From Phytoactinopolyspora limicola (GTDB lineage Bacteria; Actinomycetota; Actinomycetes; Jiangellales; Jiangellaceae): a stretch of 64,000 nt of DNA. How positions within the stretch are numbered: the stretch's first letter is position 1; every line of letters begins with the position of its first letter. This document shows positions 1 through 64,000 of this stretch, piece after piece. The stretch is from NCBI RefSeq assembly GCF_011320225.1, contig NZ_JAAOEN010000010.1:124001-188000 (forward strand), written 5' to 3'. Under the pieces are notes generated by a model that was not told the DNA's origin, ran no database searches, and was given only the letters and a program-made list of their open reading frames with translations. Both the position numbers and the translations under genes were made by a program.

Positions 1-1
1 G

Positions 2-529
2 TCGTACTGGGCGCGCAAGCTGACCTGGCCGCTGCTGATGTTCTTCCAGGCGATCGCGGATATCGCGTGGCTGCCGATCGTGATCGTGTGGTTCGGTCAC
101 AGCCTCACCGCGGTGACCTTCGTCATCGTCTACACGATCGTCTTCCCATTGATGATCAGCATCGTCTCCGGTGTCGAGCAGGTGCCGCGTGACCTCGTCC
201 GGGCCGCCCGGAGTCTGGGCGCCAGCCGGTTCCGAGTGTTCACCGACGTGATCGCCCCTGGTGCGCTGCCAGCGGTGGCCACCGGCATCCGCACCGGGCT
301 CGGCTACGGCTGGCGGGCGCTGATCGCGGCCGAGATCATCATCGGGGCTAGTGGGATAGGGTTCATGATGTTCGACGCCCGCCGGGCTGGTGACGTGACC
401 CATGTGTTCGTGGGCATGATCGTGCTGGGGGTGTTGTGGTACGCGCTCGACGCCCTCATCCTCGCGCCGTTCGAGCGGAGCACCATCCAGCGATGGGGAA
501 TGGTACGTACCGCGGAGGTAGCGCGATGA
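2..529 (+). CDS. ABC transporter permease, 3' part (nitrate/sulfonate/taurine type)
   Basis: The gene enters from the left edge and 175 residues are visible, with no start in the window. It is the inner-membrane permease of a SsuC/TauC/NrtB-like importer. Hydrophobic segments alternate with the cytoplasmic EAA-type loop that contacts the ATPase; the visible segment is VPRDLVRAARSLGASRFRVF, with the typical conserved Ala and Gly. The C-terminus is a membrane helix followed by a short basic tail. The stop overlaps the ATG of the next gene (ATGA at 526-529), so the two are translationally coupled. The substrate cannot be read from the permease: sulfonate, taurine, nitrate, cyanate and pyrimidine precursors are all handled by this family. 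The substrate-binding protein must lie upstream of the window. Confidence 0.88.
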   Translation, partial: SYWARKLTWPLLMFFQAIADIAWLPIVIVWFGHSLTAVTFVIVYTIVFPLMISIVSGVEQVPRDLVRAARSLGASRFRVFTDVIAPGALPAVATGIRTGLGYGWRALIAAEIIIGASGIGFMMFDARRAGDVTHVFVGMIVLGVLWYALDALILAPFERSTIQRWGMVRTAEVAR

Positions 530-1323
530 GCACGCTCGAAATCACCAACCTGCACAAGGAGTTCGTCGACGTCTACACCGGCGAGACGGTCACCGCCGTC
601 GGCGACGTCTCGTTCGGCATCGAGCAGGGTGAGTTCGTGTCCATCCTCGGGCCGAGCGGCTGCGGGAAAACCACCGTGCTGAACATCGTCGCCGGGTTCG
701 ACACCCAGACCAGCGGAACCGTCCATGTGGACGGCCGGGCAGTCGACGGTCCGTCGCCCGAGCGCGGCGTGGTCTTCCAGAGCTTCGCGTTGTTCCCGTG
801 GAAGACCGTTCTCGGCAACGTCATCTTCGGGCTGCGGATGCGTGGTGTTCCACGGCGTGAACGCGACGTGATCGCCCAGCAGTACCTGCAGCTGGTCGGC
901 CTCGAGGGGTTCGAGCGGAAGTTCCCGCACGAGCTGTCCGGAGGTATGCAGCAACGCCTGGGTGTGGCACGAGTGCTGGCGAACGAACCCGCGGTGATGC
1001 TCATGGACGAACCCTTCGCCAGCGTCGACGCCCAGACCCGTCGCAAGCTGCAGGAAGAACTCACCGGGATCTTCGAGACGAAACGGCCGACAGTCTTCTT
1101 CGTCACCCACGACGTCGACGAAGCCGTGTTCCTCGCCGACCGAGTAGTGGTGCTCAGTGCCCGGCCGAGCCGGGTGAGCGAGATCGTCACGGTGCCGCTG
1201 GAGCGTCCACGGCAGTGGCGAGCCGCCCTCGACAGCGCCGAATTCCGGCACACTGTCACGTATCTGACCGACCTGCTGGCGGGAGATGAGCCCGGTGTCC
1301 CGGCTGACGTGGATCGTGCGTAA
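526..1323 (+). CDS. ABC transporter ATP-binding protein (SsuB/TauB/NrtD type)
   Basis: This 265-residue ATPase partners the upstream permease. Walker A GPSGCGKTT is at residues 42-50, the Q-loop is near 84 (VFQSFALFPWKTV), the signature LSGGMQQR starts at about 137, Walker B VMLMDEP is near 157-163, and the H-loop is in FFVTHDVDEAV. FPWKTV after the Q-loop and VDEAVFLADRVVVLSARP are typical of the nitrate/sulfonate/taurine subfamily. The ATG at 526 is chosen because it overlaps the permease stop and follows the ribosome-binding site GGAGG at 514-518. A longer upstream reading would only re-read the permease gene. It overlaps the next small gene by 38 bases. Confidence 0.93.
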   Translation: MSTLEITNLHKEFVDVYTGETVTAVGDVSFGIEQGEFVSILGPSGCGKTTVLNIVAGFDTQTSGTVHVDGRAVDGPSPERGVVFQSFALFPWKTVLGNVIFGLRMRGVPRRERDVIAQQYLQLVGLEGFERKFPHELSGGMQQRLGVARVLANEPAVMLMDEPFASVDAQTRRKLQEELTGIFETKRPTVFFVTHDVDEAVFLADRVVVLSARPSRVSEIVTVPLERPRQWRAALDSAEFRHTVTYLTDLLAGDEPGVPADVDRA

Positions 1324-1648
1324 GGTACTCGGCACCGTCGGCGGACGGACGCTGGCGGCGCTGATCGTGTTCGTGCTCGCGTATCAGGCGTGGATTGGTA
1401 TCACCGCCATGAGCAAGGTGGCCGACGGGGTGGGGGAAGGCGCTGACCAGCGCGGCCGGTACGACGTTGACATCGTCCTAGGGTTCGAGCCCGAAGGTTT
1501 TCACATGCGTCAGCTGCAGGACTACGGCCGGGTGCGCGGAGCCACCGACACCGTGGTGCACATGCGCAACGTCACCGACGACGACGTCGACGCGATGGCC
1601 CGCAAATACTGGATCAAAGAGATCCGCCCCGGCACCGCCCTCCGCTAA
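1286..1648 (+). CDS. small single-span membrane protein in the ABC operon
   Basis: A 120-residue protein of unknown function. A basic N-terminus (RLTWIVRK) precedes one membrane helix at about residues 22-42 (TLAALIVFVLAYQAWIGI). A soluble tail of about 75 residues then ends in a charged segment with DDDVDAMARKYW. By the positive-inside rule the tail is outside the cell. It starts within the last 38 bases of the ATPase gene in another frame, so it is very probably co-translated with the transporter. No catalytic motif is visible. It may be an accessory or anchoring subunit of the importer; this rests only on position. Confidence 0.7.
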   Translation: MSPVSRLTWIVRKVLGTVGGRTLAALIVFVLAYQAWIGITAMSKVADGVGEGADQRGRYDVDIVLGFEPEGFHMRQLQDYGRVRGATDTVVHMRNVTDDDVDAMARKYWIKEIRPGTALR

Positions 1649-1656
1649 CCCGTTGT

Positions 1657-2241
1657 GCACCTGATCTCCGTTTTGTCACCTGATCTTTTTCGTGGGAGCG
1701 ATCAGGTGTGCTGAACGGCGGGGATCGGCGCGGTCTGGGCATCTGATCGCGTCTCAGAGTGCGGACGCGTGGCGATCAGATGCATCGATCATGGTTTTTG
1801 GCTGGGTTGGTGCATCTGATCGTCGCCGGGAGGGTGGGCCACAGGCGGGGTGTGCCGACGGTGCCGTGGCTCGGCGGCGCGTGGCTCGTTGAGGTGTTGT
1901 GCGTGGCACGGTGAAACGTTGCTCACGTGGGCGGTATGTCCGGGTTTGTGGAGCACCTCAGCGTGCCATGCCGGATGCTCGGTCGGGCCGCAGCGTCGAC
2001 CGCCTGCCTATGGGTCGCTTCGGTGTGCGACGACGATGCCCGCCTGGTCTGCCACTCGACACCCCGGAGGCGACAATGATCAGATGCGCTAATCGCGTTC
2101 ATGTGTCAAGTAACGCATCTGATCGCCGCGCGTCCGCACTCTGAGACGCGATCAGATGCCCAGACCGCGCCGATCCCCGCCGTTCAGCACACCTGATCGC
2201 TCCCACGAAAAAGATCAGGTGACAAAACGGAGATCAGGTGC
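1657..2241. repeat. giant inverted repeat, 127-bp arms (palindrome family D, copy 1)
   Basis: This fills the 585-bp space between two convergent genes. The left arm 1657-1783 and right arm 2115-2241 are reverse complements at 126 of 127 positions, differing at one base (gcgTggc against gcgCggc). The loop 1784-2114 holds a second, weaker inverted pair (about 1813-1831 and 2070-2090). The 10-mer GCATCTGATC or its complement occurs six times. The outer end (GCACCTGATCTCCGTTTTG) is shared with the element at 27134. The stop codon of the minus-strand M20 gene is the TGA of ACCTGATC in the right arm. I see no convincing gene in the loop: its short open frames have no ribosome-binding site or recognisable domain. 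Confidence 0.9.
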
Positions 2242-3430
2242 GCAAGCGGGGGGAGGTGAGGGTGTCGAGGGCAGTTCTGGCCAGCGCGCGGACGCCGACG
2301 CCGATGGCGCTCTCGTCGATATCGAAGCTGCCCTGGTGGATGTCGTACATGGTCTCGCCAGCGTGTACCCCCAGACGCGCCATCGCCACCGGGACGTGCT
2401 CGCCGTACCAGGCGAAGTCTTCGCCGCCCATGCTCGTGTTGGTCCGGGTTACCGCGTCCGGGCCCAACTCGGCGGTGATCGCCGAACGCAGCAGGTCGAC
2501 GCAGGTGTCGTCGTTGACTACGGGTGGTACGCCGCGTTCGTAATGCACGTCGACGCTGGCCCCGCTGGCTGCGGCGATGTCGGCGACGATGGAGTGGAAG
2601 TGCTTTTCGGCTTCGGCCCAGGCGGATCGGTCGAGCACGCGCACCGTACCCCGCAGGATGCCGCTGCCGGGAATGGCGTTGGGTGCGTCGCCGGCCTGGA
2701 TGGCGCCCCAGGTCAGGAGGAGCCGCGCCCGGACGTCGCAGCGACGGGCCAGCAAAGCCGGGGCGTCGACCGCGATCCGGGACAACGCGTCGACGACGTC
2801 GACGGTCAGATGCGGCCGTGCCGTGTGGCCCCCGGGGCCGGAGACTCGGACCTCCACGAGGTCGCAGGCGGCGGTGATCGGGCCGAGCTTGAGGCCGATC
2901 CGCCCGGCCCTGAGTCGCGGATCGCAGTGCAAAGCGAAGAGCCGCTCCACGCCGTCGACGGCGCCGGCGGCGATCATCTCGCGGGCGCCACCCATCTTCT
3001 CCTCGGCCGGCTGGAAGATCACTCGTACCCGGCCGGGAAGGTCGACGTGCTGGGCGCGGTCGGCGAACGCCAGGGCAACACCCAGCGCGATAGCCGTGTG
3101 GGCGTCGTGTCCGCAGGCGTGGCAGACGCCGTCGACGGTGGACCGGTACGGCACGTCTTTCGGATCGGTGAGCGGCAACGCGTCGATGTCGGCGCGGATG
3201 GCGACGGTGCGGGCGCCGCTGCCGATGTCGACGACGAGGCCGGTGCCCCGGGGTAGGACCCGTGGTTCGAGCCCGGCTTTGGTCAGCTGCTGCACGAGCA
3301 GCTCTGTGGTGGCGTACTCGGCGAAGCCGAGCTCTGGGTGGGCGTGGATCTGCCGTCGCACGGCGACCAGGTCGTCGTGGTGCGCGCCGACCCAGCTCGC
3401 GAGCCAGTCAGTGGTCACGTCATGCCTCAT
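2234..3430 (-). CDS. M20 family amidohydrolase (hippurate hydrolase/IAA-amino acid hydrolase-like)
   Basis: A 398-residue cytoplasmic zinc amidohydrolase of the M20D group, which removes acyl groups from N-acyl amino acids. HPELGF is at 31-36, the metal motif CGHDAH at about 106-111, and QPAEEKMGG near 141 carries the catalytic Glu pair. A downstream dimerisation domain contains GPGGHTARP. Length is normal. The ATG at 3430 gives a standard N-terminus. The last codons and the stop lie inside the right arm of the giant palindrome, so the C-terminus (LTSPRLRT) is partly element-derived. The exact substrate is not predictable from sequence. Confidence 0.9.
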   Translation of the reverse strand: MRHDVTTDWLASWVGAHHDDLVAVRRQIHAHPELGFAEYATTELLVQQLTKAGLEPRVLPRGTGLVVDIGSGARTVAIRADIDALPLTDPKDVPYRSTVDGVCHACGHDAHTAIALGVALAFADRAQHVDLPGRVRVIFQPAEEKMGGAREMIAAGAVDGVERLFALHCDPRLRAGRIGLKLGPITAACDLVEVRVSGPGGHTARPHLTVDVVDALSRIAVDAPALLARRCDVRARLLLTWGAIQAGDAPNAIPGSGILRGTVRVLDRSAWAEAEKHFHSIVADIAAASGASVDVHYERGVPPVVNDDTCVDLLRSAITAELGPDAVTRTNTSMGGEDFAWYGEHVPVAMARLGVHAGETMYDIHQGSFDIDESAIGVGVRALARTALDTLTSPRLRT

Positions 3431-3501
3431 AATTCATCGCCGGCTCGCTGCCGCGGGCAGCACCGGCTGGCCGAAACTACTCTTTAGCGGATGAGCCTGG
3501 A

Positions 3502-4716
3502 TCAGGCTACTGCGTCGGGCGCGAGATCGTCGCTCGTGGCCGACCTCGGCTGCGGGACGCCTGCCACCGGGTGGTTCGATGGCACTAGTAGTCCAGTTCT
3601 CATCTCGTCGAGAAGGCCGTCGACGACCTTGGTGAGGTCTCCGCCACTGGCCTCCGCGACGGCGCGTTGGCGCTGATAGCTCGCACCGATCCGCAACAGG
3701 TGCTCGACCTGTGCGAGCTCATCAGCGCAGCCGAGTCTACGCGCAATCGGCATGAGATCGTCGGCCAAATCAAGGATTGCCGGACGGAGCGGGACCGTAG
3801 TGCCGTTCTCGTCGGTGATGATCTCGGCGTCGAGCCCGAACCGGGCGGCTCGCCACTTGTTCTCCCGGACCACCCAACTGCGCGGATTGGGCAGGGTGTA
3901 GCCGCGGTCGAGTTCGTGGTCGAGTTTGTGGACCAGTGTCTGGGCGAAGGCGGCCACGATGCCGATCTCGTCGAAGGTGGGAATGCCGTCACAGACTCGC
4001 AGCTCAACTGTGCCGAAGTCGGGGTGTGGGCGGACGTCCCACCACACTTCGCGGACCGATTCGACGGTCTGCGCGGAAATCAACGTCTGCATGAAACGCT
4101 CGAACTGGTTCCAGCCAGACATCTGGTAGGGCAGGCCGGCCGTGGGCAGTGCTTCGAATACCTTGGTGCGCGCCGACGCGAGTCCGGTGTCATGCCCGAC
4201 CCAATAGGGCGACGACGCCGAAAGCGCCAGAAAATGCGGGATGTAGAACGTCAGCGCGTTGACGATGGGAATGGCCTTGTGCGGCGAACGGATGCCGACG
4301 TGGACGTGTACGCCGAAGATTTGGAGCCGGCGGGCTAACCATTGCAGTTGTTCCACCAGCTGGTGGTAGCGCGCCTTGGGGCTGATCTTCTGATCGTTCC
4401 AGTCGGTGATGGGGTGGCTGCCGGCGCACATGATGCCGAGGCCACGGCGGGACGCGGCGTCGGACACGGTCTTTAGTGTCTCGGCTAGGTCGGCCCGGGC
4501 CTCTGACACCTCGGTGCAGACGCCGGTGATGATCTCAATAGTGGACTGGAACAGTTCGTGTTTGGCCTTGGGATGTTCCGGTGCGTCTTGCGGACAGATG
4601 TCGGCGAGGATTTCCACCGCGCCAGGGGATAGCTCACGGGTGTGCAGGTCGATGAGCTGGAGTTCCCATTCAATGCCGAGACTGGCACGATCTGAGGAAG
4701 TGAATGGGATCTCCAT
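3502..4716 (-). CDS. carboxylate-amine ligase, YbdK/GCS2 family
   Basis: 404 residues, of the ATP-dependent glutamate-cysteine ligase 2 fold. It begins with the family's opening LGIEWELQLID, which holds the metal/ATP-binding Glu residues. HVHVGIRSPHKAIP, SSPYWVGHDTGLASAR and HPDFGTVELRVCDGIPT follow in the usual order. Reported members ligate glutamate to cysteine weakly; the physiological product in actinomycetes, which use mycothiol, is uncertain. The start at 4716 (MEIPFTSSD) places the core at the usual distance from the N-terminus. The 16-residue upstream extension shows no conservation-like features. It stands alone, divergent from the phosphodiesterase gene. Confidence 0.88.
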   Translation of the reverse strand: MEIPFTSSDRASLGIEWELQLIDLHTRELSPGAVEILADICPQDAPEHPKAKHELFQSTIEIITGVCTEVSEARADLAETLKTVSDAASRRGLGIMCAGSHPITDWNDQKISPKARYHQLVEQLQWLARRLQIFGVHVHVGIRSPHKAIPIVNALTFYIPHFLALSASSPYWVGHDTGLASARTKVFEALPTAGLPYQMSGWNQFERFMQTLISAQTVESVREVWWDVRPHPDFGTVELRVCDGIPTFDEIGIVAAFAQTLVHKLDHELDRGYTLPNPRSWVVRENKWRAARFGLDAEIITDENGTTVPLRPAILDLADDLMPIARRLGCADELAQVEHLLRIGASYQRQRAVAEASGGDLTKVVDGLLDEMRTGLLVPSNHPVAGVPQPRSATSDDLAPDAVA

Positions 4717-4809
4717 TGTTGGAGTGTGACACAGAGTGACCAAACATGGAACGGATGGTAGCAATCTGCTACTTTCTTACGGGTTTTGTCACGAATGGTC
4801 GGGTTGGTT

Positions 4810-5547
4810 ATGACTGTTGCCGAGAGCGCCTCGGGTGTCGACCACCACCGATCCCGCCCCATCGCGTTCGCCCATCGCGGCGCCAGTGCCCATGCTCCGG
4901 AGAACACCCTCGACGCCTTCCAGATGGCGTTGCGTATGGGCGCCACGGGCCTGGAGAGTGATGCCTGGCTCACTGCCGACGGCGACGTGATCCTCGACCA
5001 CGACGGTCGGTTCGGGGCCGACGGTCGACTCGCCGCGGCCGACGTCACCCGTGCGGAGTTGCCCGCGTACATCCCCACCCTCGACGAGCTCTACGCGAGC
5101 TGTGGCACCGATTACGAGCTGTCGCTCGACGTCAAAGACGTGGCCACCGCCGCGCGGATTCTGGATATCGCCCGCGCCGCCGGTTCAGGTGCGGTAGGGC
5201 GGCTGTGGTTGTGTCACCCGGACTGGACAATCGTCCGTCGATGGCGGGCGGCCAGCGCCGATGTCCGTCTCGTCGACTCCACCCGGCTCGACCGCATCGA
5301 CGAGGGCCTCGCCCGCCGCGCCGCCACCCTGGCCAGCAGCGGCATCGACGTGCTCAACATGAATCAGGTCGATTGGACCGCCGACCACGTCGCGATCGCC
5401 CACGAGCACGGCGTTCTGGCATTCGGTTACGAGGCCCATACCGACGACGTGCTGCACCGTCTACTCGCGACCGGTGTCGACGCCGTCTACAGCGACTACG
5501 TCGACCGGATGGTCCGTGCGGTGACGGGTCGCCCCGTTGCTGGATGA
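4810..5547 (+). CDS. glycerophosphodiester phosphodiesterase
   Basis: 245 residues in a TIM-barrel GDPD domain that hydrolyses deacylated phospholipids to glycerol 3-phosphate and an alcohol. Core motifs are FAHRGASAHAPENT at about 23-36, the acidic pair in GLESDAWLTADG, and LDHDGRF. There is no signal peptide, so it is cytoplasmic. In-frame starts exist at 4786 (TTG) and 4795 (ATG); ATG 4810 is preferred because it gives a short N-terminus before the HRGA motif. The stop at 5545-5547 is followed directly by a 19-bp direct repeat. Confidence 0.88.
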   Translation: MTVAESASGVDHHRSRPIAFAHRGASAHAPENTLDAFQMALRMGATGLESDAWLTADGDVILDHDGRFGADGRLAAADVTRAELPAYIPTLDELYASCGTDYELSLDVKDVATAARILDIARAAGSGAVGRLWLCHPDWTIVRRWRAASADVRLVDSTRLDRIDEGLARRAATLASSGIDVLNMNQVDWTADHVAIAHEHGVLAFGYEAHTDDVLHRLLATGVDAVYSDYVDRMVRAVTGRPVAG

Positions 5548-5585
5548 CCCGGATACCAGAGGTGACCCCGGATACCAGAGGTGGC
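5547..5585. repeat. two-copy 19-bp direct repeat
   Basis: The unit CCCGGATACCAGAGGTG occurs twice with a 19-bp period, right after the phosphodiesterase stop and in the short gap before the convergent methyltransferase gene. No stem-loop is obvious. It may be a minisatellite seed or a slippage product. Confidence 0.7.
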
Positions 5586-5622
5586 CCCGGGGGGCGCAGG
5601 GGTGATCCCGTTGCCGGGACGG

Positions 5623-6951
5623 TCAGGTCATCGGCGCGGTGACGAAGACGGTCGCCGCCCCCGCCACCCTGGTGACGATCAACGTCGCGCTCTGCCGGCC
5701 ACGTGGCCGGAGCTGGCGGCGTAACTGCTCCGGTACCACCCCGACGCCACGTTTCTTGATCGCCAGGGTGCCGAGTCGGTGCTCGCGAACGTACCCGCGC
5801 AGGACCTTGACGTCGTACGGCAAGACGTCGACGACGCGGTATCCACGGGCGAACGGTGTGGACGCGTAGGTATCGCTGCTGACATACGCGATCGACGGGT
5901 CGAGCAACCAGCCGTCGACGCTCGCCGCCACCCCGGTGACCAGCCCGGCTCGGATCACCGCACCGTCGGGTTCGTAGATGAATCGCCCGCCTGGGCGTAC
6001 GTCGGCTACGCCGGGGTCGTCGGCGTCGGTCATCGTTGCGACCGCCGTCGACTGGCTGGCCTCATCCGCATCGGCATAGCCGGCCGATGCGTCCGCCGGC
6101 CGGAACGGTGCACCGTCGTCGTCCATCGACGCAGCGGTTCGGTCGGTACGGCGCCTGCCATCCAACAGCGCGGCGCCATCCAGGCGCCCATTCGGTTGGA
6201 GGACCGTGGCCCGTCGTCGGGCGCTGGCCAGTGTCGGCGACCACAGGGCGGCCTCCTTCACCTCGCCACGGTCCGAGACCCACTCGGCTTCCACTCCCGT
6301 CGGGATGATGTCGTGCGGGATGCCGGGCGCAACCTTCACACAGGCCGTCTCGGTGGAGAGCAACTCCAGCACAAAGCTCCACGGGGGCTGATACGCACCG
6401 GGGTCGAACACCCGGCCACGTGCGGTGCGCCGGCCCGGATCGCAGGTGACGACGTCCATGCCGGATCGGTCGGCGGCCGTAGCATCGGCGGTGAGCACCC
6501 GAGCCCGGCCCTCAAGGCCCAGGACGGCGATGTTGAGCCGGGCGACCTCCGTGGTCAGCTGATCGGCATCAACACCGGTGACGGTGAGGCCGGCTCGGGC
6601 CAGCTCGACGAGGTCGCCTCCGATACCGCAGCAGAGGTCGAGGACCCGGCCGCCCGGGCGCGCGGCGGCGATGCGCGTGGCCCGGTGCCGCGCCACCACC
6701 GCCCTGGTGGCTTGCTCGAAACCATCGGTGGTGAAGTACATGCGGGTGGCGTCGTCGGGATCGAACTTGGCGGCCGCCCGCCGCCGCAACCCTGCCTGGG
6801 TCAGCGCGGCGGCCACGAGGTCCGGCTCATGCGCCCGCCGCAACCGGGAACCGAGCGCGAACTCGTCCTCGATTCCATGCCAGCGGCTGGCCTCGGCGAG
6901 GAGTGCCGCTCCCTCGGGTGCGGCGAGGGTGTGCAGTGTGTCGACGTCCAT
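5623..6951 (-). CDS. class I SAM-dependent methyltransferase with THUMP-like C-terminal domain
   Basis: 442 residues. An all-helical N-terminal region (about 1-90) precedes a Rossmann methyltransferase domain with SAM motif I VLDLCCGIGGDLVELA, an acidic motif II (VTGVDAD) and DVVTCDPGRR at the motif IV position. The C-terminal part, ending with FVTAPMT, contains IKKRGVGVVPEQLRRQL, characteristic of the THUMP-like domain attached to this actinobacterial family. The target is unknown, probably RNA. A low-complexity acidic stretch around MDDDGAPFRPADASAGYAD sits between the domains and looks lineage-specific. The start at 6951 follows AGGGCGG; an ATG at 6972 adds seven residues. Confidence 0.85.
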   Translation of the reverse strand: MDVDTLHTLAAPEGAALLAEASRWHGIEDEFALGSRLRRAHEPDLVAAALTQAGLRRRAAAKFDPDDATRMYFTTDGFEQATRAVVARHRATRIAAARPGGRVLDLCCGIGGDLVELARAGLTVTGVDADQLTTEVARLNIAVLGLEGRARVLTADATAADRSGMDVVTCDPGRRTARGRVFDPGAYQPPWSFVLELLSTETACVKVAPGIPHDIIPTGVEAEWVSDRGEVKEAALWSPTLASARRRATVLQPNGRLDGAALLDGRRRTDRTAASMDDDGAPFRPADASAGYADADEASQSTAVATMTDADDPGVADVRPGGRFIYEPDGAVIRAGLVTGVAASVDGWLLDPSIAYVSSDTYASTPFARGYRVVDVLPYDVKVLRGYVREHRLGTLAIKKRGVGVVPEQLRRQLRPRGRQSATLIVTRVAGAATVFVTAPMT

Positions 6952-7072
6952 GACCGCCCTCTCCGAGCCCACCAGGTTCGGCTCCCGCTCAGACTCTCAG
7001 CTTTTCGTTCTTAGACGTTGTACTAGGGCCGGCTGGCTCGCGTGCGCGGGCATCCCGGGGATGGAGCCGCCG

Positions 7073-9226
7073 TCACGTCAACCGGCGCAGCACGGCGGCC
7101 GCCCGGCTGCCACGCCGTTGCTCGATCTCACCGTCGTCGATCCAGTCCTCGAGGTCGTCGAGCAGATCATCAGCCTCCTTGGCGACGGAACGTGGATCGC
7201 CGGCCGCGAGTACGTCGTTCAGGTCGGACAGCAGGTTGTCGGCCTTCTCGCCCCACCCTCGTTTATCCAGGGCAACCTCGATGAACAGATCGTTCGGGGC
7301 CGCCAGAGCCGGATCGGCAGGTCGCCCGATGGGATTGAGGACCCGGATCGCCGCACCTCCGGCCGCAGCGGTCAACTCGCCCTTGGCCAGCCAGGAAGCC
7401 GTCTCTTCGACGAGCTTGCGGGCCCGCTCCGCGCGTTTGTCGGTGTTGTTCTCGTCCCGGACCTTCGCGAGCCCTTCCACTAGGTCCTCGCCCTGCTCGC
7501 CGGCGTCGTCCGGATCTTCGTCGAGGTCGTCGATCAGGTCGTCGAGGTCGTCCTCGGGGTCGGTTTGGTCGGGATCGTCGCCGCCGCCGTCGTCGCCATC
7601 AGCGTCGCCGTTGTCGTCGCCGCCGTCCTCGCCGTCCTCGTCACCGATGTCGCCGCCGTCACCCTCACCCTGCTCGTCGCTGCCGGTGTCGTCGCCCGTG
7701 TCGGAATCGTCCGGGTCGTCGTCCTGCGACCCTTCGTCGCCCGGTTGGCCGTCGTCCGGGACCCGAGGCTCGTCGCCCCGGCCTCCACCGGCACCGGACT
7801 CGTCGCCGCCGTCCTGGCCGGACTGCCCAGGGTCACCATCACCGGAATCCTCTCCGGAATCGCCTCCGTCGTCGGCGGGCGGCGGGTCGGAGGGAAGGTC
7901 GTCCGACCCGGACCGGTTGGCGTTCACCAACAGGATGACGATCAGAGCGACGGCGGCGACAACGGCGGCGACGATCACCCAGCGACGTTTCGATCCGCTC
8001 CCCGATGACGTGTCTGGGGTGTCGCCGTCGGGCCCGGCCGGCTCCAACAGCCGTGTCTCGCCTGGTGGCGGCGGGGGAACGACGGCTGTGGCGGCAGTCG
8101 CCGGCTGAGTGACCGCGGTCTGGCGCCGGGTGACGGCCGTGACCGGTTCCGCGACCTCCGTTGGCTGCTCGTCGGGGTCGGAACCGGCCGCGGCGGAGAC
8201 GGGCGCCGCGACCTCGGTGGGCTGCTCGTCGGGGTCGGAACCGGCCGCGGCGGAGACGGGTTCGGTGATCGCCGTGACTGCCTGGGTGACGGCGGTCTCG
8301 CCCGGTCCGGGCTGGGGTGGACCGGGTATGTATTGCGTTGGGTCGGTGTCGTCGCCGGCCGAACCGGCCGCGGTCGCCAACGCCGACGCGGCGGGTGGAG
8401 GTGGCGCCGACGTGACGGCGGGATCGCGTAGCGCCCGGCGCATCGTGGCGGCGTCGACGAACCGGCCCTCCGGCTCCTTGGCCATGGCGCGTTCGATCGC
8501 TCGCGCCACGGCGACGGGAGCGTGTGGTGCATCGTCGGAGACGGACGGCACCGGCTCACGTTGGTGGGCGAGGGCTTCGGCCAGTGGGGTGTCCGCGGTG
8601 AACGGGGGTTCGCCGGTCAGGCACTGGTAGAGGACGACACCGAGTGAGTACAGGTCGCTGGCCGGACTCGCGGGGCGCCCGGCGATCTGTTCCGGGGCCA
8701 AATAGCGGGGGGTGCCAAGCAGTTGACCGGTGCTCGTCAGTCCGGCACTGGTCTCGGCGAGCGCCTTGGCGATCCCGAAGTCGGCGAGTTTGACCCCACC
8801 AGCGTCCGGCAGCAGGATGTTGGAGGGCTTGACGTCACGGTGCACAAGCCTGCGGGTATGGGCGGCGCTGAGTGCGGACAGCACCGCGTCGGCGATGGCG
8901 ATGGTCTCGGCCACCGACAGCGGGCCCTCGTCGCGGAGCCGGTCGGCGAGACTACGGCCCACCACCCGTTCCATAACGATGAACGGTCGCCCGTCCGTTT
9001 CGCCGGCGTCGAACACCGCAACCGTGTTGTGGTGGTGCAGACTGGCCGCGGCCCGTGCCTCGCGCAGCATCCGTTCCCGGCTGATCGCGTCGCCGGCGAA
9101 GGCGTCGTGGATCAACTTGATCGCGACGTCTCGATGCAGCACGTGGTCGTAGGCGGCGACCACTCGGGCCATCCCGCCTGACCCGAGCGGCTCGCCGAGT
9201 TCGTAACGATCCGCCAGCACAGCCAT
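7073..9226 (-). CDS. transmembrane serine/threonine protein kinase
   Basis: 717 residues. The kinase domain covers about residues 8-270: glycine loop LGSGGMARV, catalytic HRDVKPSN, DFGIAKA, and the activation-segment marker GTPRYLAPEQ. A Thr/Pro/Ala-rich juxtamembrane stretch follows, then a single helix (WVIVAAVVAAVALIVILLV) and a very acidic Asp/Gly/Glu-rich external region. A helical C-terminal region contains KLVEETASWLAKGEL and ends RRGSRAAAVLRRLT. There are no PASTA repeats, so it is not the cell-wall-sensing PknB. The juxtamembrane region contains an exact 19-residue tandem duplication. The start at 9226 (MAVLADRYELGE) puts the glycine loop at the usual position; the longer reading adds 27 atypical residues. 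Confidence 0.92.
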   Translation of the reverse strand: MAVLADRYELGEPLGSGGMARVVAAYDHVLHRDVAIKLIHDAFAGDAISRERMLREARAAASLHHHNTVAVFDAGETDGRPFIVMERVVGRSLADRLRDEGPLSVAETIAIADAVLSALSAAHTRRLVHRDVKPSNILLPDAGGVKLADFGIAKALAETSAGLTSTGQLLGTPRYLAPEQIAGRPASPASDLYSLGVVLYQCLTGEPPFTADTPLAEALAHQREPVPSVSDDAPHAPVAVARAIERAMAKEPEGRFVDAATMRRALRDPAVTSAPPPPAASALATAAGSAGDDTDPTQYIPGPPQPGPGETAVTQAVTAITEPVSAAAGSDPDEQPTEVAAPVSAAAGSDPDEQPTEVAEPVTAVTRRQTAVTQPATAATAVVPPPPPGETRLLEPAGPDGDTPDTSSGSGSKRRWVIVAAVVAAVALIVILLVNANRSGSDDLPSDPPPADDGGDSGEDSGDGDPGQSGQDGGDESGAGGGRGDEPRVPDDGQPGDEGSQDDDPDDSDTGDDTGSDEQGEGDGGDIGDEDGEDGGDDNGDADGDDGGGDDPDQTDPEDDLDDLIDDLDEDPDDAGEQGEDLVEGLAKVRDENNTDKRAERARKLVEETASWLAKGELTAAAGGAAIRVLNPIGRPADPALAAPNDLFIEVALDKRGWGEKADNLLSDLNDVLAAGDPRSVAKEADDLLDDLEDWIDDGEIEQRRGSRAAAVLRRLT
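8152..8265. repeat. 57-bp tandem duplication inside the kinase gene
   Basis: Two adjacent near-identical 57-bp units, seen around 8156-8212 and 8213-8269, keep the reading frame and encode two copies of SAAAGSDPDEQPTEVA. They lie in the disordered stretch between kinase domain and membrane helix. Their near-identity suggests a recent slippage or unequal-crossover duplication. Boundaries are approximate by a few bases. Confidence 0.8.
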
Positions 9227-9438
9227 GTCGAAAAAGCACTTCCATCCGGTGGTCGATCTGGGCGGCATGCCCATGGCCGCACTCGGCCAGGCGAGCCGAG
9301 GCGGCAACGAGTGACGAGTTTAGTCGCGAATGCGGCCTTTAACCCGGGCCGAGCCACGCGATGTGAGCTGGGCTACGCCACCAAACATGACGGGCCGCAC
9401 ATTGGGGCCCGTGGAGGATGCCGGCGGAGACGTTTCGA

Positions 9439-10047
9439 TCAGTGTGCGGGGAGACATCCGCCGTCGGCGATGAACCCGCCCACCTCGAGCTCGACACCAC
9501 TTTCCAGGGTGCCAGCGCCGGGGTCGGCGGCGGCTTCGGTGGACACCGTGCCGAACACACAAGCGCCGCCGGTTGCCACCGCGACGGTGACGGCGGGCAG
9601 CGGCTCGGTGTCGTCGTCGGTGAAGGGCCGGATCTGCACCCCCTGGTCGTATCCGGCGGCAGCCAGTGTGTCGCGGATGTCTTGTGGGCTCACCATGTCG
9701 CGCTCGGCCAGGGGTGCCAGCGCACCTTCGATGGCCGGCAAGGCTTCGTCGGCGCTCTGCTGCGCATCAGCGTCCGGCTCGTCGCGTTCCCGGTAGGCGC
9801 GGTTGTCGCGTAGGTAGTCCTCCACGTCGATCGGGACACAGTCGGATGATGTCTCGTGGTCATGATCCGGAGGGGCGGCGCAGGCCGCGGTGGGGGTGGC
9901 CGTCGCGGCCGGTTCGGCCGTCGTGCTGGCGGTGGGGACGTCGTCGCGCGCTCCTCCCGGTCCGTCGCCGAACGTCCAATAGACGCCGACCGCGATCACC
10001 GAGACGATGACAGCCAGTCCGACGACTAATGCGACATTCTTCTTCAT
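9439..10047 (-). CDS. membrane-anchored secreted protein of unknown function
   Basis: 202 residues. The N-terminus MKKN plus a hydrophobic helix (VALVVGLAVIVSVIAVGVYW) is an uncleaved anchor or signal, followed by a Thr/Ala/Pro-rich linker and a C-terminal globular part of about 130 residues. The globular part has four cysteines (TAACAAPP, SSDCVPID, GGACVFG, DGGCLPAH) that could form two disulfides outside the cell. The central segment ALAPLAERDMVSPQDIRDTL is helical. It resembles small actinobacterial DUF-type envelope proteins; I do not know a function. It sits alone between the kinase and the CIRCE region. Confidence 0.75.
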   Translation of the reverse strand: MKKNVALVVGLAVIVSVIAVGVYWTFGDGPGGARDDVPTASTTAEPAATATPTAACAAPPDHDHETSSDCVPIDVEDYLRDNRAYRERDEPDADAQQSADEALPAIEGALAPLAERDMVSPQDIRDTLAAAGYDQGVQIRPFTDDDTEPLPAVTVAVATGGACVFGTVSTEAAADPGAGTLESGVELEVGGFIADGGCLPAH

Positions 10048-10182
10048 AGGGTCATCATCGTCGCTGTCCCGTAGCGCCGAGCCGGTGGGTGGACGCGTTG
10101 AGTGGCCCGCATGGCGTTGTGGCTGGTGGGCATCATCCCGGTCCGTCGCTACGACGTCAGCGCCCAGTTTTCGCCCACGGCA

Positions 10183-10209
10183 CTAGCACTCGCCTTGACC
10201 GAGTGCTAA
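10183..10209 (+). promoter_or_regulatory. CIRCE operator 1 (HrcA site)
   Basis: CTAGCACTC, nine spacer bases, GAGTGCTAA. This differs from the consensus TTAGCACTC-N9-GAGTGCTAA only at the first base. CIRCE is the operator of the heat-shock repressor HrcA. It lies about 140 bp upstream of groES. The stretch from the previous gene start (10048) to 10182 shows nothing else. Confidence 0.95.
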
Positions 10210-10229
10210 GGCATTGGCTAAGTTCAGTA

Positions 10230-10256
10230 TTGGCACACTCCTAGTGAGAGTGCCAA
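10230..10256 (+). promoter_or_regulatory. CIRCE operator 2, diverged
   Basis: TTGGCACAC, nine bases, GAGTGCCAA. It has the 9-N9-9 geometry of CIRCE and a consensus-like right half, with G/C substitutions at the third position of both arms. It lies 20 bases after operator 1, so HrcA probably binds two adjacent sites over the groES promoter. Confidence 0.8.
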
Positions 10257-10348
10257 TGGTCGGTACCGCTGGCACCGCGACGACGGCGGCACTTGGCCGG
10301 TCCAGACAAAAGCATCCGTGACATCCCGCGAAAGGGGAGGTCAGACAC

Positions 10349-10648
10349 GTGTCGGTCTCCATCAAGCCACTCGATGATCGCATTGTGGTCAAGCCGCTCG
10401 AGGCGGAACAGACCACCGCATCCGGACTCGTCATTCCGGACACCGCCAAGGAGAAGCCCCAGGAGGGCGAGGTCGTAGCCGTCGGCGAAGGCCGGTGGGA
10501 CGACGCCGGCTCCAAGCGCATTCCCGTCGACGTCAAGGTCGGCGACGTTGTCCTGTACTCCAAGTACGGGGGCACCGAGGTCAAGTACGGCGGCGACGAG
10601 CTGCTGATCCTGTCCAGCCGCGACGTTCTCGCCGTCGTCAACAAGTGA
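10349..10648 (+). CDS. groES: co-chaperonin GroES
   Basis: 99 residues, the standard 10-kDa lid of the GroEL chamber. It has [20 protein letters not shown] at the N-terminus, a mobile loop ([16 protein letters not shown]), [15 protein letters not shown], and the C-terminal [11 protein letters not shown]. The start is GTG at 10349, preceded by AAAGGGGAGG at 10331-10340. It is the first gene of a groES-groEL unit under the double CIRCE. A large hairpin separates it from groEL. Confidence 0.97.
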
Positions 10649-10669
10649 CGGCCTAGGTCGTCACCAGTA

Positions 10670-12394
<1,725 letters not shown>

Positions 12395-12434
12395 CCGAGG
12401 TCATCGTCACCGGGATTGATCGAGAGCGCTCGCA

Positions 12435-12467
12435 CCGGTTCTCCCCGCCATGATGGGGAAGAACCGG
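12435..12467 (+). terminator. stem-loop terminator after groEL
   Basis: CCGGTTCTCCCC pairs with GGGGAAGAACCGG around an 8-base loop, with one bulged base. It starts 40 bases after the groEL stop. It has no T-tract, as is usual for actinobacterial intrinsic terminators. Confidence 0.75.
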
Positions 12468-12475
12468 CGGGCATC

Positions 12476-12511
12476 GGGGGTTCACCTACGCCGCGCGGCG
12501 GGTGAACCCCC
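12476..12511 (+). terminator. second stem-loop after groEL
   Basis: GGGGGTTCACC and GGTGAACCCCC form a perfect 11-bp stem with a 14-base GC-rich loop, 8 bases after the first stem. Tandem terminators insulate the heat-shock unit from the oxidoreductase gene at 12560. Confidence 0.78.
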
Positions 12512-12559
12512 GCTCTGCGATCCGGCCGGTCACCAGCTCACCGGACGTCGAGGAGGGTC

Positions 12560-13555
12560 ATGGCAGCCGCGAAGGCGCGGGTCGGGTACGCGGCGATGCT
12601 CGAACGGTTCGCTCCGGCGGAGGCCGTCCAGCTCGCCGTCGACGCCGAAGACGCCGGTTTCGACGGCATCATGGCCGACGACCACTTCCAGCCATGGACC
12701 CCGCACCAGGGGCAGGCCGGTTTCGTATGGAACGTCATGACGGCGATGGCCGAGCGGACCCGCGGCGGCGTCGGAGTTGGTGCCACCTGCCCCTCGTTCC
12801 GGTGGCACCCGGCCGTCGTGGCGCAGGCCGCGGCCACCTTGGAGTCGATGTATCCGGGCCGGCACTGGCTCGGCATCGGATCCGGCGAAGCCATCAGCGA
12901 ACACGTCGTCGGGGGATACTGGCCCGAGGCGCCGCAGCGTATCGCGCGGATGTTCGAGGCCATCGAGATCATCCAGAAGTTGTTCAGCGGCCGCGACGTG
13001 CGGCACGACGGCCGGTTCTTCACCCTCGAACGAACCCGGTTGTGGACCCGGCCAGCAACCCCACCGCCGATCTACGTGGCGACGTCGGGCCCGGTCACGG
13101 CGCGCCGGGCGGGTGCCGCATGCGACGGGATCATCACCGTCGCCACGTCGCGGGAGAAGGTGGCGGCGCTGTTCGGCCGCTTCGACGAAGGCGCTCGTTC
13201 GGCCGGCAAGGACCCCGATACGCTGGCGAAGGTGGTACAGGTTCACCTGTCATGGGCACCGGATGAGGATGAGGCCGCGGCGCAGGCGGTACGCGAGTGG
13301 CCCAACGGCGCCATGCGTTTCTCCAAGGCCGACGTCCGGTCGCCACACGACATCGAGCAGATGGCTCGGCTGGTACGCCCAGAACACTTTCAGGGACAGC
13401 TGCTCATCTCGGCGGATCCGGACGAGCACCGCCGCGAGATCCAGCGTTACCTCGATGCCGGCGCCACTCACGTCTATCTGCACAACGTCGGAACCGATCA
13501 GCGGGCGTGGCTCAAGGTGTTCGGCCGCGAGGTCCTACCCCGCCTCTCCCCATGA
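12560..13555 (+). CDS. F420-dependent LLM-class oxidoreductase (TIGR03557/FGD-like)
   Basis: 331 residues, a luciferase-like TIM barrel that uses coenzyme F420. Family signatures are VGYAAMLERFAPAEAVQLA, FDGIMADDHFQPWTPHQGQA, GVGATCPSFRWHPAVVAQA, WLGIGSGEAISEHVVG, and the C-terminal DAGATHVYLHNVG. These match the group containing F420-dependent glucose-6-phosphate dehydrogenase and its unassigned relatives. The exact substrate is not certain. GAGGAGG lies 7 bases before the ATG. The stop codon (13553-13555) is inside the left arm of a palindrome. The F420-0 type transporter 3 kb downstream fits an F420-using organism. Confidence 0.87.
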   Translation: MAAAKARVGYAAMLERFAPAEAVQLAVDAEDAGFDGIMADDHFQPWTPHQGQAGFVWNVMTAMAERTRGGVGVGATCPSFRWHPAVVAQAAATLESMYPGRHWLGIGSGEAISEHVVGGYWPEAPQRIARMFEAIEIIQKLFSGRDVRHDGRFFTLERTRLWTRPATPPPIYVATSGPVTARRAGAACDGIITVATSREKVAALFGRFDEGARSAGKDPDTLAKVVQVHLSWAPDEDEAAAQAVREWPNGAMRFSKADVRSPHDIEQMARLVRPEHFQGQLLISADPDEHRREIQRYLDAGATHVYLHNVGTDQRAWLKVFGREVLPRLSP

Positions 13556-13609
13556 TCATGAACACTTTGCCGTGTTATCACCGGGGTAAGTGTTCATGAT
13601 CATGGGGAG
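13546..13609. repeat. intergenic palindrome, family A copy 1
   Basis: The 22-bp left arm 13546-13567 (CTCCCCATGATCATGAACAC...) and right arm 13588-13609 are exact complements around a 20-base loop. The left side of the loop continues as TGCCGTG exactly as in the copy at 51631, but the right side has lost the complement, so this copy is partly decayed. It contains the stop of the upstream oxidoreductase gene and the likely start codon of the downstream lipoprotein gene. Confidence 0.92.
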
Positions 13610-14759
13610 GGTGGGGGCCGTCGGGATCGGGGCGGTCCTGGTGCTGGCGGGATGCGGCGGCGACGCTCCACCGCCGACGCCGACGGGATCCCCACCGACG
13701 CGGACCCCGCCTTCGGACACCGTACCGACGGAATCCGTACCGACGGAATCCGCACCGACGGAGTCCGTACCGACGGACACCGCACCGCCGGAGGAGCAAC
13801 CGGACCCGGCCGGGGTGGTCACCTTGGCCTTCGCCGGGGACATCCACTTCGAGGATCAACTACGTGCCCGCCTCGACGATCCCGACACCGCCCTGGGGCC
13901 GCTGGCCGACAAGCTGTCGGCGGCCGATCTCGCGGTGGTCAACCTGGAATCGGCGGTAGGAACTACCGGTACTCCGGAGCCCAAACGTTTCACCTTCCAG
14001 GCGCCGCCGGTGGCCTTCGACGCGTTGGCCGCCGCCGGGGTGGACGTCGTCACCATGGCCAACAATCACGCCATGGACTTCGGTCCGGACGGGTTCGCCG
14101 AGACGTTGGCGGCCGCGTCGGCGCGGCGTGACCAGCTCTCCGTCGTTGGCATCGGGGTGGACCAGGACGAGGCTTTCGCACCTGCGCTGCATGACGTCGA
14201 CGGCACCCGGGTGGCCGTTCTGGGTGCGTCGACCCCCGACGACCCCACCGCCGATCCCACCGACCATTGGGCCGCAACCGCCGACGACCCCGGCATCGCG
14301 GTTGCTCTAGACCCGGCTCCGCTGCTCGACGCGGTGACCACCGCTCGCGACGACGCCGACGTGGTGGTCGTCTACATGCACTGGGGTGTCCAAGGTGAGA
14401 GTTGCCCGAGCCAGTCCCAGCAACAGCTGGCCGGTGAGCTAGCGGCCGCCGGTGCCGACGTCGTCGTTGGTAGCCACGCACACCGGCTCCAGGGCGCTGG
14501 GCTGGTCGACGACGGGTACGTGGCCTACGGGCTCGGTAACGCCGTGTGGTACCGGCAGGGCTCGGCGGAAGCCTCCGCCACGGGGGTACTCACCGTGACC
14601 GTGAACGACGGCGAGGTGGTCGACGAACAGTGGGCTCCGGCGACGATCGGTGCCGACGGCGTACCGGAATTCGCCGACGGGGATGACGCGCAGCAGATGA
14701 TCGACGACTTCCATCACCTGCGGGACTGCGCCGACGTGGAACCATTGCCTGATCGGTGA
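13602..14759 (+). CDS. CapA-like metallophosphoesterase lipoprotein
   Basis: About 385 residues. A short hydrophobic leader ending in the lipobox LAGC predicts a lipoprotein on the outer face of the membrane. A Pro/Thr/Ser linker with PTES[VA]-type repeats (VPTESVPTESAPTESVP) follows. The catalytic domain carries LAFAGDIHFEDQL, VNLESAVG, TMANNHAMDFG, YMHWGVQGE and VVGSHAHRLQ, the CapA/PGA_cap metal-site set seen in poly-gamma-glutamate capsule proteins. No other cap genes are nearby, so a capsule role is doubtful. Start choice is uncertain: GTG 13590, ATG 13596, ATG 13602 and GTG 13611 are all in frame, and all lie in or next to the palindrome arm. Confidence 0.83.
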   Translation: MGRVGAVGIGAVLVLAGCGGDAPPPTPTGSPPTRTPPSDTVPTESVPTESAPTESVPTDTAPPEEQPDPAGVVTLAFAGDIHFEDQLRARLDDPDTALGPLADKLSAADLAVVNLESAVGTTGTPEPKRFTFQAPPVAFDALAAAGVDVVTMANNHAMDFGPDGFAETLAAASARRDQLSVVGIGVDQDEAFAPALHDVDGTRVAVLGASTPDDPTADPTDHWAATADDPGIAVALDPAPLLDAVTTARDDADVVVVYMHWGVQGESCPSQSQQQLAGELAAAGADVVVGSHAHRLQGAGLVDDGYVAYGLGNAVWYRQGSAEASATGVLTVTVNDGEVVDEQWAPATIGADGVPEFADGDDAQQMIDDFHHLRDCADVEPLPDR

Positions 14760-14774
14760 CCGCACCGAGCGTCG

Positions 14775-15752
14775 TCACAGGGTGGTCAGCCAGGCCCACA
14801 CGACGGTGCCCACGCGATCGAGCTGGTCGGGGTCGACAACCGACGGAACATCGTCCGGCGAGTGATAGCCGGCGTACGGCACGCTGCCGAGCCGGGCCGC
14901 GGGTAGCTCGGCCTTCTCGAAGGACCAGTGGTCGCTGGCCCGGTTCTCGCAGGTCTCGGTGGCGACGTCGACACCCTCGGCGGCCTCCACCAGGGCATCC
15001 ATGATCGACGTGGTGCCGGTACCACCGGTGCAGACGGGCACCGCCTCGGCCGGCACCCCCACCCGGTCCAGAGACACCATGGCGACCAGCGCGTCCTGCT
15101 CGGCCGCGGGCATGTCGGCTACATACTGCTGCGAGCCGAAATGGTGCAGGGCGTCACCAGGCCCGCGCGGCTCCTCGGCCCCGAACGCGATGAACCGCAC
15201 CGGCACCTCCGGTGGATCGGCCGCTGACATCCGGGCCAACTCGAGCATGACGGCCACCCCGGACGCGTTGTCCTCCGCTCCCGGAGCTTGAGGGACGGTG
15301 TCGAGGTGCGCGCCGACGATCACATAGGGTGTGCCGGCGTCGAAGCCGGGCGGATCCGCGATGACGTTGGCCGACTCACCTTCGGGCACCTCGACACCCC
15401 AGGAGTCGCCCGAGGGTACTGGGACCGGCACCTGATCCACGTCGTAGCCAAGGGCGGTGAGGACCTCCTCGACATCGCCCGCGGCCTCGTGGAACGCGGC
15501 GGACGTCGCCTCGCGTGGTCCGATGCCGTCGGCGAGATGTTCGACGAACGCGAAGGCGGCGGCAGCGTCGAACTCCACCGGCTCCGGGGGAACCACCGTC
15601 GCTGTCGGACGGGCAGTGTCCGGTGGCTCCTGAGGCAGAGATGGGGTGTCCCGTGGCGGCTCCGGGCCGGCCGGCGTCGACGCGTCGTCGGCGGAACAGG
15701 CCACCAGTAGGGCAGCCGTGGCCAACGGGACCAACATGCGGGACAGGCGCAT
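14775..15752 (-). CDS. secreted M28 family metallopeptidase, lipoprotein
   Basis: 325 residues. The leader MRLSRMLVPLATAALLVAC ends in a lipobox (LVAC), followed by a Pro-rich linker. The M28 zinc aminopeptidase domain shows its ligands in order: GAHLDTV, the bridging Asp in EDNASG, catalytic Glu in FGAEEPRG, the Asp of VSLDRVG, and the late His of YAGYHSPDDVP. It probably trims N-terminal residues of external peptides. The start at 15752 is favoured by AGGA five bases upstream; ATG 15758 is two codons earlier. It is convergent with the CapA-like gene, only 15 bases apart. Confidence 0.88.
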   Translation of the reverse strand: MRLSRMLVPLATAALLVACSADDASTPAGPEPPRDTPSLPQEPPDTARPTATVVPPEPVEFDAAAAFAFVEHLADGIGPREATSAAFHEAAGDVEEVLTALGYDVDQVPVPVPSGDSWGVEVPEGESANVIADPPGFDAGTPYVIVGAHLDTVPQAPGAEDNASGVAVMLELARMSAADPPEVPVRFIAFGAEEPRGPGDALHHFGSQQYVADMPAAEQDALVAMVSLDRVGVPAEAVPVCTGGTGTTSIMDALVEAAEGVDVATETCENRASDHWSFEKAELPAARLGSVPYAGYHSPDDVPSVVDPDQLDRVGTVVWAWLTTL

Positions 15753-15815
15753 ACTCATCCTGGATAACACGCCCAAGGGCGGCTGAGCGAGCGCCCGGCA
15801 GGGGAATGGCAGGGT

Positions 15816-15908
15816 CGGCCCGGTGGGGATGGGGCGGCCCGGTGGGGATGGGGCGGCCCGGTGGGGATGGGGCGGCCCGGTGGGGATGGGGGCCCGGCGA
15901 GGATGGGT
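15816..15908. repeat. 19-bp G-rich tandem repeat
   Basis: Four perfect copies of CGGCCCGGTGGGGATGGGG (15816-15891) and one degenerate copy to about 15908. It sits between the stop of the permease-ATPase fusion gene and the start of the M28 gene, both on the minus strand. The plus strand has regularly spaced G3-G4 runs and could form a G-quadruplex. It is a slippage-prone minisatellite in the M28 gene's upstream region. Confidence 0.92.
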
Positions 15909-15924
15909 CGGACCGGCGGGTGGG

Positions 15925-17991
<2,067 letters not shown>

Positions 17992-17998
17992 GGCGGCC

Positions 17999-19141
17999 TC
18001 ACCCGGTGGTGTCGGTGGTGCCGGCGGTGTCGGGGAAGTCGAGCTGGGCGAGTTGGTCGGCGAGGTCCACGACGGCTTGTGCGTTGCGGACTCCGGCTTC
18101 GGCCGCCGGGAACGGCAGGGTCAGGTACCGCTGTTCCTCGACAGCCGGGAGAACGGCGGTGGCGGGATTCGACGCCAGCAGGTTGATCTTGTTCTCCGCG
18201 GTGTTCCACGCGGCGTCCACCAGAATGATCACGTCGGGGTTGCGTTCGATGACCTGCTCCCAGCCGACGTTGGACCACGTGTCGTCGATGTCGGCGAAGA
18301 TGTTCTCGAAGCCCAGCTCGCGCATCATCATGGATGGTGCGCCGATATCGCCGCCGACGTACGGTGCGTCTTCTCCGGAGCTGTACCAGAGGGCGGTCAG
18401 CCCGCTACCGGGGGCGTCGACGCCGTCGCGCAGGGCTTGCTGTTCGGCGATCAACTCCTCGGCCCGGTCGGCGACGTCGAAGATGCCGGCCAGCTCGCGG
18501 ATGTGGTCGAAGAGCAGCTCGAACGTCATCGGGTCCGGCTGGTACGCCGCGTCTTTGCAGGCCGACGGGGCGACGTAGGTGGCGACGTCGAACTCGGCCA
18601 ACGCGTCGCGTTCGCCGGCGGTGTCGACGGTGAAGTTGCTCTCCCAGCCGCCGAACACGAAGTCGGGTTCGGCGGCCAGCAATGCTTCGTGCCCCGGCAC
18701 TTGCTCGGATAGGACGGGGACGTCCTCCGCGTCGGCGGCGTACTCGTCGAGCACCGCCCCGTCGGCGAACGCCGTGCCGATCATGCGGTCAGCGAGTCCC
18801 AGAGCGAGCATCAGCTCGGTCGACGTCGATTTGATGGTGACGACGCGCTGGGGCGGCTCGTCGATGGTGACCTCGAATCCGCAGTTGTCGAGGGTCAGCG
18901 GACCGGTCTCCGCGACGGGGGAAGCTGCTGCTTCGGTGGCCGGCTCGTCGGCGTCGGGGGTGGTGTCGTCGGAGCCGCATGCGGCGAGCAGGACGACGGC
19001 GGACAACGGGGCCAGCATCCAGGACCGGATCCGACGCCGGCCGGCGTGGGTGGCGCGCGGGTGTGTTGCGGTGCGGCGAGCCCAGGTGGGGGTGGGCGAT
19101 GGCGTGTGGTGTCGAGCCGCGGGAACGGAGTGGTGAGCCAC
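17999..19141 (-). CDS. substrate-binding lipoprotein, putative F420-0 ABC transporter family
   Basis: 380 residues. The start is GTG at 19141 with GGAGG four bases upstream. This gives a 41-residue basic leader before a hydrophobic stretch and lipobox (LLAAC). The mature protein is a class III (BtuF/FhuD-like) binding fold: RVVTIKSTSTELMLALGL, GWESNF, VAPSACK, TALWYSSGEDAPYVGG, AAWNTAENK and FPAAEAGVRN. From memory of the family, this pattern, especially GWESNF, the SACK segment and WYSSG...PYVG, corresponds to the actinobacterial 'putative F420-0 ABC transporter substrate-binding protein'. A function with F420-0 has been proposed from genomic co-occurrence, not proven. Confidence 0.85.
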   Translation of the reverse strand: MAHHSVPAARHHTPSPTPTWARRTATHPRATHAGRRRIRSWMLAPLSAVVLLAACGSDDTTPDADEPATEAAASPVAETGPLTLDNCGFEVTIDEPPQRVVTIKSTSTELMLALGLADRMIGTAFADGAVLDEYAADAEDVPVLSEQVPGHEALLAAEPDFVFGGWESNFTVDTAGERDALAEFDVATYVAPSACKDAAYQPDPMTFELLFDHIRELAGIFDVADRAEELIAEQQALRDGVDAPGSGLTALWYSSGEDAPYVGGDIGAPSMMMRELGFENIFADIDDTWSNVGWEQVIERNPDVIILVDAAWNTAENKINLLASNPATAVLPAVEEQRYLTLPFPAAEAGVRNAQAVVDLADQLAQLDFPDTAGTTDTTG

Positions 19142-19317
19142 AAGGCCTCCAGCAGTGGTCTGCCGCCACGTATTCCACGGGCGTGAACGCGCAGGCAGCG
19201 GCAGGGACGGGGACGAAACGTCACACGACGGTCAGGTCGGCCGTCGGCCAACTGCCCACTCGTCGGGCAGACACATCAGAGCACAAGCCGTGCTCGAGGG
19301 CCGTTTGTCATCATATG

Positions 19318-19385
19318 CCCTCCCGGTGATCATTGGCTTTTGACTACCGGATCCGGTAGTCAAAAGCCAATGATCACCGGGAGGG
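19318..19385. repeat. perfect palindrome, family B copy 1 (68 bp)
   Basis: The two 34-bp arms meet with no loop at CCGGATCCGG. The core is TGATCATTGGCTTTTGACTA and its complement. The outer 9 bases, CCCTCCCGG, are specific to this copy yet still perfectly paired. It lies between divergent genes, 23 bases before the aminotransferase start. The rest of 19142-19407 shows no other feature I can support. Confidence 0.95.
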
Positions 19386-19407
19386 GGGTGGGTGAGGGGC
19401 GGATACA

Positions 19408-20607
19408 GTGGCGGACATGACCGAGCCGCGTCAGAACTCCCCACTCGTCCCGCGGATGCGCCCGTTCACCTCGACGATCTTCGCCGAGATCTCCGCGTTG
19501 GCGGTCCGCACCGGCGCGATCAACCTCGGCCAGGGCTTCCCCGACACCGAGGGCCCGCAGCTGATCCTGGACCGGGCGGCCGAAGCCATTCACGGTGGCG
19601 CCAACCAGTACCCGCCCGGCTTGGGTGTACCAGCGCTGCGCACGGCCATCGCCGAACATCAGAAGCGCTTCTACGGCCTGGACCCCGACCCTGACGCAGA
19701 GGTGCTCGTCACCGCCGGGGCCACCGAGGCGATCGCGGCCACCATCCTGGCGTTGTGCGAACCGGGCGACGAGGTCGTGACGTTCGAGCCGTATTACGAC
19801 TCCTACGCCGCTTCGATCGCGCTGGCCGGGGCGCAGCGGCGCACCGTGCGGCTACGCCGCCCGTCGTTCGCGTTCGACTCGTTCACATTTGACGATGGCG
19901 AGTTGCGGCAGGCCTTCGGTGATCGCACCCGGCTCGTGCTGCTCAACACGCCACACAACCCGACCGGCAAGGTGTTCACCCGCGCCGAGCTGGAGCTGAT
20001 CGCGGAGTTGGCCACCCGACACGGTGCGTATGTGGTCACCGATGAGGTCTACGAGCATCTGATCTTCGACGGGCTGCGGCACGTGCCCATGGCGACGCTT
20101 CCCGGTATGGCCGAGCGGACCCTCACCATCTCGTCGGCGGGCAAGACGTTCTCGGTCACCGGCTGGAAGATCGGCTGGATGCATGGCCCCGCGGAGCTGG
20201 TCGCCGCGGCGCGGGCGGTCAAACAGTTCCTCACCTATGTCAACGGCGGCCCGTTCCAGCCGGCGGTCGCGGCAGCGCTGGGCCTCGACGACACGTTCTA
20301 CGCCGAGCTGGCCGGTCAGCTACAGGCCAAACGCGACCTGCTGAGCCAGGGGTTGGCCGCGGCCGGCTTCGATGTGCTTCCGACCTCCGGCACGTACTTC
20401 GTCGTCACCGATGTGGCCCCGCTGGGTTTCGACGACGGACTGGACCTCTGCTGGAAGCTGCCCGAGCTGACCGGTGTGGCGGCCGTGCCCGTCTCGGTGT
20501 TCTGCGACGACAAGGAGGCGGCGCGTTCGCTGGTGCGGTTCGCGTTCTGCAAACGCGACGACGTGCTCAGCGAGGCCGCCGAGCGCCTGGCGGGGCTGCG
20601 CACGTAG
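19408..20607 (+). CDS. dapC: class I PLP aminotransferase (DapC/kynurenine aminotransferase-like)
   Basis: 399 residues, fold type I. Landmarks are INLGQGFPDTEGP, GANQYPPGLGVPALR, VTAGATEAI, LNTPHNPTGKVF, VTDEVYEHL, and the PLP-binding lysine in ISSAGKTFSVTGWKIGW. The C-terminus carries the substrate Arg in LVRFAFCK. This resembles N-succinyldiaminopimelate aminotransferase of actinobacterial lysine/diaminopimelate synthesis, and also broad kynurenine/methionine aminotransferases. No other dap genes are near, so the symbol is tentative. The start GTG 19408 has GAGGGGCGG upstream; ATG 19417 is the alternative. Confidence 0.85.
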   Translation: MADMTEPRQNSPLVPRMRPFTSTIFAEISALAVRTGAINLGQGFPDTEGPQLILDRAAEAIHGGANQYPPGLGVPALRTAIAEHQKRFYGLDPDPDAEVLVTAGATEAIAATILALCEPGDEVVTFEPYYDSYAASIALAGAQRRTVRLRRPSFAFDSFTFDDGELRQAFGDRTRLVLLNTPHNPTGKVFTRAELELIAELATRHGAYVVTDEVYEHLIFDGLRHVPMATLPGMAERTLTISSAGKTFSVTGWKIGWMHGPAELVAAARAVKQFLTYVNGGPFQPAVAAALGLDDTFYAELAGQLQAKRDLLSQGLAAAGFDVLPTSGTYFVVTDVAPLGFDDGLDLCWKLPELTGVAAVPVSVFCDDKEAARSLVRFAFCKRDDVLSEAAERLAGLRT

Positions 20608-20622
20608 CCGCCTCAACGGCGG

Positions 20623-21294
20623 TCATGTGGCCGTGGGCTGAGGTTTGTGGACGGCGTCGATGAGTCGCCGTGCCGCATCGGCGTCGCCGATCAGCCTCAG
20701 CGCACCACGTTCGATCAGCTCGGAGAGTGTCTCCAGCCCGGCGGTCAGCGCGTCCATCGCCATGTGATCGTCGAAGACGAGCGTGGCGTCGGCTGGGTCG
20801 TCGGTCGCGGTCCGGGTAAGTTCGGTGAGCTGTCCGTCGACGACGCGCACCCGGTAGCGCTCGTCGCCTAGGTGGACGTCATACGTTGCTGACCAGGGAG
20901 CTTCGGTTGGTACGACGAAGAAGGTGCGGAGGCCGAGCATGACCGAGTCCGGGCTGAGCCGCTGGCCCGCCGGTGGGGCCGGGGCGCGGGCGCCCCAGCG
21001 GGCGAGCGCGCGGAACACGGGTTCGAGTTCGCTGCCCCATTCGGTGAGTTCGTAGATCTTGGCCGCAGCGGGTGGCGGCAGCGTGCGCCGGGTGAGCACG
21101 CCGAAGCGCTCGAGGTCACGTAAACGCTGGGCCAGCATGTTGGGCCCGGCGGCGGGCAGGCTGGCTTGGAGGTCACTGAATCTGCGCGGTCCGAGCCTGA
21201 GCTCACGTACGACGAGCATGGCCCACCGGTCACCGATCATGTCCAAGGAATGTGCGATGGGACACGCCTCGCCATAGGTGCGGGTGGTGGGCAT
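20623..21294 (-). CDS. HxlR-family transcriptional regulator with SCP2-like C-terminal domain
   Basis: 223 residues. The N-terminal winged-helix HxlR domain (about 1-110) shows CPIAHSLDMIGDRWAMLVVR, GPRRFSDLQASLP and LAQRLRDLERFGVLTRR. The one cysteine at about residue 11 is the usual redox or electrophile-sensing Cys of this family. Residues about 125-220 form a sterol-carrier/SCP2-like pocket, seen in larger HxlR proteins and suggesting a hydrophobic ligand. It is divergent from the alpha/beta hydrolase gene across an AT-rich 105-bp gap holding a palindromic operator candidate. Confidence 0.87.
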   Translation of the reverse strand: MPTTRTYGEACPIAHSLDMIGDRWAMLVVRELRLGPRRFSDLQASLPAAGPNMLAQRLRDLERFGVLTRRTLPPPAAAKIYELTEWGSELEPVFRALARWGARAPAPPAGQRLSPDSVMLGLRTFFVVPTEAPWSATYDVHLGDERYRVRVVDGQLTELTRTATDDPADATLVFDDHMAMDALTAGLETLSELIERGALRLIGDADAARRLIDAVHKPQPTAT

Positions 21295-21348
21295 TGGCCG
21301 CCTCGTCTCTCCGTCGTCGGAATATTTACTTAGAAAAAGATAGCACAG

Positions 21349-21365
21349 ACTACAATTTCTGTAGT
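21349..21365. promoter_or_regulatory. candidate HxlR operator
   Basis: ACTACA-ATTTC-TGTAGT is a perfect 6-5-6 inverted repeat in the AT-rich gap between the HxlR gene and the hydrolase gene. This position suits a site for autoregulation and control of the hydrolase. Assignment rests on symmetry and location. Confidence 0.65.
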
Positions 21366-21399
21366 AACGTCGCCGGCATCCTCAACGAAAGGCAGATCG

Positions 21400-22359
21400 A
21401 TGACATCGAACGTCCCTCACACCGCGAACACCCCAGCCTCGGCGGCGCACCCGTCGGGTCCGAATCACGAGTCGGAGCGCTCTGGTGAGCGTCTCGTCCA
21501 GGTCAACGGCGTGGAGCTGTGCATCGAGACCTTTGGTGACCGGGCTGCGCCGGCGATCCTGCTGATCGCCGGCGCGGCCAGCTCGATGGACTGGTGGGAG
21601 GACGAATTCTGTCAGCGACTGGCCGGCGGCGGCCGCTTCGTCGTCCGGTATGACCTGCGCGACACCGGACGATCGGTCAGCTACGAGGCGGGTTCGCCGC
21701 CATACACCGGGCTCGACCTAGAGGCCGACGCCGTGGGGCTGCTCGACGCGTTGGACCTGGCCAGCGCCCATCTCGTGGCTATCTCGTTGGGCGCTGGCAT
21801 GGCCCAACACATCGCACTCGACAATCCTGAGCGAGTCTCCTCGCTGACGCTGATGTCCTCCAGTCCAGGTGGCCCAGGCGGCCCGGACCAGCCGGACCTG
21901 CCACCCCCGGCGGATCACATCCAGGCGATATTCACCGAGACCGCGGCCGAACCCGACTGGTCGAACCGGTCCGCCGTGATCGACTCCATGGTCGACGAGC
22001 TGCGGGCGTTCAACGGAACGCTCCCGTTCGACGAACCCCGGATACGGCGGATCGTCACCCAGGTCTACGACCGAACGACGAACATCGCGGCCAGTCAGAC
22101 CAACCACTGGATTCTGTCCGACGACGATGCACCGGCCCGCTCGCCGATCAGCGAGATCACCGCGCCGACGCTGGTCATGCATGGCACCGCCGACCCGCTC
22201 TTCCCGATCGCCCATGGCGAGGCGCTGGCCGGGGACATCCCGGGCGCCAGGTTCATCGGCCTGGACGGCGTGGGGCACGAGTTCCCGCCGCCCGCCGTCT
22301 GGGACATCGTCGTCTCCTCGATCCTCCAACACACGGCACTGGGCAACCGGACGGTGTGA
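21400..22359 (+). CDS. alpha/beta hydrolase
   Basis: 319 residues. A Ser/Thr/Pro-rich N-terminal 35 residues precedes a standard hydrolase fold: ILLIAGAASSMDWWEDEF (oxyanion region), nucleophile elbow AISLGAGMAQ, the acid near LVMHGTADPLFPIAHG, and catalytic His in GVGHEFPPPAVWD. It resembles the epoxide-hydrolase/aclacinomycin-methylesterase-like group. The substrate is unknown. It is divergent from an HxlR regulator that probably controls it. The start ATG 21400 follows GAAAGG. Confidence 0.86.
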   Translation: MTSNVPHTANTPASAAHPSGPNHESERSGERLVQVNGVELCIETFGDRAAPAILLIAGAASSMDWWEDEFCQRLAGGGRFVVRYDLRDTGRSVSYEAGSPPYTGLDLEADAVGLLDALDLASAHLVAISLGAGMAQHIALDNPERVSSLTLMSSSPGGPGGPDQPDLPPPADHIQAIFTETAAEPDWSNRSAVIDSMVDELRAFNGTLPFDEPRIRRIVTQVYDRTTNIAASQTNHWILSDDDAPARSPISEITAPTLVMHGTADPLFPIAHGEALAGDIPGARFIGLDGVGHEFPPPAVWDIVVSSILQHTALGNRTV

Positions 22360-23973
<1,614 letters not shown>

Positions 23974-23979
23974 CCTGGT

Positions 23980-25092
23980 GTGGTGGCAGAGATAGAGATC
24001 GGCCGCGGCAAACGTGGCCGCCAGGCGTACGCGTTCGACGACGTCGCCGTCGTCCCGTCCCGCCGGACCCGTGATCCCGAAGAGGTCTCCACCCATTGGC
24101 AGATCGATGCCTACCGGTTCGAGATCCCGCTGATCGCGGCCCCGATGGACTCCGTGATGTCGCCGTCGACGGCCATCGCGTTGGGTCAGGCAGGCGGGCT
24201 CGGCGTGTTGGACCTCGAGGGTCTGTGGACCAGGTACGACGATCCACAGCCGCTCCTCGACGAGATCGCCGGGCTGGAGGAGGGGAAAGCACTCAACCGG
24301 CTGCAGGAGATCTATCACGAGCCAGTGCGCGCGGAACTCATCGCTCAGCGGCTCGGCGAGATCCGCGCGGCCGGAGTGACGGTGGCCGGCGCGCTGTCGC
24401 CGCAGCGTGTGAAGCAGCACTACCAGGCGGTGCTGGACGGCGGCGTGGACCTGTTCGTCATCCGCGGCACCACCGTCTCCGCCGAACACGTATCCGGCCA
24501 GGCTGAGCCGCTCAACCTCAAGCAGTTCATCTATGAGCTCGACGTCCCCGTGCTGGTCGGCGGGTGCGCCACCTATCAGGCTGCACTGCACCTGATGCGT
24601 ACTGGTGCGGCCGGTGTGTTGGTCGGCTTCGGTGGTGGGGCGTCGCACACCACCCGGTCGGTGCTCGGTGTCACCGTTCCCATGGCGTCCGCCGTGGCCG
24701 ACGTCGCCGCTGCTCGCCGGGATTATCTCGACGAGTCCGGTGGCCGGTACGTCCACGTCGTCGCCGATGGCTCCATAGCCCGCTCCGGCGACATCGCCAA
24801 GGCGGTCGCCTGCGGAGCCGACGCGGTGATGGTCGGATCGCCGCTGGCGCGGGCCGCCGAGGCCCCTGGGCGAGGCTGGCATTGGGGTTCGGAGGCGCAC
24901 CATCCGGAGTTGCCCCGTGGGGAACGGATGTGGGTCGGCACGGTGGCACCTCTAGGCCAGATCTTGCACGGTCCGTCGTTCCTGGCGGACGGGTCGATGA
25001 ACCTCGTCGGCGCGTTGCGTCGGGCTATGTCCACCACGGGCTACACCGAGGTCAAGGAGTTCCAGCGGGTCGAGGTCACCATCCTGCGGTGA
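23980..25092 (+). CDS. guaB3: GuaB3 family IMP dehydrogenase-related protein
   Basis: 370 residues, a TIM barrel of the IMPDH/GMP reductase superfamily without CBS domains. It starts near-normally (YAFDDVAVVPSRRTRDP) and has IAAPMDSVMSPSTAIAL and GDIAKAVACGADAVMVGSPLARA. At the place of the IMPDH catalytic-Cys loop it reads GFGGGASHTTRSVLG, so that cysteine is absent. Cyanobacterial GuaB3 has been reported to act as a GMP reductase; whether that holds here is open. The start GTG 23980 is 6 bases after the guaB stop, so the pair is an operon. Confidence 0.88.
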   Translation: MVAEIEIGRGKRGRQAYAFDDVAVVPSRRTRDPEEVSTHWQIDAYRFEIPLIAAPMDSVMSPSTAIALGQAGGLGVLDLEGLWTRYDDPQPLLDEIAGLEEGKALNRLQEIYHEPVRAELIAQRLGEIRAAGVTVAGALSPQRVKQHYQAVLDGGVDLFVIRGTTVSAEHVSGQAEPLNLKQFIYELDVPVLVGGCATYQAALHLMRTGAAGVLVGFGGGASHTTRSVLGVTVPMASAVADVAAARRDYLDESGGRYVHVVADGSIARSGDIAKAVACGADAVMVGSPLARAAEAPGRGWHWGSEAHHPELPRGERMWVGTVAPLGQILHGPSFLADGSMNLVGALRRAMSTTGYTEVKEFQRVEVTILR

Positions 25093-25101
25093 CCCCCGTG
25101 C

Positions 25102-25175
25102 CCCCCGTCCCGATGATCATTGGCTTTTGACTACCGGATCCGGTAGTCAAAAGCCAATGATCATCGGGACGGGGG
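25102..25175. repeat. perfect palindrome, family B copy 2 (74 bp)
   Basis: 37-bp arms with no loop, centred on CCGGATCCGG. The inner 23 bases per arm match copy 1 at 19318. The outer bases CCCCCGTCCCGA are unique to this copy and still perfectly paired with the opposite arm. It begins 9 bases after the guaB3 stop and ends 13 bases before the hydratase start. Confidence 0.95.
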
Positions 25176-25188
25176 AAAAGGTAGGCGG

Positions 25189-25971
25189 ATGGACACAGTA
25201 AGGGTTCGACGCCCTGATCCAAACGGCGTGGTCGAGTTCGTGCTGGACCGTCCACAGGCGCACAACGCGATCTCCACTGAACACGCCCGCGCCATCGCCG
25301 CGGTCGGAGAATCGTTGGCCGAGGACACCACAGTGCGGGCCGTCGTCGTATCGTCCACCTCCGAGAAGGCATTCTGCGTCGGCGCCGACCTCAAGGAGCG
25401 CAACTCGTTCAGCGACGACGACCTCCGCCGGCAGCGGCCGGTGATGCGCGCCGCCTTCAACGCGCTGCTCGACCTGCCCGTGCCCACCGTCGCCGCCATC
25501 CACGGCTACGCGCTGGGCGGCGGCTTCGAGCTGGCGCTGTCCTGCGACCTGATCGTCGCCGACGACACCGCGGTAGTCGGGTTACCCGAGGTCAGCGTGG
25601 GCCTGGTGCCAGGTGGTGGCGGCACCCAACTGCTGGCCCGCCGGATCGGGTGGAGCCGCGCCAGCGACCTCGTCTTCACCGGCCGGCGGGTCGACGCCGA
25701 CGAGGCCTACCGACTCGGCATCGCCGACCGACTGGTGCTGACCGGTCAGGCCCGCGACGTCGCGCTGGAACTGGCGGCGACGATCGCCGGCAACTCCCCA
25801 GTGGGTGTGCGCAGCGCGAAACGCGCCATGCGGCTCGGCCTGGACGGTTCCCTGGCAGCAGGGCTCGACGTCGAGGACGCTGCCTGGCGCACCACCGCGT
25901 TCAGCGGGGATAGAACCGAGGGCATCGCGGCGTTCAACGAGAAGAGAGAACCGAACTGGCCGGGTGTGTGA
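25189..25971 (+). CDS. enoyl-CoA hydratase/isomerase (methylglutaconyl-CoA hydratase-like)
   Basis: 260 residues, crotonase fold. CVGADLKERNSF and IHGYALGGGFELALSCD form the CoA oxyanion hole, and the catalytic Glu is in GLPEVSVGLVPGGGGTQLL. C-terminal helices end in AFNEKREPNWPGV. With HMG-CoA lyase immediately downstream, the best guess is hydration of 3-methylglutaconyl-CoA to HMG-CoA in leucine breakdown. A general enoyl-CoA hydratase is the alternative. The ATG at 25189 follows the palindrome at 25102 directly; GTAGGCGG upstream is a modest ribosome site. Confidence 0.87.
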   Translation: MDTVRVRRPDPNGVVEFVLDRPQAHNAISTEHARAIAAVGESLAEDTTVRAVVVSSTSEKAFCVGADLKERNSFSDDDLRRQRPVMRAAFNALLDLPVPTVAAIHGYALGGGFELALSCDLIVADDTAVVGLPEVSVGLVPGGGGTQLLARRIGWSRASDLVFTGRRVDADEAYRLGIADRLVLTGQARDVALELAATIAGNSPVGVRSAKRAMRLGLDGSLAAGLDVEDAAWRTTAFSGDRTEGIAAFNEKREPNWPGV

Positions 25972-26031
25972 GGCACGACGAAGCGCTGTCGGCCCGACCC
26001 GGGCACACTGGTGTGGTGGCCTACGTACACG

Positions 26032-26049
26032 CGCTACGGGGCCGTAGCG
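26032..26049. promoter_or_regulatory. 8-bp-arm inverted repeat before the HMG-CoA lyase gene
   Basis: CGCTACGG-GG-CCGTAGCG, a perfect inverted repeat ending 16 bases before the lyase start and just before its GGGAGGTG ribosome site. It may be a regulator site or an mRNA hairpin modulating translation. There is no independent support. Confidence 0.5.
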
Positions 26050-26065
26050 ATCGGGAGGTGCACTG

Positions 26066-27004
26066 GTGACGGGTGCTGAGTTGCCGGCTCGGGTCAGCCT
26101 GCGTGAGGTCGGCCCCCGCGACGGCCTACAGAATGAAGACCCGATCCCGACGGACGCCAAGGTCGAATTGATCAACGCGTTGTCCACCACCGGCCTGCGC
26201 CGGATCGAGGCGGTCTCCTTCGTGCACCCCAAGGCGATCCCGCAGATGGCCGACGCCGACGCGGTCTGGGCGGCGGTCCGGCAGGATCCCGACGTCCGCT
26301 ACTCCGCGCTGGTGCCGAACCAGCGTGGCCTCCAGCGGGCGCTCGCGGCCGGCTTCACCGACCTCGAAGTGGTCGTCTCGGCGTCGGACACGCACAACCG
26401 GTCGAACATCAACCGGTCCACCGAAGAGTCTCTGGCGGCCCTGCCGGAGCTGGTCGAGCAGGCACACACCGGTGGCGCCACACTGCAGCTGATCGTCTCC
26501 ACCGCATGGGGCTGCCCGTACGAGGGTGAGGTACCGGTGGAGCGGGTGGTATGGGTGGCCGGTCAGGGGAAGGCCGCCGGGATCGACTCCCTCGCCTACG
26601 GCGACACCACCGGGATGGCCACCCCCACCCGGGTCACCCGCCTGGTAGGGGAGACCCGCTCGGCTCATCCGGAATTGCCACTCGGATTGCACTTCCACAA
26701 CACCCGGGGCACCGGCCTGGCCAACGTCTACGCGGCGCTACAGCTCGGGGTCGACGATTTCGACGCCGCGGTGGCCGGGCTGGGCGGCTGCCCCTACGCA
26801 CCTGGAGCCTCGGGCAACATCGCCACCGAAGAGGTCGTCTCGATGCTGGAAGACATGGGCGTCGACACCGGCGTAGATCTCGACGCGTTGGTGGAGGTGG
26901 CCGAGATGGCCGAGCGCTTCGTGGGTCATACCGCGCCGTCGCAGGTACTGCGTGCCGGCCCGCGCTGGCGGACTACCCCGCTGGCCGGACCCGGCGACGA
27001 CTGA
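26066..27004 (+). CDS. hydroxymethylglutaryl-CoA lyase
   Basis: 312 residues, cleaving HMG-CoA to acetyl-CoA and acetoacetate, the last step of leucine catabolism. It has the DRE-TIM metallolyase signatures: EVGPRDGLQNE with the catalytic Arg-Asp, EAVSFVHPKAIPQMAD, metal-binding LHFHNTRGTG, and the active-site Cys in GLGGCPYAPGASGN. Length and motif spacing are typical. The start is GTG 26066 with GGGAGGTG upstream. It lies about 95 bases after the hydratase gene, likely co-transcribed. Confidence 0.93.
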   Translation: MTGAELPARVSLREVGPRDGLQNEDPIPTDAKVELINALSTTGLRRIEAVSFVHPKAIPQMADADAVWAAVRQDPDVRYSALVPNQRGLQRALAAGFTDLEVVVSASDTHNRSNINRSTEESLAALPELVEQAHTGGATLQLIVSTAWGCPYEGEVPVERVVWVAGQGKAAGIDSLAYGDTTGMATPTRVTRLVGETRSAHPELPLGLHFHNTRGTGLANVYAALQLGVDDFDAAVAGLGGCPYAPGASGNIATEEVVSMLEDMGVDTGVDLDALVEVAEMAERFVGHTAPSQVLRAGPRWRTTPLAGPGDD

Positions 27005-27133
27005 CACGGGGCGGGTCCGCGAGCCTGGCGTTAACCTCCGATGTGGAGCGGTGTGTCGGGGTTAGCTGATCTTGTCTGGGGCGTCACATTGCTGCGGCGT
27101 AGTCAACGGCACTGTGGAGCGCGCGGCCCCCAC

Positions 27134-27298
27134 CCCCTGTTGTGCACCTGATCTCCGTTTTGGCGCCTGATCGTTTCTACCGGGGTGATCAGATGCACCA
27201 ACTCGCCATCAACCAGCATCAACACGTCGTCACCCGCATCTGATCACCCCGGTAGAAACGATCAGGCGCCAAAACGGAGATCAGGTGCACAACAGGGG
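27134..27298. repeat. inverted repeat with 63-bp arms, family D copy 2
   Basis: Left arm 27134-27196 and right arm 27236-27298 are perfect complements around a 39-base loop. The outer part (GTTGTGCACCTGATCTCCG) matches the element at 1657, and the inner end GATCAGATGC is also shared. The middle of the arm differs, yet is perfectly paired here too. It occupies the gap between convergent HMG-CoA lyase and GtrA-like genes. The rest of 27005-27306 shows nothing else. Confidence 0.95.
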
Positions 27299-27306
27299 AG
27301 GGGAGG

Positions 27307-27858
27307 TCACCGAAGCTGGGCGGATCCGGTGGCCGGCACGGCGGGCTGGGCGGGGTGGGCGGGGAACACCCACGTGCGATACGACCAGTAACGGAACAGG
27401 GTGCCAAGCAGCAAACCGACCACGTTGGCGGAGATGTTGTCGGCCAACGGGCCGGACATACCCAACGCGTACCTGGATACCGCCAGGCAGGACAGCGCGA
27501 TACCCAGCCCGATCCCATTGAACAGGAAGAACAGCGGATACCCGCGGGCGAGTTTGACCCGGGCGCGATGCCGGAACGTCCACACCCGATGCCCGGTGTA
27601 GGTGACGACGGTTGCTGCGAGCACCGAAACCGTCTTGGCGATCAGGGGTTTGTCGTGGAGTGGTCCTTCACCGCCGGCGAACAGCAGCGCGTTGAAGATG
27701 CCGATGTCGACGATGTAGCCGACACTGCCCACGGTGGCGAACTTCAGCCCTTCACGAAGCAGTCGGTGCAGCCGATACCAGCTGCGCAACATCCGCACGG
27801 GCAGGTACGCACGCCAGGATCTTGACGTGCGACGTTGCGGCGGATGGGTCTCGAGCAC
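27307..27858 (-). CDS. GtrA-like membrane protein
   Basis: About 183 residues from GTG 27858. Four hydrophobic helices, with the first pair FATVGSVGYIVDIGIFNALLF, then VLAATVVTYTGHRVWTF with the conserved Asn/Arg-type TFR motif, FFLFNGIGLGIALSCLAV, and NVVGLLLGTLFRYWSYRTWVF. This is the GtrA/DPMS fold thought to help move polyprenyl-linked sugars in cell-wall polysaccharide synthesis. The start is uncertain: ATG 27792 gives 161 residues and retains all helices. It is divergent from purK, a linkage I have seen in other actinobacteria. Confidence 0.82.
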   Translation of the reverse strand: MLETHPPQRRTSRSWRAYLPVRMLRSWYRLHRLLREGLKFATVGSVGYIVDIGIFNALLFAGGEGPLHDKPLIAKTVSVLAATVVTYTGHRVWTFRHRARVKLARGYPLFFLFNGIGLGIALSCLAVSRYALGMSGPLADNISANVVGLLLGTLFRYWSYRTWVFPAHPAQPAVPATGSAQLR

Positions 27859-28009
27859 CCGCCAAGCGTAAAGCACAATGCGACCAAAACCACACCCGTC
27901 CGTTCTGGCGACGCGAAGAGCTGCGGGTTTGTATGAACACCCGGCGCGCGGCGACCGGTGACGGCGTTGGTTCTGCGGGACGTTCCGGCGCCGCGTACCC
28001 TTGCACCCT

Positions 28010-29164
28010 GTGACACGTGCGTGGTGGCCGGTGATCGGCATGGTTGGTGGGGGCCAGCTGGCTCGGATGACACAGCCGGCGGCGGTGGCGCTCGGAGTGC
28101 GGCTGTTGGTGCTGGCGAGCAGTGGTGACGAGTCGGCGGCACAAGTGGTGCGTGACCCTGTGGTCGCGGATGAGAAGGCGCTGGACGATCTCATGTCGTT
28201 CGCGAAGTCCTGCGACATCGTGACCTTCGATCACGAACATGTTCCGCCTGAGCATCTGCGTGCGTTGGAGGCGGCCGGCGTCGTTGTGCGGCCGGGGTCC
28301 GAGGCGCTACTGCACGCCCAGGACAAGGGTGTGATGCGTAGCCGGTTGTCCGCGGCCGGCGTCCCGTGCCCGCGGCACCGGCTGGTCGCCGATCCGGAGG
28401 ATGCCGGGCGCTTCGCCGCCGACCACGGCGGGTGGGCGGTGCTCAAGACCACCCGGGGTGGCTACGACGGCAAGGGGGTCTGGCTGATCGACGGGGACAC
28501 CCCGGCCGACACAGTAGCCGAGCCGTTCCGGGCCGGCGTGCCGGTGCTGGCCGAGGAGCGGGTGGAGTTCGCGCGGGAACTGTCCGCGGTGGTCGTGCGC
28601 TCGCCGCATGGTCAGGTCGTGGCGTACCCGGTGGTGGAGTCGGTACAGCGGGACGGTATTTGCGTGGAGGTCATCGCGCCCGCGCCGGATCTACCCCACC
28701 GCCGCGCGGTCGAGGCCCAGCGGATCGCCATCGAGGTGGCCGCCGAACTCGGCGTCGTCGGCGTTCTGGCGGTGGAGATGTTCGAGACGAAGGGTGGAGA
28801 CCTCCTGGTCAACGAGCTGGCCATGCGTCCACACAACAGCGGACACTGGACCATCGACGGCGCGGTCACCAGCCAATTCGAGAACCACCTGCGGGCGGTC
28901 CTCGACCTACCTCTCGGCGCACCCGACGCACGTGCGCCCTACACGGTGATGGTCAACGTCCTGGGCGGTGACCTCCCGGACGTCTACCCCGCCTATCGGC
29001 ACGTGATGGCGCGTGACCCGGGGCTGCGGGTGCACTGGTACGGCAAGGGTGTCCGGCCGGGCCGCAAGGTTGGCCATGTCACCGCGTACGGGGGCGACTT
29101 GCCGGCACTGCGGGAGCGGGCGTGGCATGCCGCGGACTACATCCAAGGAGTAATCGATGAGTGA
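28010..29164 (+). CDS. purK: 5-(carboxyamino)imidazole ribonucleotide synthase
   Basis: 384 residues, an ATP-grasp enzyme converting AIR, bicarbonate and ATP to N5-CAIR in purine synthesis. The N-terminus has [16 protein letters not shown]-grasp elements include [31 protein letters not shown] and [14 protein letters not shown]. The start is taken as GTG 28010; TTG 28001 is possible. The end overlaps purE by 8 bases, so the two subunits of the N5-CAIR route are coupled. Confidence 0.95.
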
Positions 29165-29681
29165 ACTGGTGACGCCGCAGGGCAGCGGCGACCCACTGGT
29201 GGGCATCGTCATGGGGTCCGATTCGGACTGGTCGGTGATGTCGGCCGTCGGGGACGTCCTCGGTGAGCTGGGTGTGCCGCATGAAGTGGGTGTGGTGTCC
29301 GCACATCGGATGCCGCAGGCCATGCTCGATTACGGTGCTGCCGCCGCCGAACGTGGCCTGCGCGTCCTCGTGGCCGGCGCCGGGGGTGCCGCGCATCTGC
29401 CCGGGATGCTCGCGTCGGTGACGTCGTTGCCTGTCATCGGAGTGCCGGTGCCGTTGAAGTACCTCGATGGCATGGATTCGTTGCTGTCGATCGTGCAGAT
29501 GCCGGCCGGCGTTCCGGTGGCGACGGTGTCCGTCGGGGGCGCCCGCAACGCGGGTTTGCTCGCGGCGCGTATCCTCGGCGCCGCCGATGACGCACTGCGG
29601 GCCCGTCTGGACCAGTTTCGGGCCGATCTCGAGGCTGCTGCTCGCGCTAAGGGTGAGGCGCTGCGCGAGCGGCTGACCTGA
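29157..29681 (+). CDS. purE: N5-carboxyaminoimidazole ribonucleotide mutase
   Basis: 174 residues, class I PurE, converting N5-CAIR to CAIR. Signatures are [27 protein letters not shown] with the catalytic His, [11 protein letters not shown] and [20 protein letters not shown]. The ATG at 29157 lies inside the purK end. The C-terminal helix ([20 protein letters not shown]) is charged and normal. Confidence 0.95.
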
Positions 29682-29719
29682 GCGGCCAAGTTCCGCGGCG
29701 CCAACGACACGCCCCCACC

Positions 29720-29850
29720 TCCCGGTGATCGTTGCCGTTTTCGTGTCGTTGCTCACCGGTGATCGAAGTCAAGATCTGGTCGTAATAGCGACACGAAAAC
29801 AGCGACGATCACGGGTGTTGAGGGCAGAAATTCGGCGACGATCACCGGGG
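29720..29850. repeat. composite palindromic element, family C
   Basis: A left segment (CCCGGTGATCGTTGCCG..., 29721-29750) pairs imperfectly with 29786-29815 (TAGCGACACGAAAACAGCGA...). A third segment, GTTGAGGGCAGAAATTCGGC... (29817-29848), is again complementary to the first 17 bases of the left arm. The last segment recurs with two mismatches over 31 bases inside the MFS gene at 35749-35779. This composite, half-decayed structure occupies the gap after purE. Confidence 0.8.
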
Positions 29851-29982
29851 TGAGGGGTGAGGGGTGAGGGGTGAGGGGTGAGGGGTGAGGGGTGAGGGGT
29901 GAGGGGGGAGGGGTGAGGGGTGAGGGGTGAGGGGTGAGGGGTGAGGGGTGAAGGGTGAAGGGGTGAAGGGTGAAGGGTGAGG
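29851..29982 (+). repeat. 7-bp tandem repeat tract TGAGGGG, about 18 copies
   Basis: Near-perfect repetition of TGAGGGG, with a few TGAAGGG variants at the right end. It begins where the family C element ends and stops 33 bases before the iron box of the importer operon. Seven-base units are slippage-prone, and the G4 runs could fold into a quadruplex. Open frames through it (SPLTPHP repeats on the minus strand) are repeat artefacts. Together with the iron box it fills the 462-bp gap 29682-30143. Confidence 0.95.
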
Positions 29983-30015
29983 CGGGCGGAATTCAACGAT
30001 GAGCCGGGGCATGAG

Positions 30016-30034
30016 TTAGATTAGGCATGCCTTA
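30016..30034 (+). promoter_or_regulatory. iron box (IdeR/DmdR/DtxR-type operator)
   Basis: TTAGATTAGGCATGCCTTA matches the 19-bp actinobacterial iron box (consensus TTAGGTTAGGCTAACCTAA) with the AGGC/GCCT core intact. It lies 110 bases before the ATPase start. It predicts repression of the whole importer operon when iron is sufficient. Confidence 0.88.
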
Positions 30035-30143
30035 GAGATCGAGCTCTGAGGTGGCTCGCGGACCGGAGTTCCCGCTCGGCCCAACAGAGATTGGGTCAAC
30101 CCCGCGGCCGTCGCAACCGACCATCGGTGAAGGGAGCTTGCGC

Positions 30144-30944
30144 GTGCCTTCGACTCTCGTGGCCCACCAGGTGCGGGCCAGCTACGACGACCAACCGGTG
30201 CTGGACGGGGTCAGCGTCGACCTCCTGGCCGGCGGCGTCACAGTGCTCGTCGGGCCCAACGGTTCCGGCAAATCCACGCTGCTGCGTACCCTGGCCCGGT
30301 TGCACACGCCGGACGCCGGCACGATCACCGTCGACGGCGTCGACGCCGCCCATCTTCGGGGCCGTGACCTCGCCCGGCGGTTGGCGTTCCTCCCACAGAG
30401 CTCTCCTATCCCGGCCGGACTCACGGTGCGTGAACTGGTCGGGCACGGCCGCTACGCACATCGTGGCGCGGTCGGCCGGTTGCGCGACGCCGACCGCGAC
30501 GCCGTCGACTGGGCCTTGCACGTGACCGGGACGTCGGCCTTCGCCGGCCGGCACGTCGACGGGCTCTCCGGCGGTGAGCGGCAGCGGGTCTGGATCGCCA
30601 TGGTGCTGGCCCAGCAGACCGGTGTCCTCCTCCTCGACGAACCCACGACCTACCTCGACCTGCGCTACCAGGTGGAGATTCTCGGGTTGGCCCGCAGCCT
30701 CGCCGACGACCACGGCATCACCGTCGGTCTGGTCCTGCACGACCTCAACCAGGCGGCGGCCTACGCCGACCGGATCGTGGTGCTCGCCGGTGGGTCGGTG
30801 CTCGCCACCGGCGACCCCGGCACGGTGCTCACCAGCGACACCATCGAAGCCGCGTTCGGCCTACCCGTCCACGTCGTGGCCCACCCCTTAACCGGCCACC
30901 CCACCTGCCTGCCGTACGCGAGGGCGACGGCAGCCGCCTCGTGA
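30144..30944 (+). CDS. iron-siderophore ABC transporter ATPase
   Basis: 266 residues, FecE/FhuC-type. Walker A GPNGSGKST, Q-loop FLPQSSPIPAGLTVRELV, signature LSGGERQRVWIAM, Walker B VLLLDEPTTYLDLRYQ, H-loop VLHDLNQAAAYADRI. The start GTG 30144 is chosen because GAAGGGAGC lies seven bases upstream and the protein then begins directly with the domain. A frame-open GTG at 30051 would add 31 unconserved residues. Its last bases overlap the binding-protein gene. Gene order ATPase-binding protein-permease under an iron box. Confidence 0.93.
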   Translation: MPSTLVAHQVRASYDDQPVLDGVSVDLLAGGVTVLVGPNGSGKSTLLRTLARLHTPDAGTITVDGVDAAHLRGRDLARRLAFLPQSSPIPAGLTVRELVGHGRYAHRGAVGRLRDADRDAVDWALHVTGTSAFAGRHVDGLSGGERQRVWIAMVLAQQTGVLLLDEPTTYLDLRYQVEILGLARSLADDHGITVGLVLHDLNQAAAYADRIVVLAGGSVLATGDPGTVLTSDTIEAAFGLPVHVVAHPLTGHPTCLPYARATAAAS

Positions 30945-32095
30945 AGGAGTTCCCGTTGACCGATCACCATCGAGCCGGCCCGGACCGTTCCCCGCAGGCA
31001 CCCGCGGGAGTCGTCGGGGTAGACACCTGGCAGCCGCGCCCGGCCCGGACGGCCCGCCCGGCCCGTCCGGCCCGCCCGGCCCCGCACCGGCGGCTGGTGT
31101 CTTCTCTGGCTTTGGCGGCCGCGGCGGCCTGCGTCCTTGCCGCCTGCGGCTCCGACGACGACGGTGAACCGGCCACCAACCCGGACGTGGACACCACCGA
31201 AGAACCCGGCGGCGACCCAGCCGACGCCGGCGGTCCGGTGACCGTCGACACCACACACGGCCCCATCGAACTCGACCAACCCGCCACCCGGGTTGTAGCG
31301 CTGGAGTGGTCGTCGGCGGAAAACCTGCTGGCCCTCGGTGTGGAGCCGGTTGGGGTGGCCGACATCGAGGGGTACGAGCTCTGGGTCAGCGCCGGACCAC
31401 AACTAAGCGACGACGTCGTCGACGTCGGCACCCGGCAGGAGCCGAGCCTGGAACAGATCGAGGCGCTCGAGCCGGACCTCATCGTCACCGACGACGACCG
31501 CTCGGTGGTCAATATCGATCAACTCCAGGACATCGCCCCGACGTACTCGTCGGACTTCTACGGGCATCCGGACGGCCAGTTGCAGGCCATGCGCGATACC
31601 TTCACCGACACCGCCGTGCTGACCGGCGCCGAGGACCGCGCTGCCGAGGTGCTCGCCGAACTGGACCAGAGAGCGGCGGAGTTCGGCACGGCACTGGCCG
31701 CGTCGGACATCGAGCCGACGTTCCTGCTGACCCAGGGGTACACCTACGAGGGTGCGGCCACGGTGCGGGTGTTCGGATCCCCCACCTACGCCTCGGAGCT
31801 ACTCGCCGCCGGCGGCATGGAGAACGGCTGGCCAGGCGACACCGATGCCTACGGGCTCACCGACACCGACGTGGAAGGGCTCACGACGGCCGCCCCGTCG
31901 TCATCGCTTATCTACGTCGCCCAAGAAGGCGACAACATCTTCACCGGCCAACTCGCCGACAACCCGATCTATCAGAGCCTGGAGTTCGTCGAGACCGGCA
32001 GGGTGTATCCGATCGACCCCGGAACCTGGCTGTGGGGTGGCCCACTGACCGCGACAACGGTGTACGACGAGGTCCAGGCCGCGCTTGGCTTCTGA
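30941..32095 (+). CDS. iron-siderophore substrate-binding lipoprotein
   Basis: 384 residues from GTG 30941, which overlaps the ATPase stop. TTG 30956 is an equally likely start because AAGGAG sits 7 bases before it. A long Arg/Pro/Ala-rich leader precedes the hydrophobic segment and lipobox (LAAC). The mature domain is FecB/FepB-like: TRVVALEWSSAENLLALGV, LSDDVVDVGTRQEPSLEQIEALEPDLIVTDD, ELLAAGGMENGWPG, FVETGRVYPIDPGTWLWGGP. The WLWGGP ending and operon context fit a Fe(III)-siderophore binder. It captures ligand outside the membrane for the fused permease. Confidence 0.92.
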   Translation: MKEFPLTDHHRAGPDRSPQAPAGVVGVDTWQPRPARTARPARPARPAPHRRLVSSLALAAAAACVLAACGSDDDGEPATNPDVDTTEEPGGDPADAGGPVTVDTTHGPIELDQPATRVVALEWSSAENLLALGVEPVGVADIEGYELWVSAGPQLSDDVVDVGTRQEPSLEQIEALEPDLIVTDDDRSVVNIDQLQDIAPTYSSDFYGHPDGQLQAMRDTFTDTAVLTGAEDRAAEVLAELDQRAAEFGTALAASDIEPTFLLTQGYTYEGAATVRVFGSPTYASELLAAGGMENGWPGDTDAYGLTDTDVEGLTTAAPSSSLIYVAQEGDNIFTGQLADNPIYQSLEFVETGRVYPIDPGTWLWGGPLTATTVYDEVQAALGF

Positions 32096-34217
32096 CTCCC
32101 TCACCCGTGACCCCGAAGCGGCCGCGCCAGCCACCTCTGGCCGGCGCGGTTCGCTCGGCGGGGCGCTGGCGGTGCTGGCCGGTGCGGCGGTGCTGCTGGC
32201 CGTTGTCGCCGTGCTTCATGTCGGTCAGGGCAGCTCCGGCATCGGCCTCGGCGACCTCTTCGGGATCCTCACCGGCGACGCCCCCGACCAGGTACGAAAC
32301 GTCTTCCACGGGGCGCGGCTGCCCCGGCTGCTCACCGGCCTCGTCGCCGGCGCCGCCCTCGCCGCGTCCGGTGCCCTCGCCCAGGCCGTCACCCGCAACC
32401 CGCTCGCGGCGCCCGAGACACTCGGCGTCAACGCCGGTGGGTACCTCGCGGTGGTGGCGGCCGCAGCCCTAGGGCTCAACCTCGGTGGATTCGCCTCGGC
32501 CGGGCTGGCCACCATCGGTGGGCTGATCGCCGCGGTTGGAGTGTGGGCGCTGGCCGGCCGGCGTGGACTCGTGGTGGGCGGGCGGGTCCTGCTGGCCGGC
32601 GCCGCGGTGACCATGGCGTTGATGTCGGTCGCCACGTTGCTGCTGGTGTGGTTCGAGCGCAGCACTCAGGGCCTGTACTTCTGGGGGAACGGCTCGATCG
32701 CGGCGATCGACTCCACTCGGGCCTGGCAGATGGGTGCCCTCGTCCTCGTGGTGGGTGTGGCCATGGTCGCCCTGATCCGGCCGTTGGACCTGCTGTCGAT
32801 CGGCGACGACGGCGCCCGGGCGTTGGGGGCCAACGTCACCGGGGTCAAGTTGGCCGCCCTGGGCTTGGCGGTGCTGCTGGCCGCGGCGGCCGTGACCGTC
32901 GCCGGGCCGATCGCGTTCGTCGGGGTGGTGGCGCCGGTCACGGTGCGCATGCTCGGTGTACACCGGCACGCGTGGCTGGTGCCGTCGGCCATGCTCATCG
33001 GGGCGGCGCTCCTGCTGTCGGCCGACGTGGTGGCGCGTTCGTTCCTCCGCTCAGCCAGCACGGGTGAGCTGCCGGCGGGTGTGATCACGGCGGTTGTTGG
33101 CGCCCCGATCTTCATCATGCTGGCCCGTCGGATCCGGTTCGGATACGTCGACGACCAAGCCGCCATGGGAGCACGCCGCCGGCTGCCGATCGGTGCCGTC
33201 GCGGTGGCCGGGATCGTCTTGCTGGCCGCGACCGTCGTCGCGGGGCTGAAGATCGGCGACGTGTCGGTGAGCTGGGCCGATCTGGGGGACTGGGTACGGG
33301 GCGCGGAGTCGGCGGTTGTGGAGCGCCGGTTCGGCCGGCTGGCCGTGGCCGCGGTGGCCGGCGCCTGCCTGGCCGTCGCCGGGGTGGCGGTGCAGGCCGT
33401 CGTGCACAACCCCATCGCCGAGCCGTCGATCATCGGGGTGACCGGCGGCGCCAGCGTCGGCGCGGTGGCTTCGCTGATGCTGGCCCCGGCCGCGCCGTCG
33501 TGGGTCTTGCCGCTGGCCGCGCTGGCTGGCGGGGTAGCGGCGACGATGGTTCTGTTGCTCGCGGCCGGCCGCCGGACTGGTCGGGGTGGTGGTACCCGGC
33601 GACGCGGCGGTGGCGGCAGGGCGCGCTTGCGGCCGGGGCTGACACTCGACCCGACCCGGGTGGTGTTGGTTGGTATCGGGGTGGGCGCACTGTGCACCGC
33701 GGTGGTGGCCATTCTGGCGTTGCAGGCCCAACTGGCGGTGAACCGGGCGCTGACCTGGCTGGCCGGCAGCACCTATGGGCGGGGCTTGGACGACCTGCGC
33801 TGGTTCGTTGTGCCGGTGGCCGTCGGAGTGCTGCTGGTCGTCGTGGCCCGTTCGCTGGACCTGCTCGCGTATGGCGAAGACACCCCGCGGGCACTCGGCC
33901 TCGGTGTAGACCGAGCGCGGCTGGCGGTGCTCTTGTGTGCGGCCGTACTCGCGGCGGGAGCCGCATCTGTGGTCGGGGCGGTGGGGTTCGTCGGCCTGGT
34001 AGCACCGCACACCGCGCGGGCTTTGGTCGGCCCGTCGCATCGGCGGCTGATCCCGACGGCGGCGCTGTTCGGCGCGGTGCTGGTGGTGGCCGCGGACGTT
34101 GTAGGCCGCACGGTGATGGCGCCACGTGAGATCCCGGTGGGTCTTGTCGTGGCACTCGTGGGTGCACCGTACCTCGCGTGGCTGCTACGTCGGGCCAGCC
34201 GCCGCGGGGTGGCTTGA
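32085..34217 (+). CDS. double FecCD permease (FhuB-like fusion)
   Basis: 710 residues containing two complete FecCD/BtuC permease domains in tandem, about 1-345 and 375-710, each with about ten helices. Each repeat has its own motifs: RLPRLLTGLVAGAALAASGA, TRNPLAAPETLGVNAGG and GPIAFVGVVAPVTVRMLG in the first; RFGRLAVAAVAGACLAVAGV, VHNPIAEPSIIGVTGGAS and GAVGFVGLVAPHTARALVG in the second. This is the FhuB arrangement, a pre-assembled heterodimer. The TTG at 32085 overlaps the binding-protein stop by 11 bases. A Gly/Arg-rich cytoplasmic insert (GRGGGTRRRGGGGRAR) lies in domain 2. Confidence 0.92.
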   Translation: MASDSLTRDPEAAAPATSGRRGSLGGALAVLAGAAVLLAVVAVLHVGQGSSGIGLGDLFGILTGDAPDQVRNVFHGARLPRLLTGLVAGAALAASGALAQAVTRNPLAAPETLGVNAGGYLAVVAAAALGLNLGGFASAGLATIGGLIAAVGVWALAGRRGLVVGGRVLLAGAAVTMALMSVATLLLVWFERSTQGLYFWGNGSIAAIDSTRAWQMGALVLVVGVAMVALIRPLDLLSIGDDGARALGANVTGVKLAALGLAVLLAAAAVTVAGPIAFVGVVAPVTVRMLGVHRHAWLVPSAMLIGAALLLSADVVARSFLRSASTGELPAGVITAVVGAPIFIMLARRIRFGYVDDQAAMGARRRLPIGAVAVAGIVLLAATVVAGLKIGDVSVSWADLGDWVRGAESAVVERRFGRLAVAAVAGACLAVAGVAVQAVVHNPIAEPSIIGVTGGASVGAVASLMLAPAAPSWVLPLAALAGGVAATMVLLLAAGRRTGRGGGTRRRGGGGRARLRPGLTLDPTRVVLVGIGVGALCTAVVAILALQAQLAVNRALTWLAGSTYGRGLDDLRWFVVPVAVGVLLVVVARSLDLLAYGEDTPRALGLGVDRARLAVLLCAAVLAAGAASVVGAVGFVGLVAPHTARALVGPSHRRLIPTAALFGAVLVVAADVVGRTVMAPREIPVGLVVALVGAPYLAWLLRRASRRGVA

Positions 34218-34252
34218 GCGGTCCACCGTCGTGGGCGACACGGAACCGCGGG

Positions 34253-35218
34253 TCACGCCGAAGGGCCGAGCCAGGTGATCGACCGGCCGTGTTGTTCGGT
34301 GAGTGCTACCGGATGCCCGTCCAGGGCCAGCAGGAACGATCCCGCAGCGTCGGCGGGGAGCCGCGCTTGGGCGGTGATGTGTGGAAATACGTTGAGACTC
34401 TCGTTCGAGATCCAATGGCCGGGTAGCTGGCGCACCGCGCTCTCGAAAGTAGCTCGCGCCGTCGGGTCGACGTAGGCGATCACGGCGCTGTGGAACACCA
34501 CGAGAGTGGCGTCGGCCGGTGCCTCGGCGGCAAGCGCGGGCAGGTCGGTGAGGAGGTCACCCCGGCGGATATCCGGTGGGTCGGAGCGGATGGCTGCCGC
34601 GGCGGCGTGTAGGCGAGCGCTACGCTCATGGTGTTCCGGCCAGATGAGGGCGTCCAACCAGCGCAGCGCGTCGTCGTCGGTGAGATCGATCGGGTTGAGG
34701 TCGAGACCGGCCCGCCAGGTCACCGTCGGCACCTGTTCCGGCAACGGCACGTCGCCCTTGACCGCGCAGGCCAGCTCGACCGGACCGCTGGCCGGCCCCA
34801 CCACGTGGGCGCCATATCGGTACCGATACACGTCGGGATACAGGCACAACCCCGCCGACGCACCTACTTCGAGCAGGGCCAGTGGTTGCGGAAGCTGGGC
34901 GAGCACGGGCAGCAGCACGGCGCAGCGGCCCGCCTCATTGGTTTGGGTCCGTCGATTGCGCATGACGTCGCTGACCTCGGTCCAGTGGTCCCTGACCCAG
35001 TCGCTGAAGGCGGCGGGATCACCGACCGGACCCCCCAGATAACGAGCGGCGCCGAAGAGCAGGTTGGGCTGACGTTTGAGCGGTGGGAGCTGATCGATCA
35101 GTTCGATCATCGCGGAGTCGGCGGCGACCGTGTGCGCCAGCCGTTCATAGGTCGGTGACGTCCCGCGTGCGTACTTTTCGGCAAAGTTGCGGTACTGCTC
35201 GGATGTGCTCGCCGCCAT
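34253..35218 (-). CDS. DUF2332 family protein
   Basis: 321 residues. It begins with QYRNFAEKYARGTSPTYERLA and has LLFGAARYLGG, LLEVGASAGLCLYPD and ATLVVFHSAVIAYVD. These are the recurring blocks of actinobacterial DUF2332. The LEVGASAGL loop looks like a SAM-type Gly-rich loop, so a methyltransferase-related fold is possible, but no function is known. It converges with the iron importer operon (35 bases apart). The CoA-binding gene lies upstream on the same strand. Confidence 0.82.
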   Translation of the reverse strand: MAASTSEQYRNFAEKYARGTSPTYERLAHTVAADSAMIELIDQLPPLKRQPNLLFGAARYLGGPVGDPAAFSDWVRDHWTEVSDVMRNRRTQTNEAGRCAVLLPVLAQLPQPLALLEVGASAGLCLYPDVYRYRYGAHVVGPASGPVELACAVKGDVPLPEQVPTVTWRAGLDLNPIDLTDDDALRWLDALIWPEHHERSARLHAAAAAIRSDPPDIRRGDLLTDLPALAAEAPADATLVVFHSAVIAYVDPTARATFESAVRQLPGHWISNESLNVFPHITAQARLPADAAGSFLLALDGHPVALTEQHGRSITWLGPSA

Positions 35219-35264
35219 TTAGTCCTCCTCCGTGGCACGTGTGTCGCCGTCCGTCCGGGCCCGG

Positions 35265-35693
35265 TCAGTACCCGAGCTTGGGGCCTTCGATGGCCGGACA
35301 GGTGTCCATGACGACGTCGAGCCCGGCGTCTTTCGCGCGTTGTGCGGCTTCCTCGTCGATCACACCGAGTTGTAGCCAGACCGCGCGGATACCCAACCGG
35401 TCTTTCTCGGCGATGGCCTCGTCGACGACGGCACCTACGCGTTGGCTGTTCACGAAGCAGTCCACGACGTCCACCGGGCCGGGAACATCGGCTAGCCGGG
35501 CGTAGCCCGTAGCTCCGTGGGCGTCCTCGGCGCGTGGGTTGATTGGTACCAACCGCATGCCGAGAGCACGGTGCAGATATTGGCTCACGCTGTACGCGGT
35601 GCGTGAGGTATTCGCGGAGAGGCCGACGACGGCCCAGGTGGCGGGGGTGGTGACCAGCCGGCGGATGACACCGGCGTCGTTCTCGTGGCTCAT
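35265..35693 (-). CDS. CoA-binding protein (YccU-like)
   Basis: 142 residues, a single Rossmann-type CoA_binding domain. TWAVVGLSANTSRTAYSVSQ holds the nucleotide loop, then RLVPINPRAED, DVVDCFVNSQRV and the C-terminal VVMDTCPAIEGPKLGY with the conserved Cys-Pro. Members bind CoA; the cellular role is unknown. It starts at ATG 35693, 18 bases from the MFS stop, same strand. Confidence 0.87.
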   Translation of the reverse strand: MSHENDAGVIRRLVTTPATWAVVGLSANTSRTAYSVSQYLHRALGMRLVPINPRAEDAHGATGYARLADVPGPVDVVDCFVNSQRVGAVVDEAIAEKDRLGIRAVWLQLGVIDEEAAQRAKDAGLDVVMDTCPAIEGPKLGY

Positions 35694-35711
35694 ATGGCCA
35701 CTGTTCCATGC

Positions 35712-36944
35712 CTATGACGTTCCGCGCCGGGGCGGGGTGGAGCCGGAGGTTGAGGGCAGAAAACCGGCGACGATCACCGATCCGGCCACGATCGCGGCCA
35801 TCGCGGCCAGCAGTACCGGAGCACCGTGCACCGCCGCGAACCCGGCAGCAGCCGCACCGGCCGCGCTGGCAGTCAGCTTGAGGCTGGCGCCAACCATGAA
35901 CACCTGAGTACGCGCGACGGGCGGGCTGGTCGCCGTACGTACGTGCAGGGTCACCGTCAGCAGCGGGCCGTCGGCGAACCCGGCTAGTGCGAAGCACACC
36001 GCGGCCACGGCGATGGATGGGGTGAGAGCCGCCAGGCCGAGCGACCCAGCGATGACGGCAAGGCTGGTGAGGATCACCGGCATGGCCGGCAGGGTGCGGG
36101 CCCGCCGGTGGGTCATCGCCAGCGACCCCAGCGTTGCGCCAGCGGCAACAGCGGAGAGGAACAGCCCGCCGGTGCTTTCCGCGGCACCGAGGTGGACGGC
36201 CAGCAGAGGCGCGGTCACCGCCAGCCCACCGAGCCCCGCGTGCGCGAGGGTGGTGACCACGGTGGTGGCCCGGAGTATGGGAATCCGCCAGATGGTGGTG
36301 AATCCGGCCAGGAGCCCCGGTGCGACTTCGCTACCGCCAGATGGTGTTCGTGGCCTCAGATGGTGTGTTCGGCCATCTGGCGGTAGCGAAGTCGCACACA
36401 ACGCGGCCAGCGCCGCCACCGCCGCGAGGGTGTACGCCGCCGCTGCCGGTGATGCGAGGGCGGCCAGCAGAGCGCCGAGGCCGGGCCCGGCGATACCGGC
36501 GACGTTGTAGGTCGCCGCGTCCACGGCGTGGGCGCCCGGCCGTTGATCCGGCGATACGAGACCGCCGATGAAACTGGACAACCCACCCAGCAGAAGGGGA
36601 CCAGCGCTACCACCGGCCAGTGCTATCAGCACCGTGAATGGCCACGATAGATGGCCGACGGAGCTGGCTAGGCCGGCCAGTGCGGCCGCGACGACGAAGG
36701 CGGCGGCCACGGTGACCGCCACCGGGCGGCCGGTGCGGTCGCGCAGGTGTCCGCCGAGTGGGCCGGTGACCACGTGCGGCACCGTCATGGCCGCGACCAG
36801 CAGGCCACCGAGCCAGGCCTGACCGGTCCGGTCGAGGGCCAGCAGGACGATGACGATGGGGGCACCTTCCTCGGCGGTGCGGCCGAGCAGTGCGGTACCG
36901 ATGTACGACGGAGGTAGACCAACGGAAGGGTGTAACGGCTTCAT
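35712..36944 (-). CDS. MFS transporter carrying a palindromic coding insert
   Basis: 410 residues with about 12 helices. Motif-A-like GPLGGHLRDRTGRPVA follows helix 2. Residues 183-208, in the central cytoplasmic loop between the two six-helix halves, are encoded by a 76-bp perfect inverted repeat and read SLPPDGRTHHLRPRTPSGGS. The C-terminal VIVAGFLPST is encoded by a sequence also found in the intergenic family C element. It looks like a drug exporter of the MdfA/YfkL-like type; the substrate is unknown. It is divergent from the CGNR regulator gene with only 30 bases between starts, so the two are probably co-regulated. Confidence 0.85.
   Translation of the reverse strand: MKPLHPSVGLPPSYIGTALLGRTAEEGAPIVIVLLALDRTGQAWLGGLLVAAMTVPHVVTGPLGGHLRDRTGRPVAVTVAAAFVVAAALAGLASSVGHLSWPFTVLIALAGGSAGPLLLGGLSSFIGGLVSPDQRPGAHAVDAATYNVAGIAGPGLGALLAALASPAAAAYTLAAVAALAALCATSLPPDGRTHHLRPRTPSGGSEVAPGLLAGFTTIWRIPILRATTVVTTLAHAGLGGLAVTAPLLAVHLGAAESTGGLFLSAVAAGATLGSLAMTHRRARTLPAMPVILTSLAVIAGSLGLAALTPSIAVAAVCFALAGFADGPLLTVTLHVRTATSPPVARTQVFMVGASLKLTASAAGAAAAGFAAVHGAPVLLAAMAAIVAGSVIVAGFLPSTSGSTPPRRGTS
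35749..35779. repeat. family C fragment inside the MFS gene
   Basis: 31 bases (GTTGAGGGCAGAAAACCGGC...) match 29817-29847 at 29 positions. Here the sequence is part of the coding region for the C-terminal tail of the MFS protein. It is a single arm with no complementary partner nearby. Confidence 0.8.
36321..36396. repeat. 76-bp inverted repeat inside the MFS coding region
   Basis: Arms TGCGACTTCGCTACCGCCAG... (36321-36344) and 36373-36396 are perfect 24-bp complements around a 28-base loop. It stays in frame and encodes a hydrophilic loop between the N- and C-terminal halves of the transporter. Confidence 0.93.
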
Positions 36945-36974
36945 TATCGAGCACGTTACAGTACTCTGGGCGGC

Positions 36975-37535
36975 GTGGACACCTTCCGGCCCGTCGCCCG
37001 GCTCGTCGCCCTGCTTAATGCCGTGCCAGCTGCCGCGGAACCAGATGCTGTGGCCATTGGGCAGCTAGTTACCGTCCTCCGCGACCACGGCGAGGATCTT
37101 GAGTCTCTAGCCAGCGCCGATGCGCTCGAACTGATCCAGGCGCTGGATCGGCTGCGCGACGTGCTCGCTATCGACGACGTCGACGGAGCCGCGGTGGCGA
37201 TCAACGAGATCTTCGATGAGGTCGCGGCCCGGCCCCGGCTGTCCAGGCACGGCGGCACCGCCTGGCACATCCACGTCGATCCGGACGACGCCGACTCCGG
37301 CTGGGGCACCTGGTTACTCGCCAGCAGCGCACTCGCGCTGGCCGGCATCATCCAGGAACACGCCCGCCGGACCTGGGGGCGGTGCGAGGCCGCGGGGTGC
37401 CAGCGGTATTTCGTCGGCGACGGCCGGGGAGGTGCGCGTCGGTACTGCTCGACGACGTGCTCGAGTCGGGCCCGGGTCGCCCAGCACCGTAGTCGCCTGC
37501 GCACCTCCGACGTGTCAGGCCGGACAAGTCGCTGA
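36975..37535 (+). CDS. CGNR zinc-finger regulator with ABATE domain
   Basis: 186 residues. The N-terminal ABATE-like stress-sensor part precedes a C-terminal CGNR-type zinc finger: WGRCEAAGCQRYFVGDGRGGARRYCSTTCSSRARVAQHR, quoted here in two parts as RCEAAGCQRYFV and RRYCSTTCSSRARVAQHR, with four Cys. These are DNA-binding regulators of unknown signal. The last seven residues, VSGRTSR, come from the arm of a palindromic repeat. The start GTG 36975 is 30 bases from the divergent MFS start, so it probably controls that exporter. Confidence 0.85.
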   Translation: MDTFRPVARLVALLNAVPAAAEPDAVAIGQLVTVLRDHGEDLESLASADALELIQALDRLRDVLAIDDVDGAAVAINEIFDEVAARPRLSRHGGTAWHIHVDPDDADSGWGTWLLASSALALAGIIQEHARRTWGRCEAAGCQRYFVGDGRGGARRYCSTTCSSRARVAQHRSRLRTSDVSGRTSR

Positions 37536-37639
37536 GCTGCGGTGCTGGGTCTGTCAGGCCTGACACGAGTGGGGGCCTGCCGAAGTTGTCAGGGTTTACG
37601 ACTCACCAGCTGCTGCCCACCGACTTGTCCGGCCTGACA
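37513..37639. repeat. inverted repeat, family E, joining two gene ends
   Basis: TGTCAGGCCGGACAAGTCG (37513-37531) and its exact complement (37621-37639), with a central palindrome TGTCAGGCCTGACA at 37552-37565. The left arm encodes the last residues of the CGNR protein; the right arm encodes VRPDKS near the HutI C-terminus. The same 12-15 base core appears at 40219, 40258 and 40599. Confidence 0.92.
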
Positions 37640-38805
37640 GGTCGCAAGGTGGAGGCGGTCGGTACGCCGGGACGGTAGGCCAGATGCCGATACGACGGTG
37701 CATCCAGCACACACAGGTCTGGCCGGGCGCCAACCCGCAGGTGCCCTACGTCGTCCCGGCGCAACGCCCGTGCACCACCGGCCGTAGCCGACCACAACGC
37801 CTCGGCCGGCGTCATCCCCATCTCCCGCACCGCCAGCGCGATACAGAACGGCATCGACGATGTAAAACAACTCCCCGGATTGCAGTCGGTAGCCAAAGCG
37901 ACGGTTATCCCGGCGGCCCGCAACCGCCGGGCGTCTGGGTACGGCGAACGTGTCGAGAACTCCACCCCCGGCAGCAGCGTCGCAACCGGGCCACCTGACG
38001 ACGCGGCGTCGGCCAGCAGATCGACGTCGTCGCCGGTCAGATACGTGCAGTGATCCACGCTGGCCGCGCCCAGCTCCACCCCCAACGCCACCCCCGGTCC
38101 GGCCCCGAGTTGCCCGGCATGCACGCGCAACCCCAGCCCCGCACGGGCCGCGGCCTCCAGCACGGTCCGAGACTCATCCTCGTCGAACGCGGTAGGCGCC
38201 CCGGGCTCGCAGAACACGTCGGCCCACCGGGCATGGGGCGCGCACGCCTCCAACATCGGACCGGTGACTAGGTCGACGTAGCCGGCCCGGTCCTCCCGGT
38301 ACTCGGGCGGCACCACGTGGGCCCCCAGGAAGGTGGTTTCCGGCGTCAACGTGGCGGCGATCCGTAGTGCCCGGGCCTCGTCGTCGACGGTCAGCCCGTA
38401 TCCGCTTTTGATCTCGACGGTGGTGGTGCCCTGCCGGCGCATCTCCGCTACCAGGGCTGCTGCGCGCGTGGTGAGTTCGTCGTCGGTCGCGGACCGGGTC
38501 GCGGCCATCGTGGTCGCGATTCCGCCGCCGTCGTAGTTTTCACCGTTCATGCGGGCCTCGAACTCGCGGGCTCGGTCGCCGGCGAAGACGACGTGGCTGT
38601 GCGAGTCGACGAAACCAGGCACCACCGCCCGCCCGTCGACGTCCACTCGGTGATCCGCCTCAGGGGCCGCCGACGCCGGCCCGGTCCACAACACGGCATC
38701 CCCGTCCACCACCACAGCGGCCCGTTCGACGATGCCCAGTCCCGGGCCGTGTGCCGGGTCGATGGTCACCAGCTCGCCGATGCCGGTGATGAGTGTGCTG
38801 CTCAC
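37603..38805 (-). CDS. hutI: imidazolonepropionase
   Basis: 400 residues, amidohydrolase superfamily, hydrolysing 4-imidazolone-5-propanoate to N-formimino-L-glutamate. Metal site [12 protein letters not shown], then [50 protein letters not shown] and [18 protein letters not shown]. The start GTG 38805 is supported by GGAGG five bases upstream; the open frame extends further but without homology. The C-terminus [13 protein letters not shown] is an extension contributed by the family E repeat. It is the last gene of the hut run. Confidence 0.93.
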
Positions 38806-38917
38806 AACGTCCTCCATGGGTTCGTCGGCTCCTGGACGGTCCTGGGGCAGGGGCGGACGGTCTTGGGGCAGGCCCCGGCGCTGCTGGCGTAGACCGCCGT
38901 CACGACCCAATGGGCGC

Positions 38918-40327
38918 TCATGGCCGGCCCGTCCAGAGCTCGTCGATGCTGGTGTCGAGGAGTGCGGCGACGTCGCCGAGCCGGTGCCGGCCACTCTCGA
39001 CGACGACGTTTCCGCCTATCACCACGGTGTCGACGTCGGCGGCACCGGCGCTCAGCACTATCTGGTCTGGTGCGGAGCCCGCGGTGCGTACTGAATCTGG
39101 GCGCACCGCCACCAGGTCGGCCGCGGCCCCTGGTGCCAGCCGCCCGTGCCCTGGCCAGCCGAGCGCGTCATGTCCAGCCTGAGTGAGGGCGGCGACCAAC
39201 TGGTCGGGCCGGAACCGTCCGCGCTGACCGCTGGCCAGGCGCTCATGCATCTCGAGAAGCCGCGCCTCGGCCAGCAGGTCGACGACGGCATGCTGGTCGC
39301 TGCCCAGGCACACCGGGCTGCCGGCCGCGTGCAGCGCACCCATGGGCGACAACCCGTCCGCCAGGTCCTGCTCCGTTGTTGGACAGGCACACGCGGTGGT
39401 GCCGGATCGGCCGAGCAGGGTGATGTCGGTGTTGGTGAGGTGGGTGGCGTGCACGGCCGTGGTGGCTGGGCCGAGCGCGCCGGTATCGGCCAGCAGTTGT
39501 GTGGGAGTCCGCCCGTACTCGGCTAGGCAGGCGTCGTTCTCCGCCGGCTGTTCGGACAGGTGGACGTGCAGCGGTAGCGACGACGACGCTGCCCAGCTCG
39601 CGACGGCGTTGACAGCGTCCGGTGGGACGGCCCGGACTGAATGGACCGCGGCGCCGCCGACGACGTCTGGCCGGTCGAGCGCCGTGCGCAGCTGATCCAC
39701 CCGGGTGATCCACCGCTCGGCGGTACCGTCGCCGAAGCGTTGTTGTGCACCCTGGAGTGGCCGACCGATCCCGCCGTTCAGGTAGCAGGTGTCCAGGAGC
39801 GTGAGCCGCACGCCGGCGTCGGCGGCCGCCGCGACCAGGGCGTGGCCCATGGCGTTGGGGTCGGCATAGGCCACCCCGCCGGGGGCATGGTGGAGGTAAT
39901 GGAACTCTCCGACGACACTCACCCCGCTCAGCGCCATCTCCGCATAGGCGGCCCTGGCCAGCTGGTAGTAGGTGTCCGGGGTGAGCCGGTCGGCGAGCAG
40001 GTACATGTCGTCGCGCCAGGTCCAGAACGATCCACCGTCGCGATGGGTCCGTCCCCGCAGTGCACGGTGGAAGGCGTGTGAATGTGTATTGGCGAATCCG
40101 GGGAAGACGACGCCGGGAAGCCGGACGTCGCCGGGTGCTGGGTCGACACCCGTGTGTACGGCCGTGATCCGGGTGTCGGCAACGTCGATCCGCACCCGCG
40201 ACGCTAGGGTCGGGCCGGTTGTCAGGCCGGACACACGCTCCACCGCTGATGGCGGGGTTGTCCGGCCTGCTAGGTCGGCAGGCGTGATCCAGGCGTGCTC
40301 GGCCCAGAACGCGCGCGGGCCACTCAT
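38918..40327 (-). CDS. hutF: formimidoylglutamate deiminase
   Basis: 469 residues, amidohydrolase superfamily, converting N-formimino-glutamate to N-formylglutamate and ammonia. [18 protein letters not shown] is the metal motif; [39 protein letters not shown] and [17 protein letters not shown] follow. The start ATG 40327 overlaps the stop of the upstream M20 gene (ATGA). Residues about 19-37 ([19 protein letters not shown]) are encoded by a small family E inverted repeat, an insertion before the first beta strand. A 112-bp gap to hutI holds a direct repeat of GGTC(C/T)TGGGGCAGG. Confidence 0.92.
40219..40269. repeat. family E repeat inside hutF
   Basis: TTGTCAGGCCGGACA (40219-40233) and TTGTCCGGCCTG (40258-40269) are inverted relative to each other, 11 bases perfectly paired (CAGGCCGGACA). 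It is in frame inside hutF and encodes residues around 19-37. Confidence 0.8.
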
Positions 40328-41595
40328 CGCGTCAGCTCCGCCAGGCAATCGGCGAGCGCGTGGACGCCGGCCAGGCAGTCGTCGCGGGCGGCGTGTTCTT
40401 CCGGAGAGTGGGAGATGCCGGTGGGATTGCGGACGAACAGCATCGCGGTGGGGATGCCGGCCTCGCTGAGTACCCCGGCGTCGTGTCCGGCGCCAGTTCC
40501 GAGGATGGGAACGGCCGGCCCGGACGCGCCGGGGCCGGAAACCGCGGTCGACGCCCCAGTCGTCAGCCTGGTCCGAGGTGTCGCCGCTGGTGAATGAGTT
40601 GTCCGGCCTGACACGCCGGAAAGGCGGGTGGCAAGGTCAGCGTCGAACACGGTGGCGCCGGTCCACGATTCTTCGGTGGGTCCGACGTCGGCGAGGTCGG
40701 CGAGCACGGCCCGTACCGCGTCCTCATCGGCGGCTCGGCAGTCCAGCCACGCCGTGACCCGAGACGGGATGGCGTTGACGCCGTTCGGCTCTACCTGGAC
40801 CTTGCCGACCGTCGCCAGCGCGCCGCGCCGTTCCGCCGCGGCCCGGACCTCACCGATCAACCGGGCCAGGGCCAGCATCGGGTCGTCGCGGTCGGCCAGC
40901 GGCGTGGTGCCGGCGTGGTTCGCCTGCCCGTCCAGGGTGATCCGCCACCGGCCGTGCGGCCAGATCATGCTGGCCACCCCCACCGGCGCGGCCAGATCGA
41001 CCAGACCGCGGCCCTGCTCGACGTGGAGTTCGACGAACGTCGCCACCCTCCGCAGTGTCTCGTCGTCGCGGCCCACCTGCTCCGGGTTGTGGCCACCGGC
41101 CCGCATCGCCTCCGCCATCGTGGCGCCGTCGTGATCGGCCAAACCGAGTGCGCGATCGGCGGGAAGCCGCCCGGTCAGAATCCTCGACCCGGCACAGGCG
41201 ACCCCGAAGCGGGCACCTTCTTCGTCGGCGAACGACGCCACCGCTATCGGGCGTGCGGGGTGCCATCCCCGCGCCCGCAGTACGTCGACGGCCAGCAGTG
41301 CGGACACCACTCCCAGGGGGCCGTCGTAGGCGCCGCCGCTGGGCACCGAGTCGAGATGGCTGCCGGTCACGACCCCCGGGCCGTCGGTGTCCGGATCACC
41401 CCACCACGCCCATTGGTTGCCGGCCCGGTCGGTGGTTACGTCCAGGCCGCGGCGAGCCGCCTCCGCGGTGAACCACTCCCGCAGGGTGGCGTCCTCACGG
41501 GTCCACGCGAACCGCCGGTATCCGCCGTCCCGTCCGCGGCCCACCGGAGCCAGCTCGGCCCACATCCGGTCGAATTCGCTGGCGGTTGGTGTCAT
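40324..41595 (-). CDS. M20 amidohydrolase (allantoate amidohydrolase-like), probable HutG substitute
   Basis: 423 residues. The M20 carbamoylase/allantoate amidohydrolase family motifs are [61 protein letters not shown] and [11 protein letters not shown]. In the hut operon its likely task is removing formate from N-formylglutamate, the job of HutG elsewhere; this is inferred from position between hutU and hutF. Streptomyces hut loci, as I recall, have the same gene. About 30 residues (from VSGRTTHSP to GPGASG) interrupt the region before GTGAGHDAG and start with a family E core. ATGA overlaps join it to hutU and hutF. Confidence 0.87.
40599..40613. repeat. family E core inside the M20 gene
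   Basis: TTGTCCGGCCTGACA, the same 15-mer as in the 37621 arm. It encodes VSGRTT on the minus strand at the start of a species-specific insertion. A diverged partner (GTCAGCCTGGTCCG, 40562-40575) may be the other arm. Confidence 0.7.
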
Positions 41596-43271
41596 ACCTC
41601 GCTCGCGGGTAGACGGAGGGCATGGTCGCGGGCGACGTTGGCGGCATCCGGGTAGCCGGCGTCGACGTGGCGGAGCACACCGGTGGCGGGATCGTTGGTG
41701 AGCACCCGTTCCAGCTTGGCCGCGGCCAGGTCGGTGCCGTCGGCCACACTGACCTGTCCGGCGTGGATCGACCGGCCCATACCGACCCCACCGCCGTGGT
41801 GAATGGACACCCACGACGCTCCGGAGGCGGTGTTGATCAGCGCGTTCAGCAGCGGCCAATCGGCGATGGCGTCCGACCCGTCGGCCATGGCTTCGGTTTC
41901 GCGGTAGGGCGAAGCCACCGACCCCGCGTCGAGATGGTCCCGGCCGATCACGATCGGTGCCGCCACCGCCCCGGAGGCGACCAACTCGTTGAACCTGAGC
42001 CCGGCCCGGTGCCGCTCGCCGTGGCCGAGCCAGCAGATCCGGGCGGGTAGCCCCTGGAATGGCACCTTCTCCTGGGCGGCCCGGATCCAGCGGTGCAGGT
42101 GGTCGTCGTCGAACAGGTCGAGGACGGCGTTGTCGGTGGCGGCGATGTCCCGCGGGTCGCCGGACAGGGCAGCCCACCGGAACGGCCCTTTACCCTCGCA
42201 GAACAGCGGGCGGATGTAGGCGGGGACGAAACCGGGGAAGTCGAAGGCACGCTCGAATCCGCCGGAGCGGGCTTCGTCGCGGATCGAGTTGCCGTAGTCG
42301 AAGACCTCCGCGCCGGCGTCCATGAACCCGACCATCGCCGCGACGTGTTTCGCCATGGAGGCACGTGCGCGGTCGGTGAACTCGGCTGGTTTCTTGGCGG
42401 CGTAGTCGGGCCAGTCGTCGACCGACACGTCCTCGGGTAGGTAACTGAGGGGGTCGTGGGCCGAGGTCTGATCGGTGACGATGTCGACCTCGACCCCGCG
42501 GCGCAGTAGTTCCGGCAGGATCGTCGCGCAGTTGCCGACCAGGCCGACCGACAACGCCCGGCGGTCCTGCTTGGCGGTGAGCACCAACCCGAGCGCTTCG
42601 TCGAGATCGTCGGTGTGAGTGTCCAGATAACCCTGCTGATCACGTCGGGCCAGCCGGGACGCGTCGACGTCGATCACCAGGCACACGCCGTCGTTCAGCG
42701 TGACCGCTAGTGGTTGAGCGCCGCCCATGCCGCCGCAGCCTCCGGTGACGGTCAACGTGCCGGCCAGGGTGCCACCGAACCGCTTGGCCGCCACTGCGGC
42801 GAACGTTTCGTAGGTGCCTTGCAGGATGCCCTGGGTGCCGATGTAGATCCACGATCCGGCGGTCATCTGCCCGTACATCGTCAACCCGAGCCGCTCTAGG
42901 CGGCGGAACTCCGGCCAGGTGGCCCAGTCGCCCACCAGGTTCGAGTTGGCGATCAGGACTCGCGGCGCCCACTCGTGGGTGCGGAGGACCCCCACGGGTT
43001 TGCCGGACTGGACCAGCAGCGTCTCGTCGTCGTCCATAGTGCGCAGCGTGTGGACGAGTGCGTGGTAGCTGGGCCAGTCGCGGGCCGCTTTGCCGGTACC
43101 GCCGTAGACCACCAGCTGCTCCGGTAGCTCGGCGACCTCGGGGTCCAGGTTGTTCATCAGCATCCGCAGCGGTGCCTCGGTCTGCCAGCTGCGGGCGGTC
43201 AGGGTGGTGCCCCGGGGTGCCCGGATGGGAGCGGCTGGAACGGCAGGTGTGGGATTGGGTGCGTTGGTCAT
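41592..43271 (-). CDS. hutU: urocanate hydratase
   Basis: 559 residues, hydrating urocanate to imidazolonepropionate with tightly bound NAD+. Conserved runs include [106 protein letters not shown] and [17 protein letters not shown]. The start ATG 43271 follows AAGGAG six bases upstream, in the 11-base gap after hutH. Length is standard. Confidence 0.96.
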
Positions 43272-43282
43272 GATGGGCTCCT

Positions 43283-44851
43283 TCAACGCAGGGGGTCGAC
43301 GGCGGTGCTGGTGGCGGCGCCGATGAGCGCCCCGGTATGGATGAGATCGACGACGGCGTCGATGTCGGGGGTGAGGAACCGGTCCGGTCCGGGCGCGGGC
43401 ACGCGGGTACGGATGGCGTCGTGTACGGCCCTGGTGGCGGGTGCCGGGGTCAGCGGCGCGCGCAGGTCCATGGCGCGGGCGGCGGTCAGGATCTCCACCG
43501 CGAGTACGCGGGTGAGCCCGTCGACGGCGCGGCGCAGCTTACGTGCGGCGGCCCACCCCATCGACACGTGATCCTCTTGCATGGCCGACGACGGGATCGA
43601 GTCCACGGATGCTGGTGCGGCGAGCCGCTTGAGTTCGGAGACGATCCCGGCCGCGGTGTACTGGGCGATCATGTGTCCGGAGTCGACACCGGGGTCGGCG
43701 GCGAGGAACGCCGGCAGGCCTTGGTTGCGGGCGACGTCGAGTATCCGATCGGTGCGGCGTTCGGAGATGCTGGCGACGTCGGCCACCGCGATGGCGGCGA
43801 AGTCCAGGACGTAGCCGACCGGGGCGCCGTGGAAGTTGCCGTTCGACTCCACCCGGCCGTCCGTGGTGACCACCGGGTTGTCGATGGCGGCGGCGAGTTC
43901 CCGGCCCGCGACCGCATGGGCGTGGGCGAAGGTGTCACGGGCGGCGCCGTGCACCTGTGGGCTGCAGCGCAGCGAATACGCGTCCTGCACCCGGGTGCAG
44001 ACGTCGGGGTCGCGGTGGCTGGCCATGATGCCGGAGCCGGCCAGCAGCGTGCGCAGGTTGGCCGCGGAGTCGGCCTGTCCGGGGTGGGGGCGCAACGCGA
44101 TCAGGTCGGCGGCGAACGCGGCATCGGTGCCGAGCAGGACTTCGACGCTCATCGCGGCGGCGATGTCGGCGGCGGTCATGAGCGCATCGAGGTCGTGGAG
44201 GGCCAGAAGCAGCTGACCGAGCATGCCGTCGGTGCCGTTGATCAGTGCCAGGCCCTCTTTCTCGGCCAGCGTGATCGGTTTCAGGCCGGCGGCCGCGAGT
44301 GCCTCCGCGGCGGGCCGGCGGTGGCCGTCGGCATCGTCCACCCAGCCCTCGCCGAGCAGTGCGAGTGCGCAGTGCGACAGCGGGGCGAGGTCGCCGGAGC
44401 AGCCGAGTGAGCCGTACTCGTGGACCACCGGCGTGATGCCGTGGTTGAGCAGATCCGCGTAAGCGAGGGCGGTGTCGGGGCGGATGCCAGTACGGCCGGT
44501 AGCCAGGGTGGCAAGCCGTAACAGCATGAGCGCCCGGACCACCTCGCGCTCGACGGCGGGGCCGGAGCCCGCGGCGTGGGAACGGATCAGCGACAGTTGC
44601 AGCGCCGTTCTCCGCTCCGCGGGAATGTGTTTGGTGGCCAGCGCGCCGAAGCCGGTGGAAACGCCGTAGTGTGCGGTGTCGTCGCTGGCCAGCTCGGTGA
44701 TGATGGCGCGGCTGGTATTGATGGCGTCGAGTGCGTCGGCGGCTAGGACGATAGGTGTGTTGCCGCGGGCTACCGCAACGACGTCGGCGGCGCTGAGCGG
44801 GCCGACGCCGACCTCGACCGGAGCCACCGGTGGCGTGGTGTCTGTGGCCAT
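43283..44851 (-). CDS. hutH: histidine ammonia-lyase
   Basis: 522 residues, first enzyme of histidine degradation, forming urocanate. The electrophilic MIO cofactor region reads [14 protein letters not shown], so the self-cyclising tripeptide is Cys-Ser-Gly rather than the common Ala-Ser-Gly. [11 protein letters not shown] holds the catalytic Tyr, and [16 protein letters not shown] the later active-site residues. The start ATG 44851 gives [11 protein letters not shown] 44860 adds three residues. It is first in the hut run and divergent from the IclR regulator. Confidence 0.95.
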
Positions 44852-44979
44852 GGTCAGCATCCCGTCGTGAGAGACGTAGCTCCCACAGTCAGATGATCAT
44901 GGATGCCGGGAGGGGAAGTCCGCATAGCAGCCATTGCATCCTGCCAGGGCCCCAGGTGAAATGGGATTCGGTCAGATAG

Positions 44980-44997
44980 TGTCTGGTATTCAAGACA
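44980..44997. promoter_or_regulatory. candidate IclR operator upstream of hutH
   Basis: TGTCT-GGTATTCA-AGACA, a 5-8-5 inverted repeat in the 211-bp region between hutH and the IclR gene start at 45063. Its placement between divergent genes fits autoregulation plus hut control. The hut inducer (urocanate or histidine) is not deducible from DNA. Confidence 0.6.
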
Positions 44998-45062
44998 TAG
45001 TCGGTGAACAGTGGGCGCCGGTGGTGGTGGATCGGACCGAACGGTGCCGGACAGGGGAAACG

Positions 45063-45851
45063 GTGGGAGCAAGCAGCAAGGTGCCGGCGCTGCATAGTGG
45101 TGTGCGCATCCTGCGGCACCTGGCCCGGCACGGTGGCCCGATGCCGGCTGCCGCGGTGGCGACCGAACTGGGCCTGCCCCGGTCCACCGTGTATCACCTG
45201 CTGGCCGAGTTGGAGCGGGAAGGCCTCGTGGTCCACCTGCCGGAAGAGCGCCGGTACGGGCTCGGTATCGGTGCGTTCGAGTTAGGCACCGCCTATACGC
45301 GGCAGGCGCCGTTGTCCCGGCTGACCCGTCCGTTGCTGCACCGACTCGTGGACGACGTCGGGCACGGCGCTCACCTGGCCGTCCTGCATGGGCGGGAGGT
45401 GCTCTATTTGATCGAGGAACGGGCACCGGGTAGCCCGTCGCTGGTGACCGACGTGGGTGTCCGGCTGCCGGCACACCTGACCGCCAGCGGGCGGGCCATC
45501 CTGGCCGGCTTGGAAGCCGCTCAGGTGCGCGCACTCTTCCCGGATTCGTCGGCGTTCTCCGACCGGCACGGCGCGGGGCCGCGCAGCTTGTCGGCCCTGC
45601 GTCCGATGCTCAGCGAGGTACGGCGTCATGGCTACGCCACCGAGTATGGCGAGGTCACGCCAGGGTTCGGGTCGGTGGGTGTGGCCGCCCGAGACCACAC
45701 CGGATATCCAGTGGCCGCGGTGGCGGTGACGTTCGCGGTCGACAGCGTGGCGCAGGAGCAGTGGCCGACGCTGGCTGCCCGCATCGGACGGGTGAGCGAC
45801 GAGTTGACCCGCCGGATCGGTGGCCGCCCTAACGATCGCGGGGGGCGCTGA
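45063..45851 (+). CDS. IclR family regulator, probable hut regulator
   Basis: 262 residues. The N-terminal winged helix (VPALHSGVRILRHLARHGG to STVYHLLAELEREGLV) is followed by the IclR effector domain with HLAVLHGREVLYLIEERAPG, LTASGRAILAGL and YATEYGEVTPGFGSVGVAARD. The start GTG 45063 is supported by GGGGAAAC upstream; a longer reading from 44934 would run through the promoter region. It is divergent from hutH, as in actinobacterial hut loci. Its last 23 bases overlap the convergent MFS gene. Confidence 0.88.
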   Translation: MGASSKVPALHSGVRILRHLARHGGPMPAAAVATELGLPRSTVYHLLAELEREGLVVHLPEERRYGLGIGAFELGTAYTRQAPLSRLTRPLLHRLVDDVGHGAHLAVLHGREVLYLIEERAPGSPSLVTDVGVRLPAHLTASGRAILAGLEAAQVRALFPDSSAFSDRHGAGPRSLSALRPMLSEVRRHGYATEYGEVTPGFGSVGVAARDHTGYPVAAVAVTFAVDSVAQEQWPTLAARIGRVSDELTRRIGGRPNDRGGR

Positions 45852-47148
45852 AGGCCGCGAAGCCGATGCTGACCACACCGACCGCGGTCAGCACGAGGAA
45901 CGCTGACGCGTAACTGCCAAGCAGATCGGCGATTGCGGCACCCGCCCACGGCGCCAGCGCCACCGTGATGGTGATCGGCGCGGACAACAGCCCGGTCAGC
46001 CGGCCGTAGTGGGCCGTGCCCCACCGGTCGGTGACCGCCATGGCCTGGATCAGGGTCAGCAGGCCACGAGCCATCCCGGCGACGATGGCCGCGCCGATCA
46101 GCACGGTCACGGAGGTGAGCACGCTGAGCAATCCGGTGGTGAGCGCAGTGGCCGCCAGGATGCTCACCGTCCGGGCCCGGACCCCGAGCAGCCGGGTGAG
46201 TGCTGGATAACCGACCCGGCCGATCACCTGGCCCAACCCGCCCAGTCCAAGCGCGAGCGCCGCCGTGCCGGTGTCGATCCCATGTTCGATCATCAGCGGC
46301 ACCAGATTGATCACGACCGCGAACGCGGTGAACGACGAAAGGCCGAGTGCGACCATCAGCGCCACGAACGGCGCACTCCGGGCGATCCGCGCCGGGTCGC
46401 CCGGGTTGTGGACGGCGGCGTGCACCGGGCCGGTCGTTGCGGTGCCATTGCTGGTGGGACGTGCCGCTGGCGAGTTCGATGCCGGCTGCGCTGGGCGAGG
46501 ACTCGTCGTCGGGTCGGCATGGTCGGCGGCCGGCCACGGTCCACGTAGCCCCCACCAGTGGCCGGGGACCGTGATCACGGCGAGCACGGCGGCCAACACC
46601 AGATACGTGCCCCGCCAGTCGAGGTGGTCCATGATGAACGCGGTGAGCGGCGCGAACACCGTGCTGGCCAGGCCGGCCGCCAGGGTCAGCAGGGTCAGCG
46701 CCTTGACTCGTCGCGGCCCGTACCAGCGGGTCAGCGCGGCGAACGCGGGTGGATAGAGGATCGCCGCCATCGCGACCCCGGCGACCAGCCAGCCGGCGGT
46801 GAAGACGGCAAGGTTCGGGGCAGCGGCGATGACGATGACGCTCGGCACCGCCAACGCCGAACCGGCCGTCATGAGCACCCGCGGGCCGTGCCCGTCGAGC
46901 CGGCGGCCCACCGGTATCCCCACGAGCGCCGCGACGAGTAGCCCGGCTGAGAACGCCGCCGTGATCAGCGTCCGTGACCAGCCGGTGTCGGTGCTGATCT
47001 CGGTGAGTAGCACCGGGAACGCGTAGTACAGCACACCCCAGCTGACGATCTCGGTGAGGCACAGGGTGGCCAGGACGCGGCGCAGGCCGGCGGGTGAGAG
47101 CGACCGCGGTGGGGCCGCTCCGCTCTGCGGCGACGACGAGTTCCTCAC
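45829..47148 (-). CDS. MFS transporter
   Basis: 439 residues, 12 helices. The motif-A position has GIPVGRRLDGHGPRVLM. A hydrophilic Pro/Ala/Ser/Thr-rich loop (about residues 200-240, with ADPTTSPRPAQPASNSP) separates the two halves. It resembles the oxalate/formate-antiporter-like (YbfB/monocarboxylate-type) MFS subgroup. The substrate is unknown. The 3' end overlaps the IclR gene by 23 bases on the opposite strand. The start ATG 47148 is conventional. Confidence 0.85.
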   Translation of the reverse strand: MRNSSSPQSGAAPPRSLSPAGLRRVLATLCLTEIVSWGVLYYAFPVLLTEISTDTGWSRTLITAAFSAGLLVAALVGIPVGRRLDGHGPRVLMTAGSALAVPSVIVIAAAPNLAVFTAGWLVAGVAMAAILYPPAFAALTRWYGPRRVKALTLLTLAAGLASTVFAPLTAFIMDHLDWRGTYLVLAAVLAVITVPGHWWGLRGPWPAADHADPTTSPRPAQPASNSPAARPTSNGTATTGPVHAAVHNPGDPARIARSAPFVALMVALGLSSFTAFAVVINLVPLMIEHGIDTGTAALALGLGGLGQVIGRVGYPALTRLLGVRARTVSILAATALTTGLLSVLTSVTVLIGAAIVAGMARGLLTLIQAMAVTDRWGTAHYGRLTGLLSAPITITVALAPWAGAAIADLLGSYASAFLVLTAVGVVSIGFAAFSAPRDR

Positions 47149-47218
47149 GGTCTGGACAGTGTGGCAGAGGTGTGTGGGTGGCCGGGGTGGGTGGCCCGTT
47201 GAGCCGTCGATCCGACAG

Positions 47219-48298
47219 TCACGCGGGCTCCGTCATGGCTGCTTTGTTCACGTACGCGGCGAGGGCGGCGACGACGTGGGTGGCGTCGCGGTGTACGCCG
47301 CGCAGAGTGTTCGACGAGAACGACCGCTGGAACTCGATACCGAGGTAGACCAGGCCAGGATGGGTGGTGGAGGTACCACCGTCGTGTCGCGGGAGTCCAC
47401 GCTGGTCGAGTGCGCCGAGGCCATCGAGATAGCTGAGATTCGGCCGGTAGCCGGTGGCGAGGATGACGGTGTCGACGGGTTCGCGGCTGCCGTCGGACCA
47501 GATGACGTCCGGGCCGTCGAGGGCCTTGAACACTGGCCGTCGGTCCGGCCGGCCAGCGGCCAGTGCAGCCTGATATCGGCCAGTGTCGATGACGAGTGTG
47601 GAGCTGAACAGCCGGGTCAGCCACGCGGCCGGCAGCCGGTCGGCCCCGCTGACCTTGAGCCAGTAGTGCAGGTCGCGGCCGAGACGTCGCTGTGGAACGA
47701 ACGAGACGGGCTCCCGCGTCGCCAGGGTGACCGTCGCCACCTGAGCGAGTTCGTAGCTCACTTGAATCGCTGAGTTTCCCGCGCCAACGACGACCACCCG
47801 CTGGCCGGCGTAAGGCCTTGGATCGTGGTAGTCGGCGACGTGCAGGATGGTGCCGGCGAATCCGTCGTGCCCCGGTAGCTGGGGTATGTGTGGATTGGCG
47901 AACGAGCCGCTGGCGGCGATGATGCCGGCCGCGGAGATCTCCTCACCCGTGGCCGTGTGCACGGTGAACCGTCCGCCGCTGGTGTCGATCGAGGTGACGC
48001 GGGTGCCGGTCCTGATCTCGGCGTCCAGGCCGGCGGCGTAGCTCTCGAGGTAACGGGCGACGTCGTCGCGCGCCGGGTAACCGTCGGGATCGCCGGGAAA
48101 CGGAACGCCGGGAAACGAGCTGTATTTGGCCGGGGAGAAGAGGGTGAGGCTGTCGTAGTACTGGGGCCACGAGCCGGCCGACCGGTCGCTTGCTTCGAGG
48201 ACGAGGGGCCGAAGTCCGGCGTCGAGGGCGGCGCTGGCCCCCGCGAGGCCGGACTGACCGCTGCCGATGACGACGACGGGATCTGTGGACGATGTCAT
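47219..48298 (-). CDS. flavin-dependent monooxygenase (FMO/ArsO-like)
   Basis: 359 residues. FAD site VVVIGSGQSGLAGAS, linker SLTLFSPAKYSSFPG, NADPH site VVVVGAGNSAIQVS, and the C-terminal DTVILATGYRPNLSYLDGLG ATG-type motif. This is the Class B monooxygenase/thioredoxin-reductase-like fold. Divergence from an ArsR-type gene suggests inducible expression and recalls ArsO-type enzymes of metalloid resistance, but no arsenic gene (arsC, acr3, arsM) is nearby, so the substrate is open. Confidence 0.83.
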   Translation of the reverse strand: MTSSTDPVVVIGSGQSGLAGASAALDAGLRPLVLEASDRSAGSWPQYYDSLTLFSPAKYSSFPGVPFPGDPDGYPARDDVARYLESYAAGLDAEIRTGTRVTSIDTSGGRFTVHTATGEEISAAGIIAASGSFANPHIPQLPGHDGFAGTILHVADYHDPRPYAGQRVVVVGAGNSAIQVSYELAQVATVTLATREPVSFVPQRRLGRDLHYWLKVSGADRLPAAWLTRLFSSTLVIDTGRYQAALAAGRPDRRPVFKALDGPDVIWSDGSREPVDTVILATGYRPNLSYLDGLGALDQRGLPRHDGGTSTTHPGLVYLGIEFQRSFSSNTLRGVHRDATHVVAALAAYVNKAAMTEPA

Positions 48299-48314
48299 GC
48301 GGAAAACATATCGT

Positions 48315-48328
48315 CATATCGCGAAATG
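48315..48328. promoter_or_regulatory. candidate ArsR-family operator
   Basis: CATATCGCGAAATG is a near-palindrome (CAT-n-TCGCGA-n-ATG) in the 75-bp AT-richer gap between the monooxygenase and ArsR genes, next to a direct repeat of CATATCG. The position over both starts suits repression of both. Confidence 0.55.
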
Positions 48329-48373
48329 TCAAAACGAATGCTCTGGCATAGGCTGAACGGCGGAGGTCGACGA

Positions 48374-48700
48374 ATGGCGGAACCAGTCACCATGGCGACG
48401 GACGCGGATGCGCCCGTGGTGCTCAACCCAGCGACCCATGACTTCCTGAAGGCGCTCGCCAGTCCTACCCGGCAGCGGATCATGATGTTGTTCTTCAACG
48501 GTGCCGAGCTGTCGGTGGGTGAGGTAGCCGAGCGGGCCGGCATCGGCCAGTCCACGGCGTCCGAGCAGCTCACCTTGATGCGGCGGGGCGGTGTCGTCAC
48601 CGCGCGCCGCGATGGCAAGGTGATCCGGTACCGAGGAGACCGGGAGGGTATCCGGAAGGCGCTCGCCGACCTGCAGGCGTATCTCGAGGTCTGCTGCTAA
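48374..48700 (+). CDS. ArsR/SmtB-family transcriptional repressor
   Basis: 108 residues. The winged helix shows [39 protein letters not shown] and GKVIRYRGDREGI. It has no CxC-type metal motif in the recognition helix, but the protein ends EVCC; a terminal Cys pair could bind a soft metal or sense thiol chemistry. The start ATG 48374 has CGGAGG seven bases upstream. A longer open frame upstream overlaps the monooxygenase gene and is rejected. Confidence 0.88.
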   Translation: MAEPVTMATDADAPVVLNPATHDFLKALASPTRQRIMMLFFNGAELSVGEVAERAGIGQSTASEQLTLMRRGGVVTARRDGKVIRYRGDREGIRKALADLQAYLEVCC

Positions 48701-48860
48701 GAGCTTCCGCCAATAGATGCTGGCGGGCTGAGCCAGCGGATGAGCGTCACCTGGCTTCGTTGTCGTTGTCGATCGATGGCTCCGCATCGACCTTCTCCTC
48801 CGCCTTGCCATGCTCGCTCCTCCACTGGCTCAGCTCCACCGATCTATTGGCGGAAGCTCT
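48700..48860. repeat. nested inverted repeat between arsR and SDR gene (family F)
   Basis: The outer 19-bp arms AGAGCTTCCGCCAATAGAT (48700-48718) and 48842-48860 are perfect. The inner pair GCTGAGCCAG (48727-48736)/CTGGCTCAGC (48825-48834) is also perfect, and a third small pair GTCGAT/ATCGAC lies near the centre. It begins at the last base of the arsR stop. It could be a small MITE-like element with terminal inverted repeats, or a multi-stem RNA in the leader of the next operon. The remaining 48861-48994 shows no other feature. Confidence 0.88.
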
Positions 48861-48994
48861 AACGTCATGATGTGACGTAGGTCTCACTTCGTCGCCGTCC
48901 GTACGTGTCGAAATCCGGTTGTCGAGGGCGACGTCGTCATGAAACATCCGTGCGCACCCGGATGTACCACCGACGACGAAAGGACCAACCGGTG

Positions 48995-49744
48995 ATGTTG
49001 CTCGAGAACAAGGCGGCCGTGATCTACGGCGCGGGTGGCTCGATCGGCGGTGCCGTCGCCCGCGCCTTCGCCCGGGAAGGAGCCCGTCTCTACCTGGCCG
49101 GCCGGACCAAGCCGAAGCTCGACGTGCTGGCAGAGGAGATCGTCGCCGACGGCGGTCAGGTGGCGACCGCCGAGGTGGACGCCACCGACGAGACCGCGGT
49201 GGACAACTACGTCGATGCCATCGTCGACGAGGCGGGGCGTTTGGATGTGTCAGTCAACGTGATCGGGCTTGGCGACGTGCAGCAGCCGCTCACCAGCATC
49301 GACCTGGCCGACTTCATGCAACCGATCAGCACCGCCATGCGCAGCCACTTCATCACCGACCGGGCAGCGGTACGGCACATGATCCCGCAGGGTTCCGGCG
49401 TGATCATCGCTTTTGGTGGATCGGGCGCCACGACCATGCCCGGCCTCGGCGGCTTCGTGGTGGCGCTGGACGCCATCGAGGGATTGCGCCGGCAGTGGGC
49501 CGTCGAGGTCGGGCAGCACGGCATCCGGGTCGTCACCCTGAAATCAGGGGGAGTTCCGGAGAGCATCCCGCTGGACTTCCCGGAGCGGGAGACCATCATC
49601 AACACGCTGCTGCCGACCACGCTGCTCGGCCGGCTGGCCACCCTCACCGACGTCGGGAACGTCGCGGCGTTCGTGGCGTCGGATCAGGCCCGGACCCTCA
49701 CCGGCACAGCGGTCAACATCTCCTGCGGCGCGATGATGGACTGA
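48995..49744 (+). CDS. SDR-fold protein lacking the catalytic Tyr-Lys
   Basis: 249 residues. The Rossmann nucleotide motif is AAVIYGAGGSIGGAVARAF (Gly-rich loop intact) and the C-terminal TGTAVNISCGAMMD is SDR-like. The NNAG strand reads VNVIGLGD, and after the Ser region (AFGGSGATTMPG) the usual YxxxK is replaced by GFVVALDAIEG. It may therefore bind NAD(P) without classical oxidoreductase chemistry. GTG 48992 is an alternative start; AAAGGA lies upstream. It leads a same-strand run with YCII and ECF sigma genes. Confidence 0.84.
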   Translation: MLLENKAAVIYGAGGSIGGAVARAFAREGARLYLAGRTKPKLDVLAEEIVADGGQVATAEVDATDETAVDNYVDAIVDEAGRLDVSVNVIGLGDVQQPLTSIDLADFMQPISTAMRSHFITDRAAVRHMIPQGSGVIIAFGGSGATTMPGLGGFVVALDAIEGLRRQWAVEVGQHGIRVVTLKSGGVPESIPLDFPERETIINTLLPTTLLGRLATLTDVGNVAAFVASDQARTLTGTAVNISCGAMMD

Positions 49745-49835
49745 GGCGCACCGGCAGGTCCGCGCCGTCGCGGGCAACACCGATCCCGGGTGCGAGCCCG
49801 GAAGCCGTACGTAGGCCTGAACAGGAGCAAGGATC

Positions 49836-50237
49836 ATGCGAGTGATGGTGTTCGTGAAGGCGACTCCGGACTACGAGGCAGGCACGCAGGAGCTGACGGA
49901 GGACGAATACGCCGCGATGATGCGGTACAACGAGGAACTCACCAGGGCCGGCGTACTCCTGGCCACCGATGGCCTGTACCCCAGTTCCAAGGGGGCCCGG
50001 GTGGAGTTCACCGGTGAGCGGCGTACCGTCGTCGACGGTCCGTTCGCCGAGACCAAAGAGCTGGTCGCCGGCTTTTGGCTATGGCAGGTGACCTCGATGG
50101 ACGAAGCGATCGAGTGGGCTCGGCGCTGCCCGAATCCGAAGGGACGCGACGGCACCATCGAGATCCGACCGGTGTATGAGCGGCCCGACTTCGAGGCCAC
50201 CCTCCACGCCGACTCCGCCTTCCCCTCTGCCGGGTGA
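49836..50237 (+). CDS. YCII (YciI/DGPF) family protein
   Basis: 133 residues, a ferredoxin-like dimeric fold with the diagnostic VVDGPFAETKELVAGFWLWQV. It starts MRVMVFVKATPDYEAGTQEL. DGPF proteins are regularly encoded next to ECF42-group sigma factors, as here. Their biochemical role is unknown; the YciI relatives have a conserved His-Asp pair. The stop TGA (50235-50237) is formed by the left arm of the family C palindrome. Confidence 0.88.
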   Translation: MRVMVFVKATPDYEAGTQELTEDEYAAMMRYNEELTRAGVLLATDGLYPSSKGARVEFTGERRTVVDGPFAETKELVAGFWLWQVTSMDEAIEWARRCPNPKGRDGTIEIRPVYERPDFEATLHADSAFPSAG

Positions 50238-50319
50238 TCGTTGCCGGATTCGCGTCGCTCCCCTCCGTCATAGGCATCGGGATCGGGTGTTGTGGCGACG
50301 CGAATCCGGCAACGATCAC
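50234..50319. repeat. palindrome, family C copy between YCII and sigma genes
   Basis: GTGATCGTTGCCGGATTCGC... (50234-50258) and its exact 25-bp complement (50295-50319), with a 36-base loop. It contains the YCII stop codon and ends 50 bases before the sigma-factor start, so it is likely transcribed within the operon, where it could attenuate sigma-factor expression. Confidence 0.93.
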
Positions 50320-50368
50320 TGGGGTCATCAGATCTGTGCGTCCGGTCCGGGAGTGGTTTGATGAGAAC

Positions 50369-51631
50369 GTGAGCGTCCCCGAGGTGCGGCGAACCGTCGA
50401 CGCGGTCTGGAGAATCGAATCGGGCAAGCTCATCGCCGCGCTGGCCCGGATAGTGCGGGATGTGAGCGTAGCCGAGGATCTCGCCCAGGACGCCCTGGTG
50501 GCCGCGTTGGAACAGTGGCCGCGTACTGGTGTCCCGGACAACCCCGGTGCATGGCTCATGACCATCGGCAAACGTCGGGCCATCGACCACTTCCGGCGGC
50601 AGCAGCGGCTGGAACGCAAGGTGACCGAGTTGGGGGCCGACCTCGAGCGGCGGCAGGGCCAAAACGGAGCCGAGATCGACGAGGTAGCCGAGGATGATAT
50701 CGGTGACGATCTCCTGCGGCTGATCTTCACCGCGTGCCACCCGGTGCTCTCGCGGGAGGCGCAGGTGGCTCTGACGCTGCGCATGCTCGGCGGGTTGACC
50801 TCGGCGCAGATCGCGCGGGCCTTCCTCGTCCCCGAATCGACGGTGGCCCAACGTATCGTGCGGGCCAAACGCACCCTCACCACGAAGCAGGTGCGTTTCG
50901 AGCTGCCCCGCGGCGCAGACCGGGAGGTTCGGCTCTCGTCGGTGCTCGAGGTGATCTACCTGATCTTCAACGAGGGTTACGCGGCCACCGCGGGGGACAG
51001 GTGGATCCGCCCCGAACTGTGTGAGGAAGCGCTCCGGCTTGGTCGGATCCTTGCCGGCCTGGTTCCTGACGAGTCCGAGGTGCACGGTCTCGTCGCCCTG
51101 ATGGAGATCCAGGCGTCCAGGCTGCCTGCCCGTGTCGACGCTGCTGGAGAACCGATTCTCCTGCTTGATCAAGATCGCCGCCGGTGGGACCGGCTGCTCA
51201 TCACCCGGGGGCTGGCGGCGCTGCAGCGTGCGGAGCGGCTGGCCGAGCGGCCCGGTCCCTACTGCCTCCAGGCGGCCATCGCCTCCTGCCACGCCCGAGC
51301 GATGACGGCTGGTGAAACCGACTGGATCCGGATCGCCGCGCTGTACGCGGCGCTGGTGGAGATCGACCCGTCGCCGGTCGTCGATCTGAACCGGGCGGTG
51401 GCGCTGGCGATGGCGTTCGGTCCGGAGACCGGTCTCAGGCTGGTCGATCAGTTGGCTGCCGAGCCTGCGCTGGAGCGTTATCACCTGTTGCCCAGTGTGC
51501 GCGGCGATCTGTTGGTCAGGCTCGGGCGGCCCGCCGAGGCCCGCGAGGAATTCACCCGGGCCGCAGCGTTGACCAGCAACGAGCGGGAACGTCGACTGCT
51601 CTTGCGCCGCGCATCGGAGGCCGCCGAGTAG
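50369..51631 (+). CDS. ECF sigma factor, ECF42 type (DUF6596)
   Basis: 420 residues, far longer than a usual ECF. Region 2 is AALARIVRDVSVAEDLAQDALVAALEQW; region 4 is LTSAQIARAFLVPESTVAQRIVRAK. A long helical C-terminal extension (about 190-420) contains VIYLIFNEGY, the DLNRAVALAMAFGP motif and TPR-like helices. This extension and the DGPF partner are the marks of ECF42, in which the extension replaces an anti-sigma factor. GTG 50369 is the first start after the palindrome. Upstream in-frame codons only re-read the palindrome. Confidence 0.9.
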   Translation: MSVPEVRRTVDAVWRIESGKLIAALARIVRDVSVAEDLAQDALVAALEQWPRTGVPDNPGAWLMTIGKRRAIDHFRRQQRLERKVTELGADLERRQGQNGAEIDEVAEDDIGDDLLRLIFTACHPVLSREAQVALTLRMLGGLTSAQIARAFLVPESTVAQRIVRAKRTLTTKQVRFELPRGADREVRLSSVLEVIYLIFNEGYAATAGDRWIRPELCEEALRLGRILAGLVPDESEVHGLVALMEIQASRLPARVDAAGEPILLLDQDRRRWDRLLITRGLAALQRAERLAERPGPYCLQAAIASCHARAMTAGETDWIRIAALYAALVEIDPSPVVDLNRAVALAMAFGPETGLRLVDQLAAEPALERYHLLPSVRGDLLVRLGRPAEAREEFTRAAALTSNERERRLLLRRASEAAE

Positions 51632-51704
51632 CCCCTTCCCCATGATCATGAACACTTTGCCGTGCTATCGCACGGCAAAGTGTTCATGATCATGGGGAAG
51701 GGGC
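51631..51704. repeat. palindrome, family A copy 2 (34-bp arms)
   Basis: GCCCCTTCCCCATGATCATG... (51631-51664) and its perfect complement (51671-51704) flank a 6-base loop. It shares ATGATCATGAACACTTTGCC with the copy at 13546 but has an extra paired outer block. The first base is the last base of the sigma-factor TAG stop. It is likely a strong terminator-like structure. Confidence 0.95.
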
Positions 51705-51721
51705 GTTGGTAGGGTGGACGT

Positions 51722-52378
51722 GTGACCGTCTCGGATGTAGCACCGGACGGTAGCCCCGTTTCGGTTTACCTGGCATTGCCGGCCGGAGCCGAACCCGGCA
51801 TCATTCACCGCGCCGTCGGCGCCGGCACGGACATCCTGGAATTGGGGAGCGGGGTTGGCCGCCTGACCCGCGTCTTGCTCGCGTACGGTCACCCCGTCGT
51901 GGCCGTCGACGACGAACCCGCCATGCTTCAGCACGTCACCGGCGCACAGGTGGTGTGCGCCGACATCTACGGGTTGGAGCTCGACCGCCAGTTCGGTGCG
52001 GTAGTTGTCGCTAGCCACCTCGTCAATCGGGTCGATCCCGGCGACCGGGCACGGCTGCTGGAGGTGTGTGCCCGGCATGTCACCGCGGACGGCGACGTGC
52101 TGATCGAGCGTTACCCGCCCGCCTGGGCGGCCGACCCATCCGACACGTCGGGCTCTCAGGGTCCGGTGGACGTGTCCGTGCGGATCCGCGAACGGACGGC
52201 CGCCAGCTTCGCGGCTACCGCCGAGTATCGGCTCGGAGACCAGGTCTGGCAGCAGCACTTCTCGGCCGCGCATGTGGACGACGACACCATGGCCGCCGCT
52301 GCTGCCGCCGCCGGCCTACGGGTAGCCGAGTGGCTGGACCCGGCCCGCACGTGGGCGCGGCTGCGGCCGGTCCGGTGA
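51722..52378 (+). CDS. class I SAM-dependent methyltransferase
   Basis: 218 residues. SAM motif I DILELGSGVGRLTRVLLAYG, motif II VVAVDDEPAML, a GAVVVASHLVNRVD motif-IV region, and a C-terminal beta segment (TWARLRPVR). The substrate is unknown. The start GTG 51722 lies 17 bases after the palindrome. The stop TGA at 52376-52378 belongs to a family C half-element (GGTGATCGTTGCCGGATATC). Confidence 0.85.
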   Translation: MTVSDVAPDGSPVSVYLALPAGAEPGIIHRAVGAGTDILELGSGVGRLTRVLLAYGHPVVAVDDEPAMLQHVTGAQVVCADIYGLELDRQFGAVVVASHLVNRVDPGDRARLLEVCARHVTADGDVLIERYPPAWAADPSDTSGSQGPVDVSVRIRERTAASFAATAEYRLGDQVWQQHFSAAHVDDDTMAAAAAAAGLRVAEWLDPARTWARLRPVR

Positions 52379-52395
52379 TCGTTGCCGGATATCCG
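52374..52395. repeat. family C half-element after the methyltransferase
   Basis: GGTGATCGTTGCCGGATATC repeats the left arm seen at 50233, without a complementary right arm. It provides the methyltransferase stop codon in the 42-bp gap between convergent genes. Confidence 0.75.
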
Positions 52396-52420
52396 CCCGC
52401 ATCCGGGCCCAGGGGCACCT

Positions 52421-53188
52421 TCAGGCGATACCACCGCCGTCGACGACGATAGCCGCGCCGGTGACGAAGCTACTCTCATCGCTGGCCAGCCAGACCACGG
52501 CGTCGGCGATCTCGGCCGGTCGGCCCATCCGGCGCAGCGGCCGGTCAGAGGCCTCGGCCAGGAACTGATCGGCCGGCTCGGCCAACTGGCGAGCCTCCTC
52601 GCGGAGCATCCCGGTATCGGTGTCGCCCGGATTCACCGAGTTCACCCGGATGCCCTGCGGGCCGTGGTCGATGGCGAGCGCCCGGGTCATGTTGACCACC
52701 GCCCCCTTCGACGCGCAGTACGACAGCGCGCGGCCACCACCCTTGAGCCCCCAGCCGGAACCGGTGTTGATGATCGAGCCACCGCCTTGGGCGGCCAGCA
52801 CTGGGACGACGTGTTTGCACATCAGGAAGATCGAGCGCACGTTCACCGCGAAGACCCGGTCCCACTCCTCCACGGTAGTGTCCAAGGCGTCGGCTCGACG
52901 GATGATGCCGGCGTTGTTGAACACGATGTCCACCCCGCCGTACTCCGTCACTGCCTGCTCGACCACTCGGGCGACGTCGGCCTCGGCAGACACGTCCGCT
53001 ACCGCTGCGCTGGCCGTACCGCCGGTCTCGACGATCGCGTCGACGGTCTCCTGAGCGCTATCAGCGGCGATATCGGCCACGATGACCCGAGCGCCTTCCC
53101 GGGCGAGAGCCACGGCCGAGGCTCGACCGATGCCGCCGCCGGCGCCGGTGACGATCGCCGTCTTGTTCTCCAACCGCATCATGGTCAT
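52421..53188 (-). CDS. SDR oxidoreductase (3-oxoacyl-ACP reductase-like)
   Basis: 255 residues, classical SDR. TGAGGGIGRASAVAL, NNAGIIRRADAL, catalytic Ser in INTGSGWGLKGG, YCASKGAVVNMT with Tyr-x3-Lys, and a PGDTDTGML loop. An acidic residue after the second strand (VIVADIAAD) suggests NAD(H) preference. ATG 53188 overlaps the stop of the kinase-like gene (ATGA), so it is the last gene of the gcvPA-gcvPB operon. It may oxidise a small hydroxy compound related to that operon's substrate. Confidence 0.9.
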   Translation of the reverse strand: MTMMRLENKTAIVTGAGGGIGRASAVALAREGARVIVADIAADSAQETVDAIVETGGTASAAVADVSAEADVARVVEQAVTEYGGVDIVFNNAGIIRRADALDTTVEEWDRVFAVNVRSIFLMCKHVVPVLAAQGGGSIINTGSGWGLKGGGRALSYCASKGAVVNMTRALAIDHGPQGIRVNSVNPGDTDTGMLREEARQLAEPADQFLAEASDRPLRRMGRPAEIADAVVWLASDESSFVTGAAIVVDGGGIA

Positions 53189-54381
53189 GTCCCATCTGTG
53201 TCGATTGAGTGGTGTTCCGGGGCTCGCACTGGATACAAGGTGGAGGTGCCCGGCCCCGTGACGACGCGGGTGTACCCGCTCAACGCATGGTCGAGCGCTG
53301 GGTCGCCGCTGTCGACTAGGAGCGGCCGGCCGCCAAGTTCGGTCAGTTTGTCGTCGGTGGCCACGACCATGAGGGCATCTTTGCCCAGTGCCCGCAGCAC
53401 ACGGGCCGAAAGCTGCTGATTGCCCCGGCCGAGGATGAATCCCTGGCCGCCGATGACGGTCACCACGGCCTGGCATGGACCACCGGCCGCGGCGGCTAGC
53501 AGGGCTGACTCGTCGGCGTCGGCGTGAAGCACGTGGCCGTCCTCCACCACGTCGAACCCCAGCGGTGTCTTGGGGACGCCGATCAGCTCCGCCAACGCGC
53601 GCATCGTGCCGCCCGGACCGAGCAGGTACCGGGTGCCCGGGCGGAGCAGGATCGACGCGCCGGCGGCGGCCCGTCGCACGGCTGCCGCCGCGGATGCCGG
53701 TGCAGCGGTCTTGCGGGCCTGAGTGCGGCCTTGTACGCGGGGGATCCGCACGGTGCCGTACAGGCGGGGTTCGGCCTGGCCGGTGCGGATCGCCTCCTCG
53801 TCGATGTCGAGGACGTCGGCTGACGAGGCCGAGTCGACCCGGCCGGCTAACCAGTCGGCGGCCAGCGTTCCAGCGACGACCGGACTGACCGCGAAGCACG
53901 CGGAGTACATCTTGACCCCGGCGGGGATTCCGAGCACCGCGATGCCCTCACCCACCGCATCGTGGATGTCACGGGCCGTTCCGTCGCCGCCGGCGAAGAG
54001 CAGGAGGTCGACCCCGGCCGCGCTTAGTTCACGGGCGGCCCGCACGGTGTCGGCGGCCGTACCATGCACCGGTCCGGTGGCGACGACGCGGCCGGGCAAC
54101 CCAGCTTGAGCAGCCGCATCGGCGCCCAGGACACCACCGGCGGTGAACACCTCCACCCCGGGGAAGATACGCACCACGGTTCGGAGGGCGGCGACGGCGC
54201 GAGCGGTGGCGCGTGGCGTGGCTCCCCGGGCGACGGCCTGGGCCTGGACGTCGGCGCCGTCACTGCCTTTGAGCCCGGCCGGGCCGCCGATCCCGGCTAC
54301 CGGGTTGACTACCAGGCCGAGCCGGCGGGTGCCGGGGGCGGCGAGCGGGCTCGCCGGCAGTGTCCGGGGTGCCGGTGTCAC
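53185..54381 (-). CDS. ATP-NAD kinase family protein (AcoX-like)
   Basis: 398 residues, longer than primary NAD kinases. It shows LGLVVNPVAGIGG, LLLFAGGDGTARDIHDAVG (the GGDG phosphate loop), IPAGVKMYSACFAVSP and VTVIGGQGFILGRGNQQLS. This matches the AcoX-type family found in catabolic operons, usually of unknown substrate. GTG 54381 overlaps the gcvPB stop (GTGA). It carries an Ala-rich stretch (PASAAAAVRRAAAG). The family predicts NAD phosphorylation or a related kinase reaction; an operon-specific acceptor is possible. Confidence 0.86.
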   Translation of the reverse strand: MTPAPRTLPASPLAAPGTRRLGLVVNPVAGIGGPAGLKGSDGADVQAQAVARGATPRATARAVAALRTVVRIFPGVEVFTAGGVLGADAAAQAGLPGRVVATGPVHGTAADTVRAARELSAAGVDLLLFAGGDGTARDIHDAVGEGIAVLGIPAGVKMYSACFAVSPVVAGTLAADWLAGRVDSASSADVLDIDEEAIRTGQAEPRLYGTVRIPRVQGRTQARKTAAPASAAAAVRRAAAGASILLRPGTRYLLGPGGTMRALAELIGVPKTPLGFDVVEDGHVLHADADESALLAAAAGGPCQAVVTVIGGQGFILGRGNQQLSARVLRALGKDALMVVATDDKLTELGGRPLLVDSGDPALDHALSGYTRVVTGPGTSTLYPVRAPEHHSIDTDGT

Positions 54382-55949
54382 GGGTGTTCGCCGAAGTGTT
54401 TGCGCCGGTACGCACGCCAGGTGATGGCCCATCGCTCGGGATCGTCGAGATCGTCGTGATGGGTGTGGTGCACGGTCTGGTTGTGTGGTGCGGTGCGCAC
54501 CACATCGGGTGTCTCACGAGCTTCCCGCGCCACCTCGGCCAGGATGTCCGCGTATTCGTCCAACTCGTCCTTGGAGTAGGACTCGGTCGGTTCGAGCGTG
54601 AACGGCTGCGGTACGACGTGCGGGTGGTGGCTGGTCCAGTAGTGTGCGCCGAAGTCGGCGACCCGGAGCCCGATCTCCTCCGAGGTGACGCCGGTCTGTT
54701 CGTGCAACTCCTGCCATGAATACCGGACCTGTTCGATACGACGGCGCCCGCTGGCATACGGCGCGCTGGCCCCGGGAATGTCCAGGACCCGCTTCAGCAG
54801 GTAGTTGTTGTTGAGTACGGCGGTTTCGGCGACGGCCCGCAGGCCCTCGGCACCCAGGGCGCGGATCCATGCGTAGGCGCGCACGATGTTCGGCGTCACG
54901 CCGTAGAAGGGCGCCACCTTGCCGATGGACTGTGGGCGGTTGTGGTCGAGGAAGAAGTGGTCGCCGTCGTACTCGACCAGGGGCCCCGGCAGGAACGGGG
55001 CGAGTTCCGCGCTGACCCCGGACGCCCCTGCGGCGGGTCCGCCGCAGGCGTGTGGTGTGGAGAACGTCTTGTGCAGGTTGAAATGGCACAGGTCGAACCC
55101 GGCGGCCCTGGCCTGGGTGATGCCGAGGATGCCGTTGGCGTTGGCTTGGTCGTAGGCGGCCAGCCCACCGACGCCGTGGACGATGTCGACGAACTCCCGG
55201 ATCCGCGGGTTGAAGATCCCGGTGTCTTCCGGGTTGGTGATCAGCAGCGCGGCGGTGCGGTCGGACACCGCGGCCTTGAGTGCGTCGATGTCGGGGTAGC
55301 CGTCGGCGTCGGGGTGGATCGTGATGACGTCGTACCCGGCCATTTCGGCGCAGGCCGCATTGGACGGGTGGGAGAAGATCGTGGTGATGACCTCGGTCCG
55401 CTGGTCGCCTTCGCCGCGGGCGGCATGGTAGGCGCGGATCATGGCGACGTTGGTCCAGATGGCGGCCGAGCCCGCGGCGGAGTGCAGGCTGACCCGGTCC
55501 ATGCCGGAGATCTCGGCCAGCATCCGTTCGAGCTGCCAGAAGACCTCCAGCACACCCTGCGCCGAGGCTTCGGCCTGGAGGGGGTGCAGGTCGGCCAGTT
55601 TCGGGGTGTTGATCACCGCCTCGTTGACCTTCGGGCTGTACTTCATGGTGCAGGTGCCTTGGCCGACGTCGATGTTGAGGTCGGCGCCGAGGTTCTGCTG
55701 GCTCAGCCGCAGGTAGTGACGGAGCACCCGCATCTGGGCGATCTCGGGCAGCCTGGGCGGAGTGGGGCGCCGGACCCCCTCGGGTAGGGCCGCGACGACG
55801 TCGCCGACGGCGTCACGCACCTTCGGTTCGGGGCGAGGAACCAGGACGCCGCGTTCGCCCGGTGTGGAGAGCTCGAAGATGATCGGCTCGTCCCACCGTG
55901 CCTGGTGGAAGCGGCGCAGACGGGGTTTGGGTGCGATGGGCAGGCTCAT
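54378..55949 (-). CDS. gcvPB: glycine dehydrogenase (decarboxylating) subunit 2-like
   Basis: 523 residues, the PLP-bearing half of the two-subunit P-protein. The PLP lysine lies in CHFNLHKTFSTPHACGGP; also RYLRLSQQN-like RHYLRLSQQNLGADLN, GTCTMKYSPKVNE and TNPEDTGIFNPR. The usual reaction is glycine decarboxylation with transfer to lipoyl-GcvH. No gcvH or gcvT is in the window. The end of the protein is His-rich (TVHHTHHDD). The ATG overlaps the gcvPA stop (ATGA). Confidence 0.92.
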   Translation of the reverse strand: MSLPIAPKPRLRRFHQARWDEPIIFELSTPGERGVLVPRPEPKVRDAVGDVVAALPEGVRRPTPPRLPEIAQMRVLRHYLRLSQQNLGADLNIDVGQGTCTMKYSPKVNEAVINTPKLADLHPLQAEASAQGVLEVFWQLERMLAEISGMDRVSLHSAAGSAAIWTNVAMIRAYHAARGEGDQRTEVITTIFSHPSNAACAEMAGYDVITIHPDADGYPDIDALKAAVSDRTAALLITNPEDTGIFNPRIREFVDIVHGVGGLAAYDQANANGILGITQARAAGFDLCHFNLHKTFSTPHACGGPAAGASGVSAELAPFLPGPLVEYDGDHFFLDHNRPQSIGKVAPFYGVTPNIVRAYAWIRALGAEGLRAVAETAVLNNNYLLKRVLDIPGASAPYASGRRRIEQVRYSWQELHEQTGVTSEEIGLRVADFGAHYWTSHHPHVVPQPFTLEPTESYSKDELDEYADILAEVAREARETPDVVRTAPHNQTVHHTHHDDLDDPERWAITWRAYRRKHFGEHP

Positions 55950-57331
55950 GCCGGCGTCTCCTTCACGAGGCTGGCGATCTCCCCGGCCAGCCGGTCGATG
56001 TCCTGGGATGTGTGGACTTCGGTCACGCAGACCAGCAGCCGGTGCTCGTCGACGACGACGCCGGGTTCGATGCCGCGCCCGCGCAGCGTGGTGACGACGT
56101 CGGTGGCGCTCAGTCCGGTGCCGGACACGTCGACGACGAACTCCCGCAGGTGGACCCCGTCGTCGGCCAGGACGACGCCGGGGATGGCGGCGAGTTGGTC
56201 CATGGCGTAGCGGGTGTGGGCCAGCAGCGTCTCACCGAGCTCGGCCATGCCGGCCGGCCCCATCAGGGCCAGGTATACGCCGGCGGCGATACCCCACAGG
56301 GCAGCTGCCGTGCCGACCCACTCCTTGCCGTCCTCGCGGATCGCCAGAGAGGTTCGCTCGAAGGCGACGTCGCCGAAGCCGTACTCACCGGGGACCGTGG
56401 TGCTGGCCAGGCCGAACAGGCGTGATGGCAGCTCCATGACGAAGCGGGGGTCGTCGTGGACGGCGATGAAGCCGGCGTGGGCGCCGCCGTACCACTGGCG
56501 TAGGCCCAGGGATTGGATGTCGCCGCAGACGATGTCGGCGCCGAGGTCGGCGGGTGGGGCGAGCACACCCAGGCCGATGGGATCGGTGCCGACGACGAGC
56601 AGTGCACCGGCCTCGTGAGCCGCATCGGCCAGGCGACGCAGTTCGGTCTCGACGGCACCGTGATAGCTGGGGGTCTCGACCCAGACGCAGGCGACGATCT
56701 CGGCGTTTTTCGACACGTGGGCGAGTACGGCGTCGACGTCGGCCCCAGAGCCGCGGCTGGTGATGTGCACCAGATCGAGGTAAGGGCGGACGTAGTCGCG
56801 GACCTTGGCGAGCTTGTCCGGGTGTACGTCGCTGACGACGAGCACTTGCTGTCGGCCGGTGAGCCGTCCGGCCATGGTCAGGGCCGTGCCGGTGGCCTGG
56901 AAGCCGTCATAGGTGGGGACGTTGACCACGTCCATGTTGAGCAGCTCGGCCATCAGCGACTGGTATTGGAACAGCGCCTGGAACCGGCCGTGGTCCTCGT
57001 ACGGCTCACCCGCGTAGGCGGTGAGGAACTCGCTGCGGTTGATGACCTCCTCCACAACGGCGGGCACCTGGTGCTGATAGGTGCCGGCGCCCAGGAAGCT
57101 CAGCACCTCGCGGGTGCTGACGTTCCGGTTCAGGAGGCCGTCCATGTGCCGGACCAGCTCGGTCTCGGACAGCAGCGGCGCGGGGAGGTCCAGGGGCCGG
57201 TCCAGCCGCAGCTCTGGCGGGCAGTCGGCGTAGAACTCGTCGATGCTTGTCGCACCGACCGCCTCGAGCATGGCTGCTCGGGTGCGTGGTGCGGTGTTCG
57301 GCACGTACGGGTGCACAAACGGTTCGGTCAT
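55946..57331 (-). CDS. gcvPA: glycine dehydrogenase (decarboxylating) subunit 1-like
   Basis: 461 residues, the N-terminal half of the split P-protein. It has FLGAGTYQHQVPAVVEEVI, FLTAYAGEPYEDHGRFQALF, MDVVNVPTYDGFQATGTAL and ERTSLAIREDGKEWVGTAAA. The start ATG 57331 is preceded by GAGGTG. Actinobacteria normally encode P-protein as one polypeptide, so a split pair in its own operon with an NAD kinase-like protein and an SDR suggests a dedicated, possibly non-glycine, substrate. A palindromic operator candidate overlaps the likely promoter. Confidence 0.91.
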   Translation of the reverse strand: MTEPFVHPYVPNTAPRTRAAMLEAVGATSIDEFYADCPPELRLDRPLDLPAPLLSETELVRHMDGLLNRNVSTREVLSFLGAGTYQHQVPAVVEEVINRSEFLTAYAGEPYEDHGRFQALFQYQSLMAELLNMDVVNVPTYDGFQATGTALTMAGRLTGRQQVLVVSDVHPDKLAKVRDYVRPYLDLVHITSRGSGADVDAVLAHVSKNAEIVACVWVETPSYHGAVETELRRLADAAHEAGALLVVGTDPIGLGVLAPPADLGADIVCGDIQSLGLRQWYGGAHAGFIAVHDDPRFVMELPSRLFGLASTTVPGEYGFGDVAFERTSLAIREDGKEWVGTAAALWGIAAGVYLALMGPAGMAELGETLLAHTRYAMDQLAAIPGVVLADDGVHLREFVVDVSGTGLSATDVVTTLRGRGIEPGVVVDEHRLLVCVTEVHTSQDIDRLAGEIASLVKETPA

Positions 57332-57360
57332 TCGGTTCACCTCGGGTGTGGACTGTCGTC

Positions 57361-57375
57361 TGTATTCAGTATACA
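57361..57375. promoter_or_regulatory. candidate GntR-type operator upstream of gcvPA
   Basis: TGTAT-TCAGT-ATACA, a perfect 5-5-5 inverted repeat about 30 bases upstream of the gcvPA ATG. On the minus strand it includes TATACT, a plausible -10 element. TGTAT...ATACA half-sites are typical of GntR-family operators. No regulator gene is in the window. Confidence 0.65.
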
Positions 57376-57403
57376 AAACTGGTCGAGTGATCGTCGCCAC
57401 CCT

Positions 57404-57463
57404 CCCCGTGATCATTGGCTTTTGACCACCGGATCCGGTGGTCAAAAGCCAATGATCACGGGG
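57404..57463. repeat. perfect palindrome, family B copy 3 (60 bp)
   Basis: 30-bp arms, no loop, centred on CCGGATCCGG. Relative to the copies at 19318 and 25102 one base pair has changed in both arms together (GACTACC to GACCACC, with GGTAGTC to GGTGGTC), a compensated substitution. It contains the TGA stop of the glycosidase gene on the minus strand. A family C-like fragment (GTGATCGTCGCC) lies 6 bases to its left. Confidence 0.95.
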
Positions 57464-59276
57464 GGTTGGGGGAGGTGGAGCGGAGGAGGTCGAGATCGTT
57501 GGTGACGGCGACCGCGAGGTCGATGTACAGCGCTGCCGACCACGCGAAACTCGTCGTGGCTCGGCTGGCCCGACCCCCGGTGAGCGGATTCCAGTACTCG
57601 TACATACCCCCCGATCCGGCTACCAGGGCCAGCGTCCGCTCGGCGAGATCGGCAGCGGCATCGGGGCGTCCGCTCCTCAGCAACCCCTCCGCGACCAGCC
57701 GGTTCACGTTGACCCATACCGGTCCGCGCCACATCCGGTCCGCGTCGAACGTGGCGTCGCCGTACGCAACCGTCGGCAGGGGGTGTTCGCCCCAGAGGTC
57801 GCGGTACATACTCGCCACCAACACGTCGACGACGGCCTCCGGCAACCGGCCAGTGAGCAGCGGCATCAGATGAAACGGGGTGAACATCGGCAGCCGGCGG
57901 CCACCGCCGTGTGCGGTGAATCGTCCGGAACCCGCGTCCCACCGCCGGTCCAGCAGGCGAGTGACCCGTTCGGCGGCCGCACCCCGGTGTCGGTCGGCCT
58001 CGGCCCTAACGTTCGGCACCGCAGCGGCCGTACCTTCCGTCAGATCGGCCAGCAAGTCATCCTGCAGGGCGAGATAGGAGTTGAGATCCGGCGGTTCGGC
58101 CGGGACACCGTAGTCGAACAGCGGGCTGTCGTCGAGGCCCGACGAATACGGATGGAGATACTCGGACAGGCCGTCGCCATCGGTGTCGCTCACCGTGGCC
58201 CACCATCGCTGGGAAGCCTCGACCCGAGGCAGCGCCCAGGCCAGCCGATCGGGATCCGGAGCGAGCCGATGCAGGTGGGCCAGCGCCCAAGCGGTCAGCG
58301 GCGGCTTGGTCACCGGGACCGAGCCGGACGCCACCCCGGCGGCGTCGCCCAGATGATCCCGCAGCCGCGCGGCGTCGGCTGGTGGGAGGTCATCGGCGCT
58401 GGCCAGAATGCCGTCATCGGAGACGACGTCGGGAATCAGGCCATCACTCAGCTGGTGATCGAGGAAGAGCGCCACTTGATCCCACGCCTGTTCGGGAGCG
58501 CCGTGGCGGAGGCCGGCGGCGACGAAGTACGAGTCCCATTGCCACGCGCCGACGTAGCCGAACTTCGACGGGACCACCATCAGCCGCGACGGGTCGTGTG
58601 CCACCCGGACCTGGTTGGCGCGGAGCACCCACCAGGCCAGCCGGGCCGTCATGACAAGGTCCGAGCGCACCACGGGCATCCGGCCAAACCACTCGGCCCA
58701 GCGGTCGACCGCACGGGCTAGCAACTCGGCGTGGCCGGCCGGCACCGCTGCCGGTACGGGCTCACCCTGCACCTGGAGGACGACGCGGCTGCCGAGACCG
58801 TCGGCCGGGCCGTCGACGTCGAGGGTGACGACGGGGGCCTCGATCGAACCACCAACCACCTGCTCGACCACACCGCCGTCGACGTGCCAGGTGAGCCATT
58901 CTCCGCCGGTGCCGGTGAGGTCGGTGCGGGCCAGGCCGCCGTCGGCGGTGAGATCAACCGCACCGGCGACGTGAAACTCGACCCGCCAACGGCCCGGTGG
59001 CAGCCCCAGGCTCAGCGTGGTCGCGTCGGCGAACACCAACGACGGGCCGTCGGTCAGGTAGATCGCCGCCGGATCGGCCCGATGCACCGGGCAGGAGCGG
59101 CCGGTAACCGTCCGCACCCGCAGGCCCGGCAGCAGCCGGCACTCGGCGCTGCGGCGCTCGTACTCCGCGCTGGTGATGGTCAGCATGCCGCCCGACTGGG
59201 TGACCAGCAGCCGCGAACCCGCGTCGGTGAAGGGCGACTCGACGAGGTCGAGGGTGGGCATCGGGGTATCTGCCAT
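57456..59276 (-). CDS. GH63/MGH1-like glycoside hydrolase
   Basis: 606 residues. An N-terminal beta-rich domain (about 1-190) is followed by an (alpha/alpha)6 barrel with KFGYVGAWQWDSYFVAAGLRHG (catalytic Asp in WQWDS), QLSDGLIPDVV, PVTKPPLTAWAL, YDYGVPAEPPDLNSY-like FDYGVPAEPPDLNSYLALQ, MWRGPVWVNVNRLVAEGL and the late acid in MYEYWNPLTG. These are hallmarks of the trehalase/GH63/mannosylglycerate hydrolase-like clan. It has no signal peptide. It follows the permease gene by three bases (TGA CCC ATG order reversed on the minus strand), so it ends or continues the sugar operon. Confidence 0.86.
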   Translation of the reverse strand: MADTPMPTLDLVESPFTDAGSRLLVTQSGGMLTITSAEYERRSAECRLLPGLRVRTVTGRSCPVHRADPAAIYLTDGPSLVFADATTLSLGLPPGRWRVEFHVAGAVDLTADGGLARTDLTGTGGEWLTWHVDGGVVEQVVGGSIEAPVVTLDVDGPADGLGSRVVLQVQGEPVPAAVPAGHAELLARAVDRWAEWFGRMPVVRSDLVMTARLAWWVLRANQVRVAHDPSRLMVVPSKFGYVGAWQWDSYFVAAGLRHGAPEQAWDQVALFLDHQLSDGLIPDVVSDDGILASADDLPPADAARLRDHLGDAAGVASGSVPVTKPPLTAWALAHLHRLAPDPDRLAWALPRVEASQRWWATVSDTDGDGLSEYLHPYSSGLDDSPLFDYGVPAEPPDLNSYLALQDDLLADLTEGTAAAVPNVRAEADRHRGAAAERVTRLLDRRWDAGSGRFTAHGGGRRLPMFTPFHLMPLLTGRLPEAVVDVLVASMYRDLWGEHPLPTVAYGDATFDADRMWRGPVWVNVNRLVAEGLLRSGRPDAAADLAERTLALVAGSGGMYEYWNPLTGGRASRATTSFAWSAALYIDLAVAVTNDLDLLRSTSPNPP

Positions 59277-59279
59277 GGG

Positions 59280-60146
59280 TCACTTTCCTCCGAGGCCGGA
59301 CATGGCCATGCTGCTGATGATGCGCCGCTGCCCGATCACGAAGGCGATCAGCATCGGGATGACCGAGATCGCCGACGCGGCCATGACCAGCGCGTAGTTC
59401 ATCCCTCCGTACTGGTCCTGGAACCGGGAGAGCAGGAGCGGCACGGTGAACAGCTCTTCGCTGTTCAGCAGGATGAGCGGGTAGAAGAAGTTGTTCAACG
59501 TGTTCAGCGCGACCACCACACCCAACGCGCCGAGACCCGGTCCGAGATTGGGCAGGATCACCCGGAAGAAGATCTGGAGTCGGTTGGCGCCGTCGAGCAG
59601 CGCGGCTTCCTCCAGTTCGATCGGCAGGCTGCGGACGAACTGGCGCATGAGGAACACCGCGAACGGGTTGCACAGTGATATCGGCACGATGAGGGCCAGG
59701 TGCGAGTCGACCCAACCGATCCGGCTCAGCAGCAGGTAGAGCGGGACGATGGTGACCTGGGTAGGCACCATCTGGGTGGCCAGGAAGAAGATGAACAGCA
59801 CTTTGGAGCCGCGGAAGTTGATGCGGGCGAATCCGTACCCGGCCAGCGCCGTCGTGACGAGTGTGATCGCGACGACGAGTACGCAGATGTAGATGCTGTT
59901 CCAGTAGGCGCGGGCGAAAGGCATCGAGTTCCAGGCGTCGGCGAAATTCGTCCACACCCAGGGGTCCGGCCAGAACGACAGCGGCTCGCGCAGGATCTGC
60001 CCTAGTGACTTGAACGAGGTCAGCAACATCAGCAGGAACGGCGCCACCATGGCCAGGCCGACCAGCACGAGAAAACCGTGCAGCAGGATCCGGCCACGCA
60101 GCCTGTGCGGCGGCTCGGGGAGGGCTCGAGAGGTGTCGGGCGGCAT
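59280..60146 (-). CDS. carbohydrate ABC transporter permease (MalG-like)
   Basis: 288 residues, six helices. The EAA loop is LPIELEEAALLDGANRLQIFFRVILP. MVPTQVTIVPLYLLLSRIG and NSEELFTVPLLLSRFQDQYG are typical of CUT1 family permeases. It pairs with the MalF-like permease four bases upstream. The glycosidase gene starts four bases after its stop. Confidence 0.93.
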   Translation of the reverse strand: MPPDTSRALPEPPHRLRGRILLHGFLVLVGLAMVAPFLLMLLTSFKSLGQILREPLSFWPDPWVWTNFADAWNSMPFARAYWNSIYICVLVVAITLVTTALAGYGFARINFRGSKVLFIFFLATQMVPTQVTIVPLYLLLSRIGWVDSHLALIVPISLCNPFAVFLMRQFVRSLPIELEEAALLDGANRLQIFFRVILPNLGPGLGALGVVVALNTLNNFFYPLILLNSEELFTVPLLLSRFQDQYGGMNYALVMAASAISVIPMLIAFVIGQRRIISSMAMSGLGGK

Positions 60147-60150
60147 CGGA

Positions 60151-61101
60151 TCAGCTTTCGTAGTGGACGAGCCGGCGCTGCAACCCGAACTGGGCCAGGG
60201 TGATCAGCAGCGTCAGCACCAGCAGCAGGAGGGCGGCGGCGCTGCTCGCACCGAACTCGAAGCGGCGGAACGCGAGGTCATAGATGTGGTACACGATCGT
60301 CCGGCTCGCGTTGTCCGGTCCGCCTTCGTGGGTGAGGATGAAGACGATGTCGAACGTCTGAAGCGAGCTGATGACCGAAACCACCGTCATGAAGAACAAC
60401 GTGGGGGTCTGCAACGGGACGATCACTCGGAGGAAGGTGCGCACCGGCCCGGCTCCGTCCACCCGCGCCGCCTCTAGAACGGCGGGTGGGATGTTCTGCA
60501 AGCCGGCCAGGAACAGCAGCACGTTGAGACCCAGCGACGACCACACCACCACCATCGACACCGAGATCAGCACCAGCCGGGGATCACCGAGCCAGTCCGG
60601 CCGGCCCAGGAACGGCACCAGATCGATGCCGGAGCTGAGGATCCCGTTCGACCGCAGCAGCTGCTGCCAGATCATCGACACCGCGACGAGGCTGGTCACC
60701 CCGGGGGCGAAGATGAGAATGAGGTAGACCGTGCGGCCTCGGATCCGATTCAGCACGGTCGCCAGCACCATCGCGATGCTCAGCCCGATCGGCACGGTGA
60801 TCGCCGCGATGCCCAGAGTGTTGAGTACGGCCCGCCAGAGCAGCGGATCGGTGAGCTGGTCGCCGAAGTTGGTCAGGCCCACCCACGAGAACGAGCGCAG
60901 GCCATCGGTCTCGGCGAAGGCGAGCACCATGGCTGCCACCAGCGGTAACAGGACGAAGGCCACCATGCCGAACAGCTGTGGGCCGATGAAGACCAGCCCC
61001 CACCGGCGGTCTCGTCGCCGCCAGCCGCTGACCCGTGGCCGCACCGGCCGGGTCCCGGTTTCGGGCCCCGGCCGCTGCGTCCGCGGTGCTACCGGAGTCA
61101 C
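60151..61101 (-). CDS. carbohydrate ABC transporter permease (MalF-like)
   Basis: 316 residues with six helices after a basic cytoplasmic N-terminus (VSGWRRRDRRWG). The EAA loop is IPPAVLEAARVDGAGPVRTFLRVIVP. Start is GTG 61101, overlapping the binding-protein stop (GTGA). No ATPase gene is in the window; CUT1 importers in actinomycetes often share a general MsiK-type ATPase encoded elsewhere. Confidence 0.93.
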   Translation of the reverse strand: MTPVAPRTQRPGPETGTRPVRPRVSGWRRRDRRWGLVFIGPQLFGMVAFVLLPLVAAMVLAFAETDGLRSFSWVGLTNFGDQLTDPLLWRAVLNTLGIAAITVPIGLSIAMVLATVLNRIRGRTVYLILIFAPGVTSLVAVSMIWQQLLRSNGILSSGIDLVPFLGRPDWLGDPRLVLISVSMVVVWSSLGLNVLLFLAGLQNIPPAVLEAARVDGAGPVRTFLRVIVPLQTPTLFFMTVVSVISSLQTFDIVFILTHEGGPDNASRTIVYHIYDLAFRRFEFGASSAAALLLLVLTLLITLAQFGLQRRLVHYES

Positions 61102-62501
61102 GGCGACGGTTCCCCGTCGGGATCATCGTCGTTCTCGTCCTCGCCGTTGGTGCTCTCGGCCTCGTCGAGTTCCTCCGGGTCGGCCAGGTCGGCCGGGTCC
61201 GGCATGTCCGCGTTCTCCACGAGGTCGACGATGGTTGCCAACGTCTCGTCCAGGTCGACGCGGCCTTCGTAGTGACGCAGCATCGCCGCGCTGATGTCGT
61301 CGGACAGCCCGGGTACCCGGGCCTCGGACGCGTAGTTGGCGAAACCGTTGTCGCGGAGTTGGAGGAAGGTTTCGGCGTGCTCCGGGTATCCGTCGAGGAC
61401 GACGTCGTCGGCACCGAGGATCGACGGCACGGCGTTGCCGCCACCGGAGAGCCGGAACTCTTGCCCCTCCGCCGAGACGAACTCCTCGAAGAACGTCCAC
61501 GCCGCCTCGGGATGGTCGGTGGCCTCGTTGATCGCCAGATAAGCTGCGGCGACACCCACCGGCTTCGGCTCGCCGTCCACCGACGGCCAGGGGGCGATGT
61601 CGAACTGCTCCTCCTCGCCGGCTTGGCGGATCGTCCCGATGGTGTACCGGCCTTGGACGAAGAATCCGGCCTGGTGAGAGACGAACGACGTGGACGCGCC
61701 GGCGCCTTCGGGCATGGTGTCGGCGACCCGGAAGGACCCGTCCTGGAACCGTTCGCCGAGCACGCGTAGTGCTTCGACCGACGTCTCGTCGTCGGCGAGG
61801 ACGAACCTGCCCTGCTCGTCGTAGGCGGTGCCGCCGTAGGCGCTGACCCAGCTGTAGTGCGTGGCCCAGTAGTTCCAGAAGATGGCGCCGATCATGTCGG
61901 CATCGCGGAGCGCGTCCATCATGTCGAGGAAGGTGTCGACGGTCCATTCGCCCCGGGCGGCGAGGTCGGCGGGATCGTCGGTGATACCGGCCGCCTCCAG
62001 GGCGGTCTTGCTGTACCAGAGCACGTCCGGGTTGCTGTCGGTTGGTACCCCATACGTGACGCCGCCCTCGATGGCGGCGCCGAAGAGGCCGTCGAAGAAG
62101 TCGTCGTGGGTTGCCTTGCTGTCCGATGAGTTCATCAGGTCGTCGAGCGGGGTGAGCACACCCGCGTCGACGAACGTGCCGACGTTGTCGTCACCCAGGT
62201 AGAAGACGTCGGGTGCGGTGCCGGAGATCAGCTGGGCCAGCAGCTTCGGGTGGTACTCGCCGTAGGACGGCACCGCCTGTAGGACGACCTCGATGTCCGG
62301 ATGCCGCTCCATGAACTCGTCGTTGAAGTCCTCGAAGCGCTGCAGGTCCTCCGCGGAGCCCCACGTCGTCCATACGATGCGTGCCTTGCTCGAGCCGTCG
62401 CTCGGACCGGAACTCGAACCACTACACGCGGCCACTGCGGCCACCGCAATGGCGGCGAGCACCGCCGTCGCCCGGCGGGTATAGCTGGTGGAACCTTTCA
62501 T
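61098..62501 (-). CDS. carbohydrate ABC transporter substrate-binding lipoprotein
   Basis: 467 residues, family 1 extracellular solute-binding protein. The leader with two Arg (YTRRATAVLAAIAVAAVAAC) ends in a lipobox. Mature motifs include IVWTTWGSAEDLQRFEDF, VLQAVPSYGEYHPKLLAQL, APDVFYLGDDNVG, GVPTDSNPDVLWYSKTALEA and NEATDHPEAAWTFFEEF. The C-terminus is strikingly acidic (DEAESTNGEDENDDDPDGEP). ATG 62501 has GGAGG seven bases upstream. The ligand is probably the galactoside handled by the adjacent GH42 enzyme. Confidence 0.93.
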   Translation of the reverse strand: MKGSTSYTRRATAVLAAIAVAAVAACSGSSSGPSDGSSKARIVWTTWGSAEDLQRFEDFNDEFMERHPDIEVVLQAVPSYGEYHPKLLAQLISGTAPDVFYLGDDNVGTFVDAGVLTPLDDLMNSSDSKATHDDFFDGLFGAAIEGGVTYGVPTDSNPDVLWYSKTALEAAGITDDPADLAARGEWTVDTFLDMMDALRDADMIGAIFWNYWATHYSWVSAYGGTAYDEQGRFVLADDETSVEALRVLGERFQDGSFRVADTMPEGAGASTSFVSHQAGFFVQGRYTIGTIRQAGEEEQFDIAPWPSVDGEPKPVGVAAAYLAINEATDHPEAAWTFFEEFVSAEGQEFRLSGGGNAVPSILGADDVVLDGYPEHAETFLQLRDNGFANYASEARVPGLSDDISAAMLRHYEGRVDLDETLATIVDLVENADMPDPADLADPEELDEAESTNGEDENDDDPDGEPSP

Positions 62502-62586
62502 TGGGTTGCCTCCAGATCGTCAAACGGGTGAATAGGGACGGACGTGGATAGACATGGATCGATAGGGGCCGAGGTGGTGGCCGGCG

Positions 62587-64000
62587 TCACGATCGGGTGT
62601 GCCGGACGACGAGTGCGCCGGCCGGCGCTACGGTGACCGGCCCGGACACGGTGTCGCCGGTGAGCAGGTCGGTGCCGTTGGGGACATCGGTGCGGGCCGG
62701 GACCGTGCCGTGGTTGAGGATGAACGTCCACCGGTCGCCGTCGCGGTAGCGAGTGACCTGTTCGACGTCCAGGCTGGGGGTGTCGTGTGGGGTCAGGCCG
62801 GCATCTCGGCAGATCGGGCCGAGCACCTGCCGCAGTGCTGCCTCGTCGAGTCCCGCGCTGACGTAGGTAGCGGTTCCAGCGCCGGCACGACGGGTGGTGA
62901 TGGCTGGGCGGCCGGCCAGCGGGCCGTCGTCGTACGTCGCGATCACGTCGGCGGACTCCGCGTCGATCCACTCCGCCCAGGTGGTGAAGCCCAACGTCGT
63001 CGCTCCGAGCTTCACCCGGCCCTCGTGGCCGTCGGGCAGCGGCCACCATTCGTCGACGGAGACCCCGAGCAGGGAACGTAGCGGCCCCGGCGCACCACCG
63101 GGGTGGATCTTGTCCTCCCGGTCGCTGACCCCACTGAACGGCCCAACAACCAGCCGGCCGCCCTGATCGGCGTAGCCCGCTAGAGCCGCGGTCACCGCGT
63201 CGTCGATGAGGTACAGGTTGGGCGCCACCACCACGTCGTAGCCATCGAATGGGCCGGTCGCCCGGACGGGGTCGACGGTGAACCCGAGGGTGTACAGCGC
63301 CCGGTGCCAGGTCCGGACCAGGTGCAGCCAATCGAGTCGGGCCGACGGCAGCGAGTCGGGCGCGTCCAGGCCCCACCAGGCGTCCCAGTCGACCACGACG
63401 CCCACTCGGGACTCCACCCGGCTGCCTTTCAGCTCCGCGAGCCGGCGCAGCTCGGCGCCGAAATCGCGGCACTCCTGGTAGGAGCGGCTGGCGACGCCAC
63501 GGTGTCCGAGCATCGCGCTGTGGAATTTCTCCGGACCGAACCGGGCGGCCCGCCATTGGAAGAACATCGCTGCGTCGGAACCGTGGGCGATCGCGTGCAA
63601 ACTGCCGAGCCGCATCCGCCCGGGCGGCTTGGGCACGTTGACGTCGCGCCAGCTCACCGCGCTGGGTGCCTGTTCGAGGAGGAGCCAAGGTTGGCCGTTC
63701 TTGAGTGCCCTCATCAGCCCGTAGTTCAGGGCGGCGTCGGTGTGGGCGACCGGATCGGCCGGGTCCGGGTAGGCGTCGTCGGTGACGATGTCCTCGACGG
63801 CGGCGAAGTCCCAGTAGTTCAGTTCCCGGAACAGGCTCATGAAGTTGGTTGTCACCGGCAGCTGCGGGGTGCGCTCGCGGAGGAGTTCGACCTCGGCGCG
63901 GAACAGTTCGAGCATCGCGTCCGAGGAGAAGCGCTCGAAGTCGAGCCGCTGGGTGGGGTTGATCGGCCCGGTGGCCCGTCGGGGTGGTTCGATCTGCTCC
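62587..64000 (-). CDS. GH42 beta-galactosidase, 5' end missing
   Basis: 471 codons of the C-terminal part are visible; the gene runs off the right edge. At the edge it reads INPTQRLDFERFSSDAMLEL, matching the GH42 barrel. The catalytic nucleophile Glu is in WLLLEQAPSAVSWRDVN. The trimerisation (flavodoxin-like) domain and the small beta domain follow (VVAPNLYLIDDAV, GRLVVGPFSGVSD). It is cytoplasmic and hydrolyses beta-galactosides. It is in line with the sugar importer genes downstream, after an 85-base gap with no obvious terminator. Confidence 0.93.
   Translation of the reverse strand, partial: EQIEPPRRATGPINPTQRLDFERFSSDAMLELFRAEVELLRERTPQLPVTTNFMSLFRELNYWDFAAVEDIVTDDAYPDPADPVAHTDAALNYGLMRALKNGQPWLLLEQAPSAVSWRDVNVPKPPGRMRLGSLHAIAHGSDAAMFFQWRAARFGPEKFHSAMLGHRGVASRSYQECRDFGAELRRLAELKGSRVESRVGVVVDWDAWWGLDAPDSLPSARLDWLHLVRTWHRALYTLGFTVDPVRATGPFDGYDVVVAPNLYLIDDAVTAALAGYADQGGRLVVGPFSGVSDREDKIHPGGAPGPLRSLLGVSVDEWWPLPDGHEGRVKLGATTLGFTTWAEWIDAESADVIATYDDGPLAGRPAITTRRAGAGTATYVSAGLDEAALRQVLGPICRDAGLTPHDTPSLDVEQVTRYRDGDRWTFILNHGTVPARTDVPNGTDLLTGDTVSGPVTVAPAGALVVRHTRS

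Follow-up and report, generated by a model that had tools for sequence, protein, structure and literature searches.

A dispersed family of paired inverted palindromic sites in Phytoactinopolyspora limicola, with one full and two half-copies in the hut region

Elements in and beside the hut genes

Here we describe a family of repeated elements in Phytoactinopolyspora limicola (RefSeq assembly GCF_011320225.1), three of which lie in a 64,000-nucleotide stretch of contig NZ_JAAOEN010000010.1 (positions 124,001 to 188,000 of the forward strand), hereafter the window. One full and two half-elements occupy 3.1 kb of its hut region, in or beside four genes of histidine use, the names of which are those of the first-pass annotation; the hutI start was picked by orthologue alignment. 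The features are as follows:

36975..37535, + strand: CGNR zinc-finger protein gene, its last residues coming from the element
37513..37639, no strand: full 127-bp element made of two 53-bp modules in inverted orientation, 21 bp apart
37513..37526, + strand: left outer site of the full element, TGTCAGGCCGGACA
37552..37565, no strand: inner site of the full element, a complete palindrome, TGTCAGGCCTGACA
37587..37593, + strand: inner half-site of the right module of the full element, TGTCAGG
37603..38808, - strand: hutI (imidazolonepropionase), its C-terminal tail coming from the element
37626..37639, - strand: right outer site of the full element
38918..40327, - strand: hutF (formimidoylglutamate deiminase)
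40220..40272, - strand: single 53-bp module within hutF (residues 19-36)
40324..41595, - strand: M20 family hydrolase gene
40560..40613, - strand: single module (53-bp half-element) within the M20 hydrolase gene (residues 328-346)

The exact core, TGTCAGGCCGGACA, occurs in the window at 37513 (+), 37626 (-), 40220 (+) and 40600 (-), and a variant with two mismatches to it, TAGCAGGCCGGACA, lies at 40259 (-). The first-pass annotation had placed the cores at 37513, 37621, 40219, 40258 and 40599, of which the first is exact and the others are each 1-5 bases off, and it had overlooked the perfect palindrome at 37552 as a further site. At up to three mismatches, the window contains 29 matches to the core, against a mean of 11.5 and a maximum of 27 in 100 shuffles.

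The repeat had also been assigned to four genes. The added peptides are indeed present in all four proteins, but copies of the element lie inside only hutF and the M20 gene. The full element sits between the convergent 3' ends of the CGNR gene and hutI and contains both stop codons, and counting four was an overcount because this one 127-bp element supplies the tails of both CGNR (VSGRTSR) and hutI. In the hutF module, the outer site is degraded (the TAGCAGGCCGGACA variant) and the inner site is a full exact core at 40220-40233; in the M20 module, the outer site is intact at 40600-40613 and the inner half-site is degraded, GCTGACG in place of the usual CCTGACA.

No module was detected in ten hut loci fetched from relatives (best E 1.0). 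In four relatives, HutI stops a little beyond the point at which the tail of the window protein starts, and the CGNR protein ends earlier in one congener (G004) and carries unrelated tails of its own in two other relatives (G021 and G001). Measured between anchors, the convergent CGNR-hutI gap is 163 nt here, 103 nt in G021 and 73 nt in G001. Compared with G004, the M20 linker has 27 additional residues, and its copy overlaps and adjoins a loop modelled with low confidence (residues 335-357, pLDDT below 50). In hutF, the stretch linking W to VRI numbers 35 residues here as well as in G002 and G003, and 25 in G004; since the linkers of G002 and G003 reach the same length without a core, an 18-residue insertion in hutF is not proven. 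As judged from sequence, the two internal copies, in linkers of variable length, are consistent with insertion, and the extra peptides of the hut proteins look like by-products of the repeat.

The HutI, M20, CGNR and HutF proteins of relatives (L069-L072) carry in-frame loop insertions of about 10-30 residues that differ species by species. Inspection by eye and folding revealed no palindrome shared among these insertions, and the idea of genus-wide in-frame palindromes was rejected. In the congeners G003 (L208:1751-1838) and G004 (L068:11298-11385), 3' gene junctions bear another large palindrome, formed by AAATGATCATGTNNNGTGGGTTTTC and its inverse with starts 63 nt apart; the G004 junction is that of CGNR and hutI, which in the window is occupied by the full element.

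Anatomy and genome-wide occurrence

The module consists of a 14-bp palindrome, TGTCMGG-CCKGACA, and a half-site, CCKGACA, 32 bp further inward, and the full element consists of two inverted modules, each reading TGTCMGGCCKGACA, 32 bp, half-site. Among 41 ends, the half-site at offset 46 is exact in 26, has one mismatch in 8 and two in 1, and it is exact at offset 47 in 2 further ends. Full elements account for 12 of 29; their inverted modules are separated by 19-31 bp, and the far site stands at an offset of 111-113, in one case 123. MITE-type terminal inverted repeats are present, made up at both ends of the 14-bp site and a weaker consensus at module positions 15-29, with a weak TTT tract and C-rich sequence outside the sites.

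We compared the genome of P. limicola (G000, a 6.59-Mb draft of 40 contigs, 99.45% complete) with 21 relatives, including four congeners of 5.5-7.6 Mb and spanning six genera in all; searches at family and order level covered one and the same set of 22 genomes. Exact cores number 37 in G000, or 35 distinct ones given that 4 lie on two contigs identical over 8 kb, against 0, 0, 0 and 1 in the four congeners and 0 for the reversed control in G000; the sole G004 core is isolated and has no module. A 65-position sequence model returned 43 matches in G000 at E <= 1.2e-5, or 41 without the duplicated contig, and these 41 modules group into 29 elements dispersed across the genome. With 150 candidates scored per genome, the four congeners gave only noise among the part of the weak matches listed (best E 0.0037, within the tail of similar scores). 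The module pattern had 22 matches in G000 and none in the 21 relatives, and a relaxed version had 22 per strand in G000 and 0-1 in the other genomes. Two outer sites 90-115 nt apart were found at 11 places in G000 (10 without the duplicated contig), at none in the 21 relatives and at none in the control. The exact module was absent from the GTDB r220 contigs, a collection from which the own or very near genomes were possibly left out.

Removed before counting were L110, on a redundant contig and equal to L100 over 7983 bases, the one-mismatch cores without module (L101, L102, L106 and L112), the relaxed-pattern matches L114-L116 and the reverse readings of two symmetrical modules; since loci were picked via cores with at most one mismatch, copies decayed at both ends would escape. 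The contigs that bear L100 and L110 (C18 and C36) are identical over at least 7983 bases and represent either a redundant contig or a recent assembly duplication. A phage origin (no match), a plasmid origin (a single 28-bp match, E 0.1) and an origin in viral contigs (no exact match) were rejected. Window positions 36500-42000 had no match in Rfam, and we found no published description of the family in the open-access literature.

One module, at C6:108357-108410, lies within the N-terminus of an aminotransferase-like gene, which we take to be argD. By eye, the segment with the module has a counterpart in all four congeners and no added segment, and in G003 the identical peptide, AELSGLTG, is encoded with three differing bases in the 18-nt core. 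The argD copy thus fails as an insertion, since the peptide recurs at this place in a congener whose DNA has diverged; judging by these alignments, the site would either have arisen in place or predate the genus. The first-pass annotation had named the same peptide at the same place over diverged nucleotides as a sign against its reading, and this is what is seen at argD and not at the window copies. The case warns that a shared peptide need not mean an insertion, given that a relative can have the peptide without the element.

Site conservation, folding and placement

Pairwise identity among the 12 full elements has a maximum of 0.74 and a median of 0.67, with no highly conserved doublets of the kind that copying would leave, and identity between different elements at positions 15-46 is 0.43. 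With 39 ends as anchors, TGTCMGGCCKGACA was sought 100-130 nt inward and found with no mismatch in 21 cases and with one in 2; in the remaining 16, which include the inner site of a full element and hence no true outer end (L100:3953), the best far match had 5-8 mismatches and was taken as absent, so that nothing fell at 2-4. Controls gave 4-8 mismatches on the outer side and 3-8 in 156 control windows. This gap is not a product of the search, because the far end was tested freely after the loci had been selected. Furthermore, position 5/10 differs between the outer sites of five full elements (L083, L088, L100, L104 and L109), where the variants break the outer stem yet preserve the symmetric half-site, TGTCMGG-CCKGACA. 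That the half-site is kept despite the broken stem favours a reading as double-stranded DNA, and these variants, along with the intact-or-absent far sites, weaken the earlier dismissal of a binding-site role.

The two arms of a full element form a single long hairpin. In folding tests, the native combination of halves outperformed chimeras with halves of other elements when the cores (p 0.013) or the outer 28 nt (p 0.007) were removed, with p 0.069 for whole elements. In a simpler, ungapped comparison of arm identity, p was 0.02 at positions 29-46, but 0.27 over positions 15-46 and 0.93 over 15-28. Template switching between the arms could produce such arm-specific pairing without selection.

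Placement was called with a home-made gene caller, and two such callers disagree at a few loci, e.g. L081 and L105. The 32 placed loci, six of which are core-only sites, comprise 12 in convergent gaps, 17 in tandem gaps, 1 in a divergent gap and 2 inside ORFs. The gap test leaves out L089 and L103, which lie inside ORFs (a doubtful one in the case of L103), and adds the window element; it revealed an excess in convergent gaps (13/31 vs 36/227 in the background, p 0.0023) and avoidance of divergent ones (1/31 vs 47/227, p 0.014). For a transcription-factor operator, these convergent and divergent counts speak against, and the 17 tandem gaps leave room. A stop codon lies within 60 nt of 18 of the 21 elements tallied by hand, out of 26 module loci; the tally excludes L078, L081, L088, L089 and L105, and the nearest called 3' end to L078 is about 350 nt away. 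According to excerpts of Di Nocera et al. (PMC3733652), REPs display the same gap preference, with some copies inside genes.

Signs of movement were sought in several ways. With the boundary set at TGTC, exact target-site repeats flanked 0 of 24 elements for k = 2 and k = 4-9; the 3/24 at k = 3 probably reflect the palindrome's own symmetry. A Y1_Tnp/RAYT transposase (PF01797) was absent from all 22 genomes, including the own draft, and control genomes were positive in 5 of 14 cases. Once the short elements and the three window copies are set aside, the closest pair of exact cores spans about 8.6 kb (C34:439778-448361), and the called genes between them were inspected by eye for an autonomous partner, in a draft of 40 contigs. 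At the RluD and ACAD junctions (without L215 and L216), gene order differs among the genomes compared and no clean empty site was found.

Origin and role of the elements

RU-1 repeats are the same as ERIC repeats. In the excerpts of PMC2759123, these are likewise 127 bp long, intergenic, MITE-like and occasionally read as protein; they are enterobacterial, whereas here only the sites are conserved, and the likeness is one of description. REPINs, according to portions of PMC3116915 and PMC3733652, share more of the anatomy: inverted conserved ends (16-mers there, 14-mers here), a less conserved spacer of fixed length, a hairpin with inter-arm compensation, single as well as paired copies with some inside genes, and a preference for convergent and unidirectional gaps. 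They differ from the present family, for which no Y1_Tnp/RAYT and no GTAG tag were found, whose sites vary as double-stranded palindromes and whose roughly 29 copies include none that is recent. The CGTC REPs, as the same portions of PMC3733652 describe them, have no dedicated transposase, and their tag changes from CGTC to TGTC in many repeats, which is a likeness; there, however, an unpaired tag accompanies an 8-9 bp stem and a 4-5 nt loop, whereas here TGTC has GACA as its partner within a 14-bp palindrome that has no loop. Rickettsia palindromic elements, about 150 bp long and present in many genes in the excerpts of PMC10969869, likewise add related in-frame peptides to unrelated proteins, whereas most copies here are intergenic and those in genes are in hutF, the M20 gene and argD. 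As regards an RPE-type insertion, the M20 linker is longer (by 27 residues, against G004), the hutF linker is equal in length in G002 and G003, and the argD copy is not an insertion.

That these sites arose by chance, or by convergence of coding sequences in DNA of high GC content, is scarcely credible. A near-core may be encoded within a conserved peptide, as at argD, and G004 has a lone core without module, but 37 exact copies against 0-1 per congener, and 22 module-pattern matches against none in 21 relatives, refute it; the earlier view of a single nucleotide element rather than convergent peptides is borne out. That element had been proposed to have spread locally; such a spread around the hut genes, through gene conversion or transposition of recent date, we consider very unlikely. 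Three of 29 elements do fall within 3.1 kb (P = 0.0021 under uniform placement), but the family is genome-wide, contradicting local spread, and the four hut modules share 34-59% identity over positions 15-46, which is roughly what different elements have in common, and therefore are not recent copies of one another. Mobility as such was a reasonable proposal, the module being absent from the ten hut loci of relatives; its recency is not, with no pair of full elements above 74% identity, no target duplication and no Y1 transposase. Also quite unlikely is a function at the RNA level, in which transcribed hairpins would end or protect mRNA 3' ends. It would accord with the nearby stop codons, with the long hairpins and their arm-specific pairing and with a mean interior z of -2.06, but the differences at position 5/10 break the outer stem uncompensated, the aligned flanks have no T-run after the hairpin (the T tract precedes it), single modules fold variably and the window stretch has no Rfam match.

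Harder to set aside, though still doubtful, is the possibility that the sites serve the host: a lineage-specific DNA-binding protein would require paired TGTCMGGCCKGACA sites at a distance of about 112 bp in order to organise the chromosome, end transcripts or regulate genes; the letters would be kept by selection, and the sites could have spread by means other than transposition. Far sites that are intact or absent while interiors have diverged, variants that preserve the half-site and not the hairpin pair, the rigid spacing of 111-113 nt (one 123) and an argD copy that may have formed in place all argue for such a role, which explains the lack of site decay better than a REPIN/MITE-like origin does. 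Against it stand the absence of such sites from all four congeners, their placement at 3' ends and not in divergent gaps, and the weaker shared consensus at positions 15-29, which points to a shared ancestry of the element in its entirety. A more specific version, that paired sites of fixed geometry for a putative lineage-specific binder are selected at 3' ends and arise from coding near-matches as at argD, seems unlikely to us; if true, it would mean that a REPIN-like anatomy is maintained without a RAYT transposase.

On balance we lean, with caution, towards the view that the family represents old, dispersed binding sites for a protein, arranged in pairs and belonging to a REPIN/MITE-like element, both the binding and the mobility being read from the pattern. 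The conserved letters and fixed steps, with diverged DNA between them, resemble a protein-binding array; the letters and steps are direct observations, as are the family itself, its anatomy and its location. The anatomy and the 3'-end location match those of REPINs and MITEs, which makes past mobilisation within the lineage the likeliest origin. A lineage-specific element of this kind, its sites bound by protein, would have spread in the past and would now persist mostly at 3' gene ends, and in the hut region it would have left one full copy between the convergent genes and one half-copy each in the linkers of hutF and M20.

As far as portions of PMC3116915, PMC3733652 and PMC10969869 indicate, REP and RPE families are mainly proteobacterial. 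A family present in one of five Phytoactinopolyspora genomes, with no RAYT found, raises the question of how such repeats spread, and sites that are intact or absent around diverged interiors raise that of why they escape decay.

The window also contains other repeats. Palindromes of a separate family, TGATCATTGGCTTTTGAC..., whose arms match perfectly over 30-37 nt, lie at 19318-19388, 25105-25175 and 57400-57470, and another palindrome, TGATCATGAACACTTTGCC..., has two copies, at 13547-13611 and 51637-51701. Long inverted repeats around CACCTGATCTCCGTTTTGTC pair 1620-1783 with 2115-2278 and 27129-27196 with 27236-27303; GATCAG-rich repeats likewise follow rluD in G001. Additionally, an array of GGGGTGA heptamers occupies positions 29847-29972.
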